DNA of 64,000 bases from Candidatus Eisenbacteria bacterium (lineage in GTDB: Bacteria; Eisenbacteria; RBG-16-71-46; CAIMUX01; JAHJDP01). The translations under genes were made by a program, and so were the position numbers. The notes beneath the pieces are model-generated. The model made no database searches and had not been told where the DNA came from. It saw only the letters and a program-made list of their open reading frames with translations. This document shows positions 1 to 64,000 of the stretch, piece after piece; position 1 is the stretch's first letter, and every line of letters starts with the position of its first letter. The DNA is taken from positions 1 through 64,000 of the forward strand of contig JAHJDP010000095.1 of assembly GCA_018831195.1 (NCBI GenBank), in the 5' to 3' direction.

Positions 1-2270
<2,270 letters not shown>

Positions 2271-2374
2271 GAACTCCTAGATGCATGATATGGTCTTTGA
2301 CCAAGCACACAGACCCAATAACATTGAATCTGTGACGCTCAGCAAAACCTCAGAGCAACTTAAGACAGATTGCA

Positions 2375-2389
2375 GTTGTCAAAGAACAA
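2375..2389 (-). promoter_or_regulatory. boxA-like antitermination element in the 16S-23S spacer
   Basis: The minus strand reads TTGTTCTTTGACAAC between tRNA-Ala and 23S. It matches the boxA-type element (core TTCTTTGA) that usually lies ahead of 16S and 23S genes and recruits Nus antitermination factors. A nearly identical copy sits in the leader upstream of 16S (4504-4518), which supports the call. Confidence 0.6.
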
Positions 2390-2481
2390 ATATTGCTGCT
2401 TTTTTCGGGTTTCAGGCTGAAACCCAACAGCTAAATCCGAAAGAAAACCCACCACCCTCACAAGGTCATGATATTAATCTG

Positions 2482-2554
2482 TGGAGATAACCGGGCTCGA
2501 ACCGGTAACCTCCGCCGTGCAAGGGCGGCGCTCTCCCAGTTGAGCTATATCCCC
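2482..2554 (-). tRNA. tRNA-Ala (anticodon TGC)
   Basis: A 73-nt cloverleaf on the minus strand has acceptor GGGGATA pairing with TATCTCC plus discriminator A. The anticodon loop is CTTGCAC, giving TGC, and the T arm contains GGTTCGAGCC. CCA is not encoded. It is in the usual rRNA spacer position, downstream of tRNA-Ile and upstream of 23S. Confidence 0.96.
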
Positions 2555-2582
2555 CTCAGATTACTAAATCATCTCGAGGCGG

Positions 2583-2656
<74 letters not shown>

Positions 2657-2812
2657 AATCATGCATCGGAAGAAAAGCATTACTGCTTTCCTTCGTCAAC
2701 ACCTGAGAAACGAAGGTCGAAAACAGAAGGGAAGGCGGCGATCCGACATCGGAACGACCTGAGAGTTGCCCCTTGGTTCCCTCTCAGAGGGACCTCGGAT
2801 GCTAACACTCCC

Positions 2813-4371
<1,559 letters not shown>

Positions 4372-4503
4372 GGCTATTAAACTCGACGATGCAACAACAA
4401 CCCCTAAAAGAGGTCATCGTGCATCAAAGACTCAATTAGGTTTCAGGGCTCGAGTTACTCTCCCCAAAACCCACCGAGTCGGGCTCGCACGCCTTACCCT
4501 TCT

Positions 4504-4518
4504 GTTTTCAAAGAACAA
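4504..4518 (-). promoter_or_regulatory. boxA-like antitermination element in the rRNA leader
   Basis: The minus strand reads TTGTTCTTTGAAAAC about 135 nt upstream of the 16S 5' end and about 100 nt downstream of the predicted transcription start. It matches boxA of rRNA leaders and is repeated, with small changes, before 23S at 2375-2389. Confidence 0.65.
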
Positions 4519-4622
4519 AAATCGCGCAACACTGCGCGTCCTGCAAAATTTTATAAAAGACAATCCTCCCCGTCAACTTCCCTGCCGGAACGGGCAGATG
4601 AAGTTCCCGTGAGGCGTTGCTA

Positions 4623-4651
4623 ACACTATGCAAACCCCGGATAAGAGTCAA
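4623..4651 (-). promoter_or_regulatory. Putative sigma-70 promoter of the rRNA operon
   Basis: On the minus strand TTGACT (4651-4646) and TAGTGT (4628-4623) are separated by 17 bp. The -35 is good and the -10 is imperfect. AT-rich DNA lies upstream and a boxA element about 100 nt downstream, which is the expected rrn architecture. Predicted start is near 4616. Confidence 0.5.
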
Positions 4652-4775
4652 CACACTTTCTTCGACAAAAAGCAAAAAATCTTTAGCTTCACTTATTCTA
4701 TTGAATAACAACAAGTTAGAATCAAAAATTCCTCGCTGATTGACCCTCAGCTCCTCTCATGGTTTGCTCTTTTCT

Positions 4776-6857
4776 ATGAAAGCCTTCCTGATTTCAGCTG
4801 TGGCGACCCCTCTTCTCTTGGGGGCCATCCTCTTTGGATTATTCCAATGGGCGGGGGATGATCTCCCACGCCCCCAATCGTTCCGAGAAGTTGAGGCCAG
4901 TCTCAAAAGTCGGGTTTTGGATACCCATGGCCAATTAATTCGGGAATTTTACATCGAGGATCGCTCGCCGATTGCCCTTCCCCATGTTCCGAAGCCATTC
5001 CTTGATGCGATCATCGCGACGGAGGACCGCCAATTCAGCCGGCACTGGGGAATCGATCTTATCGGCATCCTTCGAGCCTTCAAGGCCGATGTCATGTCCG
5101 GCAGTTTCACACAGGGAGCCTCAACCCTGACACAGCAGTTGGCCCGCAATGTCTTTCTGACACATCAACGCACCGTACTCCGCAAGCTCCGCGAGGCTGT
5201 TCTGGCCATCCGCTTAGAAAGGGCTTTCGGCAAAGATGAAATCCTTGAGTTATATATTAACCAAGTCTATTTCGGCGAGGGCGCCCACGGAATTGAGGCG
5301 GCGGCCTATCGATTCTTTGGGATATCAGCAGCTGATCTCAACATTCCACAAAGCGCCCTCCTGGCGGGGATTCTCGCCGGCCCAAACGCCTTCTCACCTT
5401 TTCGCCATCCCGAAAAAGCCTTATCACGGCGCAATATAGTTCTTCGCCGGATGAGAAATATGGGTTCTCTTTCTGAAGAGAATTATCTGGTATATCGGGA
5501 GGAGCCCCTCGGATTGAACCCACCCGACCGGATCTCCCCCCTCGCACCCTATGCTACGGAGATGGTCCGCCAATATGTCATTCAGAATTACGGGCCGGAA
5601 GCCCTTTTTAGAGAGGGTTTAACAATTTGGACCACGATAGATCTTGATCTTCAGGCCGAAGCCGAAAAGAACGCGATTGAGCACATCGATTGGGTGCGAA
5701 AGACATATGGAAAACCCCAGCCTTTTACAAAAACTGGAGAGGATACCATCGGACTCGGTCCTCTTCAAGTTGCACTGGTGGCCATCGAGCCGCAGACCGG
5801 AAGCATACGAGCCCTGATCGGCGGGCGTGATTTCGCCGCCAGCCCCTTTAACCGGGCTATTCAGGGGATGGGATTCCAGCCCGGCTCCTCATTCAAACCC
5901 TTTGTTTTTGCCGCGGCGATGGAAAGAGGTTGGCATCCAAATGATTTCATTGTCGATGCACCGGTCGAATATGAAATTCCCGGTGCGTCTGGGAGTGAAC
6001 GCTATTACAGTCCCAAAAACTTCAGTGAGACCTTCGCCGGACCCGTTGTTCTTCGGTACGCCCTGGCCAAATCCATAAATGTCGTCGCCGTACGCCTCCT
6101 TGAGGAAATCGGCGCGGATAATGTTATTGAAATGGCCCATCGCCTCGGCATTCGGAGCCGGCTGAATCCATTTCTCAGTCTCGCACTTGGCTCCTGCGTG
6201 GTCACGCCTATGGAATTGACGAACGCCTATGCGACACTGGCAAATCAGGGGATTCGAACTGAACCCTATATTATCGAGAAGATAGAAGATCGGTACGGTG
6301 CGACACTTGAGGATCATGAGCCCAAAAGCGAATCGGTCCTGGATGCACGCATCGCCTTCATCACGACGCATATGATGCAATCGGTCCTGGATTTTGGCAC
6401 GGGTCAGATGGCACGCCAATATGGCTTCAACGCGCCGGCGGCCGGCAAGACAGGCACGACGGATGATTATACAGACGCCTGGTTCGTTGGTTTTACACCC
6501 TACATGGCTCTTGGAGTCTGGGTTGGTTATGACCGGAAAATCGCAATCGGTCACAAGGTGACCGGCGCGGTGGCCGCATTGCCCATTTGGGCTCGAACCA
6601 TGTCGTTTGTGGCCGACCGCAAGGGGCCGACGCCCTTCGCGCCGCCCCGTGGCGTTTGCATTGTGAGAACCTGCATCGATTCAGGCCAGCTTGCGGGACC
6701 CAACTGCCCCCAACCGGTCGAGGATTGCTATCTCACAGGCATGGAACCCGTGGAGATCTGCGATCTCCATGGCCCGCAGGGAGTGGCAGAGAGCCAAAAT
6801 GCGCCTCAGACATTTCGCGAGCAGGATCGCTGGAAACTCCACCGGGATCCCTGGTAA
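4776..6857 (+). CDS. mrcA: Penicillin-binding protein 1A (bifunctional transglycosylase/transpeptidase)
   Basis: Class A PBP, 693 aa, which polymerises lipid II and cross-links peptidoglycan at the outer face of the inner membrane. An N-terminal signal anchor (about residues 2-23) precedes a GT51 domain with EDRQFSRHWG and QGASTLTQQLARN. The transpeptidase domain has the catalytic PGSSFKPF box (SxxK), a SIN box in AKSINVV, and KTGTT in AGKTGTTDDYTD. After the catalytic core there is a short tail with several cysteines (CIVRTC, PNCPQPVEDC, EICDLHG). I chose ATG 4776 because it begins directly with the membrane anchor. A TTG 36 bp upstream is also possible, and neither has a clear ribosome binding site. 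It is divergent from the rRNA operon and convergent with the next gene. Confidence 0.93.
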   Translation: MKAFLISAVATPLLLGAILFGLFQWAGDDLPRPQSFREVEASLKSRVLDTHGQLIREFYIEDRSPIALPHVPKPFLDAIIATEDRQFSRHWGIDLIGILRAFKADVMSGSFTQGASTLTQQLARNVFLTHQRTVLRKLREAVLAIRLERAFGKDEILELYINQVYFGEGAHGIEAAAYRFFGISAADLNIPQSALLAGILAGPNAFSPFRHPEKALSRRNIVLRRMRNMGSLSEENYLVYREEPLGLNPPDRISPLAPYATEMVRQYVIQNYGPEALFREGLTIWTTIDLDLQAEAEKNAIEHIDWVRKTYGKPQPFTKTGEDTIGLGPLQVALVAIEPQTGSIRALIGGRDFAASPFNRAIQGMGFQPGSSFKPFVFAAAMERGWHPNDFIVDAPVEYEIPGASGSERYYSPKNFSETFAGPVVLRYALAKSINVVAVRLLEEIGADNVIEMAHRLGIRSRLNPFLSLALGSCVVTPMELTNAYATLANQGIRTEPYIIEKIEDRYGATLEDHEPKSESVLDARIAFITTHMMQSVLDFGTGQMARQYGFNAPAAGKTGTTDDYTDAWFVGFTPYMALGVWVGYDRKIAIGHKVTGAVAALPIWARTMSFVADRKGPTPFAPPRGVCIVRTCIDSGQLAGPNCPQPVEDCYLTGMEPVEICDLHGPQGVAESQNAPQTFREQDRWKLHRDPW

Positions 6858-6875
6858 GAAGCCTCCCTGGATTCT

Positions 6876-8681
6876 TCAGATCTTGGAATGAAATGTTTTG
6901 GAAAAGCCCTCGGGAGTCACATACCCGGCGATGAGATGCGCCCTCTCGGACGGATCTGAAGATAAGGTTACTAATCGAGCCAATTCCTCCGGCACGGGCT
7001 TCTTTTCGGTTTCATAGTAAACTTCAAAGATGGGATCCCCCCTTTTTACCGGCTCACCGATGCTCTTCAGTATTCGTACGCCGACACCGGGAAAGATAGT
7101 ATCATCCGCGCGGAGGCGGCCGCCACCCACACGCCCCAGAAATAATCCCATCTCCCTACCCTTAATCGCGGATACGTAACCGTCAGAATCGGCAAGAACC
7201 GTCATTGTTTCCGGTGATTGTGGGAGTTTTTGAAGAAGGGTTTTGGAATCTAATGTACAACCCTGAGCCCGGATCCACTTCTCAAAAACCTGTAAAGCCG
7301 CACCTGACTTCAATACATCCCGGATCCGGTTGCGTGCATCAGACATATCGTCCACCCGTCCCGTTTGTACAAGAAGAACACCGCCCAGAACCTCGACAAG
7401 TTCGCTCAGGTCAAATGGCATCTCCTCACCCATGAGCATGCGGATGGATTCTTCCACCTCGATGGCGTTACCCACCGTCCGCCCTAGAACGCCTTCCATG
7501 CGGCTCAAGACCGCAATGGATTTGAGTCCCAGCTTCTGCGCCGTTTTGACAAGCCGCTCCGCCAAATCTCTCGCCTTGGGGAGGGTCGTCATAAAAGCCC
7601 CTTCACCATATTTGACATCCAAGACGAGATATTGGAGGCCGGCCGCCGCCTTTTTGCTCAGAATGCTGCTCACAATAAGGGGTGGTGAGGCAACGGTCGC
7701 CGTGACATCCCGTAGGGCATAAAGCCGACGATCAGCGGGGACGAGTGAGGGTGTCTGCCCGGCGATAAAGAGACCCACTCTTTCCAGCTGACGGCCCATC
7801 TCCTCCTCGCTGAGGGCGACTCTATATCCAGGTATGGCCTGCAGCTTATCCAGGGTCCCGCCGGTATGGCCCAAACCCCTTCCGGAGATCATCGGGACTT
7901 TCAAACCCAGGGCCGCGAGCACAGGAGCAAGCACAAGAGAGATTTTATCTCCGATGCCGCCGGTGGAATGTTTATCAACGAAGGGTCCCGCGAAACCTTT
8001 CCAATCAAGCACATGGCCGCTTTCCATCATCGATCTGGACAAAGCCTCCGTCTCAGTGCTTGTCATTCCCTTGAGAAAAACAGCCATGAGGAAAGCAGTC
8101 ATTTGATAATCGGTGATTTTATCAGAGAGGAAATCCGCCATGAAGAGGCCGATCGTCTCAGGTGTAAGTTCATTCCCGTCGCGTTTTTGTTCAATCACCA
8201 ATCTTGGATCCACATGATGGACGGCGCGGGCACCCTCTTTAAAAGAGTTGTCATCGTTTGCCGCACCGGAGTCTTTCACAGCAGCCGGATCGGGCAATAA
8301 TTCAGACAGCCGGACGCATTCAACCTCATTGGGATGTGAACCGAACATTGTGATATCGAGATCGTTCGTCACCTGCCGGAGGACTTCCCGGCAGGCGCCG
8401 CACGGGCTGACGGGGCTATTGCCGGAGGAAGCGAGGTAAAGATGTGTAAAATTCCTCAATCCCCGGCTCATCGCCCTAAAGACAGCCACCCGCTCGGCAC
8501 AGAGTCCCAACCCAAAACTGGCATTCTCGACATTGCATCCCTCGGTGATGATTCCGTCCGCGGTAACCAGGCGAGCCGCGACATGAAAACCAGAATAGGG
8601 CGCATAAGCGTGATCCAACAATTGCCTTAATGCGGTGTAATGCTCTTTTGGGTTCGATTCCATATCTCCGTTCCCATTCAT
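6876..8681 (-). CDS. Cytidine deaminase / pyrimidine-nucleoside phosphorylase fusion
   Basis: A 601-aa protein made of two complete enzymes. Residues about 10-140 are cytidine deaminase: the zinc motif is CNVENASFGLGLCAERVAVF followed by PCGACREVL. Residues about 155-595 are thymidine/pyrimidine-nucleoside phosphorylase: KHSTGGIGDKISLVLAP and SGRGLGHTGGTLDKL bind phosphate and nucleoside, and DVKYGEGAFM carries a conserved lysine. The first half would deaminate (deoxy)cytidine to (deoxy)uridine, and the second would phosphorolyse it to uracil plus (deoxy)ribose-1-phosphate. No stop or frameshift separates the halves; the linker is about 20 residues. An in-frame ATG at 8663 is an alternative start. 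Normal separate lengths are about 130 and 430 aa, so both domains are full size. It is convergent with PBP1A. Confidence 0.93.
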   Translation of the reverse strand: MNGNGDMESNPKEHYTALRQLLDHAYAPYSGFHVAARLVTADGIITEGCNVENASFGLGLCAERVAVFRAMSRGLRNFTHLYLASSGNSPVSPCGACREVLRQVTNDLDITMFGSHPNEVECVRLSELLPDPAAVKDSGAANDDNSFKEGARAVHHVDPRLVIEQKRDGNELTPETIGLFMADFLSDKITDYQMTAFLMAVFLKGMTSTETEALSRSMMESGHVLDWKGFAGPFVDKHSTGGIGDKISLVLAPVLAALGLKVPMISGRGLGHTGGTLDKLQAIPGYRVALSEEEMGRQLERVGLFIAGQTPSLVPADRRLYALRDVTATVASPPLIVSSILSKKAAAGLQYLVLDVKYGEGAFMTTLPKARDLAERLVKTAQKLGLKSIAVLSRMEGVLGRTVGNAIEVEESIRMLMGEEMPFDLSELVEVLGGVLLVQTGRVDDMSDARNRIRDVLKSGAALQVFEKWIRAQGCTLDSKTLLQKLPQSPETMTVLADSDGYVSAIKGREMGLFLGRVGGGRLRADDTIFPGVGVRILKSIGEPVKRGDPIFEVYYETEKKPVPEELARLVTLSSDPSERAHLIAGYVTPEGFSKTFHSKI

Positions 8682-8811
8682 TCAGCCGGATCTTGCTCTG
8701 CGAGCTGAATTCACCTCGGTCAATTGATCTCGGTTTTCCAATCCTATCAATCTCACGGCCTTTACCAAAGCCATCTTGAGACAAGAAAATCATTTGTGGT
8801 AACGTCTGACT

Positions 8812-9609
8812 ATGTCTGAAATAGAAGATAAGGGCAATGGCTACCATCTGATGGATTTGGTGCGCCGGCTAAGGGGCAAGGATGGGTGTCCGTGGGACCG
8901 GGATCAGACCCTCAGATCTTTGACACCTTATCTCTTGGAAGAAACCCACGAAGTGATGGAAGCCATTGAGATTGAGGATGACGAGAAGCTTCAAGAGGAA
9001 TTGGGTGACCTTCTCTTTATCGTTCTCTTTTTTACCGCGATCGCAGAGGAAAAAAACGCCTTCTCCCTGCCTGATGTCATTCAAGGAATCCGTGAGAAAA
9101 TTTTGGTTCGCCACCCGCACGTTTTTAAGAACCCCACACACCTGACCAACTCCGACGCGCATGCACAATGGGAACATATCAAGAGGACGCAACGCGCCGA
9201 TAAGAAGAGGCCTCTTCTTCAGGCGGGCGCCGCGGGATTGCCGGCGCTTCTGCATGCCTTTCGGATCCAGGAAAAGGCCGCCTCTTTCGGATTTGATTGG
9301 GATGCGCTGGAACCTATCTTTAAAAAGATCCAAGAGGAACTTGATGAAGTCCGGGAGGCCATGGCCTCCGATCCCGAAGGGCCACGAACGGGGCAGGAGA
9401 TTGGAGACCTACTTTTTTCAGTCGTTAATCTGGCCCGCCACCTGAAACAGGACCCGGAAAGATCCCTGAGAGGGACAGCGGATCGGTTTTGCGGCCGCTT
9501 TGACAAAATGAATTCCCTTATCCAAGCGGACGGCCTTCGGCTTGAAGAAGCATCACTCGATACACTCGATCAGTACTGGGAAAGAGTCAAATGGGCGGAA
9601 GAGTCCTGA
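8812..9609 (+). CDS. mazG: Nucleoside triphosphate pyrophosphohydrolase MazG
   Basis: 265 aa, the usual length for two-domain MazG, which hydrolyses (d)NTPs to monophosphates and pyrophosphate. The N-terminal domain begins LMDLVRRLRGKDGCPWDRDQ. It carries the metal-binding helices EETHEVMEAIE and EELGDLLFIVLF. The second domain repeats the pattern with EELDEVREAM and EIGDLLFSVVNLARHL. The start is ATG 8812. The promoter region is shared with the divergent deaminase/phosphorylase gene, so two nucleotide-metabolism genes face away from one 130-bp gap. A 6-bp inverted repeat, GAGTCC/GGACTC (9601-9617), overlaps the stop codon, without a convincing T-run. Confidence 0.95.
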   Translation: MSEIEDKGNGYHLMDLVRRLRGKDGCPWDRDQTLRSLTPYLLEETHEVMEAIEIEDDEKLQEELGDLLFIVLFFTAIAEEKNAFSLPDVIQGIREKILVRHPHVFKNPTHLTNSDAHAQWEHIKRTQRADKKRPLLQAGAAGLPALLHAFRIQEKAASFGFDWDALEPIFKKIQEELDEVREAMASDPEGPRTGQEIGDLLFSVVNLARHLKQDPERSLRGTADRFCGRFDKMNSLIQADGLRLEEASLDTLDQYWERVKWAEES

Positions 9610-9644
9610 CCGGACTCAGGAATTGGAGATTTGATTCTTTCTTC

Positions 9645-10220
9645 CTACAATTCGTGAATATTATTAAACTCAATCTCCTCACGAATGATAAAAATAAAAA
9701 TCCCAGCTCTCTTCTTTTCAGCCGAACAATGGAATCCCGGTGGTTGAAGCAGGACTTGAAGGCTATCACCTGTATTCAATCGGATCTCTTTTTCGTCCCA
9801 TGATAATGTCACCGGCCCGGACTTGATATAAATACAGGCCAACCCCTCATTTTTCAGAAAATCCGCCATCCGATTCTCATTAGGGGGCAACTCAATATAA
9901 TAAGCGGCCAGTCTACACCCATCTCTTTCCTCACCATATTTCCAAAGGGAATACCCTCCAATCCGGCCGGTGAGGAGTTGTTGGGACTCCAGCAAATGCT
10001 CTCCTCGATCCCTATTTTCCTGATCCCTTACAAGTTCGGCCAGAGGAAGACCGAGAGCGCCGGCAATCCTGGAAAGGGCTGGAATGGTCGGAGAGGACTT
10101 GCCACGTTCGATATCGCCGAGATAGGTCGCGGACAAACCAGTGCCCGTGCTGAGATTTCTGAGACTCCGTTTTTGTGTATGGCGGATTCTTCGAATCTTC
10201 TCTCCAATTGTCAAAGTCAC
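9645..10220 (-). CDS. XRE-family regulator with C-terminal cupin domain (distal copy)
   Basis: 191 aa. Residues about 5-65 form a helix-turn-helix (GEKIRRIRHTQKRSLRNLS, then LSATYLGDIERGKSSPTIP). Residues about 110-180 look like a small beta-barrel cupin, ending ...SLQVLLQPPGFHCSAEKK. I chose the GTG at 10220 because GGAGAG lies 6 nt upstream and it begins 14 nt after the stop of the preceding gene. The longer ATG start at 10265 would overlap that gene. The architecture is that of PuuR/SutR-type regulators, where the cupin is thought to sense a small ligand. It is downstream of a second XRE-cupin gene and of agmatinase, probably in one operon. Confidence 0.85.
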   Translation of the reverse strand: MTLTIGEKIRRIRHTQKRSLRNLSTGTGLSATYLGDIERGKSSPTIPALSRIAGALGLPLAELVRDQENRDRGEHLLESQQLLTGRIGGYSLWKYGEERDGCRLAAYYIELPPNENRMADFLKNEGLACIYIKSGPVTLSWDEKEIRLNTGDSLQVLLQPPGFHCSAEKKRAGIFIFIIREEIEFNNIHEL

Positions 10221-10234
10221 TTTTTCTCTCCACT

Positions 10235-10798
10235 TTAATAACAATACACGGACCGAGTTGCCCAAAGGAGCTCCACAGTCCCACCTGACTTATTTGATAA
10301 GATGATCCTATCCCTCGTGCAGGCATGGAGTCCCATGCCCGTTGTGAGCTGGCGTCCATCACCATCCACCCAAGCCTGTATCTCTCCGTTTATAACGATG
10401 ATGAGATCCTCTGTTGGAGGAACTTCGCCAGAGAGAATCCCCTCCGCCTTGAGATGGATCCGGTGAAGCTCGAGAGCTGAAAAGGACCAGATTTCACTCA
10501 AGCGCTCCAATGAAGCAAGGCCGTCTGGGGACTCCAGAATCCTCCGGTGGCCCGATGAATGAATGTGAGGGGAATCGAGGGGTGGAAGTTCCAGCAGGCA
10601 GGCTGTCGAAACTTGAAGGGCTTGCGCCAGCCGGTCGAGCAACTGTACCGTCGGTGCCGTTCTGGCTCGTTCGATCTCAGAAATGTGTGTGGCGCTGATA
10701 CCGGAGATCTGCTCCACATCCTTGAGCACGAAACCGCGGGCTTCCCGAATCCGCCGGAGCTTCTGGCCCAAGAGACGACACATGGTTTTCGCCATCAT
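10235..10798 (-). CDS. XRE-family regulator with C-terminal cupin domain (proximal copy)
   Basis: 187 aa. The helix-turn-helix spans about residues 10-65 (GQKLRRIREARGFVLKDVE, then ISATHISEIERARTAPTVQL). The C-terminal half (about 105-180) resembles a cupin fold, with LIIVINGEIQAWVDGDG and a terminal beta-rich segment. The ribosome site AGGGAG precedes the ATG pair. It shares architecture with the next gene downstream, but the two are clearly diverged and not a recent duplication. The agmatinase stop is 71 bp upstream on the same strand. Control of polyamine or agmatine metabolism is an inference from context and from PuuR-like architecture. Confidence 0.85.
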   Translation of the reverse strand: MMAKTMCRLLGQKLRRIREARGFVLKDVEQISGISATHISEIERARTAPTVQLLDRLAQALQVSTACLLELPPLDSPHIHSSGHRRILESPDGLASLERLSEIWSFSALELHRIHLKAEGILSGEVPPTEDLIIVINGEIQAWVDGDGRQLTTGMGLHACTRDRIILSNKSGGTVELLWATRSVYCY

Positions 10799-10869
10799 GA
10801 ATCTCCCTTATCACCTTCATGAAATCACAGTACCGGAGTTCATTGAGTTGTTGATTTGGTCAGCTTTTT

Positions 10870-11757
10870 TTAGGGAGGAGATTTGATCCCCCAGCAGTAG
10901 ATAAAGGCCTTTGCCATGAGCCGGGCTGTAACATAATCTGCGGCGTGCGCGCCAGCTCTCGGACTGTGTTCCATAAAATCTAATCCGATGACGGTCCGGG
11001 TACGGCCGACGTGCCTTAAAATCCGAGTGATTTGACGCCAATCCAGCCCTCCCGGTTCCGGGGTCCCCGTCGAGGGAAGCAGTGAGGGGTCCAAGACATC
11101 CAGGTCGCAGGTGATATAAACCGGATCCCCGAGGATATCATCCAGCCGCCTCAGAGAGGCCCCCAAGTCTTCATGGATTTGACGGGCCCAGATGACCCGG
11201 CTCGACTCCAGACATTCCCTCTCTCCACGGCTGAGACTCCGGATCCCGACCTGAATAAAGGGGTAGATCTCCCTCACCCGGGCCATAACGCAAGCGTGGC
11301 TGAGATCCGACCCCTGATATGTTTCCCTTAGATCGGCATGAGCATCCAACTGAAGAACATGAATGTTTACGCCTGCACGCTTATATGCCCGCAACACTCC
11401 GACCGTGAGAGTATGCTCCCCTCCCAGCACCACCAGACGCCGATTTTTTCCCAAGAGCGCATAGCAGGCTTCCTCAACAACAGCCATCATCTGAGCCGGC
11501 CCGCTGACAACCGGCTCAATGGGCGGCAGGGTCGCGATGCTCAAATCGCCCAGATCGGCATCGGTCTCTTCATCATAAGATTCCAGTTGATAGGATGCCT
11601 GAAGGACGGCGCTGGGACCCCACCGAGTCCCGGGTTCATAACTGGTGGTGAGGTCGTAAGGTATTGGTAATATTAGAATTCTGGCTTCTTCAGGAGATAG
11701 GTCGAATCCCGCAAAGGAGGTGAGTCTAGGGCCCGTTTCGAACGACCGAGAGTCCAC
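10870..11757 (-). CDS. speB: Agmatinase-type ureohydrolase
   Basis: 295 aa, normal for the arginase/agmatinase family. The manganese ligands are visible in order: GGEHTLTVG, LDAHADLRETY, SHACVMARV, CDLDVLDPSLLPSTGTPEPGG and DFMEHSPRAG. The PGTGTPEPGG-like segment favours agmatinase (agmatine to putrescine plus urea) over arginase, but formiminoglutamase and guanidinobutyrase share these motifs, so substrate is not certain. No arginine decarboxylase is seen in the window. The two XRE-cupin regulators follow on the same strand. The divergent gap to the 3D-domain gene is 186 bp. Confidence 0.9.
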   Translation of the reverse strand: MDSRSFETGPRLTSFAGFDLSPEEARILILPIPYDLTTSYEPGTRWGPSAVLQASYQLESYDEETDADLGDLSIATLPPIEPVVSGPAQMMAVVEEACYALLGKNRRLVVLGGEHTLTVGVLRAYKRAGVNIHVLQLDAHADLRETYQGSDLSHACVMARVREIYPFIQVGIRSLSRGERECLESSRVIWARQIHEDLGASLRRLDDILGDPVYITCDLDVLDPSLLPSTGTPEPGGLDWRQITRILRHVGRTRTVIGLDFMEHSPRAGAHAADYVTARLMAKAFIYCWGIKSPP

Positions 11758-11943
11758 TATTGCCCCTCATGAATTGGTAAGATACTGCCGTTGATAGGAT
11801 ACGGGGTCAATTATAGGGCGCGCAAGGGGTATTCATCGGCACGCAGGGACCCTGAACTTGGCCCGGATTTCCAACATCCGGCCCGAGAATGGGGGTTGAC
11901 TGTATTTCACGGGTGAGTCTAGCCTCTAGTTATGGAGTGATTG

Positions 11944-12576
11944 ATGAGCCGACTCGATCGGCTGTTTTTGTTAGATACAAAATGGGAGTCCTTGTTGAAA
12001 CAACCTAGACGAAAAGAGATCCTCGCTGGAATCACCGCCATGGCGGGTCTCCTCGGCCTTGCTCTCTTCTCCGTCGGGGGACCAATTCCCGTCTCAATCC
12101 CAAAGGCACAAGAAATTGCGATTTCGGAGAAAGCGCCCTGTTCCGAAGAATGGGAAGGAAGTCTTCCAATAAATGATGAGGAAATTATCCTCGGGATGAC
12201 CTTTGTTCCGGTGACCATCACCGCCTATAGCTCCACCATAGATCAGACCGATAAGACACCGTGGCTCACCGCTTCACTCACACGGACACGCCCCGGTGTT
12301 TTGGCCCTCTCCCGCGACCTAATCAAGACATATGCACCGGATGCACCTTTTGATTATGGCGATCTGGTCCTGGTTTCCGGCGTCGGACTCTTCCGCGTCG
12401 AAGATACAATGAATGCCAGATGGGAAAATCGGGCTGATATTTGGTTTCCAACGAAATATCAGGCCCGGCGTTGGGGAAACCGCAAAGGACTTCTCGCCAA
12501 GATCAAAGGCCAATCCACATCCCCCCTGCTGGTGGCCAATGAAGCGCACCTCGCCACGATCCTGTATTCTCAGTAA
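11944..12576 (+). CDS. 3D-domain protein, putative membrane-anchored cell-wall enzyme
   Basis: 210 aa. A single hydrophobic segment at about residues 28-45 (LAGITAMAGLLGLALFSVG) anchors the protein. From about residue 90 the sequence fits the 3D domain, a double-psi barrel named for three aspartates and related to MltA/RlpA enzymes. It has VTITAYSSTIDQTDKTPWLTAS, GVLALSRDLI, FDYGDLVLVSGVGLFRVEDT and RADIWFPTKYQARRWG. Many relatives are in cell-wall hydrolysis. Activity here is inferred only. ATG 11944 follows GGAG by 7 nt; the in-frame TTG just before it is less likely. It is convergent with rsgA, 24 bp apart. Confidence 0.75.
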   Translation: MSRLDRLFLLDTKWESLLKQPRRKEILAGITAMAGLLGLALFSVGGPIPVSIPKAQEIAISEKAPCSEEWEGSLPINDEEIILGMTFVPVTITAYSSTIDQTDKTPWLTASLTRTRPGVLALSRDLIKTYAPDAPFDYGDLVLVSGVGLFRVEDTMNARWENRADIWFPTKYQARRWGNRKGLLAKIKGQSTSPLLVANEAHLATILYSQ

Positions 12577-12600
12577 TTTGTTTGGCCCAGAAGCGCCGAG

Positions 12601-13593
12601 CTACCACAATTCATCACGTTCCAATGAGGCAAAGATCCTGCAGTAGCTGTCATACCGGCCGGCAAGTTCGGGTATTCCCGACCGGATGGCCCTGATAACC
12701 GCACACCCTGGTTCGCTCCGGTGCCGGCAATCCCTAAATTGACAATCCCTAATGAGGTCACGGAACTCCGGAAAATAGTGAGCGAGGTTTAATGGTTCCA
12801 GACCCCAGGGCCGGATATGCCGGAGCCCCGGTGTATCGAGCACGACACCTCCCGTTGGAAGATCCAGCCAATCGACCCGCGTTGTCGTGTGAACCCCACG
12901 GCCAGTGGAAGGGCTGATAGGAAGGGTTCGAAGACCGGCTTCGGGAACAAGCCGGTTCAGGAGCGTCGATTTGCCGACACCGGAAGGACCCACCAATAAT
13001 GAAATTCGATTCCTGAGGACCGATCGGAGCTCTTCAATACCATCCCCCAATAACGCGGAGGTCCGGATGACTCTGTAACCCAACGGTTCATGAGGTATTA
13101 AAGGGGATGCGTCAGCCGCACCCACCAAATCCCATTTATTGACACAGATCGAGCCGGTTACCCCCGCCACCTCGCTGAAAAGAAGAAGACGGTCCAGGAG
13201 CCGCGAATTGAAGGGGGGTTCAGCAACGGAGACGACACAGATGACCGCGTCCACATTGGCCGCGATGATCTGCTTTATTGGTGGACGGAGGCTGCCGACC
13301 CGGGAAATTTCATTTTTGCGATCGAACAACTTGGAAAGGGTGGGTACGTTTTCATCGAGAATCAACTCCAGCCGGTCCCCGACGACGAAGGGTGTCGTCA
13401 ATTGGCGGGGTCCCTTTTTAAAGCGGCCGGGAAGAGCCATCGTGTAATCCCGATCGGAGCGGATCGTGAACTTTTGCGAGTGAATGGCAATAACCACTCC
13501 CGTGATCCGTCTCTTCCGCTCTGAGGTCCCCTGTGGCATCTTTAGCTGAACACCTTCATTCTGAAGCTGGTTTCTTCCGGTGTCCGGGTTCAT
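12601..13593 (-). CDS. rsgA: Ribosome small-subunit-dependent GTPase RsgA
   Basis: 330 aa with the circularly permuted GTPase order: NKWDLVG (G4) comes before GPSGVGKSTLLNRL (G1), then VHTTTRVD (G2) and VVLDTPGLRHI (G3). An N-terminal OB fold spans about residues 30-95. The C-terminal zinc site is CQFRDCRHRSEPGC. RsgA acts in late 30S maturation. I placed the start at ATG 13593, with AGGG 6 nt upstream. The open frame extends to 13656, but that would leave only about 14 bp to the divergent rluD-type gene. An ATG at 13539 is a further alternative. Confidence 0.92.
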   Translation of the reverse strand: MNPDTGRNQLQNEGVQLKMPQGTSERKRRITGVVIAIHSQKFTIRSDRDYTMALPGRFKKGPRQLTTPFVVGDRLELILDENVPTLSKLFDRKNEISRVGSLRPPIKQIIAANVDAVICVVSVAEPPFNSRLLDRLLLFSEVAGVTGSICVNKWDLVGAADASPLIPHEPLGYRVIRTSALLGDGIEELRSVLRNRISLLVGPSGVGKSTLLNRLVPEAGLRTLPISPSTGRGVHTTTRVDWLDLPTGGVVLDTPGLRHIRPWGLEPLNLAHYFPEFRDLIRDCQFRDCRHRSEPGCAVIRAIRSGIPELAGRYDSYCRIFASLERDELW

Positions 13594-13670
13594 CACCGGC
13601 CCTGGCGATCCGCATGAGATGAAAGGATCCACCAATATCATCCAATATAAACCCAACCTTGGGAAACACC

Positions 13671-14774
13671 ATGACCCCGCCTGAAGAAAAATGTGACGAA
13701 ACGAGACCTCCCGTAGGTCGACTCGATTCGGGGGAGGCCGTTCAGCCGGATCTTGAGATGGAGGCGGAACAGCTTCCGGGGCCGGATGACGATGAGCTGC
13801 GGACGATGGCGGGATGGGTCCGCTGGGGTTGCACGCAGATCGATCCCGCGGATGCCGGGGAACGATTGGATCGTTATCTTGCCCGACGCTTCACGTACCG
13901 CTCCCGAACCGATTGGGCTCAGAAGATCCGGGAGGGAAGGATTCGAATCGATGAACGGATCATCCGACCCTCTTACCTGCTCAAGACAGGAGATATGCTG
14001 CAGTATCGTGCCCGGCTTTTACCTGAACCTGAAGTCGACGCCGATTGCCCTACAGTTTATGAAGACGACGCCCTTCTGGCCGTGAACAAATCTGGGAATA
14101 TTCCGGTTCATCCAGCGGGACGGTACTTTCGCAATAGTCTCCTGCTCCAGCTGGAAGAGCACAAGTATGGGCGGGGGATTTTGCACATCGTCCATCGTTT
14201 GGATCGTGAAACAAGTGGCGTCATCCTTTTTACTAAATCGAGTGCTTGGGCGCGCGAGCTCTCCTTCCAATTTGAGAATCGCAAGATCGAAAAGACCTAT
14301 TTGGCCGTTGTCTGGGGACATTTGGAAAACGAGCGGCTTATCGATCTTCCCCTGGGTCAAAACGGCCAATCAAAGGTTCGCAAGGCCGTGGGGATCGTTC
14401 CCGGAGGCCGTCCTTCCCGAACACAAGTCCGGCCGCTTTCCTACGGAGAAAAGGTGACCCTGGTCGAGGCCAGGCCGCTGACCGGCCGGCTTCACCAAAT
14501 CCGGGTTCATCTTCGCGCCATCGGCCACCCGATTTTGGGTGATAAGTTATACGGGAAGGATGAGGAGTACTTCCTGAAGTTCCTCGGCGGAACACCCCTA
14601 TCAGAGGAAGATTATGAAGATTTGGGGTTTCGACGGCAGGCTCTGCACGCCTGGAAAATATCGATTGAGCATCCTGTTTCGAAGGAGCTGCTTGAAATAA
14701 CAGCCCCCCCAAATTCCGAATTGAAAGCATTATTCGAAAAATTCAAATTGGAATTTAAAGACGGGTCATCGTGA
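13671..14774 (+). CDS. RluD-family 23S rRNA pseudouridine synthase
   Basis: 367 aa. After an acidic, probably disordered N-terminus (about 1-50), an S4 RNA-binding domain spans about 55-115 (RLDRYLARRFTYRSRTDWAQ). The catalytic domain follows, with the signature HRLDRETSGVILFTK containing the catalytic aspartate. Later motifs are KTYLAVVWG, LTGRLHQIRVHL and GHPILGDKLYG. The family isomerises uridines in rRNA; the exact target (RluC/RluD type) cannot be read from sequence. The ATG at 13671 follows GGGA by 8 nt; an upstream TTG at 13659 is less likely. Its neighbour rsgA is also a ribosome factor and is transcribed divergently. Confidence 0.9.
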   Translation: MTPPEEKCDETRPPVGRLDSGEAVQPDLEMEAEQLPGPDDDELRTMAGWVRWGCTQIDPADAGERLDRYLARRFTYRSRTDWAQKIREGRIRIDERIIRPSYLLKTGDMLQYRARLLPEPEVDADCPTVYEDDALLAVNKSGNIPVHPAGRYFRNSLLLQLEEHKYGRGILHIVHRLDRETSGVILFTKSSAWARELSFQFENRKIEKTYLAVVWGHLENERLIDLPLGQNGQSKVRKAVGIVPGGRPSRTQVRPLSYGEKVTLVEARPLTGRLHQIRVHLRAIGHPILGDKLYGKDEEYFLKFLGGTPLSEEDYEDLGFRRQALHAWKISIEHPVSKELLEITAPPNSELKALFEKFKLEFKDGSS

Positions 14775-14952
14775 GCCGCTGATGGAGATGCTGCTCGTCA
14801 AGATGCTGGAGGAATCGTCGATGAACCTAATCCATCCTCTTCGAAGGGTTCCTTTGGTGAATCGGACTCACATGCGGCCGGGCCCAATCGCAAAGTCGAC
14901 CTCAATGGAAAGTCGCCCTCAAAGCCATTACACCGACACACCCTACTGCAAC

Positions 14953-17394
14953 CTAGGAAACAGAGCGCCCGTCCCCCCCACCGCCGGAATACGTTTTCAT
15001 GACCTCGGCATAGCGAATAAGGGTGGAATCAACCTCCCCGAAGACCGTCTTAGGTTCCCACGATCCGTCCGGGTTTTGACTTCCGGCCGGAATGCCAGTG
15101 AGGATTTCAATTCCTTCCTCAATCGTGCTGATGGCATAGACATGAAAACGCCCCTCGCGGATGACCTCAACCAGCTCTTCTTTCAACATGAGATCCTTAA
15201 TATTCAGTTTGGGGATTAGAACGCCCTGTGTACCCGTCAATCCCTTTGCCTTGCAGATATGATAGAAACCCTCAATCTTTTCATTCACACCACCGATCGG
15301 CTGAATTTCACCATGCTGATTCACTGAACCGGTGACAGCACAATCCTGGCGGATGGGGAACCCGGAGAGACTACTGAGGAGGGCATAGATTTCAGTACTG
15401 GAAGCGCTGTCCCCATCAATGCCCGAGTAGGATTGTTCAAAACAGATACTCGCAGCCAATGTCAACGGCTTGCTCTGCGCAAAACGATGGCGGAAAAATC
15501 CTTCAAGAATCAAAACACCCTTGTCATGAATCCGGCCTGATAGATCGACTTCGCGCTCAATACTGACGATCCCCCCCTGCCCGACACTGGTCTTGGTTGT
15601 GATCCGGGTCGGTCTTCCAAAGGCATAGTCTCCGAGGTCGAATACAGAAAGGCCGTTCACCTGCCCGACCTTGCATCCCTCCGTATCCCCGAGAATCGTC
15701 CCCTCCTCCATCATTTCCTGCAGTTGATCTTCGATTTTTTGAGAACGGTAGTCGCGCTCTTGAATCGCCTTCTCCACATGGGAGCCGCTGATGACCGGTA
15801 CTTTCTCGTCGCCCGCCCAGAAATTGGCCTCCCGGTGTACATCCGCTACGAGACTGAAATATGTCGTGATTTTATTCTGGCGGCCGGCCCGGCGGACACC
15901 GTATTCAACGAGAGCCGCCACACCCGAGGCGTCCATTTGGCGCAGTCCTTCCTTTCTGGCCAACGTGCAGACAAAGCCGGCGTAGCGGTGGACATTCTCT
16001 TCTTCGCGCGGCATGATTGAATTGAACTCGGCTTTAACTTTGAAAATCTTGCGGAAATCTTCATCCATGGAGTAGAGAATATTATAACTATAGGAATCTC
16101 CGATCATGAGAACCTTGACATCTATATCGATTGGTTCGGGTTTTAAAGCATTTGCCGAGACAAGGTAGAAGGGATCATAGGTCTGGATATCCACCTTATT
16201 GTGCTTCAGCGTTCTTTTTAGGGCGGCCCAAACACCCGGTTCCACGATCATATCCAGCAGATTGAGAATGAGACACCCGCCGTTCGCGCGAAGGATGCTG
16301 CCTGTCTTTATCCGCGTAAAATCGCTGCTCCAAAAACCGGGTTTTTCCATAACCCTCTCTATCGTGCCAAAGAGATTTCGGTAGTTCGGGCTTGTTTCAA
16401 AGATAGCCGGTAGTCCCTTGGTATGTGAATTATCCACAACTACATTGACGCGGTAGGCCCGGAATTTATCATCATTGCCCCTTTGATTTGCTTTGGGCTC
16501 CTCTTCCCCCTGATTCGTCAATTCCTCAAGGTTGTCGAGAATCTCTTCCCGCACTTGCTCCAAATATTCCCTCACCTTTTCATTGTCAAACTCACGCTTC
16601 ATATCATCCAATCCATCGTTGATGATAGGACTGGCGAATTCCTTTTGAGTCTTCAACAATTCATTGCGAAGTTCCTTTTTGATATCCCTTGTCTTGCGGA
16701 GTGTTTCCTCAAGTTCCGATGCGAGCTCCTTGTATTTTTCTTTTAACCGGTCGAATTCCTCTTGCTTGAACTGCCCCTGGTGCGTCATGGAATCCAGTCG
16801 TTCCATTGTGACGGCTTCTTCGGCGATGACCGGCGCAATCTCTGGTTTTGAATAGGGGCCGATCTGAACTTGCACAAGCGCAAAATTTTCAGCCTGGATT
16901 TTTTCCTCAAAAGAACGGATAATCGTCTTCTCGCGTTCCTTGTACTCTTCCACAATCGCTTTTGTTCGCTCTTTGAACCGATCACTTTCAAAGATCTGCG
17001 CCAGATTGGGCCTAAGCTGGCTGACCAGGTCGTCCATTCCCCGCCGAAGCGCTACACCTTTCCCCGCCGGCAATATGACAGCCGTTGGGTTATCCGGGTC
17101 ATTGAAGTTATTCAAGTAGCAGATATCCGGCGGGGTGGGTCCTTCCTTTCCGACTTTCTGCAGAAGACGTCGGATCGCTGTTGTTTTTCCGGTTCCAGGA
17201 GGACCTGCTACATAAATATTATACCCCTTGGATCGAAGATTCAGCCCCAGAACAACCGCTTTGACCGCCCGATCCTGCCCGATGATTTCCTTTTTCTCTT
17301 CAAGCTCCTCAGTTGTGGAAAAACCAAGAGTCGATGGATTGCATTGCCACCGGACCTCTTCCGGTTTAAGAGCCAAATCCTCTGGACGGATCAT
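14953..17394 (-). CDS. Lon-like AAA+ protease (LonB/YcbZ type)
   Basis: 813 aa. Walker A is GPPGTGKTTAIRRLL near residue 65, followed by a long charged coiled-coil insertion (about 135-300). The AAA part resumes with RANGGCLILNLLDM. The C-terminal S16 peptidase domain has the Ser-Lys dyad: serine in GIDGDSASSTEIYALLSSL and lysine in GGVNEKIEGFYHI. This order and the insertion fit the LonB/YcbZ-like class rather than classic LonA; substrates are unknown. Its ATG overlaps the dapD stop by 4 nt (ATGA), so it is probably translationally coupled to dapD, an unexpected partner for a protease. Confidence 0.92.
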   Translation of the reverse strand: MIRPEDLALKPEEVRWQCNPSTLGFSTTEELEEKKEIIGQDRAVKAVVLGLNLRSKGYNIYVAGPPGTGKTTAIRRLLQKVGKEGPTPPDICYLNNFNDPDNPTAVILPAGKGVALRRGMDDLVSQLRPNLAQIFESDRFKERTKAIVEEYKEREKTIIRSFEEKIQAENFALVQVQIGPYSKPEIAPVIAEEAVTMERLDSMTHQGQFKQEEFDRLKEKYKELASELEETLRKTRDIKKELRNELLKTQKEFASPIINDGLDDMKREFDNEKVREYLEQVREEILDNLEELTNQGEEEPKANQRGNDDKFRAYRVNVVVDNSHTKGLPAIFETSPNYRNLFGTIERVMEKPGFWSSDFTRIKTGSILRANGGCLILNLLDMIVEPGVWAALKRTLKHNKVDIQTYDPFYLVSANALKPEPIDIDVKVLMIGDSYSYNILYSMDEDFRKIFKVKAEFNSIMPREEENVHRYAGFVCTLARKEGLRQMDASGVAALVEYGVRRAGRQNKITTYFSLVADVHREANFWAGDEKVPVISGSHVEKAIQERDYRSQKIEDQLQEMMEEGTILGDTEGCKVGQVNGLSVFDLGDYAFGRPTRITTKTSVGQGGIVSIEREVDLSGRIHDKGVLILEGFFRHRFAQSKPLTLAASICFEQSYSGIDGDSASSTEIYALLSSLSGFPIRQDCAVTGSVNQHGEIQPIGGVNEKIEGFYHICKAKGLTGTQGVLIPKLNIKDLMLKEELVEVIREGRFHVYAISTIEEGIEILTGIPAGSQNPDGSWEPKTVFGEVDSTLIRYAEVMKTYSGGGGDGRSVS

Positions 17395-18218
17395 CCCTCT
17401 CTCCTCCTATTCCTGAGAAAATCATTTAACGCTGTTTTGGCATCGGTCGAAGCGCGGCGTTCACCAATGATCAATGCGCACGGCATTGAATAGATCCCGG
17501 CTCGAAAGGTTCGCGGCTGGCTTCCCGGCACAACGACGGCTCTAGGTGGTACGAAACCCCGCATCGTTTTCGGTTCCTTCCCTCGAACATCGACAATCGG
17601 CGTCGACGCTGTCAGCACAACTCCGGCCCCGAGAACGGCCTCCCTACCAATTCGGACCCCTTCCACCAGCACACAGCGGGAACCTAGAAAGACACCGTCC
17701 TCAATGATGACCGGATCAGCTTGTATCGGTTCAAGGACGCCGCCAATACCTACCCCTCCGGAAACATGAACATAACGGCCCACTTGAGCGCAGCTTCCCA
17801 CGGTGGCCCACGTATCGATCATCGATCCGGTTCCGACATAAGCCCCGATATTGACATACCCTGGCATCAGGACGACATCCGGCTCGAGATGAGCGCCGTA
17901 CCGTACCGTTCCCGGCGGCGCCACGCGGACCCCCGCCTTCTCCAAATCGGTCTTTAGAGGTATCTTATCGCGAAACGTAAAAGGCCCCAGTTCGATCTGC
18001 TCCACTTCCTGGTGTAGAAAATAGAGGAGGATCGCTTCTTTGACCCAATGATTGACGATCCATCCCCGGCCACGGGGTGACGCTACCCGTATCTTACCGG
18101 CGTCCAATAGTGCGATTGTTTCACGGACAGCCTGTATTACATTCCGGCCTCGTCTTTGCTTCGGCTGTTCCCAGGCTCTCTCGATGATTTCTTTTAATGC
18201 GGATCGTTTCAGACTCAT
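17391..18218 (-). CDS. dapD: 2,3,4,5-tetrahydropyridine-2,6-dicarboxylate N-succinyltransferase
   Basis: 275 aa, the normal length for DapD, which succinylates tetrahydrodipicolinate in lysine/diaminopimelate synthesis. The N-terminal helical part ends before a left-handed beta-helix of hexapeptide repeats (about 95-230), with VVLMPGYVNIGAYVGTGSMID, WATVGSCAQVG, HVSGGVGIGGVLEP and FLGSRCVLVEGVRIG. A late GIYSMPCALIIG segment is typical. The AGGAG directly abuts the ATG and an in-frame stop lies just upstream, so this start is forced. It lies between dapE and a lon-like gene, all on the minus strand. Confidence 0.95.
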   Translation of the reverse strand: MSLKRSALKEIIERAWEQPKQRRGRNVIQAVRETIALLDAGKIRVASPRGRGWIVNHWVKEAILLYFLHQEVEQIELGPFTFRDKIPLKTDLEKAGVRVAPPGTVRYGAHLEPDVVLMPGYVNIGAYVGTGSMIDTWATVGSCAQVGRYVHVSGGVGIGGVLEPIQADPVIIEDGVFLGSRCVLVEGVRIGREAVLGAGVVLTASTPIVDVRGKEPKTMRGFVPPRAVVVPGSQPRTFRAGIYSMPCALIIGERRASTDAKTALNDFLRNRRREG

Positions 18219-18317
18219 CTCCTGTCTTCACCCCATCTTTATCGATATTGCTATCGTTATCGCTACTGTTATTCTTTTTTCCTATCCTCCATTGATCAGC
18301 CGCGTTTCGGCGGAAAT
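18219..18317 (-). repeat. Short degenerate GATA-type repeats between dapE and dapD
   Basis: In this 99-bp gap the minus strand carries closely spaced copies related to GATAACGATAGCAATATCG, with a CGATA/TATCG inverted pair. It may be an operator or only simple-sequence drift. No terminator is visible. Confidence 0.3.
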
Positions 18318-19415
18318 TCAGTAATCGCACCCGGCCGATTCCAGAAATCGCCTTAATAGACGGGCCGACTCATCGAGATTCGCCAGCGGAATCTGCTCAT
18401 CCTTCCTGTGACAATACTCCGGCAGCCCGGGACCGAAATTTAATGCAGGAATCCCCGCCGCCGAAAAACGCGCCACATCAGTCCATCCCTGCTTTGCGCG
18501 TCGTGGGACATCGACAATATCCAGGAATTCCCGCAGTGTGGGCGCTCCGGTATCAATCCGGCCGGGGGGCGCCATATCTATTACATTCCACTCGGCTTCC
18601 TCGGGCAGGGTCGAAGAGAATTCTTCTAACACCGAATCTTCATCGCGGTCGGGGGCATACCGGATGTTGACATTCGCCTTTAACAATCCTGGGATAACAT
18701 TTCGGGCCGTCCCTGATTGAAGGATTGTAATCGCCATCGTTTCTACGAAGGTCAATCCTTCTACAATCCTGTCCCGGGAGGGCCGCAGGCTCATTTCCCG
18801 GATCCAATCCACTGCCGCCGTCACAGCGCTCCTCCCCATCCACGGTCTAGCACTATGACAGGTCTCTCCCCTGAAAAGGACTTCAATATTCATTGTTCCC
18901 AGACAACCGAGTTCAATGGCGTTCGCCGTGGGTTCGAGAAGAATCGCAAGAGAGGCATCCTTGAGGTGCGGCAGTTCGTTCATGAGCCGACCCAATCCAT
19001 TCTGCTCAAAAGGCCCTTCCTCACCAGTGTAATAGACAAGGGCCAGTCGCACGGGGAGAGAGCGGATATCCAGGGTCAGGCCGAGATGAGTCATCACCGC
19101 TAATCCCGACTTCATATCACTTGAACCCAGGCCGTAAAGGGTCCCGCCGATAATCTTTGGACCGATAGCCCCTTGGGGCGCGACGGTATCAACATGCCCC
19201 GCCAAAATCACAAGCGGCCGCCTGGCCTCTTTCTCACCCTCTACCCCGGATGAAACGACCAGACCGCCCGATGTTTTTTGCAGGGACCAGACACCGGCTT
19301 TGCCCGGGGACAGTGAAGCGAACCGCTCCTCAAGATTCCTTAATATCGCCGCTTCCTCGCCGGTGGCGCTGGGAATGGCAATGAGTTGCCCCAGAAGGGT
19401 TGCAAGCTGGTTCAT
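18318..19415 (-). CDS. dapE: Succinyl-diaminopimelate desuccinylase
   Basis: 365 aa M20 metallopeptidase fold. Metal and catalytic motifs are visible: GHVDTVAPQG, LYGLGSSDMKSGLAVM, YTGEEGPFEQNG with the catalytic glutamate pair, ILLEPTANAIELG, and a terminal YCHRKDEQIP histidine. A lid domain lies at about 175-285. DapE removes succinate from N-succinyl-LL-diaminopimelate, two steps after DapD, whose gene follows by 99 bp. Other M20 deacylases look alike, but the dapD neighbour makes DapE the best call. The start lies 33 bp after the stop of the flippase-glycosyltransferase gene. Confidence 0.92.
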   Translation of the reverse strand: MNQLATLLGQLIAIPSATGEEAAILRNLEERFASLSPGKAGVWSLQKTSGGLVVSSGVEGEKEARRPLVILAGHVDTVAPQGAIGPKIIGGTLYGLGSSDMKSGLAVMTHLGLTLDIRSLPVRLALVYYTGEEGPFEQNGLGRLMNELPHLKDASLAILLEPTANAIELGCLGTMNIEVLFRGETCHSARPWMGRSAVTAAVDWIREMSLRPSRDRIVEGLTFVETMAITILQSGTARNVIPGLLKANVNIRYAPDRDEDSVLEEFSSTLPEEAEWNVIDMAPPGRIDTGAPTLREFLDIVDVPRRAKQGWTDVARFSAAGIPALNFGPGLPEYCHRKDEQIPLANLDESARLLRRFLESAGCDY

Positions 19416-19448
19416 ACAGGCAACTGTGCCGTACAGTCGGAGTCGGTT

Positions 19449-22286
19449 TCAAGGAAGAATGGTTCCAAGGAATCGAATCCAGCGCCGAGCCTGATGTTCC
19501 CGATCATAAAAACGGAAATCTTCGCGCCGCGGTCCTCGAAGCAAATCGCCGCGGATCCAGTCATTATAGAGATTTAACAGGCAGTTCCGGATCGCGACAG
19601 CATCGTCGGGGTGAGCGATATGACAGCCATCTGAGCGTCCTGCCAGATGGGTCGTTGTGCCTGGGGGACACAGCAGCAGAACCGGACGCTCCGCGGCGAG
19701 AACTTCATAGAATTTCCCTGGAGTATGGTGATTAACTCCACCTAACTCACCCTCCAAGACCAGATTGACTGTGCTCTTCCTGAGAAGTCCCACGCTGACC
19801 CGGTGTGGAAGGTACCCCTTGGCATCTATCCGCCCGGCGAGATACCCGCCAGGAGAGAGGTGACTCAAGGCCGGTTCCACGCTGCCGGCTAGACAGAGCC
19901 GGAAACGGGCGGGATCGATCTTGCCCTCTTTCAGAAGATCCTCCAAAACAGTGAACAGGGTTCGTGGATTGCGCCAACTGAAGAATCCTCCGGTATAGGT
20001 CAACGTGAACTGCGAAGAATCTCCATTGGAAGCTGTTATGGCTGGAAAGTCATCACAGTCATAGCCATTGGGGACCCAGAGTCGTGGGATCGATTTCGGA
20101 AGAATCGGATCGAGTTGCCTCAGAACAGCCCGATGAGCCGCCACAACGCCGGAGGCGTGCGAGAGGAGCTTGCGCTCAAGGGTGGGATTCATCCACCGGC
20201 TCAATCCCTTGGGCGTTCTTGGCAGATACGTTTTTGTCCATGGATCTCGGTAGTCGATCACCAAGGGCCGCCCGGAGATGGTGGATAAGAGCCATCCGAC
20301 AATAAGGGGGGTCCAGGGCGGCCCCGTCACCAGAATAAGATCGGGGCGGAACCGCCGGCAAAGAGACCAGCCCCGCCAGAATCCAGTCAGCCCCCAACCC
20401 GCGTAACTATCAGGAAAACTTAGAAAATGGCTCAGCCACTGGATGCCAACGAGAATCCGATTGATAAATGGGATCTTCCGGGCCGGCTTCCATTGCTGTC
20501 GAAGTCGGCGGATGTGCGGCCAAAGACTAGGATCGGGCGCCTCTTCACGCATTAGATCTTTGGGGATTTCCTCCAATAGAGATGAATCTTCCAGAGAGAC
20601 ACCTTTTGAGGCGGCGGAGAGAAGGGCGATTGGAATTCCCTGTCGCATCCAATACTTCACAGTCTTGGCGGATCGTTGAACTCCACCACCCCCCTGCGGG
20701 GGAAAACGGTAAGCTATAAAAAGAATCCGCGGTGGGGACGCATCCTTCCCTGAAGATCGGGTGCCCCTTGGCAACCATCGGTCGAGGAAGCGAGGTTTCA
20801 TCCGGTCGGGTAGCATCTCATCACCGGTGGCAAGTAGTGTTATAAATGTTAAACTGATAAAAACGAAGCTGACGATTCCATCAAGGGCGAGCACGGATAA
20901 TAGATCACCGCCGGGGATCCATTTCATGAGAAAGAGCGAGAAAATGCCGGCCCCGGTCAGAGGTAAGATCCCTACTCCCAGTCCCCGTCGAAGATAATGC
21001 GCGAAGGGGAGATCGATTAGGCGGCAAGCATAGACGGGGAGTATGAAGAAACGGACAATCAGCATCGGAACCGCCGTGCCCAACGCCACACCGTAAAGCC
21101 CCCATGTTTGAACCCACCACAGGCTCAATCCAAGATTCACCACGCCCTCAACCAACGTCAGCCGGGAAAGAAATTTATGCCGGCTTGTGCCATAGAGGAT
21201 GGAAGCAATCGGTGTTTGACTGGAGGAAAACAAATAGGCCGGTAGCAGTAGCAGAAGAACAAATCCCGATTCTTCAAATCCTTCTCCGACCCAAAGGCGG
21301 AAGAGCCTGTTTCCCGATATCGCGAGCAAAAGACAGGTCCACGCGCTGAGCAGAGTCGTTCCACGGGTGCCAAGAATCAACAGACGCTGGAGCTTTGCCT
21401 TCCCGCCTATCGTATCGGTCCGGCTGAAAGCAGGGGTCAGAACACGGGTTACTCCGAGTACCAATCGGGATAGATATTGTAGCGGCCTATTGCCGATATT
21501 AAAGATCGTGATAGCCTGCGGGGGCATGAACGAAGCAATGACGATCGAGTCGGTGTATAACCTCAAGCGATCTCCGGCCTGAGCGAGAAAGGTGTGGATT
21601 CCATAGTTAAATATTTCTCGGATCCTGTGCCGGCGGGCCATTCGAAATGAGATCCGGATACCTGGGACCTTGCGCAGAACCACACCGGCGACACAGATCT
21701 TCTCCACTCCGGTGACGACTAATAGCACCCAGGCCATTGCGACCAAGCCGCCGCCCGAGAGTAGGGCGATGAGGAAAAAGAGATTCCGTATCGTTGCGAA
21801 GGTGATTCCCAAAATGTTCGAGAGATCAAACCTTTCCGCTGCGCTGAGAACACCTTCGAGAAGACGGCCGGGAAAACTAACCGCAAGGGAGGCACCGACA
21901 AGAATGATCAGCATCGGTGTGTCGGGATGCTTGGCCGCGGCGAAACCTTCGACGTTCGGGAGGATAAGGGCGAGCAGGGCGCTGATGACGAGAGCGGCGA
22001 TACCGGTGCCTGTATAGAGGGCGAAGGCGGTATTGAGCGTCTCATTCGCCATGCGGATGTCTTTGAGAGCCAGATCACGGGAAACATAGCGGACAACCGC
22101 CGAGCGGACGCCAAGATCGAGAAGACCATAATAGCCCACAAGAGAATGAATCAAGAGCCAGATTCCATAATTGCCCTTTCCCAGAAACTTAATAAAGAGG
22201 GGGGTCATAACGAGCCCCAAGAAAACCCCCCAAACCAGGTGAACCCAGTTTGATGCAACGTTTTTGAGAAAAGCCTTACGTTTCAT
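19449..22286 (-). CDS. Fusion of polysaccharide flippase (Wzx-like) and glycosyltransferase
   Basis: 945 aa in one uninterrupted frame. Residues about 1-490 are an integral membrane flippase of the polysaccharide-transport/MATE type with about 12-14 hydrophobic segments (it starts VHLVWGVFLGLVMTPLFIKF). Residues about 520-945 are a GT-B glycosyltransferase resembling GT4. That half starts RILFIAYRFPPQGGGGVQRS, has DYRDPWTKTYLP and GVVAAHRAVLRQL, and a donor-site region LTYTGGFFSWRNPRTL with a late PGKFYEVLAAERPVLLL. Sugar specificity is unknown. Separate flippases are about 450-500 aa and GT4 enzymes about 400 aa, so both parts look whole. The ribosome site is AGGA, 5 nt before the ATG. It is the first gene of the minus-strand run that continues into dapE. 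Confidence 0.9.
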   Translation of the reverse strand: MKRKAFLKNVASNWVHLVWGVFLGLVMTPLFIKFLGKGNYGIWLLIHSLVGYYGLLDLGVRSAVVRYVSRDLALKDIRMANETLNTAFALYTGTGIAALVISALLALILPNVEGFAAAKHPDTPMLIILVGASLAVSFPGRLLEGVLSAAERFDLSNILGITFATIRNLFFLIALLSGGGLVAMAWVLLVVTGVEKICVAGVVLRKVPGIRISFRMARRHRIREIFNYGIHTFLAQAGDRLRLYTDSIVIASFMPPQAITIFNIGNRPLQYLSRLVLGVTRVLTPAFSRTDTIGGKAKLQRLLILGTRGTTLLSAWTCLLLAISGNRLFRLWVGEGFEESGFVLLLLLPAYLFSSSQTPIASILYGTSRHKFLSRLTLVEGVVNLGLSLWWVQTWGLYGVALGTAVPMLIVRFFILPVYACRLIDLPFAHYLRRGLGVGILPLTGAGIFSLFLMKWIPGGDLLSVLALDGIVSFVFISLTFITLLATGDEMLPDRMKPRFLDRWLPRGTRSSGKDASPPRILFIAYRFPPQGGGGVQRSAKTVKYWMRQGIPIALLSAASKGVSLEDSSLLEEIPKDLMREEAPDPSLWPHIRRLRQQWKPARKIPFINRILVGIQWLSHFLSFPDSYAGWGLTGFWRGWSLCRRFRPDLILVTGPPWTPLIVGWLLSTISGRPLVIDYRDPWTKTYLPRTPKGLSRWMNPTLERKLLSHASGVVAAHRAVLRQLDPILPKSIPRLWVPNGYDCDDFPAITASNGDSSQFTLTYTGGFFSWRNPRTLFTVLEDLLKEGKIDPARFRLCLAGSVEPALSHLSPGGYLAGRIDAKGYLPHRVSVGLLRKSTVNLVLEGELGGVNHHTPGKFYEVLAAERPVLLLCPPGTTTHLAGRSDGCHIAHPDDAVAIRNCLLNLYNDWIRGDLLRGPRREDFRFYDREHQARRWIRFLGTILP

Positions 22287-22788
22287 GGAATCCTGATAAA
22301 AAGTGACTTGGCCGGCAGCCGGCCAATGCTGCGCTTCATTGTTTAGTTTATTGTATAGATCGGCTTTGCCCTTATCCCCAGGCTAAGCCTGTCACTCCGC
22401 TTGACACTCAATTTTGCACTCAACGAGAGAATCTACCTTACTTCGGGGATCAGGGCGATCTTCGAACGCCTACCGCCAGAAAAGCCCCCTGGCGACATCT
22501 TCCGCTCCTTCCATCCCGCGGGGAAGGCTTTCTTGAACGCACTCCTTCAATAAGTTATCGACTTTCTACAACCTCCCCTTGAAGGAGATCGACCATAAGG
22601 CGAGACATGGGCATCCATGGATCCAAGTTTGGGTCGATAAGCGGATCGACCGATGGCGGCCACAGCCCCCATGAGAAAGGGCCTGATGAGAGTTGAATTT
22701 TTCTCCCCTATTTTCTCTCTTCGGGGATCTTGCCCCGAAGGACGGCTTGTCATAAGCTGTGATCCGTGGACCTAAAATCCACGACCGT
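22287..22788. other. 502-bp intergenic region between flippase-GT gene and tRNA-Trp
   Basis: I see no credible gene here. It contains a perfect 19-bp dyad TTGGCCGGCAGCCGGCCAA (22308-22326), an 8-bp-stem hairpin CTTCGGGG/CCCCGAAG with a 6-nt loop (22719-22740) lacking a T-run, and a 6-bp CGTGGA/TCCACG hairpin (22765-22783) just before tRNA-Trp. No known structured RNA class was recognised. Confidence 0.5.
22308..22326. repeat. Perfect 19-bp dyad upstream of the flippase-GT gene
   Basis: TTGGCCGGC-A-GCCGGCCAA has 9-bp arms and a 1-bp centre. It ends 22 bp upstream of the flippase-GT start codon, in the 5' leader. This could be an operator or a transcript hairpin near the ribosome binding site. 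Confidence 0.6.
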
Positions 22789-22861
22789 AGGCGTGTAGCT
22801 CAACTGGCAGAGCAACGGTCTCCAAAACCGTAGGTTGGGGGTTCGATTCCTCCCACGCCTG
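22789..22861 (+). tRNA. tRNA-Trp (anticodon CCA)
   Basis: A 73-nt cloverleaf with acceptor AGGCGTG pairing with CACGCCT and discriminator G. The anticodon CCA is at 22822-22824 in the loop CTCCAAA, and the T arm contains GGGTTCGATTCC. CCA is not encoded. A strong terminator follows within a few nucleotides. Confidence 0.96.
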
Positions 22862-22864
22862 CAG

Positions 22865-22897
22865 AAACCCCATCTTTAGCTTGGTGGGGTTTTTTTT
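22865..22897 (+). terminator. Rho-independent terminator after tRNA-Trp
   Basis: AAACCCCA (22865-22872) pairs with TGGGGTTT (22885-22892) around a 12-nt loop, followed by an eight-T run ending at 22897. It separates tRNA-Trp from the glgC-like operon promoter. Confidence 0.85.
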
Positions 22898-22952
22898 GGT
22901 CTCGCTTTTACCGGATCCGCGGCTCGGACCAGACACCCTTCGCAAAAACGTG

Positions 22953-22981
22953 TTGACAGTGCGGCTCAATCCCCGTATTTG
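22953..22981 (+). promoter_or_regulatory. Putative sigma-70 promoter of the glgC-like operon
   Basis: TTGACA (22953-22958) and TATTTG (22976-22981) are 17 bp apart. The -35 is perfect and the -10 weak. It is followed by a strong AAAGGAGG site and ATG 23023, and lies just after the tRNA-Trp terminator. Confidence 0.45.
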
Positions 22982-23022
22982 TAGAATTGTCTTGGAGTTA
23001 GCCAAAGGAGGAGATCCGCCGA

Positions 23023-24255
23023 ATGTTTGAGAGTCGACTCAAACTTCCGTCCACAGTCGCCTTTATTCTTGCCGGGGGACGCGTGGGTGAGTTATCCGTA
23101 TTGACGCTCTCACGCCCGATGGCCGCCGTCCCCTTCGGGGGTATTTACCGCATCATCGATTTCGCCCTCTCCAATCTGATGCATGCCGGGGTTTCGCAGA
23201 TTGGAATCATCCCTCAATACCTGCCGTCCTCCCTCATCGATCATGTGGGTATCGGCGCAAATTGGGATCTCACCGGTCCGGGCCGAGGTGCAAAAATCCT
23301 CCCGCCCCACCTTGGTCCGAATGCATCACACTGGTATGAAGGTGGCGCCGATGCCGTGCGTCAGAACCTTAATTATGTTAAAGACATTGATCCCGAATTG
23401 GTTCTGATCATTTCCGGCGATCATGTCTATCAGATGGATTACAGGCGTTTGATCGAGTTTCATCTCGAACATGATTCTGATGTTACAATCGCTTTTCGGC
23501 CGATGGGATCACAAACCGATCGCCGCTTCGGTTACGGAGTTTTAGGCTCGGACGGGCGGCTTGAAGATTATCAAGAGAAGCCCCATGTTCTTCCCTCAGA
23601 CCTTGCCAGCCTGACCGTCTATCTTTTCCGGCGTTCCGTCCTTGAAAAGGTTCTGGAAGAGGCACCGCCCGGTGAGCAGACCTTTGGACAACATGTTCTT
23701 CCCCGGATGCTGGGGACCTATAGAATGTATGGCTGGATGTTCCAGGGGTACTGGGGCTATTGTCGGACACCCTCGGCCTACTTTCGATCCAATATGGATG
23801 TTTTGAGTGGTATTGCCGATCCGGAAGCCTGGCAAATCAGGACCAACCTCTATGATCAGGGCTTGGGAAAAATGCCGCCGGTCTCCATTAATGCCTCGGC
23901 CAAGATCCAAAACAGCCTTGTTTCACCCGGATGCGTTATCAGCGGCGAGGTTCAAGATTCCATACTCAGCCCGGGGGTCTGTATTGAGAAAGGGGCCTTG
24001 GTAAACAACTGCCTTCTCTTTCACAATACAGTTGTGATGTCCGGCGCCGTCATCCATACATCCATCATCGATAAAAAGAGTCTCATCGAGCCCAACGCAG
24101 AAATCGGTGCACCCCTGCCGGCCATGGAGAGGCTGAGGGATAAAGACCTGGTTATTCTCGGAAAAGACGCCATTGTGGAGAAAGGCGTCAGGCTGCCGCC
24201 GGGTGAGAGAATGGCCGGCGGGCCGCACATGAAAAAGAAAGCCACAGAGAAATGA
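23023..24255 (+). CDS. GlgC-like nucleotidyltransferase with degenerate N-terminal signature
   Basis: 410 aa, resembling glucose-1-phosphate adenylyltransferase: a Rossmann nucleotidyltransferase domain (about 10-265) followed by a left-handed beta-helix (about 290-375). Conserved parts include FGGIYRIIDFALSN, SGDHVYQMDY with the catalytic aspartate, and YQEKPHVL. However, the usual GxGxRLxxLT..RAKPAVPF signature reads GGRVGELSVLTLSRPMAAVPF, so the arginine and the AKP lysine of the nucleotide site are missing. This suggests a regulatory or GlgD-like subunit partnered with the next gene, which keeps the signature. It overlaps that gene by 4 nt. AAAGGAGG 10 nt before the ATG makes the start secure. 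Confidence 0.85.
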   Translation: MFESRLKLPSTVAFILAGGRVGELSVLTLSRPMAAVPFGGIYRIIDFALSNLMHAGVSQIGIIPQYLPSSLIDHVGIGANWDLTGPGRGAKILPPHLGPNASHWYEGGADAVRQNLNYVKDIDPELVLIISGDHVYQMDYRRLIEFHLEHDSDVTIAFRPMGSQTDRRFGYGVLGSDGRLEDYQEKPHVLPSDLASLTVYLFRRSVLEKVLEEAPPGEQTFGQHVLPRMLGTYRMYGWMFQGYWGYCRTPSAYFRSNMDVLSGIADPEAWQIRTNLYDQGLGKMPPVSINASAKIQNSLVSPGCVISGEVQDSILSPGVCIEKGALVNNCLLFHNTVVMSGAVIHTSIIDKKSLIEPNAEIGAPLPAMERLRDKDLVILGKDAIVEKGVRLPPGERMAGGPHMKKKATEK

Positions 24256-25577
24256 GCGCGACTGAGAAGCAAAGATCCAATTGGCGGACGGTCGATGTCC
24301 GGGATACATTGGCACTTCTCCTGGCCGGTGGTGTTGGAAGCCGTCTCAATGTCTTGGTTCGCCGGAGGGCTAAACCGGCGGTTCCTTTCGGGGGCATTTA
24401 TCGAATTGTAGATTTTACATTATCGAATATTCAGAAATCCGGAATCGAGCGTGTGGGTATACTGACTCAATATTTGCCCTACAGCCTCAGCGATCATGTG
24501 GGACGCGGCGAGGCCTGGGGGCTCACAGGGCGTCATCGTGAGGCCCGGATACTACCACCGCATACCGGCACCAGCCATTCGGATTGGTATAAGGGAACCG
24601 CAGACGCCGTTTATCGAAATCTATCCTACATCCGTCGTCACAATCCCTCCCTTGTTGTCATTGTATCCGGGGATCACATCTATTCCATGGATTACACGCC
24701 GATGCTCGAGTATCACCTCGACCGCGGAGCCGCCGCGACCTTGGCTATCCAGAAATTCCCGCTCGAGGAATGCTCTTCTTTCGGCACGGTGCTTCTAAAC
24801 GATGACATGTCGGTGCGGGGATTCGATGAAAAACCGGCCGTACCCAGAAGCCCCTGGATATCGCTTGGCATCTATGTCTTCCGCAGGGATATCTTGGAAG
24901 CCCGATTGGAAGAAGTGACCGGCGCCGGCGGTGGTGTCGATTTTGCCCGGCACATCTTTGCCAATATGCTGGAACGGGGAGACCGTCTTATCGCCTATCC
25001 ATTTCAGGATTATTGGCAGGATGTGGGAACCCTGCAGGCCTATTTCGACGCCCACATGGATCTTATCAGCGATCGCCCCAGAATCGATCTCGCCAAATGG
25101 GGCGTCCGGACAAACCTGGAAGCAAAACGCTACGGCGATAGAGGGCCGGCCTACTGCGCCTCCACCGCAGACATCCACCGCGTGCGTATCGGCCGGGGCT
25201 CCCGGATTTATGGGCAAGTCGAATCATCCGTCCTCTCCTCCGGTGTCGTCATTGAGGATGGCGCCGAGGTCAAAGAGTGCGTTATTTTCCATGACACGCG
25301 CATCGGACAGGGCGCAAAGCTTCACCGGGTTATTATCGACAAAAACGTCACGGTGGGGCGGAGAGCACAGATCGGTTGTGACATCGGCAGAGACCAATCC
25401 AATGTTAAATATCCGGATCAACTGAATTCAGGCCTCACCGTCATCGGCAAAGGGGCCGTTATCCCACCGGAAATGAGTATCGGGAAGAATGTCTGTATCG
25501 GCCCGGAGATGGATTTGACATCCCTGGACCGAGAGACCCTTGAAAACGGAGAGACAATAGAAGAAAAAGAGGGCTGA
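24252..25577 (+). CDS. glgC: Glucose-1-phosphate adenylyltransferase (GlgC)
   Basis: 441 aa. It has the complete signature LLLAGGVGSRLNVL..RRAKPAVPFGG, then IYRIVDFTLSN, the catalytic SGDHIYSMDY and FDEKPAVPRSP. A C-terminal beta-helix of hexapeptide repeats spans about 300-400. It would make ADP-glucose from ATP and glucose-1-phosphate for glycogen synthesis, possibly as a heteromer with the degenerate paralogue upstream (ATGA overlap). No glycogen synthase or branching enzyme is present in the window, so other nucleotide-sugar roles are possible. The next gene, a symporter, begins 1 bp after its stop. Confidence 0.9.
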   Translation: MSATEKQRSNWRTVDVRDTLALLLAGGVGSRLNVLVRRRAKPAVPFGGIYRIVDFTLSNIQKSGIERVGILTQYLPYSLSDHVGRGEAWGLTGRHREARILPPHTGTSHSDWYKGTADAVYRNLSYIRRHNPSLVVIVSGDHIYSMDYTPMLEYHLDRGAAATLAIQKFPLEECSSFGTVLLNDDMSVRGFDEKPAVPRSPWISLGIYVFRRDILEARLEEVTGAGGGVDFARHIFANMLERGDRLIAYPFQDYWQDVGTLQAYFDAHMDLISDRPRIDLAKWGVRTNLEAKRYGDRGPAYCASTADIHRVRIGRGSRIYGQVESSVLSSGVVIEDGAEVKECVIFHDTRIGQGAKLHRVIIDKNVTVGRRAQIGCDIGRDQSNVKYPDQLNSGLTVIGKGAVIPPEMSIGKNVCIGPEMDLTSLDRETLENGETIEEKEG

Positions 25578-25578
25578 T

Positions 25579-26826
25579 ATGCCTGGTCAACGATGGCTCC
25601 TACCCGCAATGTTGGTTGGTATTATTCTTGGAGCCATTGGGGGATGGTACTTCGGTCCTCAGATGGTTTCACTCGCCTGGCTCGGCCAAATTTTTCTCGA
25701 TGCCCTCAAGATGCTTATCGTTCCACTTATTATCACCTCAATGATCACGGGGATTTCTCAACTCGGTGATATCCGCAAGGTCGGCCGTACCGGTGGTACG
25801 GTTCTCATTTACTATTTCGCGACGACCGGTTTGGCCGTCCTGCTGGGCATCATTCTCGTTAACATCATTCAACCCGGGCATGTGGGCGAATGGGCCGGCG
25901 GCGAAGTTCCCGAAGCCGTCCGGGGCAAAGAGGGCATGGGTTTGGTTGTGATTCTACGGAGTTTCATTTCTCCGAACATTGTACAATCAATGGTGAATAT
26001 GGATATTCTCCCGCTCATTATTTTCTCACTCTTTTTCGGCGCGCTCTTGACAACGATTGAGGCGCAGAAACGGGACACCGTGATCAGCTTCTTCGATGGA
26101 GCCAATCAGGCCATCATGAAGATGGTTCATCTCATCATGTGGCTTGCGCCGATCGGGGTCTTCAGCCTTATCGGCTCCCGGCTGGGTGAAGCGGGAGGAG
26201 GATCGGGTTTCCTCACGGAATTTTCAAGACTCGGGCGGTACTCTCTCACCGTTATCGTCGGACTTCTTATTCATGGTGGCATCGTACTTCCCCTGATTCT
26301 CTACTTTTTCGCAAAGCGCAATCCCTTCCACTACTTTATCGGCATGGCCCGGGCCTTGAGCACGGCATTCTCCACGGCGTCAAGTTCCGCCACCCTTCCG
26401 GTCACCTTGGATTGCACAGAATTAAACAATCGCGTTTCCCGCCGATCATCCCTCTTCGTGTTACCGATCGGAGCCACGATAAATATGGACGGAACCGCCC
26501 TCTATGAATCGGTCGCCGCCATTTTTATCGCACAGGCCACCGGTCACCACCTTGGATTCGGCGAGCAAGCGATCATTTTTGTAACGGCGACACTTGCCGC
26601 TGTAGGCGCCGCCGGCATTCCACAGGCAGGATTGGTTACCATGGTGATTGTGTTGCGCGCCGTCGGTCTCCCCCTTGAAGGGATCGGTATGATCCTCGCG
26701 ATCGATTGGTTCTTGGACCGGTGCCGGACAACCGTCAACGTCTGGGGGGATGCCGTGGGCGCGGCCGTGGTGGATCATTTGGAGCCGACGCCGCTTCCGG
26801 AGGGTTCATCCCCGCCACAGTGTTAA
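25579..26826 (+). CDS. Dicarboxylate/amino acid:cation symporter (DAACS family)
   Basis: 415 aa inner-membrane transporter of the GltP/DctA type. Visible hallmarks are the first hairpin ALKMLIVPLIITSMITGI, the serine-rich reentrant loop STASSSATLPVTLDC, and NMDGTALYESVAAIFIAQ with the NMDGT cation site. A second reentrant GIPQAGLVTMVIVL and a terminal DRCRTTVNVWGDAVGA follow. Substrates in the family are glutamate, aspartate or C4-dicarboxylates taken up with sodium or protons; which one applies here is not decidable. It lies 1 bp after glgC and 11 bp before the next gene, inside the operon. Confidence 0.93.
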   Translation: MPGQRWLLPAMLVGIILGAIGGWYFGPQMVSLAWLGQIFLDALKMLIVPLIITSMITGISQLGDIRKVGRTGGTVLIYYFATTGLAVLLGIILVNIIQPGHVGEWAGGEVPEAVRGKEGMGLVVILRSFISPNIVQSMVNMDILPLIIFSLFFGALLTTIEAQKRDTVISFFDGANQAIMKMVHLIMWLAPIGVFSLIGSRLGEAGGGSGFLTEFSRLGRYSLTVIVGLLIHGGIVLPLILYFFAKRNPFHYFIGMARALSTAFSTASSSATLPVTLDCTELNNRVSRRSSLFVLPIGATINMDGTALYESVAAIFIAQATGHHLGFGEQAIIFVTATLAAVGAAGIPQAGLVTMVIVLRAVGLPLEGIGMILAIDWFLDRCRTTVNVWGDAVGAAVVDHLEPTPLPEGSSPPQC

Positions 26827-26837
26827 AGGAGATTTCC

Positions 26838-28049
26838 ATGGAGAGGAAAAGGTTCCGGCTCCCAGACGGACCGCATCGGCAGATGAGATCCCGGGGATCC
26901 TTATCGAAACCCCGGTTCTTTATCATTCTCGGACTGGCCGGATGGCTTTGGTTGCAAGCCGCGGCGGCCTTGGATCCTCCTGTCCTCACATCGATTGAAG
27001 ACCGTCCGAATGATGCCGGGACAGGCCTCATCCTGCATTGGAGCCCAAGCACTGAAGATAATCCAACCCTCCAAATCATCTTTGAGCGGCGCCATGCGGA
27101 TGGAGTACTGGATACCCTCGAGGCCATCCCCGGTGTCGATCCAAGAGCCGGTGGGGAAATTCCAAGTTCCACAATCGATGAACGGGGTCTGGAACCGGGA
27201 CAGATGGTTAGTTATCGGATGGGCTGGTTTGAGGGGGAAGACACCCTTTGGTCAGCCTGGAGTGATCCGATCGCGCCACAAATTCAATGGGTCAACGGGG
27301 AACGCGCCTCAGTTGCTGTGGCGTTGGTTCTCTTTGCCGGTATTCTCATCTGGTTTGTCTTGAGCGCGCGCAGGGGACGCACCTTCTTTATCCGGAAGAT
27401 ACCCGGTCTGGAGGCGGTAGAGGAAGCGGTCGGCCGGGCGACCGAGATGGGGCGCCCTATTCTCTACTCCCCCGGCCTTGATCCGATGGATGAGGTTGCG
27501 ACGGTGGCCTCGATTAACATTCTCGGCCAAGTGGCTCGCAAGGCGGCCGAGTATGACACGCGCCTCATGGTGCCGAACCGCGACCCGATCGTCATGGCCG
27601 TGGCGCAAGAAGTGGTCAGGGACGCCTATACGGAAGCCGGCAGACCGGATGCATACAATGCCGATGATATCTATTACACCACATACAGCCAATTCGGATA
27701 TGCCGCCGCCGTATGCGGAACGATGATGCGGGAGAAACCGGCCACAAATTTCTTCATCGGCCGGTTTTATGCGGAGAGCCTTATCCTGGCCGAAACGGGC
27801 AACGCAACCGGTGCCATTCAGATCGCGGGCACTGATGCGGATGCCCAGCTGCCCTTTTTTATCACCTCGTGTGATTATACATTGATCGGGGAGGAACTCT
27901 ACGCGGGTAGTGTTTATCTTTCCCGCGAGCCCCTTCTGCTGGGAGCATTAAAAGGACAAGACGCGGCGAAGGCTCTTATCATCATTATCATTATCATTTT
28001 CAGTCTTCTTCAAATCTTTGGTATCGATCTCAGACGCTTTCTGGGATAG
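26838..28049 (+). CDS. Membrane protein with FnIII-like domain and conserved cytoplasmic domain (cassette gene A)
   Basis: 403 aa from ATG 26838, preceded by AAAGGAGA. A signal-like segment (about 25-43) leads to a fibronectin-III-like domain (about 45-150: LDPPVLTSIEDRP, then YRMGWFEGEDTLWSAWSDP). A membrane segment follows at about 155-175. The large domain (about 180-375) holds YSPGLDPMDEVATVASINIL, LMVPNRDPIVMAVAQEVV, YYTTYSQFGYAAAVCG, FIGRFYAESLILAETG and TDADAQLPFFITSCDYTLIG. A final hydrophobic helix with seven consecutive isoleucines ends the protein. The large domain resembles what I remember as DUF6754; no activity is known to me. It is the first of four tightly spaced membrane genes downstream of the symporter. 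Confidence 0.75.
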   Translation: MERKRFRLPDGPHRQMRSRGSLSKPRFFIILGLAGWLWLQAAAALDPPVLTSIEDRPNDAGTGLILHWSPSTEDNPTLQIIFERRHADGVLDTLEAIPGVDPRAGGEIPSSTIDERGLEPGQMVSYRMGWFEGEDTLWSAWSDPIAPQIQWVNGERASVAVALVLFAGILIWFVLSARRGRTFFIRKIPGLEAVEEAVGRATEMGRPILYSPGLDPMDEVATVASINILGQVARKAAEYDTRLMVPNRDPIVMAVAQEVVRDAYTEAGRPDAYNADDIYYTTYSQFGYAAAVCGTMMREKPATNFFIGRFYAESLILAETGNATGAIQIAGTDADAQLPFFITSCDYTLIGEELYAGSVYLSREPLLLGALKGQDAAKALIIIIIIIFSLLQIFGIDLRRFLG

Positions 28050-28100
28050 AAATTATCGGTCTTTGATTTTTGGCACGGCCATAATGGAGAGCGGAACAGA

Positions 28101-28742
28101 ATGAAACGCACCGGACCCGTCATCTTTGGTTTTCTTATTGGAATGGTTATGCTCCTGCAATATTTCAGCCCCCACCCAACTCTTCTCAGCACCTACAATC
28201 TTATCTTGGATTGGAAACAGGTCGTCTTCGGAATGACATTGATACTCGGAATTGTGAGTCTTGTTCGTTTTCACAGTACAAAAATCCGGAGAAAACAAGA
28301 CGGATGGTTGTACAGCATCGTGACATTGGCCGGGTTGGTCGCGATGAGCGGCTCATCGCTTGTCTGGGGAACCGAGCGTGGTTTTTATCCTTGGGCATTT
28401 GATAATATCCAAGCCCCGATGCAGGCCACCATGTTCGCCCTGCTCGCCTTCTACGTCGCCTCAGCATCGTACCGGGCTTTCCGGGTTCGGTCACTGCATG
28501 CCGGTTTGCTTCTGTTGGCTGGTGTCATCGTCATGCTGGGGCGCGTCCCGTTGGGCGAGCTCATCGGTATCACCATCAAGGGACAACACTACGCCCTCCC
28601 ACAGCTCTCGACCTGGATCCTTGATGTTCCCAACCTCGCCGCCAAGCGGGGAATCCTGATCGGCGTCGGATTGGGCATGGTCGCCACCGCTCTGAAAATT
28701 CTGCTGGGGATTGAGCGGAGTTACTTGGGGAAAGGAGCCTGA
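28101..28742 (+). CDS. Six-helix membrane protein of unknown function (cassette gene B)
   Basis: 213 aa with about six hydrophobic helices: VIFGFLIGMVMLLQYF, VVFGMTLILGIVSLVRF, YSIVTLAGLVAMSGSSLVWG, MQATMFALLAFYVASASY, GLLLLAGVIVMLGRVPLG and LIGVGLGMVATALKILLG. The loops are short and basic on one face. I do not recognise the family. It starts 51 bp after gene A and ends 1 bp before gene C's ATG. The membrane topology and packing suggest a subunit of a complex with A, C and D. Confidence 0.7.
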   Translation: MKRTGPVIFGFLIGMVMLLQYFSPHPTLLSTYNLILDWKQVVFGMTLILGIVSLVRFHSTKIRRKQDGWLYSIVTLAGLVAMSGSSLVWGTERGFYPWAFDNIQAPMQATMFALLAFYVASASYRAFRVRSLHAGLLLLAGVIVMLGRVPLGELIGITIKGQHYALPQLSTWILDVPNLAAKRGILIGVGLGMVATALKILLGIERSYLGKGA

Positions 28743-28743
28743 T

Positions 28744-29604
28744 ATGCGTGAACTGGATACATCAGCTCCGATCGCCAAGCGCACCATTTGGACCCGGCTT
28801 ATGGCGGTGGATCGCAGAATTATCTTTTTGGCGGTGGCTTTGTCTGTCGCCCTCCCCCTGATCTATCCCATCGGTCTCCCCGTTAAAACAGCGAACGAAA
28901 GCCGTGCCTACTTCAAGGAAATGGATCAGCTCAATGCCGGAGATGTCATCATGTTCAGCTTTGATTATGAGCCGGATACGATGGCGGAACTCGACCCGAT
29001 GAGTTTGACAACCTGGCGGCATGCTTTTCGGAAGGATCTCAAAATCATCGCGTTGACGATGTACGCCGGTGGAACAGGAGTCGCCGAACGGATCATGCGC
29101 CAAGTGGCTGGAGAGTACGGTAAAGTCTATGGGGAGGATTATATCTTCCTCGGTTACAACCCCGATTGGTCGGGCACCATGCTTCGGCTGGGGGAATCGA
29201 TCAAAGCAACCTATCCAACCGATCAATACGGCACCCCATCCGAGTCATTTCCCATTCTTCAACATGTCGACAGATACGGGCACATTAAGTTGCTCGTTTC
29301 AGTATCGGCCAGCGCCCTCTCGGAATACTGGGCCATCTGGGCTGGCGGAAAGTACGGTCAGCGGATGATTTCCGGAAATACGGCGGTGCAGGCCGTTCTC
29401 ATCTACCCGTACTTCCAGACAGATCAAATCTCCGGATTTTTGGGCGGATTGAAAGGGGCCGCGGAATATGAGTCTTTGGTGGGTATCAAGGGCGAAGGGA
29501 CAAGAGGTATGGATGCCCAATCGACCGCGCATGCCCTCATGGTTCTGTTCATTCTTCTCGGAAATGTTGGCTACGTCATGAATCGGAGGAGGCGGACTCA
29601 ATGA
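28744..29604 (+). CDS. Membrane-anchored protein with one large soluble domain (cassette gene C)
   Basis: 286 aa from ATG 28744, preceded by AAAGGAG. One N-terminal membrane helix (about 20-45, IIFLAVALSVALPLIYPI) and one near the C-terminus (ALMVLFILLGNVGYVM) enclose a soluble domain of about 210 residues. That domain has NAGDVIMFSFDYEPDTMAEL, YGEDYIFLGYNPDWSGTMLR, LSEYWAIWAGGKYG and AVLIYPYFQTDQISGFLGGL. It was not recognised as a known family. Two end helices with a long interior domain suggest an extracytoplasmic or cytoplasmic module held at both ends. It overlaps gene D by 4 nt (ATGA), so the two are probably translationally coupled. Confidence 0.7.
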   Translation: MRELDTSAPIAKRTIWTRLMAVDRRIIFLAVALSVALPLIYPIGLPVKTANESRAYFKEMDQLNAGDVIMFSFDYEPDTMAELDPMSLTTWRHAFRKDLKIIALTMYAGGTGVAERIMRQVAGEYGKVYGEDYIFLGYNPDWSGTMLRLGESIKATYPTDQYGTPSESFPILQHVDRYGHIKLLVSVSASALSEYWAIWAGGKYGQRMISGNTAVQAVLIYPYFQTDQISGFLGGLKGAAEYESLVGIKGEGTRGMDAQSTAHALMVLFILLGNVGYVMNRRRRTQ

Positions 29605-30224
29605 GCGTCGACCCGGGAGTTTGGATCGCGGCCATACTGACCCTGGCTATATTCTCTTTTTTGTACAAGGACAATCCCGTCTACAAATTCGCCGAACATC
29701 TTCTGGTCGGAGTTTCAGCCGGATACTATCTGACACAATACACCTTTTCGGCGGTTTATAAAAAACTCATCGTTCCGGTCTTTTTGAACGGAGAGTGGAT
29801 TTTAATCTTTGGCGGCCTTCTCGGTCTATTGATGTTTTTCAGGATGAACCGCAAAACGGAATGGATCAGCCGGTACGCTATCGCCTTCTATGTCGTCGCC
29901 TGGTCCGGTTATGTCATCCCCTCCATTCTTCAGGCCCGCGTACTGGTTCAAGCTCAGGGCACCATTCCGGTCACCACCGGCTCAATCTTCTCGATTATCA
30001 ATGCATGGCTCATCATGATCGGCGTACTTTGTATACTGATCTACTTCTACTTCAGTATGGAACATAAAGGCGTTCTGTTGCCGGTATCGCAGGTAGGAAT
30101 CTTTTTTTTGATGCTAGGTTTCGGAGCCAGTTTCGGTTATACAATTATGGGCCGGATCACGCTTCTCATCGGCAGATTCCAATTTTTGATGGGAGACTGG
30201 CTGGGTATTATCGAGAAGCTTTAA
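29601..30224 (+). CDS. Six-helix membrane protein of unknown function (cassette gene D)
   Basis: 207 aa with about six hydrophobic helices: VWIAAILTLAIFSFLY, LLVGVSAGYYLTQYTF, WILIFGGLLGLLMFF, YAIAFYVVAWSGYVIPSIL, SIINAWLIMIGVLCILIYF and VGIFFLMLGFGASFGYTIM. The family is not recognised. Its size and helix count are close to gene B but I see no clear sequence similarity between them. It is the last gene of the operon; a strong hairpin terminator follows at 30290-30326. Confidence 0.7.
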   Translation: MSVDPGVWIAAILTLAIFSFLYKDNPVYKFAEHLLVGVSAGYYLTQYTFSAVYKKLIVPVFLNGEWILIFGGLLGLLMFFRMNRKTEWISRYAIAFYVVAWSGYVIPSILQARVLVQAQGTIPVTTGSIFSIINAWLIMIGVLCILIYFYFSMEHKGVLLPVSQVGIFFLMLGFGASFGYTIMGRITLLIGRFQFLMGDWLGIIEKL

Positions 30225-30289
30225 GGCCGATGGCATCCAGAGAGGCGCGGTGATACGCCAAATGCCCTCTTTGTCATGCCGTGAGACCC

Positions 30290-30326
30290 AAAAAGCCCGG
30301 CGGCCGTACCGGCCGCCGGGCTTTTT
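30290..30326. terminator. Bidirectional rho-independent terminator
   Basis: AAAAAGCCCGGCGGCCG (30290-30306) pairs perfectly over 17 bp with the complementary arm at 30310-30326 around the loop TAC, ending in a T5 run on either strand. It lies between the converging seven-gene operon and the M14 carboxypeptidase gene. Confidence 0.95.
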
Positions 30327-30379
30327 GTTCAACCTCGATGCAATTTCCAATACGCGATAGAGGCCGCGCCCTTCGTTCT

Positions 30380-33094
30380 CTATCGAACGACCATCAAGCG
30401 CGTCGCAGCCTCTTGATCCCCAAGCCGGACCCGGGCCCAGTAAAATCCAGCGGCGACCGGGCGCCCATCGTCATCTCTCGCATCCCAGCTTAGAGATCCC
30501 CACCCCTGATTAACCGTTCCCTTAAACAAACGGGCGATGTGCCGGCCGGAAACATCAACAACGGAGACGTCCATCCTGGCGGATGAGGGGATGTAATACG
30601 GGATTCTTGTGCTGCTCACCATTGGATTTGGAGAAGGCAGCCCAAGACGCAGCGTTTTAGAGGCCGATAGCTCATCCGGCAAACCGGAAGATTCACCGAC
30701 GGTGAAGGAAGCGGCCTGCATATAGAGACCGCGTTCTGAAGAGTCTTCGGCATAGGCCCGCCACCAATAGGTTCCTTGAGCGAGCGGTGTGGAGACGATC
30801 CAAGCTGTCGTGCCGGCGCCCTCGCTGATTCCATCCATCGAAACGGCAAGATCCGTCAGCAATTCGTCATGATAAATGGCGAACGCATAGGTCAGGGGAT
30901 CGCCGTCAGGATCGATGCTATTGTAAACTTCCAGAGTCGGCTGCGGCGGATGATTCTGACTTCCGTCGGCCGGCGCGGCCAGAAGCGGCGCCGACGGCGG
31001 CGTATTGCCGTCACCCTCAAAAATCATAACATCATCGAGACCGGCCTCGATGATATCGCCCGAAATATTGTTATCCCTCGCCTGGACCCGGATCCTCATC
31101 TGGGAAGTCAGAGGAATCTCGGAGCCGAGATCGGCACTGAATTCGATCCAGTTGGCTTGATGCGTAATATCACCGACAAAGACCAGATTTACAGGATAGG
31201 TGGCGCCTCCATCATTGGAGAGATCAATGCGGAAAAAATCGCCCGAGTCATCGCCGTAATCCCGTTGGCCGTGGAAATAATTCAATCGAACCTGGGCTTC
31301 GGTCACCGCTGAGAGATTCCAGATGGGAGATTGAGACGCGGATGTTCCACCGTCGACATCATCCGTTCCTTCGGATGAATTCTGCCCGGTAATCCATGCA
31401 TAGACGCCCGGATCGGGTGTGGTATCATCTTCCGGTTGAAACCCGGTCCCGTTGGGATCGACACGGACAAAGGCCCCGGTTTCAGCGGTGTGGGAAGGGT
31501 CTTGACTCCATCCCCCCTCATCGGTTTCAAAATCCGCCAGATACAGAACCGGCGGCAACCCCACCCTTTCCGTGGCCCTCTCGATAATATCGAGACCGGG
31601 TTGTCCGGTAATACGGATCTCGAAGTCAACCGCATGTCCGCCCGGTGCATCAGCGTGAACCGTGATATTGCATGGATCCCCGGCGCCGACCACGATCTCG
31701 CCGGGGTCCATCAGGCCAAAAACCGACAAGGCGTCATTCAGCTGAATATAAGGATCATCCGTCTTCAAAGTAACTTGTACATTATCGGCGCCGACCAGGA
31801 CGCCGACGCTCTCCAATGTCAGCACCAGATCAGCGGTTTCCCCGGGATCCAGCCGGCCATTCCCGTCGCCTCCGATGACCGCAATATCTGTAAGCCGGAT
31901 ATAGGCCCCTGCGACCTGCGTCAGATACAGATTGGAATAAAGATTTTCATTAATTAAAGGCACGCGCTCAGCCTCTGTCGGCCAGAAACCGCTGCCCCCC
32001 ACCTCGGTTGTAAAGGAATATATTTTATTCTTAAGGGTTTGCTCCCCATAGGCCCAATCAAAGGTGGTGCCCGCGGCGGAATATCCGATCGTCTCGCCGG
32101 GTTGGCCGACTATATAGCCATTCTCAGAGGCCATTTCCATCCCCATGGCTTCAAAAAGGTCATCCTCCGGACATTCAGCGGCCGTATATCCCCAGGGATG
32201 GAGTATCGCCGCGGCGACGGAGTGGTAGGAATTTTGAGTCACGAAGTTGTGATCGATCATGAAATTCATCATCGCCTGGATTTCCGGCTCACTTCCGGCG
32301 TAGGGTCCTTTATACGTGTCATCGCAGGGGTCGGGACTGGTCCCGGCGCCGCCCCATTCATAGGTATAGTTACGATTCGGATCGACGCCGTAGCATCCCC
32401 CCCCGTTGACGCGGCGGTTTTTGCGCCACATGCCGCCGCCGTTTGGAGCGATCTGCTCGTTATAAAGGAATCCATCCGGGTTCACGACGGGGATGAACCA
32501 AATTTGACGGTTATCGACAAGAAAAGCCGCCAGCGGATCGGTTTCATAATGTTCACAGAGGTACCGGGCATAATGGAGGACGATTTCGACCGTCATGATT
32601 TCGCGGGCATGATGGAGCCCGTCGAACAAAACCTCAGGTTCATCCTCTTCGAGATCTGGGTTATCGGAGACCTTTATCGCCCAGATATCATTCCCTTCCC
32701 AGGTTGTGCCGATACTGATGGGTGCCGTCGTCAAATCAGGATATTCATTGTGCAAGTTGTTTATCTCGGTAACCGCCTCGCTATATGTGTGAAACTCGCC
32801 GAAATTATCCCGGCCTTCAAATCTCGCGGCGTAATAACTCTGAAGATCCTCGATCTCTACATCTATCTTGTATCCCTGCCGAACCATCTCCTCTATAACA
32901 GAGGAACGGGCAACGATCACAAGCGCGTCCCCTTCATTTCTAATAATCTCCAGATCGAAGGATGATATGTCCATGAGATCAATCCCGGGAACTGTCAAGT
33001 CGAGGCGGGCTTGATTGTAGATCTCATCTGCTGCTGCGGCGGATCCCAAGACAACACAGAGGATCAGGAAACCGAGACTGATGAACCGAGGCAT
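30380..33094 (-). CDS. Secreted M14 zinc carboxypeptidase with FlgD-like C-terminal domain
   Basis: 904 aa from ATG 33094, which follows AAGGAGA and begins a clear signal peptide (MPRFISLGFLILCVVLGSAAAA). The frame stays open upstream to 33304, but that part is not plausible protein. The M14 domain has zinc ligands in HHAREIMTVE (about 161-170) and in the histidine of NSYHSVAAAILHPWGY. VDPNRNYTYEWGG lies in the active site and SFTTEVGGSGFWP carries the catalytic glutamate. The middle region is beta-rich with CARDB-like and jelly-roll-like parts. The last 90 residues (SPNPMVSSTRIPYYIP to ATRLMVVR) resemble the FlgD-Ig/type 9-like C-terminal domain common in FCB-group secreted proteins. Likely an extracellular peptidase. 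Confidence 0.9.
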   Translation of the reverse strand: MPRFISLGFLILCVVLGSAAAADEIYNQARLDLTVPGIDLMDISSFDLEIIRNEGDALVIVARSSVIEEMVRQGYKIDVEIEDLQSYYAARFEGRDNFGEFHTYSEAVTEINNLHNEYPDLTTAPISIGTTWEGNDIWAIKVSDNPDLEEDEPEVLFDGLHHAREIMTVEIVLHYARYLCEHYETDPLAAFLVDNRQIWFIPVVNPDGFLYNEQIAPNGGGMWRKNRRVNGGGCYGVDPNRNYTYEWGGAGTSPDPCDDTYKGPYAGSEPEIQAMMNFMIDHNFVTQNSYHSVAAAILHPWGYTAAECPEDDLFEAMGMEMASENGYIVGQPGETIGYSAAGTTFDWAYGEQTLKNKIYSFTTEVGGSGFWPTEAERVPLINENLYSNLYLTQVAGAYIRLTDIAVIGGDGNGRLDPGETADLVLTLESVGVLVGADNVQVTLKTDDPYIQLNDALSVFGLMDPGEIVVGAGDPCNITVHADAPGGHAVDFEIRITGQPGLDIIERATERVGLPPVLYLADFETDEGGWSQDPSHTAETGAFVRVDPNGTGFQPEDDTTPDPGVYAWITGQNSSEGTDDVDGGTSASQSPIWNLSAVTEAQVRLNYFHGQRDYGDDSGDFFRIDLSNDGGATYPVNLVFVGDITHQANWIEFSADLGSEIPLTSQMRIRVQARDNNISGDIIEAGLDDVMIFEGDGNTPPSAPLLAAPADGSQNHPPQPTLEVYNSIDPDGDPLTYAFAIYHDELLTDLAVSMDGISEGAGTTAWIVSTPLAQGTYWWRAYAEDSSERGLYMQAASFTVGESSGLPDELSASKTLRLGLPSPNPMVSSTRIPYYIPSSARMDVSVVDVSGRHIARLFKGTVNQGWGSLSWDARDDDGRPVAAGFYWARVRLGDQEAATRLMVVR

Positions 33095-33523
33095 GGGTGT
33101 CTCCTTTTCGCAAAGGTACAAAGGAATGGAATTAATGGCCCCTCCATATGAAACCGATTCCACACCTATTTTAAGGGGTCCCGGCGATATCCGCCATGCT
33201 AGAAATGCCTCTATGTGATGAGCATTTTCATACAAACCCGATCTCGGTGGGGGATCGAAGAGGGGCTCATCATAAGGGATTCCGGCTAACTTTTTACCAA
33301 TCATAGGTTTACGGCCTGCTGAGCCATTTGGAGAAAATTATCTATCTTGTTGCCGGAGCGCGGATTAGGGATTGACTCCGGGGATGGATCGCGGTATTCT
33401 AGGTTTGTTGTGAAGTTCACGGGGAATTTGACCCAATCAAGGGGATTCCTCGTGGTCTTTGTGTATGTTGTTTTCAGGGCCAGGGAAAAGCTCCCTGGCA
33501 ATGTTGGGTAAGGAGACAAGGTC
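33095..33523. other. Divergent 429-bp promoter region
   Basis: It separates the M14 gene (minus) from the first PEP-CTERM gene (plus). It contains a plus-strand promoter (33372-33400), an 8-bp-stem hairpin GCCAGGGA/TCCCTGGC (33479-33499) in the leader, and AAGGAG before ATG 33524. No minus-strand promoter was found with confidence. Confidence 0.6.
33372..33400 (+). promoter_or_regulatory. Putative sigma-70 promoter of first PEP-CTERM gene
   Basis: TTGACT (33372-33377) and TATTCT (33395-33400) are 17 bp apart. The same -10 hexamer, TATTCT, occurs in the promoter of the paralogous gene at 34372-34401 and upstream of the mscS gene. It implies a leader of about 115 nt. Confidence 0.55.
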
Positions 33524-34204
33524 ATGCGCCAAATAATTTGCGGACTCATCATCATTGGATGTGTTTTCGTGAGCTCCAGTGCCTCCGCCGGGTTTACCAC
33601 ATGGTTCCCTTCGCCAAATGAACCGGATCTCGACGAGATCCTTGACAACCTCTATGGTTTGTCAAACGTGGTGCGGGTTGCCGATACGGGTGGGCTCACA
33701 GACCAGATCTGGTTTAACAGCAATGCCGCGGTCAGTGTCGAGGCCAAATTCTCCTCTCGGGACCACACCTTCGGCTATTACCAGGGGCTGACCGGTTGGA
33801 GCTTCAATCCGCTCTTCACGGTCTCCGGCTCGGGGTATCTGTCGGGTGTAACGGGCGGCTTCACCCCAGCGCAATCTGGGAATCCCTTCCGGTTCGCCGA
33901 TAAGACCGGCTGGGTGCCGGCATGGAGTTCACTGGAATTGCAGAACCTCGATTTCATGGATCACATGGTTACCTACCAGATCACCGGCGATGACCCGACA
34001 AAATCAAATACGGTCGGAAGTTATGTCCTCGCTTGGGAAGACGGCTCCTGGTTCGGTGACCGTGACTACAATGATCTCATCGTCGAGGTCAGCGGGGTTG
34101 GGCTCGGGGGATGCAGCCCTGTACCTGAACCGGCGACACTCACTCTTTTGGGAATGGGGCTCGTTGGTTTTACCGGATGGAGCCTCAGGAGACGGAAGAA
34201 GTAG
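33524..34204 (+). CDS. PEP-CTERM secreted protein with DUF4114-like domain (copy 1)
   Basis: 226 aa. A signal peptide (1-22, ending SSASA) is followed by GFTTWFPSPNEPDLDEILDN. A beta-rich body ends in SYVLAWEDGSWFGDRDYNDL, the aspartate-rich motif typical of DUF4114. The last 25 residues are a PEP-CTERM sorting signal: VPEPATLTLLGMGLVGF, then SLRRRKK. In the PEP-CTERM system an exosortase/EpsH-type enzyme processes such proteins during export to the surface or matrix. No exosortase gene lies in this window. It is about half identical by eye to the protein encoded 308 bp downstream and ends at a strong terminator. Confidence 0.88.
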   Translation: MRQIICGLIIIGCVFVSSSASAGFTTWFPSPNEPDLDEILDNLYGLSNVVRVADTGGLTDQIWFNSNAAVSVEAKFSSRDHTFGYYQGLTGWSFNPLFTVSGSGYLSGVTGGFTPAQSGNPFRFADKTGWVPAWSSLELQNLDFMDHMVTYQITGDDPTKSNTVGSYVLAWEDGSWFGDRDYNDLIVEVSGVGLGGCSPVPEPATLTLLGMGLVGFTGWSLRRRKK

Positions 34205-34230
34205 TCCAGCCTCCATATCTATTTTCTGGA

Positions 34231-34263
34231 AGCCCTGGGTCAAATGACCCAGGGCTTTTTGCT
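34231..34263 (+). terminator. Rho-independent terminator after PEP-CTERM copy 1
   Basis: AGCCCTGGGTCA pairs perfectly with TGACCCAGGGCT around a 2-nt AA loop, followed by a T-run from 34256. It isolates the two paralogues into separate transcripts. Confidence 0.93.
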
Positions 34264-34371
34264 CTTCCAGACCAAGTATTTGCGCCGTAACAGTCTGTTT
34301 ATCAATTAATTATATGATCGTAAACATATATATACGTATTCACTCCTGCCGACAATATGTGTAATGAATAC

Positions 34372-34401
34372 TTGACACGCCCTTCTTGAATGGGTTATTC
34401 T
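34372..34401 (+). promoter_or_regulatory. Putative sigma-70 promoter of second PEP-CTERM gene
   Basis: TTGACA (34372-34377) and TATTCT (34396-34401) are 18 bp apart, with AT-rich DNA upstream. A dyad TCCAGTG-ACC-CACTGGA (34421-34437) lies just downstream and could be an operator or a leader hairpin. Confidence 0.6.
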
Positions 34402-34511
34402 CTTAGAGAGAAAAGAACCGTCCAGTGACCCACTGGAATCGACATCTATAAAGGCCTGTTTTCCACAGGGCAATATCGCCGGCCGCCCCGTCAGGCCAAA
34501 GGAGTGAGTGT

Positions 34512-35186
34512 ATGGAACGCAAGATTGTGATTGTGGCAGCTCTCAGCCTAATGCTCATGACAACGAGCGTCTGGGCCGGATTCACAACATGGCTCCCCGC
34601 CCCCAATGAACCAAATCTGGATGAGATCCTCGACAATCTCTATGGACTCTCAAACTTGGTGCGGGTGGAAGACACAGGCGATAATGGTACAGATATCCTC
34701 TGGCCGAATTCGGGGGCAACGGTGAATGCGAGAGCAAAATTCACGACAGATCGAATGGCCTTTGGTTATCTTCCTGGAAGCTCAGGAACCGCCTATGAAA
34801 ACCTTTTTACTGCCCGGAGCTATGGTTATCTATCGGGCTTGACGGCGGCAGTTTCTCCCACCCTCTCGGGTAATGTTTTTAGATTTGCAATGCGCCCCAG
34901 AACCGATCTTATCTGGAGTTCGAATCCATTTGATAATGACGGAGGGATGGATCAGATGATTACCTTCCGCATTACGGGCAGTGGCGGAGAAAAGAATAAT
35001 CAGATCGGATCCTATGTCCTGGCTTGGGAACAAGACTCCTGGTTGGGCGACCGGGATTATAATGATCTGATCGTTGAAGTATCCGGTGTCTCCCCGGTAC
35101 CGGAACCAGCCACTCTGACCCTCTTTGGGCTTGGATTGGCAGGTTTTGCCGGTTGGCGTGTGAGGCGTCGCAAACAACAACCCTAA
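34512..35186 (+). CDS. PEP-CTERM secreted protein with DUF4114-like domain (copy 2)
   Basis: 224 aa. It has a signal peptide (1-22, ending TSVWA), GFTTWLPAPNEPNLDEILDN at the mature N-terminus, then SYVLAWEQDSWLGDRDYNDL. The PEP-CTERM tail is VPEPATLTLFGLGLAGF followed by RVRRRKQQP. It shares the ends and the DUF4114 motif closely with copy 1, while the middle third differs more, so this is an older tandem duplication. AAAGGAG precedes the ATG. A weak hairpin (35212-35236) follows. Function is unknown; surface or matrix attachment is inferred from the sorting signal. Confidence 0.88.
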   Translation: MERKIVIVAALSLMLMTTSVWAGFTTWLPAPNEPNLDEILDNLYGLSNLVRVEDTGDNGTDILWPNSGATVNARAKFTTDRMAFGYLPGSSGTAYENLFTARSYGYLSGLTAAVSPTLSGNVFRFAMRPRTDLIWSSNPFDNDGGMDQMITFRITGSGGEKNNQIGSYVLAWEQDSWLGDRDYNDLIVEVSGVSPVPEPATLTLFGLGLAGFAGWRVRRRKQQP

Positions 35187-35211
35187 TTGCAGGCTTTAAA
35201 TGATGCCAGAC

Positions 35212-35236
35212 GCGCTTCGGAGGAAAACCGGAGCGC
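35212..35236 (+). terminator. Possible weak terminator after PEP-CTERM copy 2
   Basis: GCGCTTCGG pairs with CCGGAGCGC (one G-T pair) around AGGAAAA. Only a broken T-rich stretch follows, so this is a hairpin with uncertain termination. Confidence 0.4.
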
Positions 35237-35293
35237 GCTTGCTATTGCTTCGAAAATGGCATCTGCCGTTCATAGGGCATTCTCGGACACAGC

Positions 35294-38200
35294 CTATTTT
35301 GACCCCGCTGCTTCAATCTCCTGCAAAGCCAGTTGAACCGCAACCTCCAATTGCTGATCCACACCCCGCTGAAGGGCATCAGGTCTGTTCTCTACGACGA
35401 TATCGGGAGTACAGCCCACCCTTTCCATATTGGATCCGTCGAGCTTGCTGATCCACCCCCGTCCGGGAAGGCGCAGCCGGGAACCGTCGATCAGGGTTGT
35501 GGCCCCCGTTGAAATCACACCACCATAGGTTTGCTGGCCGACGACCTTCCCTCGTCCAAGCGTTCGAATCGACCACGAAAAGATCTCTGCGTTGGAGAAA
35601 CTGAACTCATTGCACAAAACAACAAGAGGTTTTGTCCAAGCGGATAAAACTCGGCGCCCCTGGGGATATCCGGGACCTCCTTCGCGTGAATAGGTTGTCG
35701 CGTGGTCCCCAGCCAGAAGAATAGTCAAGAGCATATCGGTAATCCATCCGCCGACATTGTCCCGGACATCGATAATCAATCCATCCTTGCCGTGAGCCTC
35801 GGCATACAAATCCCGCTCGAGGACCTCCAGATCTTCAACACTCATCGCGCCGATATGGATATAGGCCACCCGGCTTCCACCAGCTTCTCCAACATACCGC
35901 CGGCGATCCTCCATTTCCTCCTTGTAAAGGCTCGAACGGAACTCTCGAAAGGAATCCGGCCGGATAACGACTTCCTCCTCCCCACCGGCCGACCGCGCCA
36001 CGACAAGCAGCGTCTTTTTCTGGGTCGTTCCTTCCAACTTCTTCCAGATATTATCGCCGGGTCTAATATCCTCCCCGTTTATTGAGAGAATCATATCCCC
36101 CGGAAAAAGCCGGCTTGATCTGCGATCCGCCGGTGTTTCAGGAACGACATGAAGAATTTTATAACCGGGTCCCTCATAATCCGGATCAAAAATGACGCCC
36201 AAGCTCCCGGTTTCTACCCCGGTACCATTTTGCGAGTTGGGATAGATTTGGAGGTGGGATCCGTTAAGCTCTCCCAGCATCATACGAATAATATCGAAAA
36301 GATCTTCAGAAGTAGATGCATCCAGCGCCCAAGGCTTGTACTTTTCTCTGGCCGCTGACCAATCAGCACCGTGAAAATCCGGATCGTAGAAAACATCCCG
36401 CAGACGCCGCCAAGCTTCATCAAACAACTGGGCGCGCTCCGCCCTGATATTCACGGTCATATTGCCATTGTATGGAAAACTCTTCGGGTCACCACCGGAT
36501 GAAGAGATGGAGGCGATGCCACCGCCCTCCTTCAAGTAGTAGATTTGCTGCTTTTCCGGCCCCCACTGCAAATTTCTCGGATTCTGACCCCCACTGGTCA
36601 ATCGTTTCTTGTCTGTTCCATCCCATGAGATTTTCCAGAGATCGTTTTCACCCCCTGAATCCGATGTGAAGAAAAACGACCGGCCATCTTTCGAGACCAG
36701 GACACGACTCTCTTCCGAGGGGAAACGAGTCACCCTATGAAGCCGCTTGTGAATTCCTTTAAAATCAATCCTGATCTCCGGTGTTTCTCTTTTTTCCTTT
36801 TTATCTTTTTTGTTTTCCCGCTCCTCACCGCTATCAGCCCCGTTACCTTCTATGATCTTTTTTAAATCCTCCTCATCAAGAATGTCTTCTTTTGATTTTT
36901 CTTCATCTTCCCGGGATAACCAGACATACCAAATATCAGCTTGGTTTGTATAATCCCGTCTCGAAGAGAAGGCGATGATTCTTCCATCGGGCGACCAGGT
37001 TGCGGACCCGTCATTATCGGGATGCTGGCTGATATTGTAAGGGCCTTCTTTGCCATCAGCCGCGACAATCCATACATCTTCATTATCCTCATTATCATCA
37101 CGGGAGAAGACGAACCATTTGCCGTCAGGGGACCACTCATATTCAAGAGTGGACCAGCCTTCAACGATGGTTTTTTGATTTGATCCATCCTTCCTCATCG
37201 TCATCAATGTGCCATTTCCGTGAATATAGGCGATCCATTCACCATCCGGTGATGGCTTGGGATCCCACTTCTCCTCAGCGCCGGACGTCAATCGTTTGAT
37301 CTCCCGATGCAAAGAGCGGGCTAAACGCGGATCCAGCTCATCCGTCGATCTCATAAGATAGATATCCCGGCAACCCGCTTCATCCGAAACAAAGATGATC
37401 CCCTCGGAATCAGGGGTCCATTGAATCTGATAGTCTCTCGCGGGACTATTCGTCAGCCGGAGAGACCAGGGTTCTTCCTCTCCGCTCTTCATTGCGAAGA
37501 TATCTCCTCTATAAACAAACGCTATTTGTCTCCCATCAGGGGAGATGACAAACTCCTCCGCGTTCGACGATACATTAAGTCTCAGTTCATCAGGCTCCAC
37601 ACGGTCCGATGGGATAGCAATGTTCAAGCGCCGGGGCTCTTCCGGCTCTTGACTCCAGCTGGAAGATCCTGGGGGTGGAAATTCGGCGGGAACAGGTAAT
37701 GTATAGATACCGTCTTCATATTCAAAGGCCGCCAGGCTGCCGTTATCGGCAAGCCTGGGAAAGCGAAGCCGCCCTTCCTGAAAGCGGGTCAAAAAGAGAC
37801 GATCCCCACTCGAAATCGATAGGATCTTCAGGTTGGAAATACCCTTTGACTCACTCAGGTATAAGATGTGCTCCCCGTCGGGAAACCATGCGGGATGGGC
37901 GTTGATCCCCGGCTCTTCCCCTTCCGGAGCCGTCATTGTCAGGTTATGAAACTGATCCGTTCCTATCTCATGAAGCCAGATTCTGTATCTGGCGTTCCCT
38001 TCATAGCCCCGCCGCCACCACGAAACAGAACCCCGGACATAGGCAAATTTAGTGGCATCGGGGGAAAGAACTCCCTGCTCCCCTCCAGTGGAGAGGAAGG
38101 GGAAGGGCGTACCACCTTCAAGAGAGATCTGATAAAGAGCCCGATTCCATCCATCCCGCAAATCCCTCCGGGTCTCGATGATGAGATCCTTCCCATCCGG

Positions 38201-38548
38201 CGTCCAGTCAGTGGGAATATCGGATCCGGAATGATAGGTGAGCTGCCGGAGCGCCCCGGATTCAACCGGTATGACAAAGATATCCTCGTTTCCGTTGCGG
38301 TTCGAGGCGAAAGCGATCAACGTTCCGTCGGGGGACCAGAGAGGATAGGCGTCGTACGCGGGATGAGCCGTCACACGCCGGGCCACCCCCCCCTCGGCCG
38401 GAACAATCCAAATATCACCTTGGTAGCAAAAAGCGATTTGCGACCCATCCGGGCTGGGTGCTGGATGCCGCGGAAAGCGAACTTGGGCCGAGGCCGCTGT
38501 GGAGAGACAGAGAATTAAAAGGAATGAAACCCACCGCACAGAATTCAT
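35294..38548 (-). CDS. Secreted Tricorn-like protease
   Basis: 1,084 aa. A signal peptide (1-22, ending AASA) leads into two successive WD40/TolB-like beta-propellers (about 25-310 and 320-660), recognised by repeats such as PSPDGSQIAFCYQGDIW and WSPDGTLIAFASNRNGNEDI. A lysine/glutamate-rich linker interrupts the second propeller (about 550-600). Residues about 790-880 are PDZ-like. The C-terminal S41 peptidase contains HIGAMSVEDLE, DVRDNVGGWITDML and NEFSFSNAEIFSW, where the family's nucleophilic serine is expected. Tricorn enzymes degrade oligopeptides. The signal peptide implies a periplasmic enzyme here, and the symporter gene ends only 22 bp upstream. Confidence 0.92.
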   Translation of the reverse strand: MNSVRWVSFLLILCLSTAASAQVRFPRHPAPSPDGSQIAFCYQGDIWIVPAEGGVARRVTAHPAYDAYPLWSPDGTLIAFASNRNGNEDIFVIPVESGALRQLTYHSGSDIPTDWTPDGKDLIIETRRDLRDGWNRALYQISLEGGTPFPFLSTGGEQGVLSPDATKFAYVRGSVSWWRRGYEGNARYRIWLHEIGTDQFHNLTMTAPEGEEPGINAHPAWFPDGEHILYLSESKGISNLKILSISSGDRLFLTRFQEGRLRFPRLADNGSLAAFEYEDGIYTLPVPAEFPPPGSSSWSQEPEEPRRLNIAIPSDRVEPDELRLNVSSNAEEFVISPDGRQIAFVYRGDIFAMKSGEEEPWSLRLTNSPARDYQIQWTPDSEGIIFVSDEAGCRDIYLMRSTDELDPRLARSLHREIKRLTSGAEEKWDPKPSPDGEWIAYIHGNGTLMTMRKDGSNQKTIVEGWSTLEYEWSPDGKWFVFSRDDNEDNEDVWIVAADGKEGPYNISQHPDNDGSATWSPDGRIIAFSSRRDYTNQADIWYVWLSREDEEKSKEDILDEEDLKKIIEGNGADSGEERENKKDKKEKRETPEIRIDFKGIHKRLHRVTRFPSEESRVLVSKDGRSFFFTSDSGGENDLWKISWDGTDKKRLTSGGQNPRNLQWGPEKQQIYYLKEGGGIASISSSGGDPKSFPYNGNMTVNIRAERAQLFDEAWRRLRDVFYDPDFHGADWSAAREKYKPWALDASTSEDLFDIIRMMLGELNGSHLQIYPNSQNGTGVETGSLGVIFDPDYEGPGYKILHVVPETPADRRSSRLFPGDMILSINGEDIRPGDNIWKKLEGTTQKKTLLVVARSAGGEEEVVIRPDSFREFRSSLYKEEMEDRRRYVGEAGGSRVAYIHIGAMSVEDLEVLERDLYAEAHGKDGLIIDVRDNVGGWITDMLLTILLAGDHATTYSREGGPGYPQGRRVLSAWTKPLVVLCNEFSFSNAEIFSWSIRTLGRGKVVGQQTYGGVISTGATTLIDGSRLRLPGRGWISKLDGSNMERVGCTPDIVVENRPDALQRGVDQQLEVAVQLALQEIEAAGSK

Positions 38549-38570
38549 GAATCACTCCCCATTTTCATAA

Positions 38571-40052
38571 TTATGAACGCCGGGCCGCATGTCCCCGCGT
38601 CAGCAAACTGACAAGAATGAGGACAATCAAGCTGAGTGCCAATGCCGGCAACACCGGTTCAATGTTCATCTTCTCCAGATGCTGAAGCGATCGGGCGGCC
38701 TGATTCCTATCTGCATTCTCAAACCATTGTGCAAGATTCCCACCGGTAATGAGGCTCTTCCAGAGGACGGCTGTCAGAACTCCCGTGATCATCGATGCAA
38801 CAGCGCCGGAACGCGTCGCCCCCTTCCAGAAAAACGCGGCCAGGATTACAGGTGTGATGCCGGCTCCATAAATTGTATAAGCGAATAAGGCGACACTGAA
38901 GAAGCGGTCCGACAGAAAGGCCAGGCCCAAAGCCAGGCCGCCGAGAAGGACGACCACAGCACGGCCCACAAAAACCGAGTGGCGGGGCGGGTGCTGGCGA
39001 GCGAGAAAACGCTCATAGACATCCCTTACCAGACTGGTTGACGGCGCCAAAAGATAGGAGTCGGCTGTGGAAACGACGACCGCCACGACCGTGGCGGCCA
39101 ATAAGGCCCCGAGTAAAGGGGGCAGGCCGTAGAAAGCCGTTTGGACGATAATATGGCCCGGGATATCCGGAGCAGGAATGAGACCTTTTACCACGAGGGA
39201 TTTGCCAATCAGCGCCGTAAGGATAATGCCGAATTCCAAGATGAGAACCCCGGCAAACATCCCAATGGCCGAGCGCCGCGCCGCTTGTGGATCCCGTGCT
39301 GAGAAAAACCGCTGGTACATATTGGCGTCGCCGATAATCAGCAACAGCGATGGCAGAAGGACGGAAAGGAGCTGCATCGTGCTATATGTGCCGAAAAGGG
39401 ATCGGGATTGAGGATCGATCGATGACAAAACGCCTTCGAATCCGCCGGCTCGTATCAATAGTATGGGTAAGGCCGTAAAGATCCCAATTACCATGAGAAT
39501 GCCGTTGGCTAGATCGGTATAAGCAACGGAGAACATCCCGGCCAGGGCCGTATAGAGAATGACAAAAGCCGCCACCCCAACAACGGCGCTATGATGGCCG
39601 ATGTGCGGAAAGATGATCTCTACAACCGCCGCGCCGGCCCGATACTGGTAGGAAACGATAATCACATAGGCCATCAGCAATGTGAGGGTTCCCAGGATGC
39701 GCGTGATGACGCCGAAACGCTCCTCGAGTATGTCTTGGATCGTGAATTGACCGCTACGCCGGATGCGCGCGGCAAGAAAGTAGAGGACGATGATTCCGAC
39801 ACCGCCTGAGACAGGCAGGAGAAACGCCGGTACACCGACTCTGAAGGTCTCCTCCGCATTCCCAAAGATGCTCCCGGTACCAATCCAAGTCGCCAAAAGG
39901 GTTCCCACAAGGACGGGGACAGAGAGGCGGCGGCCGGCCAGACTGAAATCGGCATGCGTGCGAATCGATTTGGCCTTGCGGGCGCCAACAACAATAAGCG
40001 CGATGAGATAAATTACGAGGAATGCGGCGTGGATGTGGAAAGATTCTGCCAA
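38571..40052 (-). CDS. Sodium:solute symporter (SSS family)
   Basis: 493 aa if it starts at TTG 40052, which has AGGA 8 nt upstream and puts the first helix (HIHAAFLVIYLIALIVVG) at the N-terminus, as usual in the family. The frame is open to 40199, but the extra 49 residues are hydrophilic and atypical. About 13 membrane helices are visible. Family features include FSLAGRRLSVPVLVGTLLATWIGTGS near the first sodium-site helix and VSTADSYLLAPSTSLVRDVY. The family carries proline, sugars, pantothenate and others with sodium; the substrate cannot be assigned. Proximity to a Tricorn-like protease would fit amino acid or peptide-product uptake, which is inference. Confidence 0.88.
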   Translation of the reverse strand: MAESFHIHAAFLVIYLIALIVVGARKAKSIRTHADFSLAGRRLSVPVLVGTLLATWIGTGSIFGNAEETFRVGVPAFLLPVSGGVGIIVLYFLAARIRRSGQFTIQDILEERFGVITRILGTLTLLMAYVIIVSYQYRAGAAVVEIIFPHIGHHSAVVGVAAFVILYTALAGMFSVAYTDLANGILMVIGIFTALPILLIRAGGFEGVLSSIDPQSRSLFGTYSTMQLLSVLLPSLLLIIGDANMYQRFFSARDPQAARRSAIGMFAGVLILEFGIILTALIGKSLVVKGLIPAPDIPGHIIVQTAFYGLPPLLGALLAATVVAVVVSTADSYLLAPSTSLVRDVYERFLARQHPPRHSVFVGRAVVVLLGGLALGLAFLSDRFFSVALFAYTIYGAGITPVILAAFFWKGATRSGAVASMITGVLTAVLWKSLITGGNLAQWFENADRNQAARSLQHLEKMNIEPVLPALALSLIVLILVSLLTRGHAARRS

Positions 40053-40353
40053 GATTCCAGTCCTGTTGGGAATGCGGCCCTCTGGTCCTCGGTGGTCCAC
40101 CCGCTGGATCTCAATGGGCGAACTATCGCTCCGATGAAGTAGAACCCATTTTCGGCCCGCTGTCCACGAGGAAGCGCAGTCTGGCATGAGGGGATCCATG
40201 ACTCAAGGCGAGGGCGCACAGGGGCGAGGGCGCACAGGGGCGAACCCGCCCATCGCAGGGTTCCTCCGGCCAGACTGGAGGTGGAGGGAAAGAATAAACC
40301 CGGAACAGCCCCATGCCATCCCGGATTCATCAGGGTCAGAAGAAAAATTCCTG
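40053..40353. other. 301-bp spacer between symporter and SGNH gene
   Basis: The spacer contains a short tandem repeat (40207-40243). No gene, terminator or clear promoter is visible. Confidence 0.5.
40207..40243. repeat. Short tandem repeat, 16-bp unit, about 2.3 copies
   Basis: A unit close to GGCGAGGGCGCACAGG is repeated head to tail. It is in non-coding DNA between two minus-strand genes. Confidence 0.6.
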
Positions 40354-41736
40354 TCACTCAGATTTTTTAAGAAGCGACGAAAAATCCTTGAGTTGATCGA
40401 GCCCGCTATCCCGGAACCCGTAATGAGACGCTTTGCCGGGCGCCTGTTCGAATCCCACGACATTTTCAACCGCCGCGACATCAACCAGCGGTATGGAAAG
40501 ACCATAGGTTTCATTCAGGGCTTCAATGAAGGCATTGGCAATGAGAGCCTGCCCCTTCTCACTGGAATGTATCCCATCAAGGCTGTAGGCGCTCATCGTG
40601 TTTTGAAAGGGAATCCCTGTTTGCGAATTCACCAGCCATGGGAAAATCGCGTTGGGAAAAGCGAAGTTCTCCGGTATCGGTTCTCCGGGCAGTTGCGATA
40701 GAATCGTGTGGACATCAGCCATGGCCCATCCGCGCGCCTCTGTTTCGGCCGCGATGATTGAGTTGAAACCGTCAACGGATTCTCTTATGAGGGCGGCCTC
40801 TTCACCTGTCAATGTTAAAGCTGCGGAAAGAGTGTCCTGGCTGGCGCCGCTGGAATCCGGAAGATAATCCGGCGTCAATCGCGCCGTGAGAAGGATGTAT
40901 TCTACATCGTCCCCATCACCGTCCAAATCCTCCTCCATATTCCAGCGGATGGTGGAGGAATCGATCATCGTCCCAAGTGGCATTGTTGTGAAATAGGGTA
41001 GGTTGCAGAAGTCGGGAAGATTACCGACGACGACGATGGGAGCCTCCATTGACTCCACCTCATCCAAAACCATGAGAAACAAACCGGACCATAGAGAGGC
41101 CGGGGTGATATTGATTCCGCTCTCCGGCTCTCCCGACATCGCACCGGCCAGAATATGATTTTGTCCGGTCCAGAGTGTCAGCACTTGCGGGGAAAGGGCC
41201 CTCACCTGGTCTATCGCCGTTTGACCGCCCGGGGGCAGACCGGCATTGCGAAGGATTAAATCAAAGAAACTGTTTGTTTGAGATTGACTACTGGCGGCAT
41301 CGGTCGCTTGGAGAAGATCCAGTGTCGTGGCTCCGGGAACGCCGAGGTTATCGTAGGGCACGGGATATGTCGCATTGAGAAGAAGAGCCGCTGGATTCAC
41401 AACATTATCCGCCACTATCAATCCCTGCCCATTGACATAGAGGGCGCCATGCCCCGGCGTGGAACCAATTCCAGGAGAATTCACGAGCGGCATTTGCAGG
41501 GAGCCTCCACCCGCTTGGATTGAAATGAGATTCGGGAAACTGGCGATCTGCCCGGCTTGAATCAACCCGCCATTAATAAATCCCGCCGAGAAGTTATTTC
41601 CCAGTGCACTGATCCGGATTGCATCAGCATTCGTTACGACTTCAGGCGCGGCAGGATTGTCGGGACTGCATCCCATGCTTGCCAGACAAAGCGCCGCCAA
41701 GGCGCCAGTCAAAATAGAAAACACGCTGCGCATCAT
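40354..41736 (-). CDS. SGNH-hydrolase-like outer-membrane lipoprotein, altered block I
   Basis: 460 aa. The lipoprotein signal ends LCLASMGC, with the lipobox cysteine at residue 23. The block I region reads ISALGNNFSAGFINGG, aligning with GNSLTAG-type sequences of lipases paired with FadL-like porins in Bacteroidetes. Here asparagine stands at the catalytic serine position. Later blocks are recognisable: VLTLWTGQNH, VVVGNLPDFCNLPYF and SLDGIHSSEKGQALIAN with the Asp and His. The protein is either inactive or uses the serine two residues on. It starts 11 bp after the FadL-like gene on the same strand. Confidence 0.8.
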   Translation of the reverse strand: MMRSVFSILTGALAALCLASMGCSPDNPAAPEVVTNADAIRISALGNNFSAGFINGGLIQAGQIASFPNLISIQAGGGSLQMPLVNSPGIGSTPGHGALYVNGQGLIVADNVVNPAALLLNATYPVPYDNLGVPGATTLDLLQATDAASSQSQTNSFFDLILRNAGLPPGGQTAIDQVRALSPQVLTLWTGQNHILAGAMSGEPESGINITPASLWSGLFLMVLDEVESMEAPIVVVGNLPDFCNLPYFTTMPLGTMIDSSTIRWNMEEDLDGDGDDVEYILLTARLTPDYLPDSSGASQDTLSAALTLTGEEAALIRESVDGFNSIIAAETEARGWAMADVHTILSQLPGEPIPENFAFPNAIFPWLVNSQTGIPFQNTMSAYSLDGIHSSEKGQALIANAFIEALNETYGLSIPLVDVAAVENVVGFEQAPGKASHYGFRDSGLDQLKDFSSLLKKSE

Positions 41737-41747
41737 CGTCCCTCCTG

Positions 41748-43064
41748 CTAGAAGTGGTAAGTTAAGCCTAGTGTCGGTATATGTGCGATATTTTTATAGA
41801 CACCATCAAAGCCGTCATAATTGAAGCCTTCGCCATTCACAACCGTTGATCTCTCCTCAAAGGTAACCAACATATATCCAGCCGTGATTTCCATTTTATG
41901 CATCGTATATGTTAATCCAAGGCTGTAATCCCAACGGTTGGCGTCGGCCAGGAGGGGGCTGACGCTTCCTATAGGTTGAGGATTATTGTCATATGCCAAT
42001 CCCCCCATGAAGCGGAAGGACTCTGATATAATATATTCAGCACCGAATCGCCATTCCTGGCCGTCTTGGTAGTCCTCACGCAGTATTGTATTGAGTGCTG
42101 GATTTGAGAATTCGAGCTCCACTTTGTCGAAGGTATGCCAGCCGAACCATACAAAATCGGCCATCAGCGCCAAGCGGTCCGCCGGCATATACCTCATCCC
42201 AATAGACAGAATCGCCGGGTACTTCAGATCACCCCCCACCTTCTGTTTCCGGCCGAGTTGGTTCAATTGAGCGGCGACGGATAAATCCAATGGCTCGATT
42301 CCGGTCGGCAGATGCTTGAGGTCCCCATCCTGATCTTCGAAGGTATTCGTTACGCCGCCTTTGAAATTGACGCCAAAACTAAACCTTTCACTGGGGCGGA
42401 TCATGAGAGCCGCCGCGGGGGCGACGGAAAGTCCGCTCGTGCCCTCCAGATCGACCTTGATAACATTGTAAGCTGTGCCGTCGGTTCCAAAACTCTGCGT
42501 TAATATCTTTTCCAATTTAAGGGTGCTGACGACAAAATGGACTCCGGCGGAGAAGGCAATGGAAGAGTGAGGCCGGAAGGTTATAACAGGACTGATGTAA
42601 TAACTGCGAATCTGGGAATTCGTGCTCAGTGTCCGCCCGGGAAATGTCTCGGGATCATCCCAATCCACACCTAATCCGAAGGGAGTAAAAAAACCAACAC
42701 CACCCGACCACCGCTCATTATGGCGATAACTCATATAGAGACCGGTCGGCATATAGATTCTGTCAGCTGTCTGAGACTCCACATCGCCCGGATAAAGACC
42801 CACTGTCGCACCGGAGGCCCGGGTGAACTTTGAAATCGGCGCAATAGGCGAGACATTCGCTGAAACAGCAATCCCCCTATTCAGCCATCCGATACCGGCC
42901 GGATTGTAAAACAGGGCCGTCGGGTCATCCGCGGTCGCTGTGAAAGCCCCACCCAATGAGGTGGCCCGGCTTCCCATTTCATAAATATTAAATCCGCCGG
43001 CATGGGAATCGTTCCACATCCCCAGAGCCAATAAGATAGAGCCCAAGATCAGGATCCGCTTCAA
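41748..43064 (-). CDS. FadL/OmpP1-like outer-membrane transporter
   Basis: 438 aa from a TTG start at 43064, chosen because AAGGAGG lies 5 nt upstream and a signal peptide begins directly (KRILILGSILLALGMWNDSHA). The frame extends to 43250, but those residues are not signal-like. The mature start GGFNIYEMGSRATSLGGAFTA and ADDPTALFYNPAGIGWL are the FadL family signature. The rest is an alternating amphipathic beta-barrel of about 14 strands, ending LGLTYHF with a terminal aromatic typical of outer-membrane proteins. The family imports long-chain fatty acids or other hydrophobics. Its neighbours, an acyl-CoA ligase and an SGNH lipoprotein, fit that role. Confidence 0.9.
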   Translation of the reverse strand: MKRILILGSILLALGMWNDSHAGGFNIYEMGSRATSLGGAFTATADDPTALFYNPAGIGWLNRGIAVSANVSPIAPISKFTRASGATVGLYPGDVESQTADRIYMPTGLYMSYRHNERWSGGVGFFTPFGLGVDWDDPETFPGRTLSTNSQIRSYYISPVITFRPHSSIAFSAGVHFVVSTLKLEKILTQSFGTDGTAYNVIKVDLEGTSGLSVAPAAALMIRPSERFSFGVNFKGGVTNTFEDQDGDLKHLPTGIEPLDLSVAAQLNQLGRKQKVGGDLKYPAILSIGMRYMPADRLALMADFVWFGWHTFDKVELEFSNPALNTILREDYQDGQEWRFGAEYIISESFRFMGGLAYDNNPQPIGSVSPLLADANRWDYSLGLTYTMHKMEITAGYMLVTFEERSTVVNGEGFNYDGFDGVYKNIAHIPTLGLTYHF

Positions 43065-43228
43065 AACGACCTCCTTCAGCCTAGTAACGGTCGATGTCAC
43101 CCCAACCTCTACCCAACAGATCTCTTCTAGATCTATCCACCGATAACCATCTTCCACTCGGATTGAGCTGGACCACAAAGATAAGCTGCTCCAGTTGGCG
43201 GCAAGGGCCATCGACCGGCATCCGATTT

Positions 43229-44935
43229 TTAGTCGATCTCCCTGTGGCATTTCTGAATTTCAGCCAATTCCTCTTCCCGCAAGACGCGGCGCAGAAATTT
43301 CAGGATGCCGCTCTTGGGCAACGTCTCTCTAAAATCAATAAGTCTTGGAACCTTGTAGGCCGCCAATTGCTTCTTGCAATAACTGATAATCTCTTCTTCG
43401 GTGACTGTCTCGCCGGGTTTGAGAACGACAAAAGATTTGACCGTTTCGCCGCGTTTCGGATCCGGAACCCCGATGGTGCAGGCCTCAGTTATAGCAGGAT
43501 GTTCCATGAGGATGCTGTCGATTTCATCCGGATAGATATTGTAGCCGCTGGCGAGAATCATGTCTTTCTTGCGACCCACAATTGTCACAAAACCATCCTC
43601 ATCCATCATGGCCAAATCGCCTGTGTGAAGCCAGCCGTTCCTCAAAGCCTGGGCTGTCTCTTCCGGGTTGTTATAATACCCTTGCATGATTTGGGGTCCC
43701 CGGACAATAAGTTCCCCCTCTTCACCGGGAGCACATTCCCCGATTCCATTATTCGTATCAACAATTTTCGCGTCAGTGCCTGGAACAGGGATCCCGATAC
43801 TCCCGGCCTTTCGCTTTCCACCCAATGGATTTGCGTGCGTCAAGGGCGACGCCTCGGTAAGTCCGTAACCTTCGACGAGCTTCCCACCGGTCAATTCTTC
43901 AAACCGCTGAAGCGTATCAATCGGAAGAGGCGCACCCCCGGCAAAGCTCCACTTGAGGCTTCTGACATCCTTCCTACTAATCTTTGAATAGGAATTGATC
44001 GCTTTAAAAATGGCTGGGACCGCCGGGAAGAGCGTGACCCTGTGTTTTTTAATATTCTTGATAATAATGGGAATGTCTCTGGGATTCGGCATAACGACCA
44101 TTGTGGCCCCGGCAAAGATGGGAAGCAGCAGAGCGACGGTGAATCCGAAAATGTGAAACTGAGGCAGCACCGATAGAAAGACCTCGCCTCCATCCTTAAG
44201 CCCCGGAAACCAAAAATGCATTTGCTGAACATTATATGAGAGGTTTCCGTGGGTTAGAATAGCTCCCTTGGATCGCCCTGTCGTTCCCCCCGTATATTGA
44301 AGCAAAGCGGCATCATCCATGCGGATGACCGGGCGCGGCGGGCAAGCCGGGCTCCATCGAATGAGCGATTTAAAACTATGGAATTCAGGGCCGCGCGGCA
44401 TCCTGGTCAGCAGCGAGGGTCTTCGGCGCCGAAGTTTTAGCGCCGCCAGCGGGCGGACAGGAAAGGAGAGATAATCGGGTATGGAAGCCACGATATAGTG
44501 CCGTATCGTAAGATTATTGTGAATCTGAGCTATATGCCGATTGTACAAAAAATCAGTCGTGATAACGACCGTGCATTCCGCATCCGTCCATTGTTCCTCG
44601 AGTTCACGCGAAACATTGAGAGGATTGGTCATCACAACCTGGGCTCCGAGAGAGAGCACCGCCATAACCGAGATAGCTGTCTGCGGGAGATTGGGAAGAT
44701 GTATCGCAACGCGGGAGTCCCTGACGACTCCGAGAGCCGTCAGGGCCGTTGCCAGCCGGTCCACATGGTCTTTAAGCCTGCCGTACGTTAGATTCTGATT
44801 GAGAAAAATCGTCGCCGGACGGGACGGGAAGCGGGAAGCAGCGCGTTCCAGAAAAGATGGCAGCGGCAATTCTTCAAAATCCGGGCGGATCGGAACACCC
44901 TTATCGTAGAATCTATACCAGCTCTTCTCAGGCAT
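43229..44935 (-). CDS. fadD: Long-chain fatty acid--CoA ligase
   Basis: 568 aa AMP-forming ligase. The P-loop-like motif is LLQYTGGTTGRSKGAILTHGN, followed by GYGLTEASPLTHAN, GWLHTGDLAMMDEDGFVTI and GRKKDMILASGYNIYPDEID. The C-terminal lysine region is LPKSGILKFLRRVLREEE. It would activate fatty acids to acyl-CoA at the inner membrane. Length and motifs match FadD-type long-chain enzymes, though medium-chain substrates cannot be excluded. It follows the STAS gene by 21 bp and precedes the FadL-like gene by about 160 bp, suggesting an uptake-and-activation group. Confidence 0.93.
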   Translation of the reverse strand: MPEKSWYRFYDKGVPIRPDFEELPLPSFLERAASRFPSRPATIFLNQNLTYGRLKDHVDRLATALTALGVVRDSRVAIHLPNLPQTAISVMAVLSLGAQVVMTNPLNVSRELEEQWTDAECTVVITTDFLYNRHIAQIHNNLTIRHYIVASIPDYLSFPVRPLAALKLRRRRPSLLTRMPRGPEFHSFKSLIRWSPACPPRPVIRMDDAALLQYTGGTTGRSKGAILTHGNLSYNVQQMHFWFPGLKDGGEVFLSVLPQFHIFGFTVALLLPIFAGATMVVMPNPRDIPIIIKNIKKHRVTLFPAVPAIFKAINSYSKISRKDVRSLKWSFAGGAPLPIDTLQRFEELTGGKLVEGYGLTEASPLTHANPLGGKRKAGSIGIPVPGTDAKIVDTNNGIGECAPGEEGELIVRGPQIMQGYYNNPEETAQALRNGWLHTGDLAMMDEDGFVTIVGRKKDMILASGYNIYPDEIDSILMEHPAITEACTIGVPDPKRGETVKSFVVLKPGETVTEEEIISYCKKQLAAYKVPRLIDFRETLPKSGILKFLRRVLREEELAEIQKCHREID

Positions 44936-44956
44936 CCTTCGACCGCGCTGGAGCGG

Positions 44957-45322
44957 TTAATCCTTCATTCCATTGAAGGCTTCCAATTCCAGAGTATAAT
45001 GATTCATCACGCTGAGAAGACCCACCAGCTTCAATAGGGTGAGAACACGATTGGACGCGCCAACGAGACACATCCGCCCACCAGCGTTTGTGACGGATGT
45101 ATAACTAGCGGCCAAGATCCCAACACCGGCGCTTGTCACATGCTCACATTTCTCAAGATTGATGATCAGACAGGAGCCGCCGCGGCGAACATCTTGGCGC
45201 AGAGTATCCAGAAAATCGAAGCAGTCTTTTCGATCGGTGAGAACACCTGATAAGCGATATACAACCGCCTCGGGATCTTCATGCTCTATCCTCTCGACTT
45301 CCAATTTCTCCCAGGATGACAT
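44957..45322 (-). CDS. STAS-domain protein (anti-anti-sigma-factor-like)
   Basis: 121 aa, a single STAS domain with the pattern VYRLSGVLTDRKDCFDFLD, LIINLEKCEHVTSAGVGIL and GGRMCLVGASNRVLTLLKLVGL. The serine in CEHVTSAGVG sits where SpoIIAA-type antagonists are phosphorylated. No partner kinase or phosphatase is adjacent, so the target is unknown. GGAGGGG precedes the ATG. It is the first gene of the minus-strand run leading to fadD; whether it regulates lipid use or is only co-transcribed is open. Confidence 0.88.
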   Translation of the reverse strand: MSSWEKLEVERIEHEDPEAVVYRLSGVLTDRKDCFDFLDTLRQDVRRGGSCLIINLEKCEHVTSAGVGILAASYTSVTNAGGRMCLVGASNRVLTLLKLVGLLSVMNHYTLELEAFNGMKD

Positions 45323-45670
45323 CGTTGACCCCTCCCCGCAGTCTCTCAGGCATCGGTGTTTACGCTTGTAACATTCTATCGCATCCTAAATTCAAGTCAA
45401 ACTCAGACTGGCACGAATCTTAGCATCTTGTTTTTTACAGAGCAATTCCGAACCCCCACCTATGAACTTGTCAGAATCCCGGGACTTTGTGAGGACACTG
45501 CGGGAAGAAAATACATGGTCCTTTTTATCATCAGCCGATAATCTTTGGCTTGCATTGTTGGTTGGTTTCTATTTTATGCTTATTCTGTAAACTTGAATTC
45601 AGCAGATTTGGGTTGCTCAGAGGAAGATCTCCCAAATACGAAAAAAGAATTCTGAATGAGGACTATGACC
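45323..45670. other. Divergent 348-bp intergenic region
   Basis: It separates the STAS gene (minus) from mscS (plus). It holds a plausible plus-strand promoter (45558-45586) and, at 45409-45424, TGGCACG followed by TTAGC. That resembles a sigma-54 promoter but with one extra base between the -24 and -12 elements. No gene was found. Confidence 0.5.
45558..45586 (+). promoter_or_regulatory. Putative sigma-70 promoter of mscS
   Basis: TTGGTT (45558-45563) and TATTCT (45581-45586) are 17 bp apart. The -10 matches those of the two PEP-CTERM genes. It implies a leader of about 80 nt. Confidence 0.45.
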
Positions 45671-46477
45671 ATGGAAAACACAATGGATACCCTTGTCAAA
45701 TTCGCGACGACCTCAGGATTAAGGGTCATCGGCGCGATCCTCATCTTCATTGCCGGTCGCATCTTTGCCGGTATGGCCAGAAGACTTGTGCACAAGACTC
45801 TGACCCGCACCGAAACCGATCCCACCCTGATCTCTTTTCTCTGCACGCTGACCTATGCGGCCATTCTTGTCTTCACGGTTCTGGCGATCCTTGCGAAATT
45901 CGGAATCCAGACCGCATCCTTCGTCGCCGTCCTCGGCGCCGCTGGTTTCGCCGTAGGGTTCGCGTTGCAAGGATCTCTTGGAAATTTCGCCGCCGGTATC
46001 ATGCTGCTCATCTTCCGTCCTTTCAAGACCGGAGACTTCATTGAAGCGGCGGGAACGGCTGGAACAGTCAAGGATGTTCAATTGTTCAATACCGTTCTTG
46101 CAACACCGGACAATGTGAAAATCATCATTCCCAACGGAAAACTCTACGGCGATATTATCAAGAATTATTCAGCCTTTGATATAAGACGCGTCGATCTTGT
46201 GATTGGAATCGGATATGGTTCATCCATTCAGGCGGCGTTTGATGCCGTAACCGGGTTGATCAAAGCCGACAGCCGGATCCTCAAAGATCCTGAGCATCAG
46301 ATCGCCGTCACCGAGCTTGCCGATTCATCCGTCAATCTGGTTATTCGAACCTGGGTGAATAAGGTCGATTATTGGAACGTGAAATTCGATCTGCAGCGTT
46401 CCATCAAAGAGACATTCGACGAGAAGGGGATAGAGATTCCTTTCCCTCAAAGAGTTGTTCATATGGTGTCGTCATAA
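45671..46477 (+). CDS. mscS: Small-conductance mechanosensitive channel (MscS family)
   Basis: 268 aa from ATG 45671, chosen because GAGG lies 9 nt upstream; in-frame ATGs at 45656 and 45665 also exist. Three membrane helices are visible. TM3 carries the glycine/alanine-rich pore sequence VAVLGAAGFAVGFALQGSLGNFAAG, with the MscS-type GNFA and the bend region. A beta domain follows (FKTGDFIEAAGTAGTVKDV, then IPNGKLYGDIIKNYS). The terminal RTWVNKVDYWNVKFDLQRSI and EIPFPQRVV are typical. It releases osmolytes on hypo-osmotic shock. It is followed after 13 bp by a DUF3078 gene, probably in one operon. Confidence 0.95.
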   Translation: MENTMDTLVKFATTSGLRVIGAILIFIAGRIFAGMARRLVHKTLTRTETDPTLISFLCTLTYAAILVFTVLAILAKFGIQTASFVAVLGAAGFAVGFALQGSLGNFAAGIMLLIFRPFKTGDFIEAAGTAGTVKDVQLFNTVLATPDNVKIIIPNGKLYGDIIKNYSAFDIRRVDLVIGIGYGSSIQAAFDAVTGLIKADSRILKDPEHQIAVTELADSSVNLVIRTWVNKVDYWNVKFDLQRSIKETFDEKGIEIPFPQRVVHMVSS

Positions 46478-46490
46478 AGGAGGCTATTGA

Positions 46491-47558
46491 ATGAAGTCTA
46501 TTTTCAGGGTCTGTCAGAAGGGATTCCGCATCTTCGGCCTCGTTCTCTTAGTCGCCGCCGCGGGGTTGCAGAACACCCAGGCCGAGGAGAAGGAAATCGA
46601 GGTCGGTAAATGGTATCCCACGCTCGAGAGCGGCATCACCATGACTCAGAGCTCCTACAGCGACAATTGGTCGGGGGGCGACGAAGGCTCGATCGTGTGG
46701 ACATTTATCACCAATGCCACGCTCGAGAATCAACTCAATCCAAAGACCAATTGGAACAATGAGCTGAAGCTCGCCTATGGGCAGACCCTTCAGCAATCGA
46801 TGCGGGACAATGGGGAGAAGAAATGGGATCGGCCTGAGAAGTCAACAGATCTCCTCAGTTTCGAAACGATCTTTCGTTTCACCATGGGTTGGGCGGTCGA
46901 TCCCTTTATTTCAGGCAGGTTCGAGAGCCAGTTCCAGGATGCGTCCGATCCGTGCGGAAGAACTCTTGCCTTGAACCCATTGAAGTTCAAGGAGTCGGTC
47001 GGTTTTGCCAGGCACTTCATCAATGAAGAGGAGCGCTCCTTATTGAGCCGTTTCGGTTTTGCGCTGCGCCAAAACTCCCGCAAACTCTTTGTCCAAGCCT
47101 GTTCTAATGCCCCCTCCCTCTCTAATGAAACAAAATCGGAAACATCAATGGACGGCGGTATTGAATGGGTCACCGACTACAATACGAAGATCCTGGAGAA
47201 CCGCGTCTCTTGGACCTCCAAGTTGACGCTCTATCAGCCGATCTTCTACTCGGGGAATGATAAATTCGACGATTTATCAGTCGAGATGCTGGAAGCGGCC
47301 GGTCTAGCTTCAGATATCGGTGATTTCACCACGGTGATCGACGCTGATTGGGAAAATGTTTTCACCACTCAGATCACGAAACTGATTTCCGTGAATCTCT
47401 ACATGAGATGGATCTACGACAAGTATGACAACTCCGTTCCTCCTGTCTTGACGGATGACGGCGGGCTGAAGAATCCGGCGGATATCAAAGCTGCGGTCAG
47501 AAAATCCGGGCAATTCAAGGAAACTCTGGCGCTGGGGCTGACATATAGATTCTTCTAG
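46491..47558 (+). CDS. DUF3078 outer-membrane beta-barrel protein
   Basis: 355 aa. A signal peptide (about 1-30, ending NTQA) precedes KWYPTLESGITMTQSSYSDN and WSGGDEGSIVWTF, the DUF3078 pattern known mainly from Bacteroidetes-type genomes. The rest alternates polar and aromatic residues like a beta-barrel and ends ETLALGLTYRFF with a terminal aromatic. The function of the family is not known to me. AAAGGAGG overlaps the 13-bp gap after mscS. A strong hairpin terminator follows at 47590. Confidence 0.85.
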   Translation: MKSIFRVCQKGFRIFGLVLLVAAAGLQNTQAEEKEIEVGKWYPTLESGITMTQSSYSDNWSGGDEGSIVWTFITNATLENQLNPKTNWNNELKLAYGQTLQQSMRDNGEKKWDRPEKSTDLLSFETIFRFTMGWAVDPFISGRFESQFQDASDPCGRTLALNPLKFKESVGFARHFINEEERSLLSRFGFALRQNSRKLFVQACSNAPSLSNETKSETSMDGGIEWVTDYNTKILENRVSWTSKLTLYQPIFYSGNDKFDDLSVEMLEAAGLASDIGDFTTVIDADWENVFTTQITKLISVNLYMRWIYDKYDNSVPPVLTDDGGLKNPADIKAAVRKSGQFKETLALGLTYRFF

Positions 47559-47589
47559 AAGCTGGTCCTGTGACTCCGCCGGCCGTTCT

Positions 47590-47624
47590 AAGAAAAGCCG
47601 CCGCCCTTCGCGGCGGCTTTTCTT
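47590..47624. terminator. Rho-independent terminator after the DUF3078 gene
   Basis: AAGAAAAGCCGCCGC (47590-47604) and its perfect complement (47610-47624) enclose a CCTTC loop, with an A-rich/T-rich tail on both sides. It could act in either direction. Confidence 0.92.
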
Positions 47625-47701
47625 GGACTCTAAATCGGTTCGGCTCTGTGTTATCCTGCCAGGAAAGCATCCATCCGATCTTGCGGGAAAGGGAAGGAGA
47701 G

Positions 47702-48400
47702 ATGCGGATCTTATTGATTTTGATCATTCTCATCCTACAACCGGCTCTTGATCTGGCCGCCGCGCCACCGCGCACCTATACATCCAGCCCTTCCCATCTG
47801 TTGGGTGGAGAGCGCCTCGACGACGAATTGATATACCACCACAATGATACTTTTGAAGAAGCCTTTTCGGGATGCTGCGGATGGACTCAACGACCCTACT
47901 TTGGCGCATGGGGAGAGGCTTATGATCTGGGTCCGGGTACGATTCAATGCGCCGTCTATTGGATTACAACAACACTCAATCAATATCAGGGTGAGCTGGC
48001 GGATTGCTACATCTGGGAGGGCGGCATAGACACGGCAACGGGAAACATTCTGGCGCTTGTGCCGGGCGTCGCCTTTGAAAATATCCCGATCTGGCCGGAA
48101 ATTGGGCGCAACGATGTCGAATTCAACCTCCACGTCGAGGGTGAAGTCACCGTTGGTTATTGGGGGGTCTGGCCCGACGCACCTCATGGCTTTTATTGCG
48201 CCGTGGATATGGACGGCCCGGGCGGGCATCCGCTCTGCAATGTCGCCCCCAGCCTCACCGAAGAATCAGGATGGCAGGATCCCCATGATTATTTCTACCC
48301 GGAGCAGCCGATACAATCAATGGGCATTGGTTTAACATTCTCCGCCGATCTCAACCCCGCCCTTTTTCATACATGGGGAGCTATCAAGGCCTTGAGATAG
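47702..48400 (+). CDS. Secreted protein of unknown function
   Basis: 232 aa from ATG 47702, preceded by AAGGAGAG. The longer frame from 47570 runs through the terminator and is rejected. A signal peptide (1-20, LLILIILILQPALDLAAA) precedes a mature domain with cysteine pairs (SGCCGWTQRP, CAVYWITTT, DCYIWEGG). It also has aromatic-rich beta segments such as EVTVGYWGVWPDAPHGFYCAVDMDGPGG. I do not recognise the family. Similar aromatic segments occur in secreted proteins of candidate phyla, but that is impression only. It stands alone between a terminator and tRNA-Asp. Confidence 0.75.
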   Translation: MRILLILIILILQPALDLAAAPPRTYTSSPSHLLGGERLDDELIYHHNDTFEEAFSGCCGWTQRPYFGAWGEAYDLGPGTIQCAVYWITTTLNQYQGELADCYIWEGGIDTATGNILALVPGVAFENIPIWPEIGRNDVEFNLHVEGEVTVGYWGVWPDAPHGFYCAVDMDGPGGHPLCNVAPSLTEESGWQDPHDYFYPEQPIQSMGIGLTFSADLNPALFHTWGAIKALR

Positions 48401-48428
48401 CCGCCTTCAGAATCACTCTATAAAATGG

Positions 48429-48460
48429 AAAGCCCTCCGGCAATAGCGCCGAAGGACTTT
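48429..48460 (+). terminator. Probable terminator after the secreted protein gene
   Basis: AAAGCCCTCCGGC and GCCGAAGGACTTT form a 13-bp stem with two mismatches around a short loop. Only three Ts end the stem, so strength is uncertain. It lies 28 bp after the stop codon. Confidence 0.55.
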
Positions 48461-48471
48461 AACAAGAATGG

Positions 48472-48546
48472 CGGGGCCGACGGGAATCGAACCCGCGACC
48501 TCTGGCTTGACAGGCCAGCGTTCTAACCGGTCTGAACTACGACCCC
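48472..48546 (-). tRNA. tRNA-Asp (anticodon GTC)
   Basis: A 75-nt cloverleaf on the minus strand has acceptor GGGGTCG pairing with CGGCCCC plus discriminator G. The anticodon loop is CTGTCAA, and the T arm is GCGGG-TTCGATT-CCCGT. Unlike the other tRNAs in this window, CCA appears to be encoded directly after the discriminator (48471-48469). Confidence 0.95.
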
Positions 48547-48676
48547 GCACGGAGCGGAGGCTGTCATCTTGGATTCAAAGACTCGACGGCCGATTGATGC
48601 AGACCGTCCCGGGACAGCCAGAAGCCAACCCTAGCAAGCAGGCCCCTGCCCTGTCAAGAACCCATATCCCGGGGTG

Positions 48677-50017
48677 TTAGCCGGGAGGGCCCGACGATTT
48701 CCGATTTCTGCGACCGTCATAGATCTGCTGGATATCTATATCCTTGTAGTAATGCCGCAGGATTTGGAGGTAATTGTATCCTTGGCGGGACATCTCCATG
48801 GCCCCGGTCTGGCACAGCCCCACACCATGTCCAAACCCACCGCCTTCAAGGACCATGAAACACCGGCCTTTCTCCTCCTTTTTCCTGAGCGCGCCGATGA
48901 AGGAGGAGCGCAACGGGGCGCCATTCGTTCGGCGGAGGACCCATCGAACCTCATCACCCCGAACGATATAGCGGCCACTCTGGGTCCAGACCCCCAATTC
49001 GGCGACACGCCCCGAAGGCGTCCGGCTGAGGATGGTCATCTTCTCGACGGGACCGGGGTCCTTTCCCTTGAGCTTGTCCTGACTGCGCCAGAGGTTTTTT
49101 CGGACAACCTCATACAACTCATGGCAATCCCAGACCTCCTCCCACCGGTAGTAGGGGGCCTTGGAGCAGAAATCCTCCCCATTCTGACTATCCTTCCGGG
49201 CCCGGAGATAGGGGAAATCCCCCCCTTTCGGCCAGACCGCAGAAGCCGAAGCCGTCTTGCCGGCGCAGGTGGAGCTATAATTGGCGCGGATGATCCGGCC
49301 CTTATAGAGCGCCACAATCCCCCATGTGGATTCCACGGCTTCATTCGCCCTGGGATCCTCCCCATCCATCCCCAGATAGACCTGATCCGCCTCGCTGGGA
49401 AGCAGGTCAAAAGGCCCCTCCCGCCGTTGAGCCATTTGATAGAGGGTATAGCTGCGGGCGGCGACGGCCTGGGCCTTGAGCGCATCGAACCCCTTCTCGC
49501 CGGGCCGGCCCAGTTCCGCCGGCAACACCCCTTTCAAGTAGGATTCGAGCCCCACGGCATTGATAATTCTGAGCGTTCCCCCCTCAATCGATTCGAGGAT
49601 GAACTCACCCCGGTACTTCGCACCATCCAAGCACAATGGTGTCCGGGGATCCTCGGGATAAATATAGACCTTTTCCTTAAAAAGTCCCCGTGACAGCCCC
49701 GCATCATCGGATGCCTGTATCTGATGCCCATGAATTGTAAAAGTCCATCTTTCACCCGGATAGCCTCTTGTCGGGCGCCTGTGCGTCCCCCAACGCCCGA
49801 CACGAAAGGTTCCGGCGCAGGAAATAGAGATCTTGCGGGCTGTTTCAGAGAGAGCGATATAAACAACCGGCTCGGCGTGCGGAATATCGCCACCTAATGT
49901 ACAATGAGGCACACACTGGAAGAGGCCGCAAAGCAGCAGAAGACGGGCTCGATACCCAAGCACATGGATCTCTTGTAACGCCATCCGGATTCCCGCGAAT
50001 CTTGGAGTCTGCATCAT
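48677..50017 (-). CDS. SpoIID/LytB-domain protein, putative peptidoglycan lytic transglycosylase
   Basis: 446 aa. A hydrophobic N-terminal segment (about 24-42, RLLLLCGLFQCVPHCTLG) suggests export. The SpoIID domain is clear from about residue 150: NAVGLESYLKGVLPAELG, ALKAQAVAARSYTLYQM, NYSSTCAGKTASASAVWP and GGGFGHGVGLCQTGAMEMSRQG. SpoIID enzymes cut glycan strands and leave 1,6-anhydro-MurNAc ends. The ATG overlaps the stop of anmK by 4 nt, linking a producer of anhydro-MurNAc to the kinase that recycles it. The alternative start further in (MALQEIHV) is possible. Confidence 0.88.
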   Translation of the reverse strand: MMQTPRFAGIRMALQEIHVLGYRARLLLLCGLFQCVPHCTLGGDIPHAEPVVYIALSETARKISISCAGTFRVGRWGTHRRPTRGYPGERWTFTIHGHQIQASDDAGLSRGLFKEKVYIYPEDPRTPLCLDGAKYRGEFILESIEGGTLRIINAVGLESYLKGVLPAELGRPGEKGFDALKAQAVAARSYTLYQMAQRREGPFDLLPSEADQVYLGMDGEDPRANEAVESTWGIVALYKGRIIRANYSSTCAGKTASASAVWPKGGDFPYLRARKDSQNGEDFCSKAPYYRWEEVWDCHELYEVVRKNLWRSQDKLKGKDPGPVEKMTILSRTPSGRVAELGVWTQSGRYIVRGDEVRWVLRRTNGAPLRSSFIGALRKKEEKGRCFMVLEGGGFGHGVGLCQTGAMEMSRQGYNYLQILRHYYKDIDIQQIYDGRRNRKSSGPPG

Positions 50018-51210
50018 GGAATGTACACCCCGAGGATTTGGGCTGACCGGGCCCCGGTGACTTGTGGCAGGTGGGCGCGGTTGCCGCAGACCGCCTCACT
50101 CCCCAGCCAAGCAAAGAGCCCGGCTTCTTTGCTGTCTGCCGTCATTCCCTTCTCTAGAAACGGAACGAGCTTCAATCCCAAGGACAATCCTTCCTTTCGG
50201 AGGACCGCGACAAGGGCCGGGTTGCGGGCTCCACCACCACTGATCACGAGACGCCGTGGATGATAGCGGTCAGGAATTTCTTCTCTCAGCGCTGCCGCGA
50301 CGGATCGTGCGATGAGAAGAATCCCGGTCGCCAAATGATCGGAGAGAGAACGCCGCGGACCATCACATCTTATGAATCGCCGGATAAATTCAGGGCCGAA
50401 ATCCTCCCGCCCCGTCGAACGAGGGGGCGGCTTGTGATAGAAGGGGTGCTGCAGCAGCGTGCGAACAACTTCTTCACGGGAACGCCCATCACGGGATAAC
50501 CGCCCCCCCCGGTCGTAGGGTAGACCGCCCAGCAACCGGCAAAGACCATCCAAGAGAAGATTGCAGGGCCCGATATCGAATCCGATGACCTCTTCCGGAC
50601 GGCCCCCCGCCGGCACCATCGTTAGATTTGTAATACCCCCAAGATTCAGCGCGACCGTATCTTCAGGGCAATCTTTGAAAAGAAGATAGTCGAAGGCAGG
50701 GGTCAAGGGAGCGCCTTGTCCACCGGCCGCGATATCGGCCGCGCGGAAGTCGGCAACCACCGGCAAATCCGCGGCGACCGCGATCGAATGAGGATGGCCA
50801 AGTTGCAGAGTCGCGGCTGTCCCCGGTCGATGACCAGGAGTATGCCAAACCGTCTGTCCATGCGAAGCGACAAGATGAACCGTCAGGGAATGCCGCCGCG
50901 CCCACTGAATCATTGTCCGCGCCGACCGGCCCATAAACCGACCCAAGGCCATATCGGTCTGAACAAGATCCTCGGTAAGGACCGAGTTACGCTTGGTTGG
51001 ATCGGTCAGCCGGTTGAGAAGAGAGTGGATTTGGTTTTTAAGATCCGGGGGAAAAGGGACGGATCGGAAGCGCAGGGACCGGATTTTGGAAGACCATCCA
51101 TCTCCCCGCACTTCCAATAAAATGAGATCCAGGCCATCGGCCGAAGTTCCGGAATTAAGCCCGACAACCCTTCGAACCCGAGCACGGGCTGCTTTCTGTA
51201 AACGATCCAT
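50014..51210 (-). CDS. anmK: Anhydro-N-acetylmuramic acid kinase
   Basis: 398 aa. The N-terminal phosphate-binding loop reads VVGLNSGTSADGLDLILLEV (usually GTSxDGID). Other family motifs are ASHGQTVWHTPG, VVADFRAADIAAGGQGAPL, ALNLGGITNLT, GFDIGPCNLLLD and VISGGGARNPALV. AnmK hydrolyses the anhydro bond and phosphorylates MurNAc to MurNAc-6-phosphate in the cytoplasm. MurQ, the next enzyme, is encoded about 840 bp upstream on the same strand. The overlap with the SpoIID gene suggests coupled translation. Confidence 0.95.
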   Translation of the reverse strand: MDRLQKAARARVRRVVGLNSGTSADGLDLILLEVRGDGWSSKIRSLRFRSVPFPPDLKNQIHSLLNRLTDPTKRNSVLTEDLVQTDMALGRFMGRSARTMIQWARRHSLTVHLVASHGQTVWHTPGHRPGTAATLQLGHPHSIAVAADLPVVADFRAADIAAGGQGAPLTPAFDYLLFKDCPEDTVALNLGGITNLTMVPAGGRPEEVIGFDIGPCNLLLDGLCRLLGGLPYDRGGRLSRDGRSREEVVRTLLQHPFYHKPPPRSTGREDFGPEFIRRFIRCDGPRRSLSDHLATGILLIARSVAAALREEIPDRYHPRRLVISGGGARNPALVAVLRKEGLSLGLKLVPFLEKGMTADSKEAGLFAWLGSEAVCGNRAHLPQVTGARSAQILGVYIP

Positions 51211-51258
51211 GAGATTCAGCCACCGGCCGACCGCCGGGAAAGATTCGGTCGATCCTGC

Positions 51259-51924
51259 TTATTGGCTGGCACCCGAAATACGGAAGACAACTCCAAGGCG
51301 GACATCGAACATGTGATAGGGATCGATACCATGGAAAAGGTCATCCGTCGTGACGTGGTGATAAACCACGGCGGTTGTCAATGCCACCTTGTCACTCTTC
51401 TTCCATACAAGATGAGCCCCGCTATTCAAGCCGAGAACTGTGTCGGATTTCTCAAGTCCGAGGTCGCTCCATTCCCAGTTCAGGGCATAGGCTCCAATTC
51501 CGAAGGAAAACCACATCGAAGTATTCCGGTGCTTCTTCTGGCACCAGGGAGCCTTCATAAAAACTTGACCGATCCAGGGAACGACGGTGAAGTCAGTGGC
51601 CGGTCCAAGACAGCAGAGCTCTTCATTTCTCACACCGGGATCATGCCACGGCTCATCCCCATGTCTGGCCCGGTCACTATGCTTCCGCATGCCCATCTCA
51701 ACCCCGATGGCCCAGTTGGGCGAGACCGGTTGGATGTATCCCAGCGCCCATCCCGCGGCGGGTTTATAGAGCTCCTCGAGATCATCGGCGAAACCAACCC
51801 ACATGAAGTCTCCGTAGAGGCTCCCATCCCGCAAACCACCAGCCCATGTTGCCTGAACCCCGAGCAGAAGTGATAGAATCACTGTTGTCAGCCCTAAGGT
51901 CCTGATTATCCTTGTGCCTTTCAT
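51259..51924 (-). CDS. Small outer-membrane beta-barrel-like protein
   Basis: 221 aa. A signal peptide (about 1-28, ending ATWA) precedes a protein of alternating strands with many aromatic residues (GWALGYIQPVSPNWAIGVEMG, MWFSFGIGAYALNWEWSD, HMFDVRLGVVFRISG). Four cysteines lie in the middle (LCCLG, PWCQKK and near by). It is not recognised as a named family. AGGAGGTACGA precedes the ATG. Its place between murQ and anmK hints at a role in the cell envelope or passage of wall fragments, which is inference. Confidence 0.7.
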   Translation of the reverse strand: MKGTRIIRTLGLTTVILSLLLGVQATWAGGLRDGSLYGDFMWVGFADDLEELYKPAAGWALGYIQPVSPNWAIGVEMGMRKHSDRARHGDEPWHDPGVRNEELCCLGPATDFTVVPWIGQVFMKAPWCQKKHRNTSMWFSFGIGAYALNWEWSDLGLEKSDTVLGLNSGAHLVWKKSDKVALTTAVVYHHVTTDDLFHGIDPYHMFDVRLGVVFRISGASQ

Positions 51925-52052
51925 TCGTACCTCCTGAAGGATCTTCTAGACCAGCAGCAGGCTATCATGGGATCGAATTCCCTTCAACAAAAGCCTCTCT
52001 CTTCTTTGCCGAAGCTTGCCGGCGTCGACCTGTCAAAGGGCAACAACTTAAT

Positions 52053-53030
52053 CTATGAATTCGATTCCGGAATCGGCCGGGAATCGACACCCGATTCCTC
52101 CAAGGCTCTGCGCAAAAATCCATCATGCCGGGCGAGCAGCTGATGCGCCCGCCGGCGGGTCACCCCAGCCCGACCCATAAGAATCGCCACCTTGACGCTC
52201 CCCCCGGCCGACTTGAGGAGTTGCCCCGCTTGAGGCCGGGAAACCCCCGTTGTCTGCTGAACAAGACGGAGGGATCGCTCCCTCAACTTCAAGCTCCGGG
52301 CCTGCAAATCGACCATGAGGTTTCCAAAGACGCGCCCGGCCAAGACCATGGCCGTTGTGGTAATGAGATTGAGGATGATTTTTTGCGCCGTTCCCGACTT
52401 CATCCGTGTCGAGCCGGCGATAATTTCGGGGCCGACCCTGGGACGGATCACCAGATCGACCTCAGCCTCTTCAGGCCCAGGAGGATTGCAGTGAAGGAGC
52501 ACGGTCCGCGCTCCCCGGCGGCGGGCCTCTGAGAGGGCGGCCAAAACAAAGGGAGTCCGGCGGCTGGCGGCCAGCCCCACCACGATATCCGTCATTCCTG
52601 TCTCGAGACGGCGGATTTCCCTTCGAGCCGGAGCCCGTTCATCTTCGACGCCCTCCCGGGAGCGGACGAGGGTCCCTCTCCCCCCGGCAATCACGCCTAC
52701 AACTTGGCCCACGGGCACACCGAAGGTTGGAGGGCATTCGGCAGCCTCCAGAACACCGAGGCGGCCACTTGTCCCTGCGCCCACAAAAATCAACCGCCCA
52801 CCGCTCCGGAAGGCGGAAGCAGCCCACTCCGCCAGTGTCGCAATCTCAGGGAGAACCCCCTCCACGACGGCCGGTACGGTCGACATCTCCACATGAATCC
52901 GCTCCACAATCTCCCGGGCTGATAAAAGATCCAAATCCTGGTGCTCGGGATGAACCGATTCCGTGACCAATTCGGCCAGTAGATCGGCGACTGGCTTCCG
53001 CGGCTGGTTCGCTCGCCTTCTTTGGGCCAT
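52053..53030 (-). CDS. murQ: N-acetylmuramic acid 6-phosphate etherase
   Basis: 325 aa with a SIS sugar-isomerase fold. It contains VGAGTSGRLGVLEAAECPPTF, GVIAGGRGTLVRSREGVED, DIVVGLAASRRTPFV, STRMKSGTAQKIILNLITTTAMV and a C-terminal UBA-like helical segment. MurQ removes the lactyl ether from MurNAc-6-phosphate to give GlcNAc-6-phosphate and lactate. Together with AnmK it forms the core of MurNAc recycling. It is divergent from the fur gene across a 120-bp gap. Confidence 0.95.
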   Translation of the reverse strand: MAQRRRANQPRKPVADLLAELVTESVHPEHQDLDLLSAREIVERIHVEMSTVPAVVEGVLPEIATLAEWAASAFRSGGRLIFVGAGTSGRLGVLEAAECPPTFGVPVGQVVGVIAGGRGTLVRSREGVEDERAPARREIRRLETGMTDIVVGLAASRRTPFVLAALSEARRRGARTVLLHCNPPGPEEAEVDLVIRPRVGPEIIAGSTRMKSGTAQKIILNLITTTAMVLAGRVFGNLMVDLQARSLKLRERSLRLVQQTTGVSRPQAGQLLKSAGGSVKVAILMGRAGVTRRRAHQLLARHDGFLRRALEESGVDSRPIPESNS

Positions 53031-53079
53031 GCTGGTTGATCCTTTCGCACTTGATTTATGAGGAATACTTGTTGTAGTT

Positions 53080-53092
53080 TAGACTCAGTCTC
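53080..53092. promoter_or_regulatory. Palindromic operator candidate upstream of fur
   Basis: AGACT-C-AGTCT (53081-53091) is a perfect 11-bp palindrome, extended by matching flanking T/A bases. It lies 60 bp before fur and about 50 bp before the murQ start. It does not resemble the classical Fur box and may bind Fur, the DtxR-like protein, or neither. Confidence 0.35.
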
Positions 53093-53150
53093 AGGTTCAG
53101 CTAGAGTCCCTGAGTTCCGATGATTATATACACAGCCAAAGGGAACCGAT

Positions 53151-53615
53151 ATGTCTTCTGATGAAACCGCCATTTTGGCGCAATTCCGAGAATTCCTGGC
53201 GACGCGAAGCCTCCGGATGACGAAAGAGCGGGAATCGCTCGTTAGGGAAATCCTTCGCGCCCCCCGGCACTTTGAAGCGGAACAGCTGATCCAACGACTG
53301 CGCCGCAGCCGGCGCCGTGTCAGCCGGGCCACCGTCTACCGGACGCTGATGCTCCTGGAGGAATGCGGCATCCTTCGCAAGTCGACATTCGGCCATGATC
53401 GCAGCTTTTACGAAGCTGTTCTCAATGAGGGACATCATGATCACCTCATCTGTCTGAGCTGTGGATCCATTGAGGAGTTCCAATCGCCTCAAATCGAAGC
53501 CAACCAAACAAGGATCTGCCAAGACAGAGGGTTTGAGCTCATCGACCATGTCCATGAGATGTACGGCCTTTGCCCCAAATGCTTGATTAAATCTGAATCC
53601 CAGGCACAGGCGTGA
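53151..53615 (+). CDS. fur: Fur-family metal-dependent regulator
   Basis: 154 aa. A winged helix spans about 10-85 (TKERESLVREILRAPRHFEAEQL, then VSRATVYRTLMLLEECGIL). The metal motif HHDHLICLSCG follows, and a second CxxC near the C-terminus (LCPKC) gives a structural zinc site. It is of the Fur/PerR/Zur type; the feoB gene downstream (overlap of 4 nt) makes iron the likely metal. It starts at ATG 53151 with AAAGGGAA upstream. Confidence 0.93.
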   Translation: MSSDETAILAQFREFLATRSLRMTKERESLVREILRAPRHFEAEQLIQRLRRSRRRVSRATVYRTLMLLEECGILRKSTFGHDRSFYEAVLNEGHHDHLICLSCGSIEEFQSPQIEANQTRICQDRGFELIDHVHEMYGLCPKCLIKSESQAQA

Positions 53616-55753
53616 AGAAATCGATTGAATCAAAATCCCCCAATCCGCCTGAATCGACCCATTCCCTTCTTCTGGTGGGGCAATCCAATGTTGGCAAGAG
53701 CGCCATCTTTGGCGCCTTGACGAACCGTTATGTCGCGGTCTCAAACTATCCCGGTACAACGGTGGAGGTCACTCAGGGAGTCGCAAAGTTTAAGGACCGG
53801 GATGCGACCATCCTGGACACACCGGGAACGAACTCATTGCTTCCGATGAGTAATGATGAACGAGTGACACGGGATATCCTCATGACCCATCCTACGGCGG
53901 ATATCATCCAGGTCGGCGACGGCAAGAACCTTTCCAGAACCCTTCATTTGACATTAGAGCTGGCCGAGGCGGGCCGATCGATCGTGCTCGTCCTGAATAT
54001 GCTCGATGAAGCCCGGGCGCGGGGGATCCGGATCGATACGCAAAAGCTGCATCAACAAGTGGGATGTCCCGTTGTCGCCACCGTGGCGATACGACGCCAG
54101 GGGTTCCGGCAGCTGATTTCAACGCAACCCGCACCGGCCCACGCTGTGACGGCGATCCAATACCCCCTGGTCATCGAGCATGCCATCGCTGATTTGGAAG
54201 ACCTCTTGCCGTCTGATACGGGACTGACGCCTCGGGCCCTCGCCCTTCTCATTCTTCAGAGCGACGAGTCTCTGGCCGATTGGCTGCGCGAGAAACTGTC
54301 CCTGGAGATTTTGGGACGTTTGGAAGGGATCCGCGCCGTAACGGAACGCAAGGCCGGACGGCCTCTCAGCGAAATAATCTTTAACGCCCGAAATGAGAGA
54401 GTGGCCGCGATCCTGGACAAGTGTTTTCAACAAACGGTCCAGCGAACCTCTGGATGGAGCCGCCGTCTCGGAGGTTGGTCGAGTCATCCCGTCAAGGGTC
54501 TCTTCATCCTCGCCCTCATACTTTATTTTTCCTTTTGGTTCGTCGGTTTGCTGGGGGCCGGAACCCTGGTTGATCTCATGGAAACCGGGCTCTTTGGCCA
54601 AGCCATCAGCCCCCTCGCCATCAAGGCCACCGACAGCATCTTACCCTTCCCGCATCAGCATGATGTTGAGGAGACCGGTTGGGAATTAAAAATCCCCCTG
54701 ACCCCACAAACCTCGCTTCCGCTTGGAGTGGGTCATAAGACGGAAGCTCTACAGCCGACTTATACAATAACGGGCGAATTAACGAACCTTCAAAAATCCT
54801 TCCAGATTCTACACGATTTTCTCGTGGGACCTTTCGGCCTTTTCACCATGGCGCTGGCTTATGGATTTGCAATTATCCTTCCGATTGTGGGCACCTTCTT
54901 CCTGCTCTTCAGCCTCATGGAGGACTCCGGCTATCTTCCCCGATTGGCCGTCATGGTCAATTCACTCTTCCGCAAGATGGGGCTCAACGGCCGCGCGGTC
55001 CTTCCCCTTGTCTTGGGACTCGGCTGCGATACAATGGCCACAATGTCGACCCGGATCCTGTCAACGAGCAAGCAGCGTATCATCACAACACTTCTTCTGG
55101 CCCTGGTTATTCCCTGCTCCGCTCAACTGGGCGTCCTTCTGGCCATGATCAGCCGCCTGACGATTTACGGGGCGCTGATCTGGACCGCTACCCTGCTGGG
55201 AATTCTTTTCGGCGTGGGACACCTCGCTTCCAAGATCATCCCGGGACCCCCGGCTGATTTTCTGATGGAAATCCCGCCGTTGAGACGGCCGGTTCTTTCC
55301 AATGTCTTCCAAAAAACCGGAGCCCGCATCATCTGGTATCTCAGAGAGGTCATTCCTCTCTTTATTCTTGGGACATTTATCCTCTTTCTTTTTGATAAAT
55401 TCCAACTTCTGGGCTGGCTTCATCGAATGGGGGCTCCTGTTGTAGAGGGAGTCCTTGGACTTCCCCGGGAAACAACGGAAGCCTTTCTTATCGGATTTCT
55501 CCGGCGGGATTACGGAGCGGTCTTTCTCCTTGATGCGGCGACAGGACCCGATGCGATACTCAATACAGCACAGGTTCTCACCAGCATGATTGTCATAACC
55601 CTGTTTGTTCCATGTATTGCGAATGTTTTCATGATAATAAAGGAATTCGGATTTCGCGTCGCTCTCATCATGATGGCCTTTATTTTCCCCTTCGCTTTTC
55701 TCGTGGGGGGAATCATACAACGTCTGGTCGGGTGGCTGGGAATCCCGGTCTGA
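53612..55753 (+). CDS. feoB: Ferrous iron transport protein FeoB
   Basis: 713 aa from GTG 53612, overlapping the fur stop (GTGA). The N-terminal GTPase has G1 GQSNVGKSAIFGALT, G2 SNYPGTTVEV, G3 ILDTPGTNSL and G4 NMLDEARARG. The membrane part contains two Gate regions (FFLLFSLMEDSGYLPRLAVM and LREVIPLFILGTFILFLF) and GLGCDTMATMSTRIL. GQSNVGKS and the PGTNSL ending differ from the common GNPNCGKT and PGxYSL, so this belongs to a divergent FeoB subgroup. It imports Fe2+ across the inner membrane. No separate feoA gene exists; a FeoA-like domain is fused to the next gene. Confidence 0.94.
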   Translation: MKKSIESKSPNPPESTHSLLLVGQSNVGKSAIFGALTNRYVAVSNYPGTTVEVTQGVAKFKDRDATILDTPGTNSLLPMSNDERVTRDILMTHPTADIIQVGDGKNLSRTLHLTLELAEAGRSIVLVLNMLDEARARGIRIDTQKLHQQVGCPVVATVAIRRQGFRQLISTQPAPAHAVTAIQYPLVIEHAIADLEDLLPSDTGLTPRALALLILQSDESLADWLREKLSLEILGRLEGIRAVTERKAGRPLSEIIFNARNERVAAILDKCFQQTVQRTSGWSRRLGGWSSHPVKGLFILALILYFSFWFVGLLGAGTLVDLMETGLFGQAISPLAIKATDSILPFPHQHDVEETGWELKIPLTPQTSLPLGVGHKTEALQPTYTITGELTNLQKSFQILHDFLVGPFGLFTMALAYGFAIILPIVGTFFLLFSLMEDSGYLPRLAVMVNSLFRKMGLNGRAVLPLVLGLGCDTMATMSTRILSTSKQRIITTLLLALVIPCSAQLGVLLAMISRLTIYGALIWTATLLGILFGVGHLASKIIPGPPADFLMEIPPLRRPVLSNVFQKTGARIIWYLREVIPLFILGTFILFLFDKFQLLGWLHRMGAPVVEGVLGLPRETTEAFLIGFLRRDYGAVFLLDAATGPDAILNTAQVLTSMIVITLFVPCIANVFMIIKEFGFRVALIMMAFIFPFAFLVGGIIQRLVGWLGIPV

Positions 55754-55780
55754 GTCCCGGTCGAATAAAGAGAGAGATTA

Positions 55781-56608
55781 ATGACAACAGAAAAGAACAA
55801 CCCGGAAGAGAACGCGGGGGAACAAAACAACCGGAACGGATTACACCACCATGCCGGCAGAAGGGAAACATTCCGGCGGGAAGAACGATTGGATGAGGGA
55901 TTGGAGTGTCTTTATGTCCTTCGCGAAAACAGACTCTGCGGGAAAGAGGATTTTCTCAAAAGGTGTTCAGAACCTGATCCAGAGCAGCTCCTGAAGGATC
56001 TTTCGGAAGAGAAGTACCTTACGATCGAAGCTGGATCCATCACCCTCACGCCGGCCGGTGAAAAGAGGGCGCGGAATATCCTCAGACGGCACCGGCTCGC
56101 GGAGACCCTCTTTCAGGATTTCCTATGTATGAGTGAAAGGGATATGGAAACAGGAGCTTGTGCTTTTGAGCATCTGCTGACGGAGGAGGCTGTCCAGCGG
56201 GTTTGTACATTTCTTGGCCACCCCTCACAATGCCCGCACGGCCGGCCAATCCCTCCCGGCGATTGCTGTCGCATCTTCAACGGCGCCAAGGATGAATCCT
56301 CGTTTGTCATTCCTCTGGCAAATTTAAATGTAGGTCAGTGGGGGAAAATAGTCTTTATGAGTCCTGGGCCGAGAAAGAGAATCGCACATCTCAGTCAATA
56401 CGGCATTGTCCCACAGGCCGTGATACAACTATTCCAGCAGCGCCCTTCTCTCTTGATTCGCATAGGCCAAACGGATTTGGCTATTGATGAGGATATCGCC
56501 AAGCAGATCTTCGTTCAACCCTGTACAACACCGCCCATTGAGGGAGAGGAACCTCAGGCGACGCGGGGTTGGGGGTTCCGGCGCCGGCTTCGCCGACGCG
56601 GCCGGTAA
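55781..56608 (+). CDS. DtxR-family metalloregulator with FeoA domain
   Basis: 275 aa. A polar N-terminus (1-35) precedes a winged helix (about 40-95: YVLRENRLCGKEDFLKR). The DtxR dimerisation helices follow with metal ligands in RHRLAETLFQDFLCMSERD, ETGACAFEHLLTEEAVQRV and GHPSQCPHGRPIPPGDCC. Residues about 175-250 form an SH3-like FeoA domain (IPLANLNVGQWGKIVFMS). An arginine-rich tail follows. It is probably an iron- or manganese-dependent repressor with the FeoA function built in, 28 bp after feoB. Its last 55 bp overlap the convergent sigma-54 activator gene. Confidence 0.87.
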   Translation: MTTEKNNPEENAGEQNNRNGLHHHAGRRETFRREERLDEGLECLYVLRENRLCGKEDFLKRCSEPDPEQLLKDLSEEKYLTIEAGSITLTPAGEKRARNILRRHRLAETLFQDFLCMSERDMETGACAFEHLLTEEAVQRVCTFLGHPSQCPHGRPIPPGDCCRIFNGAKDESSFVIPLANLNVGQWGKIVFMSPGPRKRIAHLSQYGIVPQAVIQLFQQRPSLLIRIGQTDLAIDEDIAKQIFVQPCTTPPIEGEEPQATRGWGFRRRLRRRGR

Positions 56609-58053
56609 CGCTGAGGTCCCGGTAGTTCAATCTCCAAGCGTTTGAGTCGGTACCGCAATTGCCCCCGCCCCATCTTCAGCTGCCGGGCCGCCTCGGAAAT
56701 ATTGCCCCCCACTTTAAGAAGCGCCGTGTTTAAAACCGCTCGTTCAATATCGTCCCAGGCCACCGGCTCATTCGGGAGTTCTACCCTTAGTCCCCCTCCC
56801 AGAGTGGCCGGATGGGCGGGATCAAAACCGAATGCGGCCGCAGGGAGAGCGGCTGGGGGGAGATGGGCGCCCTCTTCATTTCGTGCAACATGCCGGACAA
56901 GATCGATCGGAAGATGTTCCAGATCCAGTATGGGAATCTCTTTGTGGAGAAGAACACAGCGCTCGATCACATTTTCCAATTCCCGCACATTTCCAGGCCA
57001 TGGATATCGTACAAGTGTTTCCAGGGCGCGTTCTGAGAGTCCCGTGATGCGCGCGCCGAGGCGCCGGACATTGAGCTTGGTGAAATGCTCCACTAGAAGA
57101 GATATATCGGAACGGCGCTCGACAAGTGAGGGGATTCGTAATGTTAAAACATTGAGCCGGTGATAAAGATCCTCCCGGAACAGACCCCGCCGGACATCGC
57201 TTTCAAGATCCCTATGGGTAGCGGCGACCAGCCTCACATCGACCTGAATCTCCTGCAGCCCCTGCACTCTCCTGAAGGAGCGCTGGTCGAGAAATTTTAG
57301 AATCCGCACCTGCAGCGTGGGCTCCAGCTCGCCGATTTCGTCAAGGAAGACGGTGCCGCCGTTCGCCAATTCCAAGAGACCCGGCTTCTGATGCGTTGCT
57401 CCCGTAAAGGCGCCCTTCTCATGACCAAAAAGCTCCGATTCCAGAAGGGCGACCGGCAGCGAACCACAATTGATATCGAGGAAGGGGCCGCCCGATCTCG
57501 GGCTCTCTTCATGAATCGCGCGGGCAAAGAGCTGTTTTCCGGTCCCTGTGTTGCCGCGGATCAAGACCGTCGTCTGCGAGCTGGCGCCGGCCTTTCGAGC
57601 TGTTTCCAATACTTCCAAGAAGGCCGGGTCCTCCCCGATCAGATTCTTAAAACTCGATTCCGAACGGGGGGAGCGTGTCCCTTCCCTCATCCGGGACATG
57701 AGGGAACGCACACCTCGTGAGATGATCTCTAACAAGTGATCCTGATCGACCGGCTGTCCCAACCAGGTCCGCACACCCCAGGATTCCAATTCCTCCGGGT
57801 TCGGCGGATCCGTGCCCGGCGTCATCAGGATGATCTGGCACGACCTCCGTGCGGCTTTGATCCTCGGCACCCATCGAGCCGCCGCAATCAAACCGGGAAG
57901 ATCGATAATCGCCAGATCGCAGACAATCGGATCACTCGAATCAAGATCATTCGTTGGCTGACTGATCAGCTTCAGTGGGTGGGGTCTGAGATAGGTCAGG
58001 ATCCGTTCATTCAGTGCCTTGTCATTCGTCAGGATGAGGGCGGTTGGTTCCAT
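56554..58053 (-). CDS. NtrC-type sigma-54 activator with degenerate receiver domain
   Basis: 499 aa from ATG 58053, which follows AGGAGA by 9 nt; the frame extends upstream into grpE, with which this start overlaps by 32 nt. Residues about 1-125 look like a receiver. The acidic pair is TNDK, the phosphoacceptor-like aspartate in LAIIDLPG is kept, and the conserved lysine is replaced (WLGQPVD). The AAA+ domain has GNTGTGKQLFARAIHEESP (Walker A), ELFGHEKGAFTGATHQ with the sigma-54-contacting GAFTGA, and TVFLDEIGELEP. A Fis-type HTH ends it (ISEAARQLKMGRGQLRYRLKRL). It is the last gene of the dnaK run. Confidence 0.92.
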   Translation of the reverse strand: MEPTALILTNDKALNERILTYLRPHPLKLISQPTNDLDSSDPIVCDLAIIDLPGLIAAARWVPRIKAARRSCQIILMTPGTDPPNPEELESWGVRTWLGQPVDQDHLLEIISRGVRSLMSRMREGTRSPRSESSFKNLIGEDPAFLEVLETARKAGASSQTTVLIRGNTGTGKQLFARAIHEESPRSGGPFLDINCGSLPVALLESELFGHEKGAFTGATHQKPGLLELANGGTVFLDEIGELEPTLQVRILKFLDQRSFRRVQGLQEIQVDVRLVAATHRDLESDVRRGLFREDLYHRLNVLTLRIPSLVERRSDISLLVEHFTKLNVRRLGARITGLSERALETLVRYPWPGNVRELENVIERCVLLHKEIPILDLEHLPIDLVRHVARNEEGAHLPPAALPAAAFGFDPAHPATLGGGLRVELPNEPVAWDDIERAVLNTALLKVGGNISEAARQLKMGRGQLRYRLKRLEIELPGPQRYRPRRRSRRRNPQPRVA

Positions 58054-58747
58054 CGGGTGATCTCTCCTCAGGATCGCACGCTTCGGCTTCCTCCCGGGAT
58101 ACCTCATCCTGCTGCGTCGCGGCGGGGCCGGTCGAGACCATCACCCGGGCCGGTCGAAGCAGCCTTTTATCGAAATGGTACCCTCGTTCGAAGATATCGA
58201 GCACGTGCTGAGCCGGAATCTCTTCAGACGGAAGGGCCCCAATGGCTTCTTGGAAAGCGGGATCAAACCCGTCCCCTACAGCCATCCCTATGGGTTCCAA
58301 CCCTTCCCTACTCAAGATTTCGGCCAATCGACGCAGGATCGTAAGGAGAGCCTCACTATCCGATCGTTCCCCTTCAGAGAATGACTTTTGCGCCCGGTCG
58401 TAGTCATCAAGGACAGGAAGAATCTTCAGTAGTAGCCGGCCGCGGGACAGCCGGTCTTGATCCTCCGCCTCCCGGCGGGCTCTTTTCCGAAAATTATCGA
58501 ACTCTGCCAGGAGGCGCTGATACTTATCGAGGAGCTCCAACTCTCTATAGGATCTTTGCTCTTCCTCAGATCCCGGCTCTTCATCCTGGGTAAGGCCCAC
58601 GACCTTTCCCGTCAAGCCCTCCTCGTTTTCCGATGGGGTCATCGATGGGGTTGAATCGTTCGAGGTCGCTGCCACGGCATCTTTAACCTCAGCTTCACCC
58701 TGCTCTTTTCCGCGTCTGCCCATTTTGCCGCGAACCATCAGTGTCAC
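58022..58747 (-). CDS. grpE: Nucleotide exchange factor GrpE
   Basis: 241 aa. An acidic disordered N-terminus (about 1-65) precedes the coiled coil (YQRLLAEFDNFRKRARREAED). The beta-wing contains GLEPIGMAVGDGFDPAFQEAIG and VLDIFERGYHFDKRLLRPARVMVS. GrpE releases ADP from DnaK. It lies 24 bp downstream of a DUF1844 gene, which itself follows dnaK. It overlaps the sigma-54 activator start by 32 nt. No dnaJ or hrcA is present nearby. Confidence 0.93.
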   Translation of the reverse strand: MTLMVRGKMGRRGKEQGEAEVKDAVAATSNDSTPSMTPSENEEGLTGKVVGLTQDEEPGSEEEQRSYRELELLDKYQRLLAEFDNFRKRARREAEDQDRLSRGRLLLKILPVLDDYDRAQKSFSEGERSDSEALLTILRRLAEILSREGLEPIGMAVGDGFDPAFQEAIGALPSEEIPAQHVLDIFERGYHFDKRLLRPARVMVSTGPAATQQDEVSREEAEACDPEERSPDGTNRPHPDE

Positions 58748-58771
58748 ATCCCCCTTGCCGAGATTTTCTGT

Positions 58772-59143
58772 TTATCCTTCCGGCTTATCCTCAGAAGGGG
58801 AAGTTTCCTCTCCCCCCTGACCGCCGGCACCTTCAGCCGACACCGTTCCATCGACGGCGGCGTCATCTCCCTTTTCCTTCGATGATCTATTCATCTCTTC
58901 TACATAGGCCAATCGCAACTGCGTCAGGGATTGTTCAAGGAACTGCGATTCCGTTTTGTTCAACCGTCCGGAAGTCTTGTCACTCAACATGCCCAGCATG
59001 TCGATTTGAAACCGGGCCAGATCAAGATTGCGTTCAGTCTTTCCCGTCACCGGATGTTCGGCTTTCCCCAATCCCATCCAGGCCGCGTCCCGAAGCTGGG
59101 ATGCAAGTATGAGAAAAAGATGATCCTGCTCTTCTGTGGCCAT
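58772..59143 (-). CDS. DUF1844 protein
   Basis: 123 aa. The first 85 residues fit DUF1844: FLILASQLRDAAWMGLGKAE, PVTGKTERNLDLARFQIDML and FLEQSLTQLRLAYVEEM. The tail is acidic and glycine-rich. The family is small, cytoplasmic and of unknown function. Finding it between dnaK and grpE is unusual in my knowledge and suggests a role in protein quality control. Confidence 0.85.
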   Translation of the reverse strand: MATEEQDHLFLILASQLRDAAWMGLGKAEHPVTGKTERNLDLARFQIDMLGMLSDKTSGRLNKTESQFLEQSLTQLRLAYVEEMNRSSKEKGDDAAVDGTVSAEGAGGQGGEETSPSEDKPEG

Positions 59144-59191
59144 CTCAACCTCACTTCCTTAAGCCGCCGCGCCCCTGGGCGACACGCTGGA

Positions 59192-61132
59192 TTACTTCTC
59201 TGTTTCGTCCACAACCTCATAATCAGCGTCGATCGGTTCCTCGCCACTCTTCTCCTTATCCGGGGTTTGAGGAGCTTGGCCGGCGGCGCCATCGGGACCA
59301 GGGGCACCCGTCTCCGGACCACCAGCGGTCGCCTGCGAGTAAATCTTCGATGCGGCTTCATGCCAGGTCTTCTGCAGCTTTTCCGTCGCACCCTTGATCT
59401 GCTCGACGCTGTCCGATTTCAATGCCGTCCGTAGATCTTCCAGAGAACTCTCAACCGACGCCTTGGTGTCCGCATCCAGCTTGCCTTCCATATCTTTCAA
59501 ATTCTTTTCGGTGCCGTAAACCAGTTGTTCACCGTTATTGCGCGTCTCTACTGACTCCCGGCGTTTCTGATCCTCGTCAGCGTGCGCTTCGGCATCTCCT
59601 ACCATCCGATCAATCTCTTCACCAGTGAGACCACTGGAGCCCTGGATCCGGATGGACTGCTCTTTGCTCGTCGCCTTGTCCTTGGCCGACACATTTAGGA
59701 CCCCATTGGCATCGATATCAAAGGTCACTTCAACCTGGGGAATGCCGCGCGGCGCCGGTGGGATACCGTCGAGCATGAATTTCCCAAGGCTCTTGTTATC
59801 CACCGCCATGGGACGCTCGCCCTGAAGCACATGAACCTCCACACTGGGCTGGTTGTCACCGGCCGTAGAGAAGATATTGCTCTTCCGTGTGGGGATGGTC
59901 GTATTCCTGTCGATCAGCTTTGTAAAAACACCACCAAGGGTCTCGATACCGAGCGACAGCGGTGTTACATCCAGCAACACCATGTCCTTATCTTTGAAAT
60001 CGCCCGCCAGGATCCCGCCCTGAATGGCGGCGCCGAGGGCTACGACCTCATCAGGATTAACGCCCTTGTTCGGCTCTTTCCCGAAAAGCTCCCGGACGAG
60101 CTCCTGAACGCGCGGGATTCGCGTGGAACCTCCGACGAGAATGACCTCATCGATCCCCGCCGTGTCAAGCCCGCTGTCTTTCAATGCCCGCCGGCAAGGT
60201 CCTTCCACACGATGAAAGAGATCATCCACCAGCTGCTCAAACTTCGCCCGCGTCAGGGTCATATTGAAATGCTTCGGACCGCTGCTGTCGGCCGTCACAT
60301 AGGGAAGACTGATTTCGGTTTGGGGCGTCGAGGAAAGTTCACATTTCGCCTTTTCCGCGGCCTCCTTAAGCCGCTGCAACGCCATCGGATCCTGGCGCAG
60401 ATCGACACCGTCCGACTTCTTGAATTCCGTGACCATCCAATCCATGATCCGCTGATCAAAGTCATCTCCACCGAGATGCGTATCGCCGCTGGTCGCTTTG
60501 ACCTCAAAGACACCCTCACCGATTTCGAGGATGGAAATGTCAAAGGTCCCTCCACCCAGATCGAAGACGGCGATCTTTTCATCTTTCTTTTTATCGAGGC
60601 CATAAGCCAGGGCTGCCGCTGTCGGTTCGTTGATGATTCTCTTCACTTCCAGACCGGCGATCTTCCCGGCTTCCTGTGTCGCCTTTCTCTGCGCATCGTT
60701 AAAGTAGGCCGGCACGGTGATCACGGCCTGTGTAATCTTTTCACCAAGATGGCTCTCAGCGGTTTCCTTGAGTTTGCGCAGGACCTTGGCTGAAATCTCC
60801 GGTGGGGAGTAGATCTTGTCACCGATCTTAACGCGCGCCGTATCATTCGGCCCCCGAACAACGTTATATTGTACCGTCGAGATTTCGGTGGCCACCTCAT
60901 CGAACTTCCGGCCCATGAAGCGCTTGATCGACATGATTGTGTTCTGGGGATTGGTAATCGCCTGGCGTTTTGCGAGAACCCCAACAGGGATTTCTCCATC
61001 CGACCGGAAGGCCACAACCGACGGGGTCGTCCGGTTCCCCTCCTCATTCGTAATGACGTGCGGCTCCCCACCTTCCACAACGGCGACGACGGAGTTTGTC
61101 GTGCCCAAATCGATTCCAATGATCTTTGCCAT
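59192..61132 (-). CDS. dnaK: Chaperone DnaK (Hsp70)
   Basis: 646 aa from ATG 61132, with GAGGTG 6 nt upstream; an ATG 9 bp before is less well placed. The actin-like ATPase has [32 protein letters not shown] and [14 protein letters not shown]. The substrate domain begins near residue 390 ([19 protein letters not shown]), and the lid ends in a disordered acidic tail ([16 protein letters not shown]). DnaK folds and protects proteins with GrpE and a J protein. It is preceded by a sigma-54-type promoter (61202-61219) and an upstream dyad. Confidence 0.97.
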
Positions 61133-61201
61133 GGTCTTCACCTCTTCTTTTTCTGAATCTCATCCCTCCAGCCGATCTGGCCGGGTCAACGGGTTTAATA
61201 G

Positions 61202-61219
61202 ATGCAAGGAACATACCGG
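61202..61219 (-). promoter_or_regulatory. Putative sigma-54 (RpoN) promoter of dnaK
   Basis: The minus strand reads CCGGTATGTTCCTTGCAT. GG (-24, 61217-61216) and GC (-12, 61205-61204) are exactly 10 nt apart, and the -12 block is a full TTGCA. The -24 block, GGTATG, departs from TGGCACG. It lies about 70 nt before the dnaK ATG. Two sigma-54 activator genes flank the dnaK group. Confidence 0.55.
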
Positions 61220-61319
61220 AATAGAATAATCGGAAAAATTATTCATCTTGTTGTAAATTAATGGGTTATAGTCACTCTGTCATTTAGAAAATCGGAGAAA
61301 ATCACAAAACGTTCAACAT

Positions 61320-61341
61320 TGAAACGTCACGGGTCGTTTCA
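61320..61341. promoter_or_regulatory. Dyad upstream of dnaK, candidate activator-binding site
   Basis: TGAAACG-N8-CGTTTCA has perfect 7-bp arms. It lies about 105-135 bp upstream of the -24/-12 elements of the predicted dnaK promoter, a usual distance for sigma-54 enhancers. It overlaps the stop codon of the activator gene. A transcript hairpin is the alternative; no T-run follows. Confidence 0.45.
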
Positions 61342-62451
61342 TTTCGGAACATCTAGGTTGTATTGCTTCATTTTTCTCCAAAGGGTCGTCCGAGATATCC
61401 CCAGTGAGTCGGCGGTTTTCCCCAGATTTCCGGCCATCTTTCGAAGAACCTTTTGGATATGAAGGGCCTCCACATCTTCCAGCGAGAGGGTCTCGGGATA
61501 CCCCTCGTGCTGTCCGGCTCCCAGGCGGGGGAGCCCCCGCTCCGTTATCTCCGGAGGGAGATCCTGGGGCATAATGACATCGCCATTACTAATGGCCAGA
61601 CCACGCTCCATGGCATTTTCCAGCTCCCTTACATTTCCCGGCCAGGTGTAATGCATCAGATACCCCCAGGCCGGATCGGAAAGCCGCGGCACCTCACGAT
61701 TCTGCTCGCGGGCCATCCTCTCAAGGAAGTAGCGGGCCAGGTAGGGGATATCCTCCCGCCGCTCTCGAAGGGCCGGAATGTGCAACCGGAGGACATTCAG
61801 GCGATAGAAGAGATCTTCTCTAAAGCGGCCTTCCTCCATCTCCCGCCGTAAATCCTTATTCGTGGCGGTGATGATTCTAGCGTCGACGCGGAAGGAATCC
61901 TCGGAACCCACGGGCCGGACCATTCTATCCTGTAAGACCCTCAACAGCTTCACCTGGCTTGGCGGGCTCATCTCTCCAATCTCATCGAGAAAAAGGGTGC
62001 CACCATCCGCGAGGAGAAAGAGACCCTTCTTCTCACGATAGGCGTCGGTGAAAGCCCCGCGCACATGACCGAAGAGCTCGGATTCGAAAAGCGCATCCGG
62101 GATAGCACCGGTGTTGACGGGAACAAAGGGCCCACGGCTTCTACGGCTTTGGTAATGTATAACCCGGGCGATTTTCTCTTTTCCCGTGCCGCTCTCGCCG
62201 GTGACGAGAATCGGACTTTCCGTCGGCGCGATCCGATCCACAAGGTGAAGAATCTTCCGCATCGCGTGGGAGGCCCCGACCACATACTCGGAAACGGTGT
62301 CAGACGCCGAATCTGAATCCCCCCGCACCTCTTCCGCCGCTGGATTCAGGGAAACTCCCAATGGCAATGACTCGCCCGAGCGGGGCTCTGAGGAAGAAGG
62401 GCCCTCTTTATGATTCCCTGGCCGGCGGGGCTTTGAATTCGAATCTTTCAT
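61339..62451 (-). CDS. Sigma-54-dependent transcriptional activator without a sensor domain
   Basis: 370 aa. A short polar N-terminus (about 1-50) has no receiver, GAF or PAS domain, as in PspF. The AAA+ domain has VTGESGTGKEKIARVIHYQS (Walker A), ELFGHVRGAFTDAYREK (a GAFTGA variant with aspartate for the second glycine), TLFLDEIGEMSPP (Walker B) and the R-finger region RLNVLRLHIPALRERREDI. A Fis-type HTH is at the end (LGKTADSLGISRTTLWRKM). It starts 2 bp after the lysS stop, and dnaK follows about 200 bp later. Without a sensor it may be controlled by a partner protein. Confidence 0.92.
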   Translation of the reverse strand: MKDSNSKPRRPGNHKEGPSSSEPRSGESLPLGVSLNPAAEEVRGDSDSASDTVSEYVVGASHAMRKILHLVDRIAPTESPILVTGESGTGKEKIARVIHYQSRRSRGPFVPVNTGAIPDALFESELFGHVRGAFTDAYREKKGLFLLADGGTLFLDEIGEMSPPSQVKLLRVLQDRMVRPVGSEDSFRVDARIITATNKDLRREMEEGRFREDLFYRLNVLRLHIPALRERREDIPYLARYFLERMAREQNREVPRLSDPAWGYLMHYTWPGNVRELENAMERGLAISNGDVIMPQDLPPEITERGLPRLGAGQHEGYPETLSLEDVEALHIQKVLRKMAGNLGKTADSLGISRTTLWRKMKQYNLDVPK

Positions 62452-62453
62452 GC

Positions 62454-63995
62454 CTATTCCGGGAAGCGATCCTCAGGATCCGGAGGCGTATCCAACGGTT
62501 TGAGATGAGGGAAGAGAACGACATCCCGGATCGAATCAGAGCCGGTTAGGAGCATGATGAGCCGATCCATCCCGATTCCCACCCCGGCCGCCGGCGGCAT
62601 CCCATGCTCCATTGCGGTCATAAAGTCATCATCGAGGGTTTGCGCTTCCTCATCTCCCTGCTCGCGCAGCTTCATCTGGGCTTCGAGACGATCGCGCTGG
62701 TCCCGGGGATCGTTCAATTCCGTAAAGGCATTCGCAAACTCTTGCCCATTGATAAAGAGCTCGAAACGTTCGACCACACTCCCATCTCCGCCGCGGACCT
62801 TCTTGGCCAGTGGTGAAATTTCCCGGGGATAATCCATCACAAATGTCGGTTGCATCAATTGCGGGCAGACCGTGGCGTCGAACAATGCTTCAATGAGGTG
62901 GCCGCGCTGGTGCCACCCGGGCGCTTCCTTTCCTCTTTGCTTGATCATTCCACGGATCCGCTCTTCTGATTCTGTCATCGGATCGGCTCCCAAAACCTCA
63001 CGCACAGCCTCAACCATTCGGATTTTCCGAAAAGGCGTTTCGAGGTCAATTACCTCACCGCCCCAGCTGATCCGATATCCGCCTGTGACCTCGAATATCA
63101 AACGACGGAAGATCTCTTCTACAAAGTCCATCGCGTCATGGTAGTCGGCATACGCCCAATAGAATTCAAGCAGGGTGAATTCTGGATTGTGCATCCGGTC
63201 GATCCCCTCATTCCGGAAGACTTTTCCAATCTCATAGACCCGCTCCAACCCGCCGACGAGCAGTTTCTTCAACGGGATCTCTTCAGCAATCCTCAGAAAG
63301 AGGTCTACGCCCAAGGCGTTATGATGGGTTGTGAAGGGTTGCGCCATGGCCCCGCCATACCGGTACTGAAGGACAGGCGTTTCAACCTCCATAAAACCCT
63401 TCTCGTCGAGCAGGCGGCGCGTGATGGAGAGAATCTTTGACCGGGTCTTAAAAACCTCACGAATCTCAGGATTCACCATAAGATCGATGTAGCGATACCG
63501 GTACCGCGCCTCCCGATCCTGAAAGGCATCATACCGCACGCCATCCTTCTCCTTCACAACCGGCATCGGCCGCAAGCTTTTCGACAAAATGTCCGCTCGC
63601 ACAGCGCGCACGGAAATCTCGCCGGTCCGCGTCCGGAAGGGGACCCCCTCGACGCCCAGAAGATCTCCCAAATCGACCTGCTTGAAGATCTCATACTCGG
63701 TCTCACCGACTTCATCCCGCCGCACATAGATTTGGATCCGGCCGGAGGGATCGGTGATATGACAGAAGGAAGCCTTGCCCATCTCCCGGAGAGCCACAAT
63801 ACGGCCCGAGCAACGGACGCTCCCTTTCTCCTCGAGTTCTTGGAAGTTATCGAGAATGTCCTGCGAAAGATGCGTCCGCCGGAACGTATGAGGATAGGGA
63901 TTGCCGCCCAGCGCCTCTATCCGGTCGATCTTTTCCCGTCTGGAGCGGAGATGCTCCCCCATCCGCTCTTCGTCGTGCTGGTCCTTTTCACTCAC
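62454..63995 (-). CDS. lysS: Lysyl-tRNA synthetase, class II
   Basis: 513 aa, complete, from GTG 63995, only 5 bp from the window edge. The N-terminal OB domain (about 55-150: VRCSGRIVALREMGKASFCHI) binds the anticodon. The class II motifs follow: motif 1 EVFKTRSKILSITRRLLDEKG, motif 2 GKVFRNEGIDRMHNPEFTLLE and motif 3 GVGIGMDRLIMLLTG. It charges tRNA-Lys. The upstream region that might carry a regulatory leader is outside the window. It is followed after 2 bp by a sigma-54 activator gene. Confidence 0.97.
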   Translation of the reverse strand: MSEKDQHDEERMGEHLRSRREKIDRIEALGGNPYPHTFRRTHLSQDILDNFQELEEKGSVRCSGRIVALREMGKASFCHITDPSGRIQIYVRRDEVGETEYEIFKQVDLGDLLGVEGVPFRTRTGEISVRAVRADILSKSLRPMPVVKEKDGVRYDAFQDREARYRYRYIDLMVNPEIREVFKTRSKILSITRRLLDEKGFMEVETPVLQYRYGGAMAQPFTTHHNALGVDLFLRIAEEIPLKKLLVGGLERVYEIGKVFRNEGIDRMHNPEFTLLEFYWAYADYHDAMDFVEEIFRRLIFEVTGGYRISWGGEVIDLETPFRKIRMVEAVREVLGADPMTESEERIRGMIKQRGKEAPGWHQRGHLIEALFDATVCPQLMQPTFVMDYPREISPLAKKVRGGDGSVVERFELFINGQEFANAFTELNDPRDQRDRLEAQMKLREQGDEEAQTLDDDFMTAMEHGMPPAAGVGIGMDRLIMLLTGSDSIRDVVLFPHLKPLDTPPDPEDRFPE

Positions 63996-64000
63996 GCCTT

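Follow-up and report, generated by a model that had tools for sequence, protein, structure and literature searches.

We find that four adjacent genes, here called A, B, C and D, in the 64,000-nucleotide stretch of Candidatus Eisenbacteria DNA that we analyzed (the window) are one inherited module of membrane proteins, which has been duplicated into diverged paralogues lying beside different metabolic genes. The genome from which the window comes (5.2 Mb in 123 contigs) encodes six genes of the DUF6754 family, to which gene A belongs, and six matching C genes, and all six copies are diverged A-B-C-D cassettes, the sixth C having been read by translating a gap. The proteins of the other five cassettes are 34-56% identical to those of the window, and C genes are found in this genome only inside cassettes. 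Since all four genes have homologues at five further loci in this genome and across related phyla, A-D are not chance genes. We prefer, at a probability of roughly 35%, to read this module as a transmembrane transport or gating complex, in which the A and C domains would lie on opposite sides of a core made of B and D and the paralogues would be specialized for particular pathways.

We counted DUF6754 genes with 3 kb or more of sequence downstream of them, 111 in all and drawn from about a dozen phyla; in 106 of these, B, C and D come next, in this order and on the same strand. As the loci were gathered via gene A, the count may miss rare solitary occurrences of the other three genes elsewhere. 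Homologues scattered singly through genomes, which the first-pass annotation of this locus had named as an observation that would speak against a joint complex, are thus not what is seen, the exceptions being for the most part A genes of Fermentibacteria and WOR-3 that stand alone. The cassette also stays together without the glgC genes that precede it in the window, as most paralogous cassettes sit elsewhere with their order intact, the commonest position being downstream of a glycine-cleavage/MutL operon. Among the named loci, which are the best-scoring 80 of more than 511 from a scan of a genome collection, the same order recurs in WOR-3/Stahlbacteria, Latescibacterota, Eisenbacteria, Edwardsbacteria, Poribacteria, Fermentibacteria and Cloacimonadota, as well as in Zixiibacteriota, TA06, Hyd24-12, CSSED10-310, Brocadiales/Planctomycetota and Nitrospirae, all data being from metagenome-assembled genomes. 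Cassettes often occur in tandem, double or triple (ABCDABCDABCD arrays), and the four subunits track one another in their pairwise distances, with r 0.68-0.82 where permutation gives at most 0.09, a correlation to which genome relatedness contributes. Within the phylum of the window DUF6754 is encoded by 45 of 47 genomes, including all 26 of high quality, in one to seven copies; none of 14 well-known control genomes encodes it, and no match to gene A was found that would point to a plasmid origin. Inheritance as a unit, as seen in the six copies, the conserved order, the arrays and the correlated distances, argues for transport or gating by a complex of all four proteins, while the few A genes that stand alone, without B-C-D, argue against it.

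In the window the cassette lies on the forward strand and consists of gene A (26838-28049, 403 aa), gene B (28101-28742, 213 aa), gene C (28744-29604, 286 aa) and gene D (29601-30224, 207 aa). A and B are separated by 51 bp and B and C by 1 bp, and C and D overlap by 4 nt; re-reading of the sequence returned the same coordinates and spacings as the first-pass annotation. Upstream on the same strand lie two GlgC-like genes, glgC1 (23023-24255) and glgC2 (24252-25577), which overlap by 4 nt, and then, 1 bp after glgC2 and 11 bp before gene A, a gene encoding an SDF-family (dicarboxylate/amino acid:cation) symporter (25579-26826; Pfam SDF, E 7e-124). The close succession of these three genes had been recognized before, and their Pfam families agree with the identities then given to them. 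The operon is closed by a bidirectional intrinsic terminator at 30289-30327, assigned to neither strand, which had rightly been called strong (-38 kcal/mol, z -6.7) and which is an 18-bp perfect hairpin with A- and U-tracts on its flanks. The symmetry of the hairpin allows it to end transcription from either side, and it probably also serves the convergent gene for an M14 peptidase.

Gene A encodes a full-length member of DUF6754 (PF20539), with a score of 392.4 bits against a curated Pfam cut-off of 27 (E 1e-117), the family that the first reading had named. The Pfam entry describes a domain of unknown function and is silent on B, C, D, the cassette, its paralogues and their operons, and a literature search found no paper on DUF6754. 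The protein comprises a signal or anchor helix, a periplasmic FnIII domain (26973-27257, forward strand, residues ~46-140), a transmembrane (TM) helix, the DUF6754 alpha/beta domain and a C-terminal TM helix, the DUF6754 domain with its flanking TM helices extending over 27279-28028 of the forward strand. A profile search matches the FnIII domain to titin FnIII (E 8e-18), Foldseek also gives FnIII matches, and the AlphaFold model shows its strands; the domain is absent from some gene A paralogues, such as those at loci L016 and L018. The model, built from our own alignments, is confident (pLDDT 90), and its alpha/beta part with TM flanks reads TM-alpha-(beta-alpha)6-TM; profiles and model together bear out the anatomy proposed earlier of an FnIII-like domain, a membrane helix and a conserved soluble domain. 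In a Foldseek search with the whole protein the matches are dominated by FnIII, which masks the DUF6754 fold. The distribution of charges, read by the positive-inside rule, would place the alpha/beta domain of A in the cytoplasm.

B and D are polytopic proteins with about six TM helices each, and C has a soluble domain between two end TM helices, all as anticipated in the first-pass annotation. B is predicted to have both termini inside, and D carries the invariant residues S19, N25, E32, G37 and Q117, polar residues inside a membrane protein. The AlphaFold model of C, again from our own alignments, is confident (pLDDT 95) and likewise reads TM-alpha-(beta-alpha)6-TM, that is, a Rossmann-like domain between two TM helices, and by the same positive-inside criterion this domain is probably periplasmic, on the side of the membrane opposite to that of A. 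Its invariant residues include the acidic D74, E82, D132 and E243. The confident models of A and C with their TM flanks, the positive-inside topology and the polar invariants in D are points in favor of a transport or gating complex.

B, C and D have no convincing match in Pfam, NCBIfam (window proteins), PDB profiles or PADLOC, and Pfam searches with 59-75 homologues of each likewise gave nothing convincing. DUF4149 and DUF3623 were considered as families for B and set aside, as they are isolated matches in one or two members. We looked for the known transporter or secretion complex that had been named earlier as a result that would contradict a novel assembly, and found none: no transporter or secretion family lies above cut-off for the membrane subunits in Pfam or NCBIfam (window proteins), none was found in PDB sequence searches, and PADLOC, which addresses anti-phage defense, gives no match for A-D. 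Lack of similarity to any transporter or channel family also weighs against transport or gating, as does the lack in the cassette of an energizing ATPase or a known coupling residue. We also considered ancient duplication. A and C have a common TM-alpha-(beta-alpha)6-TM order, but profile comparison gives no significant homology between them, and B and D show no similarity to each other by the same method, so that we claim a duplication for neither pair.

The Rossmann-like topology of A and C suggests another reading, that one or both domains are catalytic and act on a substrate in the membrane or the periplasm, while B and D hold a lipid-linked or hydrophobic substrate. Consistent with this, Foldseek shows a weak likeness of C to domains of dehydrogenases and of GT-B type, A has invariant residues that are acidic or are Arg or Gln (E203, R200, R298, E313, Q337, E352 and E353), and C has the acidic invariants given above. 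However, the matches of C in the PDB are partial and of Rossmann type, with TM-scores of only ~0.3 and no global match to a solved structure, there is no GxGxxG or known cofactor motif, and conservation is not clustered on one face, so that we consider a membrane-bound enzyme unlikely. In the domain of A conservation covers all faces, and the idea that it marks a single Rossmann ligand crest was examined and found unsupported, strong conservation not being confined to one crest; this counts against a transport or gating complex as well. Conservation of the whole domain is as expected for a subunit packed in a larger assembly, and it suits the core of an assembly as well as a ligand-binding switch.

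The copy in the window falls in a clade of ten with 100% SH-aLRT support. Two GlgC-like genes lie directly upstream of the cassette in eight of the ten members, two of these eight being the same locus represented twice (L020 and L138), and in eight of the nine with a readable upstream region; of the other two members, one begins at a contig edge and one has no glgC match there. An accidental link to glgC is therefore rejected for the gene order of the window's copy. Only five of the eight loci that keep the glgC pair have the SDF symporter between it and the cassette (it is absent from L020/L138 and L139), and we conclude that the symporter is an optional neighbor and the GlgC pair a conserved partner. 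The first-pass annotation had left it undecided whether the cassette is linked to ADP-glucose or to dicarboxylate/amino acid transport: this is now answered in part, as the glgC pair is kept upstream of the orthologues and the symporter proves not to be essential.

This genome has no GlgC-like genes other than glgC1 and glgC2. GlgC1, which has Pfam NTP_transferase and hexapeptide domains, has a degenerate active site (LAGGRVGELSVLTLSRPMAAVPFGG): in an alignment with a WOR-3 pair the catalytic motif is lost in GlgC1 (RVGEL...RPMAAV) and kept in GlgC2 (GSRL...RAKPAV, within an intact LAGGVGSRL...RAKPAVPFGG motif). On these motifs GlgC1 is probably non-catalytic or regulatory, like GlgD, and GlgC2 is the probable catalytic ADP-glucose pyrophosphorylase. 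The pair resembles the Firmicutes-type hetero-oligomeric GlgC/GlgD ADP-glucose pyrophosphorylase in having one intact and one degenerate GlgC. Unlike that enzyme, it is joined to a membrane cassette, and both genes score below the curated cut-offs of NCBIfam for GlgC (TIGR02091; 288.6 and 353.9 against 424.9) and GlgD (TIGR02092; 197.9 and 184.8 against 236.6). We know of no GlgC/GlgD locus with such a cassette beside it. In WOR-3 genomes an orthologous pair, one intact and one degenerate, is found 3.3-3.9 kb away from cassettes of another ABCD subfamily, a nearness that is suggestive only.

GlgC is the regulated step of glycogen synthesis, and this bears on the main rival of a transport or gating complex, namely a membrane scaffold or regulator that anchors or allosterically controls pathway-entry enzymes (the GlgC pair, glycine decarboxylase, SerA, AroB) and carries out no transport. 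Its docking face would be the strongly conserved cytoplasmic DUF6754 domain, and the periplasmic FnIII and C parts would sense the envelope. The recurring neighbors fit such a role, being soluble pathway enzymes (the GlgC pair, GcvP, SerA in Fermentibacteria and AroB in Poribacteria), as does conservation over the whole surface of the A domain; that these neighbors are metabolic enzymes, and not substrate-specific transport genes, at the same time tells against transport. On the other hand, B and D exceed what anchoring requires, as two polytopic proteins with invariant polar residues in the membrane, and the domain of A is ~45-55% identical between paralogues although the neighboring enzymes vary, which argues against a single docking partner. 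We regard a scaffold or regulator as a somewhat improbable account.

A second metabolic context is found in the single-cassette family of the phylum, in which ABCD ends a glycine-cleavage operon of the order gcvT-(gcvH)-gcvPA-gcvPB-145aa-126aa-MutL-HAYTPG-A-B-C-D, HAYTPG being a protein of ~380 aa that begins with MAHAYTPGL. HAYTPG directly precedes ABCD and adjoins DUF6754 in 17 of the 18 genomes of this family that have it, and the genome of the window also contains a copy (C28) in the gcv-MutL-HAYTPG-ABCD arrangement. HAYTPG is encoded in 43 of the 47 genomes of the phylum, occurs together with DUF6754 in 26 of 26 high-quality ones, and is present in 24 of 25 genomes reached through other loci; in most genomes of the taxonomic order to which the window belongs, gcv-MutL-HAYTPG is retained but has no cassette next to it. 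In the DUF6754 tree, cassettes linked to MutL/HAYTPG are spread over many distinct branches, and from this breadth, together with the single-copy genomes, we infer that the glycine-cleavage/MutL/HAYTPG context is ancestral. The MutL of this operon is an ATPase of the MutL/GlmL family (ASKHA). It recalls the GlmL/MutL proteins (PF13941) of B12-mutase operons; unlike them, it sits with glycine cleavage and ABCD, and its score does not reach the equivalog cut-offs for GlmL and Or-4. A literature search found no paper on a link between GlmL and glycine cleavage.

HAYTPG has a barrel-sandwich domain related to RnfC_N/NqrA_N, with weak RnfC_N matches in its free form, and a MutL-fused form encoded elsewhere in the genome passes the NQRA_N cut-off. 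The ancestral operon thus has a barrel-sandwich protein as Rnf/Nqr complexes do, and B and D, with ~six TM helices each, are comparable to NqrD/NqrE, which would suit an ion pump in which HAYTPG is a peripheral subunit of the NqrA/RnfC kind on an ion-translocating ABCD core, with the redox chemistry of glycine oxidation as the driving force. Unlike Rnf/Nqr complexes, however, A-D have no homology to any Rnf/Nqr subunit (no Pfam match to Rnf-Nqr, PF02508, NqrB/RnfD or FMN_bind among window proteins and alignment members) and no Fe-S or flavin signature, there being no invariant or near-invariant Cys in B, C or D, and hence no Cys pairs for Fe-S. Given this lack of homology and of invariant cysteines, and since most cassettes, including that of the window, have no NqrA-like neighbor, a redox-driven ion pump is very unlikely.

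In WOR-3 the cassettes precede DUF4388, roadblock and ExbB/ExbD-like genes, which, together with the FnIII arm, would fit a complex for signal transduction or envelope assembly, its paralogues paired with different envelope partners and its operon neighbors incidental. This synteny is limited to one clade, however, and the recurring neighbors of most lineages are metabolic, so that we hold this explanation to be distinctly unlikely.

The ties to the glgC pair and to the glycine-cleavage operon also favor the transport or gating complex. According to this proposal, which draws on genomic evidence, A-D would assemble into one inner-membrane complex with a membrane core of ~12 TM helices contributed by B and D. 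The Rossmann-like domain of A would face the cytoplasm and the FnIII arm of A the periplasm, where a second Rossmann-like domain, that of C, would also lie. Binding of a ligand to A and/or C might decide whether B/D lets a small metabolite or ion cross, both the nature of the substrate and transport itself being guesses, and each paralogue may be specialized for the pathway with which it travels, ADP-glucose/glycogen in the window and glycine/C1 for the ancestral copy.

About a dozen phyla, of mostly uncultured bacteria, have retained the module whole and in multiplied form, and it is present in every high-quality genome tested from the phylum of the window, so that its function must be important; yet of its four proteins only A belongs to a family with an entry, and that family is a DUF. 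Its operon ties, to the GlgC pair on the one hand and to glycine cleavage, MutL and an NqrA/RnfC-like protein on the other, offer concrete handles for testing function. As a tentative extension, the cassettes might be an undescribed membrane machine with two Rossmann-like domains across a 12-TM core, forming hetero-oligomers of paralogous cassettes and coupling the periplasm to entry points of central metabolism (glycine cleavage and ADP-glucose synthesis). If true, such coupling would span a large part of uncultured bacterial diversity.

The four-gene membrane cassette ABCD is also part of a glycine-cleavage operon in the genome containing the window, in the order gcvT-gcvH-gcvPA-gcvPB-145aa-126aa-MutL-HAYTPG(-ABCD) (locus L018, contig C28, 7290-18551, minus strand), and this gene order is kept at loci L142-L147, L150 and L153. 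Besides the glycine-cleavage genes, the operon encodes an ATPase of the GlmL/MutL family and HAYTPG (10230-11405, minus strand), an uncharacterised protein of the barrel-sandwich type. The alignment shows that a GATQIRAGV motif is strictly conserved in HAYTPG (residues 293-304 of the L018 protein); it superficially resembles S(T)GAT, the motif that is flavinylated in NqrC/RnfG, and no FMN_bind match was seen. On contig C119 of the same genome, a MutL domain is fused to a HAYTPG/NqrA_N-like domain in an 865-aa protein with an NQRA_N match above the cut-off (L168, 3151-5748, minus strand), and long open frames resembling this fusion are present in further genomes.

In five WOR-3 loci (L038, L050, L065, L092 and L098), genes read by eye from the sequence as DUF4388/PATAN-like, roadblock-like and ExbB/ExbD/TonB-like are encoded 2-8 kb downstream of ABCD, and in three of these a divergent GlgC pair lies upstream.

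Within the window, a 945-aa ORF joins a polysaccharide flippase (Polysacc_synt) with a family-4 type glycosyltransferase domain (19449-22286, minus strand). The secreted DUF4114-containing protein at 33524-34204 (plus strand) has a PEP-CTERM tail, which suggests that this bacterium possesses an exosortase sorting system.

Gene A (FnIII plus DUF6754) is found without B, C and D in L043 (17055-18218), L063 (9938-11107) and L088 (9947-11113), and less certainly in L024 (9947-11026), where little sequence lies downstream; in Fermentibacteria a GNAT-like gene precedes it. These stand-alone copies hint that A subunits may be interchangeable on a common BCD core.

Follow-up and report, generated by a model that had tools for sequence, protein, structure and literature searches.

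A predicted sigma-54 promoter with tandem candidate activator sites upstream of dnaK in an Eisenbacteria contig and related genomes

The locus studied here raises the question of how this organism switches on its main dnaK operon. In textbook cases dnaK is controlled by sigma-32 or by HrcA, and an enhancer-type switch, which leaks little without its activator and spends ATP at each opening event, is an unusual choice for an essential chaperone. The original prediction had proposed that chaperone expression in the window (the whole 64,000-nt stretch of DNA analysed) is governed by RpoN and a dedicated activator. Judging from sequence and its conservation, we consider it highly probable that RpoN and the activator encoded next to dnaK, acting at two palindromes, control the dnaK operon and likely hsp20 as the main proteotoxic-stress switch.

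The minus strand reads, in order, lysS, the activator gene, a 206-bp gap, dnaK, a DUF1844 protein gene, grpE and a second enhancer-binding protein gene (Table 1); domain matches bear out the claim that both genes flanking the dnaK region encode sigma-54 activators. The first of these is probably co-transcribed with lysS, an arrangement also seen elsewhere in the order. The open reading frame called for the second begins at 58107 and overlaps grpE; its true start is more likely the Met at 58053. The DUF1844 gene keeps its position between dnaK and grpE in several families of the class, and in Eisenbacteria SS_bin_28 it again comes after dnaK. Genes for a Fur-family regulator, FeoB and an iron-dependent-repressor/FeoA fusion are grouped at 53151-56608, on the downstream side of the chaperone genes.

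Table 1 Features of the dnaK region, with positions in the window
Feature	Position	Strand	Remarks
lysS	62454-63995	-	Ends 2 bp 5' of the activator gene
Putative dedicated enhancer-binding protein gene	61339-62451	-	Sigma54_activat AAA+, AAA lid, Fis-type HTH
Distal candidate site GTTCCGAAATGAAAC	61336-61350	-	1 mismatch; centre ~-151
Earlier dyad TGAAACG-N8-CGTTTCA	61320-61341	.	Inner half-sites of the two adjacent palindromes
Proximal candidate site GTTTCAATGTTGAAC	61311-61325	-	GTTYCA-N3-TGRAAC with 1 mismatch; centre ~-126
Predicted sigma-54 -24/-12 promoter CCGGTATGTTCCTTGCA	61203-61219	-	GG 61217-61216, GC 61205-61204
dnaK	59192-61132	-	646 aa, ATG at 61132; NF001413 and TIGR02350 above cut-off
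DUF1844 protein gene	58772-59143	-	Between dnaK and grpE
grpE	58022-58747	-	
Second enhancer-binding protein gene	56554-58053	-	AAA+, HTH; end of the dnaK operon

The predicted promoter, CCGGTATGTTCCTTGCA, is a GG-N10-GC element with a TTGCA block, as originally described, and lies 71-87 nt 5' of the dnaK ATG, which places the predicted +1 near 61192 and gives a 5' UTR of ~60 nt. It scores 13.3 bits, a value that none of 300 dinucleotide-shuffled versions of the gap attains, on a matrix that approximates sigma-54 sites from the known consensus and was calibrated only by shuffles and background. The genome of the window encodes the sigma factor whose presence had been named as a check: rpoN was identified by a PF04552 Sigma54_DBD match (1.2e-56) at G000:C18. 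The earlier claim that CIRCE is missing upstream of dnaK held, the best match having 9 of 18 positions wrong and no site with at most 4 mismatches occurring across the whole window. HrcA gave no match in the order (11 genomes, the window's included), and we rejected HrcA/CIRCE control of dnaK, with no HrcA in the order and no better CIRCE match than this one. The claim that no sigma-32-like site exists stood in part: a weak match with 3 of 12 positions mismatched is present, and none of 39 genomes has an RpoH match that passes the TIGR02392 cut-off, on which count sigma-32 control was likewise rejected.

The candidate binding unit of the activator is a 15-bp palindrome, GTTYCA-N3-TGRAAC, of which the window holds two copies 25 bp apart. 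An enhancer-like dyad with an N8 spacer had been described here, and its letters are indeed present; the conserved unit, however, is the pair of palindromes whose inner halves compose it. Among relatives the offset between sites ranges over 20-25 bp while the N3 palindrome stays constant, and we rejected the N8 dyad as a binding unit because its half spacing varies in this way. In other families the two sites are mostly 22 or 23 bp apart, the dyad being broken and both palindromes intact. The outer G and the outer C are each found in 39 of the 40 palindrome sites compared. Measured from the predicted +1, the site centres lie at -126 and -151 in the window and from -109 to -176 across the linked loci of relatives, within the ~80-180 bp upstream at which sigma-54 enhancers fall.

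A search for the activator that covered 39 genomes from the order and the class returned 20 loci, the window included, at which it lies directly upstream of dnaK or of hsp20-dnaK. A sigma-54 score of at least 10 bits was found in the gap at 18 of the 19 linked relatives (19/20 with the window); the exception, L010 in G002, keeps the GG and the tandem sites and has a degenerate -12 block (TTTAT). Tandem palindromes are likewise present at 18/19 linked relatives and 19/20 loci with the window, each at most 1/301 by shuffling, with L023 as the exception. In family f10, each of the 12 dnaK operons read shows a sigma-54 match of at least 10 bits upstream of hsp20-dnaK (the hsp20 signature was recognised in 9/12), and the tandem sites vary in quality from 2 to 7 mismatches of 24. 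Conservation of GG-N10-GC in relatives, set beforehand as a refutation test, was thus found both in the linked loci and in f10. Tandem sites with at most 5 mismatches occur in 1.8% of background segments, a set that includes loci picked for single sites; ten background segments have both elements, and all ten are dnaK, hsp20 or groES promoters. The DnaK tree places the class among Gemmatimonadetes, Eisenbacteria, Zixibacteria and Bacteroidetes, and one of its members is filed under Candidatus Eisenbacteria (Eiseniibacteriota) as bacterium SS_bin_28. Outside the class, the dnaK genes of one Zixibacteria, one Gemmatimonadetes and two planctomycete genomes (L163, L165, L176, L179) have -24/-12 matches of at least 13 bits, located 72-86 nt 5' of the matched start, and GTTYCA sites are absent from these four loci; at the planctomycete locus L179, a different activator gene lies directly 5' of dnaK.

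The protein encoded beside dnaK has the expected parts of a sigma-54 activator: an AAA+ domain (PF00158 Sigma54_activat, 2e-67) with Walker motifs GESGTGK and GTLFLDE that are conserved across orthologues, and a C-terminal Fis-type HTH (PF02954, 1e-13). No receiver or sensory domain was matched in its N-terminus, which is short and whose residues are not conserved. The sigma-54 contact loop, GAFTGA in its usual form, reads GAFTDA throughout the window's order, while other members of the class have GAFTGA or GSFTGA; targets have been assigned to DVU2106, a Desulfovibrio vulgaris regulator that likewise has GAFTDA (PMC4641369). PspF structures are among the structural matches of the activator, and its scores fall under the PspF NCBIfam cut-offs (253.5 vs 443.55 bits; 209.9 vs 529). 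In a fast tree, the dnaK-linked activators and the unlinked orthologues of f8, f10 and f11 form a clade with local SH-like support of 99; of the sequences compared, none from outside the class falls within it. The recognition helix, LG(I/V)SR-x-TLWRK, hardly varies, as would fit a conserved site. Throughout the order and in several families of the class, orthologues adjoin dnaK or hsp20-dnaK; in f8, f10 and f11 an activator adjoining dnaK was not found, and the assignment there therefore rests on motif and orthology.

When the genome of the window was scanned for the tandem motif at a 22-bp offset, the motif matched in one place (control 0), 5' of the genome's only Hsp20 gene, with TTGGCACAGCTTTCGCT, a sigma-54 match of 14.6 bits, between the site and the gene. 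With a 23-bp offset, the pattern matched once in each of 10 of 47 class genomes (control 0), by coordinates 5' of dnaK operons or hsp20, and hsp20 of other order and class members has both elements in most cases. It is very likely that the same activator drives the genome's only hsp20 gene. The predicted regulon, as found by pattern scans that may miss weaker sites, is dnaK and hsp20, plus groES in two relatives, which is a proteotoxic-stress set. Gene order, the class-restricted clade, the matching tandem sites and the same architecture at hsp20 together support the dedicated activator that had been proposed for dnaK.

The composition of this regulon bears on an alternative scenario in which sigma-54 and the activator serve a purpose other than heat or protein damage, such as starvation or a growth transition, and basal dnaK transcription comes from an unseen housekeeping promoter. 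Sigma-54 activators respond to many signals, and HrcA is still encoded in f6, in most f7 genomes and in all f10 genomes listed, both of which fit such a scenario. Against it stand the proteotoxic-stress character of the targets, the search of the activator-dnaK gap, in which no sigma-70 hexamer pair was found, and the lack of an HrcA or RpoH match in the window's genome; we regard it as unlikely, if still deserving weight.

The groESL genes of the same genome (L249, G000:C35, 34-1785) are preceded by a third enhancer-binding protein gene and by the related but different palindromes GTGCCAATATGGCAC and GTGCCAAAATGACAC, with no clear -24/-12 element. Related activators precede groES in G001, G004 and G010, and a -24/-12-like match occurs at groES in G002, G004, G009 and G010. 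The palindrome beside the groESL activator is GTGCCA-N3-TGGCAC, and because a different activator sits beside a different palindrome, each activator seems to have its own kind of site.

This pairing is relevant to the possibility that the promoter is of the sigma-54 type and is served by the second enhancer-binding protein, or by both proteins jointly. Throughout the class the second activator, too, is linked to the dnaK operon; several relatives have a related activator downstream of dnaK, and in the tree the second activator stands in a clade of its own (8 class rows, support 99). It has a weak receiver-like N-terminus, with a Response_reg match below the cut-off (E = 0.025) and on its C-terminal part only. 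The tandem palindromes, however, adjoin the gene of the first activator, and the different activator and palindrome at groESL also argue against this assignment, which we judge quite improbable.

One may also postulate that the palindromes are repressor operators or a terminator of the activator gene instead of enhancer sites. The distal site GTTCCGAAATGAAAC does overlap the end of the activator gene (final codons and stop), and a perfect single site elsewhere in the window, GTTTCAGGCTGAAAC at 2409-2423, resembles a terminator stem; yet no T-run terminator was found in the gap, its RNA folds no better than shuffles (z = +1.07), and sites in a similar distance range from the sigma-54 promoter recur at hsp20, where the activator gene is absent, so that this reading is very unlikely. 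The dyad as a terminator was rejected on the missing T-run and the shuffle-level fold. The copy at 2409-2423 lies inside a longer stem, GGGTTTCAGGCTGAAACCC, near an apparent minus-strand tRNA end, and is probably a terminator and not an activator site. It is scarcely credible that GG-N10-GC arose by chance and that dnaK is controlled in the ordinary way, since lone -24/-12 matches of at least 10 bits occur in 3.8% of 3,292 background segments, compared with 31 of 32 class dnaK operons, the window's included, nearly all with tandem sites at matching distance, a conservation that already contradicts chance.

We therefore return to control by RpoN and the adjacent activator, for which the following course of events may be proposed. 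Sigma-54 RNA polymerase would transcribe dnaK, the DUF1844 gene, grpE and the second activator gene from CCGGTATGTTCCTTGCA; the adjacent activator would bind the two GTTYCA-N3-TGRAAC sites, probably as dimers, and once bound would assemble an AAA+ hexamer that opens the dnaK promoter, and it would open the hsp20 promoter likewise. Here we infer the binding, the activation and the induction of dnaK by protein damage. As neither HrcA nor RpoH was found, it is probably the enhancer system by which the organism mainly switches on DnaK and Hsp20 under proteotoxic stress. Since the activator has no sensory domain, we further propose, speculatively, that it might be held back in trans by a factor such as free DnaK or Hsp20, in a negative feedback loop; this suggestion comes from the missing sensory domain and from analogy with PspF, sigma-32 and HrcA.

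Chaperone genes with a sigma-54 promoter have precedents in Bradyrhizobium groESL3, which is under sigma-54 and NifA, and in the sigma-54-linked ibpB of Escherichia coli, although these are accessory copies or additional promoters, whereas the gene set considered here is the main dnaK operon. PspF, of the phage shock response, is similarly a stress activator composed of AAA+ and HTH without an N-terminal sensory domain; it differs from the present activator, which falls under the PspF cut-offs, in that its target is pspA and the target predicted here is dnaK. In Chlamydia trachomatis, sigma-66 and sigma-54 promoters have been mapped in tandem at the hrcA-grpE-dnaK operon (PMC8762339, which cites Soules et al. 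2020), so that a sigma-54 promoter drives a dnaK operon there as is predicted here; in Chlamydia, however, the operon is also subject to HrcA and a housekeeping promoter, and its activator, AtoC, is of the two-component type, whereas here no HrcA or RpoH was found and the activator is adjacent and without a receiver. Myxococcus xanthus HsfA, an NtrC-like response regulator that is phosphorylated by HsfB, directly regulates lonD (Ueki and Inouye 2002, cited in PMC9109919); the likeness is an NtrC-like activator at a heat-shock gene, predicted in our case, and the difference is that HsfA is a response regulator acting on lonD, while the activator described here has no receiver and dnaK and hsp20 as its predicted targets. 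In Planctomycetota and Bacteroidota, predicted sigma-54 promoters are enriched at GroEL, IbpA/Hsp20, GroES, GrpE, DnaJ and DnaK families (Carrera-Reyna et al. 2025, PMC12316311); in the excerpt of that study, the chaperone cluster comes without a named dedicated activator or binding site, and the paper makes no mention of Eisenbacteria.

The dedicated activator, its site and regulon, and the class-wide dnaK arrangement look undescribed in the open-licence literature, which is weak evidence because the search covered that literature only. With an activator, site and regulon defined and conserved over the class, the idea is directly testable by reconstitution, and it would bring together what has been reported piecemeal on sigma-54 and chaperone genes in Chlamydia, Planctomycetota and Bacteroidota. 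More broadly, and only tentatively, the class may run its cytosolic heat-shock response (dnaK, hsp20 and some groESL) mainly via sigma-54 and a constitutively made, sensorless activator that is set in trans by chaperone availability. If true, the DnaK-sigma-32 and GroEL-HrcA feedback loops would have an enhancer-dependent counterpart in this class.
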